NCBI GenBank assembly: GCA_025997715.1 | Contig: BNUY01000179.1 | Location: 1-5,222 of the forward strand | Length of the DNA: 5,222 nt | Reading direction: 5' to 3' | Source of the DNA: Spirochaetia bacterium | GTDB taxonomy: Bacteria > Spirochaetota > Spirochaetia > Treponematales > Breznakiellaceae | In this document: piece after piece, positions 1 to 5,222 of the stretch | How positions within the stretch are numbered: position 1 is the first letter of the stretch | Layout: every line of letters starts with the position of its first letter | Position numbers and translations under genes: made by a program | Notes under the pieces: model-generated | Databases searched by the model: none | Told to the model about the DNA's origin: nothing | The model's input: the letters and a program-made list of their open reading frames with translations, nothing else

Positions 1-2
1 CA

Positions 3-896
3 TCTTCCGGCGGCGATTCGGCGGCGGAACTGAAAGAGGCCGCGGGAGCGGCAAAAGACGCGCTGAAAAGCACCGCCAAAACGGCTGCGGGAGCGGCAAA
101 AGACGCCGTGAAAAACACGGGCAATGCGGCCGCGGGCAAACCGGCGGAGGCGAGCGACTTTGTCTATGGCCTCAACAAGGCGAAAAACGGCGTGATAATT
201 AGCCGCGTCCGGGATGACGCCAAGTTCGGGGCGCACCTGGTAGTGCCGGCGGAAATCGAAGGCTTCCCCGTGGTGGCGTTTCTGGATGAATCCGGCTTTA
301 ACGACTTCTACGCAAAACAGAATAACCGGCCGCCGCTGGAATCGGTGGTATTCCCCGATAGCATCACCTATATGGGGAACTTTAGCATCTCCGACAAGTA
401 TAATGAGTATGAGACGCATGAGGACTATGGGTATAAGGGCAAGTATGAATATGACCATTGCGCTTTTAACGGATGCGAATCGCTCAAGCGCATTGTCTTT
501 CCCAAAAACGTGAAAATGGTGCCCCCTATCTGGGTGACTATGACTAACAGTATAAAAAATCTGAAATCGATCGACATTACCTGGCCGGAAGCGCTGGAAA
601 TATGGAACGGTTTTCGAAACGACGACTCGATCACCGAACTCGTTATTCCCAACGGGGTAAAAATTATTAACAGTAACAGCTTTAATAACATGAAAAGCCT
701 GACCACCGTAACCATCCCGGACAGCGTTGAGGTAATACTGGACGAAGCATTTAACGATTGCCCGCAGCTAAGCACCGTCAATATGCCCGCACATGCCATT
801 ACCTATGGACCGCAGTCGTTTAGTAACTGCCCCAAACTCGGCATAGCCGCCCAGAAAGCCATCAAGGACACAGGCTACACCGGCAGCTTCAAGTAA
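3..896 (+). CDS. BspA-like leucine-rich repeat protein, 5'-truncated
   Basis: The frame is open from the window edge, giving 297 visible residues before the TAA at 894-896. The GTG at 108 is an internal valine codon, because coding continues upstream without a stop. Visible residues 1-50 are rich in Ala, Lys and Gly and hold two copies of a 15-residue unit (AGAAKDA[LV]K core), probably a helical spacer. From about residue 60 comes a VVPAEIEGFPVVAF segment. Irregular LRR_5/BspA-type repeats follow, with motifs such as ESVVFPDSITYMG, KRIVFPKNVKMV, ITELVIPNGVKII and LTTVTIPDSVEVI, and then a CPKLGIAAQKAI…GYTGSF tail. Proteins of this family are usually exported or surface-associated and mediate protein binding or adhesion. 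The N-terminus that would show a signal peptide is outside the window, so export is inferred. A hairpin terminator follows and the gene converges on phoU. The exact ligand is unknown. Confidence 0.85.
   Translation, partial: SSGGDSAAELKEAAGAAKDALKSTAKTAAGAAKDAVKNTGNAAAGKPAEASDFVYGLNKAKNGVIISRVRDDAKFGAHLVVPAEIEGFPVVAFLDESGFNDFYAKQNNRPPLESVVFPDSITYMGNFSISDKYNEYETHEDYGYKGKYEYDHCAFNGCESLKRIVFPKNVKMVPPIWVTMTNSIKNLKSIDITWPEALEIWNGFRNDDSITELVIPNGVKIINSNSFNNMKSLTTVTIPDSVEVILDEAFNDCPQLSTVNMPAHAITYGPQSFSNCPKLGIAAQKAIKDTGYTGSFK
39..137 (+). repeat. 45-bp in-frame tandem repeat in the LRR protein
   Basis: The block at 39-83 is repeated at 84-128 with few substitutions, and a partial third copy (GCGGCCGCGGGC) begins near 129. 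Each unit encodes 15 residues built around AGAAKDA[LV]K. The unit length is a multiple of three, so copy-number changes would keep the reading frame. The array may extend upstream beyond the window edge. Confidence 0.75.
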
Positions 897-912
897 ACCG
901 CTAGAGGACTGT

Positions 913-962
913 ATAGGCGGCTTTTGAGCAGTAAAGGTGATACCGCTCATGCCGCCTATTTT
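913..962 (+). terminator. Hairpin terminator after the LRR gene
   Basis: A perfect 9-bp inverted repeat, ATAGGCGGC at 913-921 and GCCGCCTAT at 951-959, is followed by a short T run at 959-962. Smaller nested pairings lie inside the loop: TGAGC at 925-929 with GCTCA at 945-949, and GGT at 936-938 with ACC at 942-944. The T run is on the + strand side only, so it best fits termination of the LRR gene. It sits between two convergent genes and may also impede read-through from phoU. Confidence 0.65.
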
Positions 963-977
963 GAGATTGCGCTGCTC

Positions 978-1637
978 CTATAAAACCTGCGTATCCTTAT
1001 GCTTGCCCGTAATGGAGAATATGACCCACTCGGCAATATTGACCGCATGATCGCCGATGCGTTCAAAGTATTTGGCAATCTGCATGAGGTCAACGGCCTG
1101 TTCACCATTTTCTACATCCTCATGGATTAACTGTATCATATCCGTTTTCACGATGTCAAACAAATCGTCCACAACATTGTCGGAGACAATGACCGCCTGC
1201 GCCAGGGCCAAATCCTTTTTGACAAAGGCATCAATACTGTCTGTCACCATTTTTATTGTTGCCGCCGCCATTTGCGGGATATGCTTGAGGTTGATGATAT
1301 ATTTCCGCCCAGCCAGATATACGCAGAGTTCCGAAATATCGGCGGCCTGATCGCCGATACGTTCCATGTCGGTAATCATTTTCAGCGCCGTGGAAACCTG
1401 ACGTAAATCCCGTGCCACCGGCTGTTGATTCATAAGCAGCTTTAAGCAAAGGGTTTCAATTTCCTTTTCCTTGTCATCAATTATGTCGTCACTTTCAATG
1501 ATTTTTTGAGCCGACTCCACATCCTGTTCTTCAAGCGCCTTTACCGCTTTCGCTATGGCGTGTTCAATAAGAGCGCCCATTTCAATCAGGCTGTTATTCA
1601 ATTGTGTAAGCTGTTCGTCAAAACGACTGCGCATCAT
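978..1637 (-). CDS. phoU: Phosphate signalling/transport regulator PhoU
   Basis: The 219-residue product has the usual PhoU length and two helical-bundle repeats. Each repeat carries the family signature: [11 protein letters not shown] at about residues 91-101 and [11 protein letters not shown] at about 191-201. The ERxxD acidic residues are those that bind metal ions in known PhoU structures. PhoU is a cytoplasmic, membrane-associated protein that links the Pst transporter to the PhoR-type sensor kinase and restrains phosphate uptake. It is the last gene of the pst operon. Its ATGATG start overlaps the pstB stop (TGA at 1634-1636), indicating translational coupling. A GGGGAGG Shine-Dalgarno sequence at 1643-1649 lies 5 nt from the first ATG and 8 nt from the second, so translation could begin at 1637 or 1634. 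No sensor kinase or response regulator gene is visible nearby. Confidence 0.95.
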
Positions 1638-2383
1638 CCAAACCTCCCCGTAATGTAATCTTCTGTCCGCTTATCCTGCGGCATGGCGAATAGTGCCCCG
1701 GTGTCCGTGTACTCGACCACCTCCCCAAGAAGAAAAAACGCTGTTTTATCGCTGATCCGGGTGGCTTGCTGCATATTATGGGTCACGATAATGATACTGT
1801 ACTTTTCCCGCAAAGTCAGCAGCAATTCCTCGATTTTGCCGGTGGAAATAGGGTCAAGGGCGCTTGTAGGCTCGTCCATCAGCAGCACCTCAGGCGATAC
1901 GGCAAGCGCCCTCGCAATGCAGAGCCGCTGTTGTTGTCCTCCCGACAAGCCAAGAGCGGACTTTTTCAGCCGGTCCTTGACCTCGCCCCAAATCGCCGCG
2001 CCTAGGAGGGATTCTTCAACGATTTTGTCAAGCTCATACCGTGACTTTATGCCATGGGTTCGCGGGCCAAAGGCGATATTGTCGTATACGCTCATGGGGA
2101 AAGGATTGGGCTTTTGGAATACCATCCCTACTCTCTTTCGGAGCAGATTGATGTCCATGTTCCCATACACGTCTTCGCCAAACAGCCGCACACCGCCTGA
2201 AATTGTGCAGCCCTCTACCAAATCGTTCATGCGGTTGAGTGTCTTTAGGAGCGTTGACTTTCCGCAGCCGGAGGGCCCGATACACGCGGTTATCTTTCCG
2301 CTTTCGATTCCCATGGTGATGTTTTTAAGCGCCTGAAAATCGCCATAAAACAAATCCAAAGATTGTATATCAAAACAGTTCAT
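1634..2383 (-). CDS. pstB: Phosphate ABC transporter ATP-binding protein PstB
   Basis: The 249-residue ABC ATPase has every expected motif intact: Walker [10 protein letters not shown] (36-44), Q-loop at Q90 within the PstB-typical QKPNPFP, signature LSGGQQQR (146-153), Walker B VLLMDEP (166-172), D-loop SALD (174-177) and the switch histidine H202. The [12 protein letters not shown] segment and the NRMNDL stretch after Walker A are characteristic of PstB rather than other ABC ATPases. It hydrolyses ATP as a dimer on the cytoplasmic face of PstC/PstA to drive inorganic phosphate import. The ATG start is preceded by GGAGG at 2390-2394 with 6-nt spacing. That ribosome-binding site lies inside a duplicated copy of the pstA 3' end, and pstB is separated from pstA by a repeat insertion of about 300 bp, unlike the other tightly packed junctions of this operon. 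The stop overlaps phoU. Confidence 0.97.
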
Positions 2384-2401
2384 GCTTTGCCTCCAATCCG
2401 C
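2379..2401. repeat. Direct duplication, left copy (pstB start/RBS)
   Basis: This 23-bp stretch matches 2704-2726 at 22 of 23 positions; the only difference is T at 2383 versus C at 2708. It contains the pstB start region and its Shine-Dalgarno sequence, and reproduces the last codons of pstA. Together with the right copy it brackets the palindromic repeat. It looks like a target-site duplication or another insertion scar. Confidence 0.8.
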
Positions 2402-2703
2402 AGAAGAAATTTAACCACAGACCACACGGACAACACGGACAAAAGAAAAGATAGGAAAGAACGAAGAGAATAATAACCGCAAAGGCGACATCAGACCTTT
2501 GGTCTGCGGCGCGCGAAGGAAGAGAAGAATTAACCACGAACCACACTAACCCCACGAATAAAAGAGGGGAATTGGGTAGTCCGGGTTCGTGTTGTTCGTG
2601 GTTAAATATTCTTCTCTTTTTCTTCCCTTTGTCGCCTTCGGCGCCTTTGCGGTTAAAATTCTTCTCTTTGTCCGTGAGGGTCCGTGTGGTCCGTGGTTTC
2701 TTC
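2402..2703. repeat. ~300-bp imperfect palindromic intergenic repeat element
   Basis: The block between pstA and pstB folds back on itself around position 2568. Paired segments, left to right arm: 2415-2431 with 2680-2696 (one mismatch in 17), 2434-2443 with 2667-2676, 2474-2487 with 2642-2655 (14 bp perfect, TAACCGCAAAGGCG), 2520-2530 with 2608-2618 (AAGAGAAGAAT), and 2531-2541 with 2594-2604 (TAACCACGAAC). The arms are built from short ACCAC…ACGGAC and AACCGCAAAGGCG modules. From memory these resemble intergenic repeats found in many bacterial genomes; I cannot name a family. Open frames here, such as one at 2370-2708 on the - strand, are low-complexity read-through of the repeat and not credible genes. 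In the pst transcript the block could form a long, bulged hairpin. No transposase is encoded, so it would need to be mobilised in trans. Confidence 0.8.
2492..2506. repeat. Small perfect hairpin in left arm of the element
   Basis: CAGACC TTT GGTCTG is a perfect 6-bp stem with a 3-nt loop. It lies within a segment of the left arm (about 2488-2517) that has no clear counterpart in the right arm. It looks like a separate insertion into, or expansion of, the palindrome. Confidence 0.5.
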
Positions 2704-2726
2704 TTCACGCTTTGCCTCCAATCCGC
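2704..2726. repeat. Direct duplication, right copy (pstA 3' end)
   Basis: This is the partner of 2379-2401 (22 of 23 identical). It contains the final pstA codons, the stop, and an internal GGAGG that would have served pstB before the two genes were separated. Reading the - strand, this copy ends GCGTGA (pstA stop) where the other reads GCATGA (pstB start), so the two genes probably once overlapped by ATGA. Confidence 0.8.
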
Positions 2727-3529
2727 CGGGCAAGCTTTGCAGACATGGCATTGATTAAAACCACAACAACCAAAAGCACAACCGCAGTGGCGTAGCCCTC
2801 GCCGGTGTGAAGTCCCTCACTGGAAAGAGCGTACATATGAACCGAAAGGGTGCGTGCCGATTGCATAGGGTTTTCAGGTATCTGCGCCACGGTTCCGGCG
2901 GTATAAATCAGCGCCGCCGTTTCTCCTGCGATGCGTCCGATGGAAAGGATTACTCCGGCCAGAATACCCGGCATCGATGCGGGCAGCACAATGCGGAATA
3001 CGGTGCGGAGCTTGCCCGCGCCCAGGCCGAAAGCCCCCTCGCGGTAGGTGTCGGGAACCGCTTGCAGGGCTTCCTCACTTGAACGCATAATCAGCGGCAA
3101 AATCATAATTGACAGGGTAAACGCTCCCGCAAGCAGAGAAAATCCCCAGCCTAAAAAGGTGACAAAAAACAACATTCCAAACAGGCCGTATACAATGGAG
3201 GGAATGCCGGAAAGCGTTTCTGTTGTCACCCGTACTAAAAGTACGGCTTTGTTGCCGCGTTTTGCGTATTCGACAAGATAAATCGCCGCGAAAACGCCGA
3301 GGGGCACCGCGATGATGAGGGACAACAAGGTCATGATGACGGTGGAAATCATCGCGGGCATGAGTGATACGTTTTCGCTGTTGTAGTTAAGCGCAAAAAG
3401 TGACGGCTTGATATGGGGGACGCCTTTCACCAGGATGAAGCCCACAAGGAACAACAAAACCGAAAAGGTAAGAGCGGCGGCCGTCCATGTAGCGGCGCCC
3501 ATAAATAGTTCGGATGGCTTTTTACGCAC
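2705..3529 (-). CDS. pstA: Phosphate ABC transporter permease PstA
   Basis: The 274-residue inner-membrane permease has about six hydrophobic spans, at roughly residues 12-35, 58-88, 97-126, 131-149, 184-211 and 247-264. The binding-protein-dependent transport (EAA-loop) motif runs from EEALQAVPDTYREGA (152-166) through the GLGAGKLRT stretch to the LP at 182-183. The loop after TM2 carries ETLSGIPSIVYGLFG (104-118) and the last core helix carries GRIAGETAAL (198-207), both typical of PstA. With PstC it forms the phosphate channel. The start is GTG at 3529, directly after the pstC TAA stop (3530-3532) with no gap. A GGAGGG site at 3538-3543, inside the end of pstC, is spaced 8 nt from it. The C-terminus RRIGGKA lies in the duplicated sequence flanking the downstream repeat element, and the protein appears full-length despite the insertion. 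Confidence 0.95.
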   Translation of the reverse strand: MRKKPSELFMGAATWTAAALTFSVLLFLVGFILVKGVPHIKPSLFALNYNSENVSLMPAMISTVIMTLLSLIIAVPLGVFAAIYLVEYAKRGNKAVLLVRVTTETLSGIPSIVYGLFGMLFFVTFLGWGFSLLAGAFTLSIMILPLIMRSSEEALQAVPDTYREGAFGLGAGKLRTVFRIVLPASMPGILAGVILSIGRIAGETAALIYTAGTVAQIPENPMQSARTLSVHMYALSSEGLHTGEGYATAVVLLVVVVLINAMSAKLARRIGGKA

Positions 3530-4363
3530 TTATATTACCCTCCGTTTCAGCGCCGAAAAACTTAAGTTTATGAGCAGGATAAACACAAACAGAACAACAC
3601 CGGTTGCAATCAATGCCTCACGGTGCAGTTCCGCCGCATAGCCCATTTCAAGAACGATGTTTGCGGTAAGTGTGCGCACTCCTTTCCACAGGGACACCGG
3701 CATACGCGCCTGGTTCCCCGCTACCATAATTACGGCCATGGTTTCGCCTATGGCACGTCCTACACCGAGGACAACCGCCGCAAGTACACCGGATTTGGCG
3801 GCGGGGAGCAGGACAAAGAATACGCTGCGGTAATGCCCCGCGCCGAGGGCCAACGCGCCCTCGTAATACTGCTCTGGAACAGCGCGCAGCGCGCTCTCGG
3901 CAATGCCAATGATTGTCGGTAAAATCATAATACCGAGCAGGATAGAAGCCGATAAAATGCTGTTGCCTGAAAGCGGGATAATGACCGCCATGCCGAAAAA
4001 ACCGTATACAACGGAAGGGATACCCGCGAGTAGTTCCACCCCCGGCTTAAGTACACGATAGAGTTTTTTCGGGCAGACACGGGCGAGAAAGATTGCCGCT
4101 AGTATGCCGATAGGAACACCGATAAGGAGCGCCCCCGCCGTAACATACAGACTGCCAAGTATCATGGGAAATATTCCAAACACCGGGGGCGTGTCAGCCG
4201 GCGACCATTCTCTGCCAAGCAAAAAATTGAGCACGCCTATTTTCCCTGCCGCAGGGAGGCCGTTTGCAAACAAGAAAACACAGATTAAGGCAACCGCCAG
4301 TATGGAAGTTAACGCCGATATTAAAAACACGGCGCCCATGAGTTTTTCTCTCACCCTGCTCAT
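3530..4363 (-). CDS. pstC: Phosphate ABC transporter permease PstC
   Basis: Starting at the ATG at 4363 the protein is 277 residues and begins MSRVREKLMGAVFLIS, the short basic N-terminus typical of PstC before the first helix. Other spans lie near residues 62-94, 105-130, 135-155, 190-215 and 247-270. Family hallmarks are the REWSP…FGIFP region (51-66), ELLAGIPSVVYGFFG (110-124), the EAA loop ESALRAVPEQYYEGA (156-170) leading to LP (186-187), and GRAIGETMAV (202-211). It pairs with PstA to form the membrane channel. An upstream in-frame TTG at 4435 would add 24 residues, but it lacks a Shine-Dalgarno sequence and lies upstream of the predicted promoter core, so I reject it. The chosen ATG also lacks an obvious Shine-Dalgarno sequence; another ATG at 4339 is possible. 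pstS, normally placed before pstC, is absent. Confidence 0.93.
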   Translation of the reverse strand: MSRVREKLMGAVFLISALTSILAVALICVFLFANGLPAAGKIGVLNFLLGREWSPADTPPVFGIFPMILGSLYVTAGALLIGVPIGILAAIFLARVCPKKLYRVLKPGVELLAGIPSVVYGFFGMAVIIPLSGNSILSASILLGIMILPTIIGIAESALRAVPEQYYEGALALGAGHYRSVFFVLLPAAKSGVLAAVVLGVGRAIGETMAVIMVAGNQARMPVSLWKGVRTLTANIVLEMGYAAELHREALIATGVVLFVFILLINLSFSALKRRVI

Positions 4364-4382
4364 ATCGGAATGATACGACAGG

Positions 4383-4436
4383 AATATATAATCTAACAGC
4401 AGTTTCAGGTAAAATTTGTGTAAAATCGTGATCAAA
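4383..4436 (-). promoter_or_regulatory. Candidate pst promoter with 11-bp-phased TTTTAC repeats
   Basis: On the - strand, TTTGAT (4436-4431), TTTTAC (4425-4420) and TTTTAC (4414-4409) recur at exact 11-bp intervals, the spacing of PhoB/PhoP-type binding half-sites. A possible -35 (TTTACC, 4413-4408) lies 17 bp from a -10 candidate (TATATA, 4390-4385); TATATT at 4388-4383 is an alternative. Transcription would start near 4376-4379, leaving a leader of roughly 13-16 nt before the pstC ATG. The sequence of a PhoB box in this lineage is not known to me, so phosphate control is inferred from the spacing and the gene served. Confidence 0.45.
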
Positions 4437-4440
4437 TTCG

Positions 4441-4476
4441 GCTATTTTATCAAAAAAATAGCACAAAAAAGCTATT
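4441..4476. promoter_or_regulatory. Inverted GCTATT repeats, possible operator
   Basis: GCTATTTT at 4441-4448 is the exact inverted repeat of AAAATAGC at 4455-4462, and a third GCTATT lies at 4471-4476, overlapping the -35 of the rightward promoter. The A/T-rich sites sit between the two divergent promoters, so they could bind a regulator of either gene. A chance inverted repeat in A/T-rich DNA is also possible. Confidence 0.3.
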
Positions 4477-4503
4477 GATAGAAATATAAAAGTGTGGTAT
4501 AAT
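4475..4503 (+). promoter_or_regulatory. Near-consensus sigma70 promoter for the FN3 lipoprotein
   Basis: TTGATA (4475-4480, one mismatch to TTGACA) is separated by exactly 17 bp from a perfect TATAAT (4498-4503). The predicted transcription start is near 4510. This gives a leader of about 134 nt that contains the whole inverted-repeat element at 4518-4600; without that element and one 8-bp repeat the leader would be about 43 nt. Confidence 0.75.
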
Positions 4504-4509
4504 AATGAT

Positions 4510-4608
4510 AAAGAAAGGTAACTATTCAGCCAGTTTTTAGCTAATTCCTTGTATTATAAGGAATTACGCTATTTGAATTGAACTCCGGCTGAATAGTTAC
4601 AAAGAAAG
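4510..4608. mobile_element. 83-bp MITE-like element with 8-bp target duplication, IS66-type ends
   Basis: The element at 4518-4600 has perfect 14-bp terminal inverted repeats: GTAACTATTCAGCC at 4518-4531 and GGCTGAATAGTTAC at 4587-4600. The flanks are identical 8-bp direct repeats AAAGAAAG, at 4510-4517 and 4601-4608, abutting the ends exactly. IS66-family elements are known for ends beginning GTAA and 8-bp duplications, so a non-autonomous IS66 relative is the best guess. Inside is a nested inverted repeat: TAATTCCTT (4542-4550) pairs with AAGGAATTA (4558-4566), extended by TAGC (4538-4541) and GCTA (4568-4571) across a one-base bulge. There is no room for a transposase. It lies between the predicted transcription start and the lipoprotein start codon, so its RNA would form a strong hairpin in the 5' leader. 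Confidence 0.8.
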
Positions 4609-4631
4609 TTGTGGTCTAAAGAGGGAATAAG

Positions 4632-4637
4632 AAGGAG
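4632..4637 (+). promoter_or_regulatory. Ribosome-binding site of the FN3 lipoprotein
   Basis: AAGGAG lies 6 nt before the ATG at 4644 and fixes that start, since the signal peptide begins directly there. It is 31 nt beyond the right end of the inverted-repeat element, so the leader hairpin does not itself cover it. Confidence 0.8.
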
Positions 4638-4643
4638 TGAACT

Positions 4644-5222
4644 ATGGGTTTTCGTAAAAAAGCCTTGGTAAAGGCAAAATTAATGGGGCTTACCTTGTTT
4701 ACCGGCATTATAATCCTGGCCCTTTCAGGCTGCGACGACAGCATCCCTGATCCTGACATGACCGCCCCGGCGGAGGCAGTCACCTTCAATGTAGCCACCG
4801 GGGACGAAGATGGACAGGTAGTCCTGACTTGGACTGCTCCCGCAGATAGCGACTTCGATCACGTGGTAATCACGTATACACCCGGCACAACCCAAAAATA
4901 TGTTGGGAACTTCTCCAAGGCAGATCAAACCGTCATGTTTACCGGCCTGGACAAGGGCACGGAGTATACCTTTACCCTAAAGACGGTGGATAAAGCCGGT
5001 AACACCAGCGCCGGAAAAACGGCAACGGCAATCGCCGCGGGCACAGCCTATACACCCCCCGACCCCGCCCCCGACCCCAGCCCCGTCCCCGTCCCCGTGC
5101 GGTCCTCGCGGTTGTGTGTATACGTGATTTTCACCTGGCTGAAGTCGCCCGAGATGTCGTTATACCAGTCAAGGCGTACCCTCGCATTGGTTAAATCATC
5201 TGACCTGTTGGGAGATGCCCTT
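4644..5222 (+). CDS. FN3-domain lipoprotein, open at window end
   Basis: The frame stays open from the ATG at 4644 to the window end (193 residues). Residues 1-30 form a lipoprotein signal: MGFRKK basic start, a hydrophobic core, and the lipobox LSGC with lipidated Cys30. One fibronectin type III domain spans about residues 41-128, with the core Trp (VVLTWTAP, W63), HVVITYTPG, and GLDKGTEYTFTLKTVDKAGNTSAG containing the conserved Leu and Tyr. A Pro/Asp linker (residues 137-151, TPPDPAPDPSPVPVP) follows. It is probably an envelope-anchored protein with an adhesive or scaffolding role; its ligand is unknown. Residues from about 153 onward (RSSRLCVYVIF…) resemble no FN3 or exported domain. In that stretch the opposite strand encodes FN3-like sequence, so the real product may end or be disrupted near 5100. 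Confidence is high to the linker and low beyond it. Confidence 0.8.
   Translation, partial: MGFRKKALVKAKLMGLTLFTGIIILALSGCDDSIPDPDMTAPAEAVTFNVATGDEDGQVVLTWTAPADSDFDHVVITYTPGTTQKYVGNFSKADQTVMFTGLDKGTEYTFTLKTVDKAGNTSAGKTATAIAAGTAYTPPDPAPDPSPVPVPVRSSRLCVYVIFTWLKSPEMSLYQSRRTLALVKSSDLLGDAL
5048..5221 (-). CDS. Truncated FN3-like coding fragment on the opposite strand
   Basis: Reading the - strand from the window edge to a TAG at 5048-5050 gives 57 residues. They include ARVRLDWYNDISGDFSQVK and ITYTHN, which align with QVVLTWTAPADSDFDHVVITYTPG of the + strand lipoprotein: same Trp, same DF spacing, same ITYT. DNA identity supports this, since AATCACGTATACAC at 4868-4881 recurs inverted at 5116-5129 and GCGACTTC at 4849-4856 recurs inverted at 5141-5148, with equal 19-bp spacing. 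After ITYTHNREDR the frame runs into Gly/Thr codons antisense to the Pro-rich linker and stops, so the last strands of the FN3 fold are missing. It may be the end of a convergent paralogue, one side of an inversion, or an assembly junction. Its start lies outside the window. Confidence 0.45.
   Translation of the reverse strand, partial: RASPNRSDDLTNARVRLDWYNDISGDFSQVKITYTHNREDRTGTGTGLGSGAGSGGV
5055..5096 (-). repeat. Hexameric C-rich tract, G-quadruplex motif on - strand
   Basis: Six consecutive hexamers of form gNcccc or close variants occupy 5061-5096, preceded by six Cs at 5055-5060. On the - strand this gives seven runs of at least four Gs with mostly 2-nt gaps, an exceptionally strong G-quadruplex-type pattern. 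On the + strand it encodes the Pro/Asp/Val linker. Six-base slippage would stay in frame. The apparent coding-strand switch lies just beyond it. Confidence 0.7.

Follow-up and report, generated by a model that had tools for sequence, protein, structure and literature searches.

A nested palindromic insertion between pstA and pstB of a Spirochaetia bacterium and its probable relation to palindromes enclosing GxxExxY genes

How did 321 bp come to separate pstA from pstB in a tightly overlapped operon? The locus was analysed in a window of 5,222 bp, the whole of contig C179 in a Spirochaetia genome of 447 contigs (3.38 Mb, 77% complete). The operon is read pstC-pstA-pstB-phoU on the minus strand, and its four open reading frames (ORFs) matched the Pfam families PhoU, ABC_tran and, twice, BPD_transp_1; the names pstA, pstB and pstC were taken from gene order and homology (Table 1). 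Upstream of pstC, at 4518-4600, lies a second inverted-repeat element (GTAACTATTCAGCC ... GGCTGAATAGTTAC, AAAG-rich on both sides), which looks like another small MITE.

Table 1. Coordinates of the operon genes, the duplication and the parts of the insert in the window
Feature	Position	Strand	Basis and remarks
pstC-like permease gene	3530..4435	-	ORF, PF00528; start codon uncertain; named by operon order
pstA-like permease gene	2705..3529	-	ORF, PF00528, tblastn to relatives; stop within right 23-bp copy
pstB-like ATPase gene	1634..2383	-	ORF, PF00005
phoU-like gene	978..1637	-	ORF, PF01895; 4-bp overlap with pstB
Left 23-bp copy	2379..2401	.	TTCATGCTTTGCCTCCAATCCGC; pstB Shine-Dalgarno GGAGG and start, ATG here versus GTG in G002
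Right 23-bp copy	2704..2726	.	TTCACGCTTTGCCTCCAATCCGC; pstA end; same as G002 empty site
302-bp insert, three nested palindromes	2402..2703	.	comparison with L046, fold
Outer palindrome, left three-word arm	2413..2440	+	AACC-ACAGA-ACGGA-ACGGA
Outer palindrome, right arm	2670..2698	-	imperfect complement of left arm
Middle palindrome (GCAAAGGCG class), left arm	2475..2487	+	then interrupted by small hairpin
Small inner hairpin CAGACCTTTGGTCTG	2492-2506		interrupts middle palindrome
Middle palindrome, right three-word arm	2626..2654	-	AACC-GCAAA-CCGAA-ACAAA
Inner palindrome (CACGAA class), left three-word arm	2532..2558	+	
Inner palindrome, right arm	2586..2603	-	

A preliminary description of this DNA had proposed an insertion flanked by a 23-bp direct duplication that holds the pstA stop and the pstB Shine-Dalgarno, and the positions of the duplication, its identity and the 321-bp spacing were all confirmed. 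The two copies agree at 22 of 23 bases, against a best 23-mer match of 16/23 in 300 shuffles of the 60-bp flanks. Within the repeat, GCGTGA provides the pstA stop, and in the pstB-side copy GGAGG stands six bases ahead of the start. Alignment with close relatives revealed an empty site in G002, a genome of the same genus whose pstB is 96% identical in DNA. Its junction, AAAACAGTTCACGCTTTGCCTCCAATCCGCCGGGC (L046, around 2245-2270), has a single 23-bp copy, no insert and a 4-bp overlap of stop and start. The overlap expected on merging the copies is thus real in G002, although its letters are GTGA rather than the proposed ATGA. The single mismatch between the copies converts the GTG start of G002 to ATG, and because the empty site has the pstA-side version (TTCACGC, plus strand), the pstB-side copy is most simply the one altered. 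One substitution per 23 bases is also expected at 4% divergence, so adaptation of the pstB start is offered only as a suggestion.

The spacing was also surveyed in the loci of other relatives. The pst genes had a match in 44 of 57 genomes, and 30 loci were fetched, 29 besides that of G002. Both genes were present in 25 of the 29 (no pstA match was obtained in L052, L059, L064 and L072); they overlap in 15, by exactly 4 bp in nine of these, and the widest gap measures 137 bp. The 321-bp spacer is therefore not an ancestral state shared with relatives. These results show that 302 bp entered the pstA/pstB junction as an insertion with a 23-bp target duplication, which is predicted to supply pstB with its own ribosome-binding site.

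The gap is palindromic, as had been described, and its predicted fold is a single long, imperfect hairpin (RNA, -147 kcal/mol, z -13; DNA, -89 kcal/mol, z -14.6; 0/100 shuffles equally good), but the gap consists of three nested palindromes rather than one. The ends of the insert can be placed only to within a few bases, since TTC at 2704-2706 fits either side. The inverted arms follow one plan, AACC and then three NCNRA words at exactly 9-bp steps. The window has three full arms, one per palindrome, with the same plan in different letters: ACAGA/ACGGA/ACGGA in the outer, GCAAA/CCGAA/ACAAA in the middle and ACGAA/ACTAA/ACGAA in the inner one. At C10:16726-16814 of the same genome the outer palindrome stands alone: its halves adjoin, without the 205 bases present there in the window. 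This indicates that nesting was stepwise. No duplication was seen at the inner junction of the outer palindrome when the window and C10 were read side by side. Elsewhere (L037 about 2050-2190, L378, L390; own genome C95, C46) a palindrome arm contains a small hairpin, CCACTTTTCCACC...GTGGAAAAG, as if a still smaller palindrome had inserted, comparable to CAGACCTTTGGTCTG in the window.

The insert belongs to a dispersed family. The 348-bp stretch comprising the insert and both 23-bp copies had 77 matches in its own genome, itself counted, and the 302-bp insert had 63 in G001, three in G004 and none in G002 or G003; a plasmid collection gave no match. A degenerate pattern of the three-word arm, applied to 57 genomes, occurred 154 times in the own genome, 127 times in G033, 95 in G001, 39 in G010, 38 in G008 and 24 in G015, but only once or twice in each of three other genomes of the genus, against 0-3 matches per genome for the reversed-pattern control.

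Some of these arms enclose a gene. GxxExxY (PF13366, TIGR04256) is present in the own genome on C3 (profile positions 2-116 of 117), on C172 (16-117, the N-terminal part out of frame) and on C163 (a fragment of 33 residues at the edge of the contig), and curated cut-offs were passed with 147 and 119 bits versus 35, and with 139.5 and 116.6 versus 22. The C172 copy lies within outer-type arms, AAACCACCGACCACAC on one side and, at the contig end, TTTGTCCGTGCTGTCCGTGAGGTC on the other; that on C3 is placed between an hsdM-like and an hsdS-like gene (so labelled from their translations) and has GTCCGCGGATT-type arms. In G001 the same arms as at C172 surround 41 and 44 codons of the 3' end of GxxExxY (L317 and L318), 93% and 91% identical to C172; these palindromes have kept only a small part of the gene. 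Further remnants were sought by tblastn, with 83 GxxExxY proteins as queries and 64 sequences as targets (the window, 33 own-genome loci and 30 loci of G001; 242,363 bases). Judged by their coordinates, the 14 matches at E<=0.011, 12 from the own genome and two from G001, all fall inside palindromes. Thirteen cover the N-terminal part, as AKKILNCAYEVHSFLGPG, and sit in palindromes of the middle class; the remaining one is C-terminal. Two weaker matches (0.028 and 0.039) fell elsewhere, and the window element had no GxxExxY fragment in this search. In several remnants, and likewise in the G022 copy L087, the open frame continues from the arm into the gene (EGAKGDEGK). The shared arms and the fragments in 14 sister palindromes make it most likely that the window element descends from GxxExxY-bearing modules.

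The best named matches to GxxExxY came from Treponema and Spirochaetaceae MAGs. The protein has the conserved D and E-x-K and the predicted fold of a PD-(D/E)XK nuclease, the modelled fold being closest to SSO0001, then to lambda-exonuclease, MGME1 and Cas4-type nucleases. A sequence match to a solved structure (only one chain, E 0.071) and a PADLOC match (E 0.004, 14 bits, 1/3 proteins) were set aside. Two adjacent PF13366 matches stand in a row at each of C9, C12, C22 and C26 of G008, possibly a paired-gene form of GxxExxY. PF05635, the 23S rRNA intervening-sequence protein, was rejected as a resident gene, as none of its four own-genome copies has inverted flanks scoring above 9. At three of the four (L218, L219, L220) similar sequences recur on both sides; our guess is that these perhaps come from diversity-generating retroelements.

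Arms also accompany GxxExxY outside this genus. Named GxxExxY loci were collected (80 kept out of 146 confirmed, 79 with enough flank), and inverted flanks scored at least 14 in 42 of the 79, with 37 below that score, compared with 11 of 1,527 other positions within these loci. The 33 loci scoring at least 16 include, by their titles, Planctomycetota, Bacteroidota groups, Treponema, Calditrichaeota, Desulfobacterales, Deltaproteobacteria, Anaerolineaceae, Latescibacterota and Lentisphaerales. When 9- or 10-bp steps were accepted and AACC was optional, converging three-word arms flanked GxxExxY at 28 of 78 loci and were seen at 5 of 1,251 control positions (Fisher 3e-32, overstated since loci and control positions are non-independent). 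In G060, a Planctomycetota MAG, the arm flanking GxxExxY at L112, CCACGAATTACACGAATTACACGAA, is itself dispersed (157 pattern matches versus 11 for the reversed control), and five other genomes searched in this way gave little or no excess (4 vs 6, 11 vs 10, 13 vs 10, 11 vs 8 and 20 vs 12). Across the 57 genomes, GxxExxY (best E<1e-15) was found in six of nine with at least 10 arms and in eight of 48 with fewer (p 0.0045). No PF13366 match was obtained in G016 (14 arms) or G045 (15 arms). G033, many of whose 127 arms are of the AACCGCGAACCACGC type, has no clear GxxExxY and only weak PF13366 matches; the ORFs concerned, of about 550 aa, may represent another partner.

Direct repeats around GxxExxY were also examined. 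Repeats spanning the gene scored at least 18 in 28 of 89 loci versus 20 of 1,500 shuffled pairs, and by eye these were mostly palindrome sequence. With the words masked, 10 of 87 loci scored at least 16 versus 1 of 800 shuffled pairs; these were rejected as target duplications, being repeat units or tandem copies by eye, and the only Shine-Dalgarno-bearing case, L107, has 14 bases, AAAAGGAGG plus the palindrome end. An apparent host duplication of 170 bp next to GxxExxY at L186 proved to consist of the gene and the gmd 3' end repeated in tandem and was therefore dropped. At L125 a near-identical direct repeat of 152 bp flanks GxxExxY and starts and ends with arm-like sequence. Operon junctions recur as GxxExxY sites: the gene lies between gmd- and fcl-like sugar genes at L157, L163 and L186 (our labels) and after an hsdM-like end at L009, L121 and L124.

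The preliminary description had suggested that the length of the pst duplication may point to a mechanism distinct from ordinary IS transposition. An arm rule picked 31 own-genome palindromes, that of the window included, and 15 of G001, and 70-bp flanks were tested at each. A flanking direct repeat with a score above 12 was found at one of the 46, the pst copy only. The 23-bp duplication is not a hallmark of the palindrome family, and as a general rule it is unsupported, since the other copies examined are without so long a repeat, an outcome that the preliminary description had itself named as refuting. Some insertion sequences of the IS1202 group may make long target duplications. Many own-genome palindromes sit within CAGGATAAACG ends. 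Both ends are present in 11 of 13 distinct CAGGATAAACGCAT elements, and nine of these 11 are flanked, on our reading, by repeats of 8-10 bp; for the one on C9 the empty site is present in G001, and CGCCCATTG is duplicated. Elements ending in GAGCC have repeats of about 4-5 bp where one is visible, and L317 and L318 have CAGGAATTCC ends with repeats of about 9 bp. The AACC modules thus appear as inserts in several transposon families, and the 8-10 bp at CAGGATAAACG ends and 4-5 bp at GAGCC ends suggest that conventional transposases moved those copies. The pst copy is a bare copy in ordinary sequence.

Twenty-two site comparisons with relatives were read. Two more showed a duplication of 10-11 bp (L014 8384 and L029), it was absent at some (L015 2048, L043), the target sequence was replaced at others (both L018 sites versus G002, L025, L032, L042), and six relatives have other sequence at the site. 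C105 (L020 versus L251 of G002 and L232 of G001) may retain a decayed duplication, about 12 bp long and again including a Shine-Dalgarno, which is suggestive of a second such case. The G060 copies were considered as young insertions on which target duplications might be measured, but no clear one was seen by eye in 20 loci, where the copies sit in a longer composite repeat. No empty site was recovered for the G001 GxxExxY copy L082, whose flanks match separate places, or one side only, in relatives.

We propose, with a probability of about two in three, that the insert is a nest of three palindromes from a dispersed family whose arms also surround GxxExxY genes and their fragments, and that it probably stems from gene-less derivatives of those modules, which would be moved with the help of the predicted nuclease. 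We infer that GxxExxY drives this movement: the protein would recognise either the arms, each word of which spans about one helical turn, or the hairpin that they form, and cut. The insert would enter by a staggered break whose repair inserts a copy and also copies 23 bp of the target. With the pstA stop and the pstB Shine-Dalgarno both included in the copied stretch, neither gene would have lost its translation signals, and survival of the insertion at pst may have hinged on this; the change of the pstB start from GTG to ATG may have followed the loss of translational coupling. Elsewhere copies also travel within unrelated transposon ends, leaving target repeats of about 9 bp or about 4-5 bp. 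A bolder version, which we regard as tentative and somewhat doubtful, is a transposase-free mobile DNA in many phyla, in which a small Cas4/RecB-like nuclease, GxxExxY, recognises the converging arms and cuts a hairpin or cruciform at operon junctions and inside palindromes, break repair copies a variable stretch of target, and both the gene itself and gene-less palindromes are spread.

An unlikely but serious rival is that these are ordinary MITEs, the palindromes being passengers of conventional transposons (CAGGATAAACG, CAGGAATTCC, GAGCCAGTTCC and GTAGACACC ends) and GxxExxY a bystander; the pst copy would then have lost its transposon ends or been moved by some unrecognised transposase. 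The 8-10 bp repeats at nine of 11 complete CAGGATAAACGCAT elements agree with this, as do the CAGGAATTCC ends and about 9-bp repeats of L317 and L318, which carry GxxExxY fragments, and the arm-rich genomes lacking GxxExxY. However, the same arm design occurs in several unrelated transposon ends and around GxxExxY in other phyla, no such ends were noticed on reading 10 GxxExxY loci, the pst copy is bare with a 23-bp duplication, and convergence of arms at 28/78 loci versus 5/1,251 is unexpected for a bystander gene. A host RNA element, a hairpin kept because it lowers or processes the mRNA, for instance as a substrate of RNase III, and so tunes PstB against PstA, would account for the very stable fold (z -13) and the position inside an operon; it is improbable given that the spacer stays at or below 137 bp in all 25 relatives in which both genes were found, that no Rfam family matches the window at gathering score and that the same arm lies at more than 100 other places in the genome. 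An assembly artefact, a false join of two contigs through their repeats at the pst junction, might be feared in an assembly of 447 contigs at 77% completeness with at least two repeat-flanked GxxExxY copies at contig edges. It is hardly credible here, as the two 23-mers differ by one base and both flanks are collinear with G002.

The proposed partnership of palindromes and GxxExxY resembles REP/REPIN sequences and their RAYT (TnpA-REP) in having short palindromes dispersed between genes and a gene flanked by the same repeats, as described in the portions of PMC3733652 available to us (see also PMC3116915). It differs in that REP/REPIN palindromes have GTAG at the foot (PMC3733652, same portions), which the window insert lacks (its ends are AGAAG...CTTCTT), in that the REP partner is a tyrosine HUH transposase whereas the one here is predicted to be PD-(D/E)XK-like, and in that the arms here are words in 9-bp steps and the modules nest. 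With MITEs, as outlined in the available part of PMC10969869, the family shares short, gene-less inverted repeats, a target duplication and, in some sister copies, remnants of a parent gene. The pst copy is itself a short non-coding inverted-repeat element (302 bp) with a target duplication and an empty site, but the gene enclosed by similar arms is GxxExxY, and the 8-10 bp repeated at wrapped copies fall well short of the 23 bp duplicated at pst. In Geobacter bemidjiensis, according to the accessible text of PMC2996986, multicopy sequences are found in 12% of the intervals separating protein genes, and 31% of such intervals contain several; some are palindromic and intergenic, and the legend of its Figure 7 places some among phosphate and molybdate transport genes. 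That text describes no partner gene or arm design, and the likeness is one of description only.

The genes enclosed by the arms belong to the GxxExxY family (TIGR04256, PF13366), which is itself a protein family, with no role assigned in the annotation library used. In the open-licence literature, which leaves most subscription journals outside, no paper was found that ties GxxExxY or PF13366 to repeats. The excerpt of PMC8934634 places a GxxExxY gene near a CRISPR-type reverse transcriptase and leaves repeats unmentioned, that of PMC12085832 also uses the name, PF13366 occurs in that of PMC9756366, and that of PMC10132070 gives a target duplication of 5 bp. No explanation of dispersed palindromes of the CACGAA, GCAAAG and CACAGA types was found in the same open-licence literature.

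Joining GxxExxY to the palindromes gives both a testable role, a partnership like that of REP and RAYT with a different enzyme. If the transposase-free version were true, a host operon would survive a hit when the copied stretch holds a Shine-Dalgarno. The pst case offers a concrete route by which an insertion can enter a tightly overlapped operon while the start and stop signals of both genes are kept.
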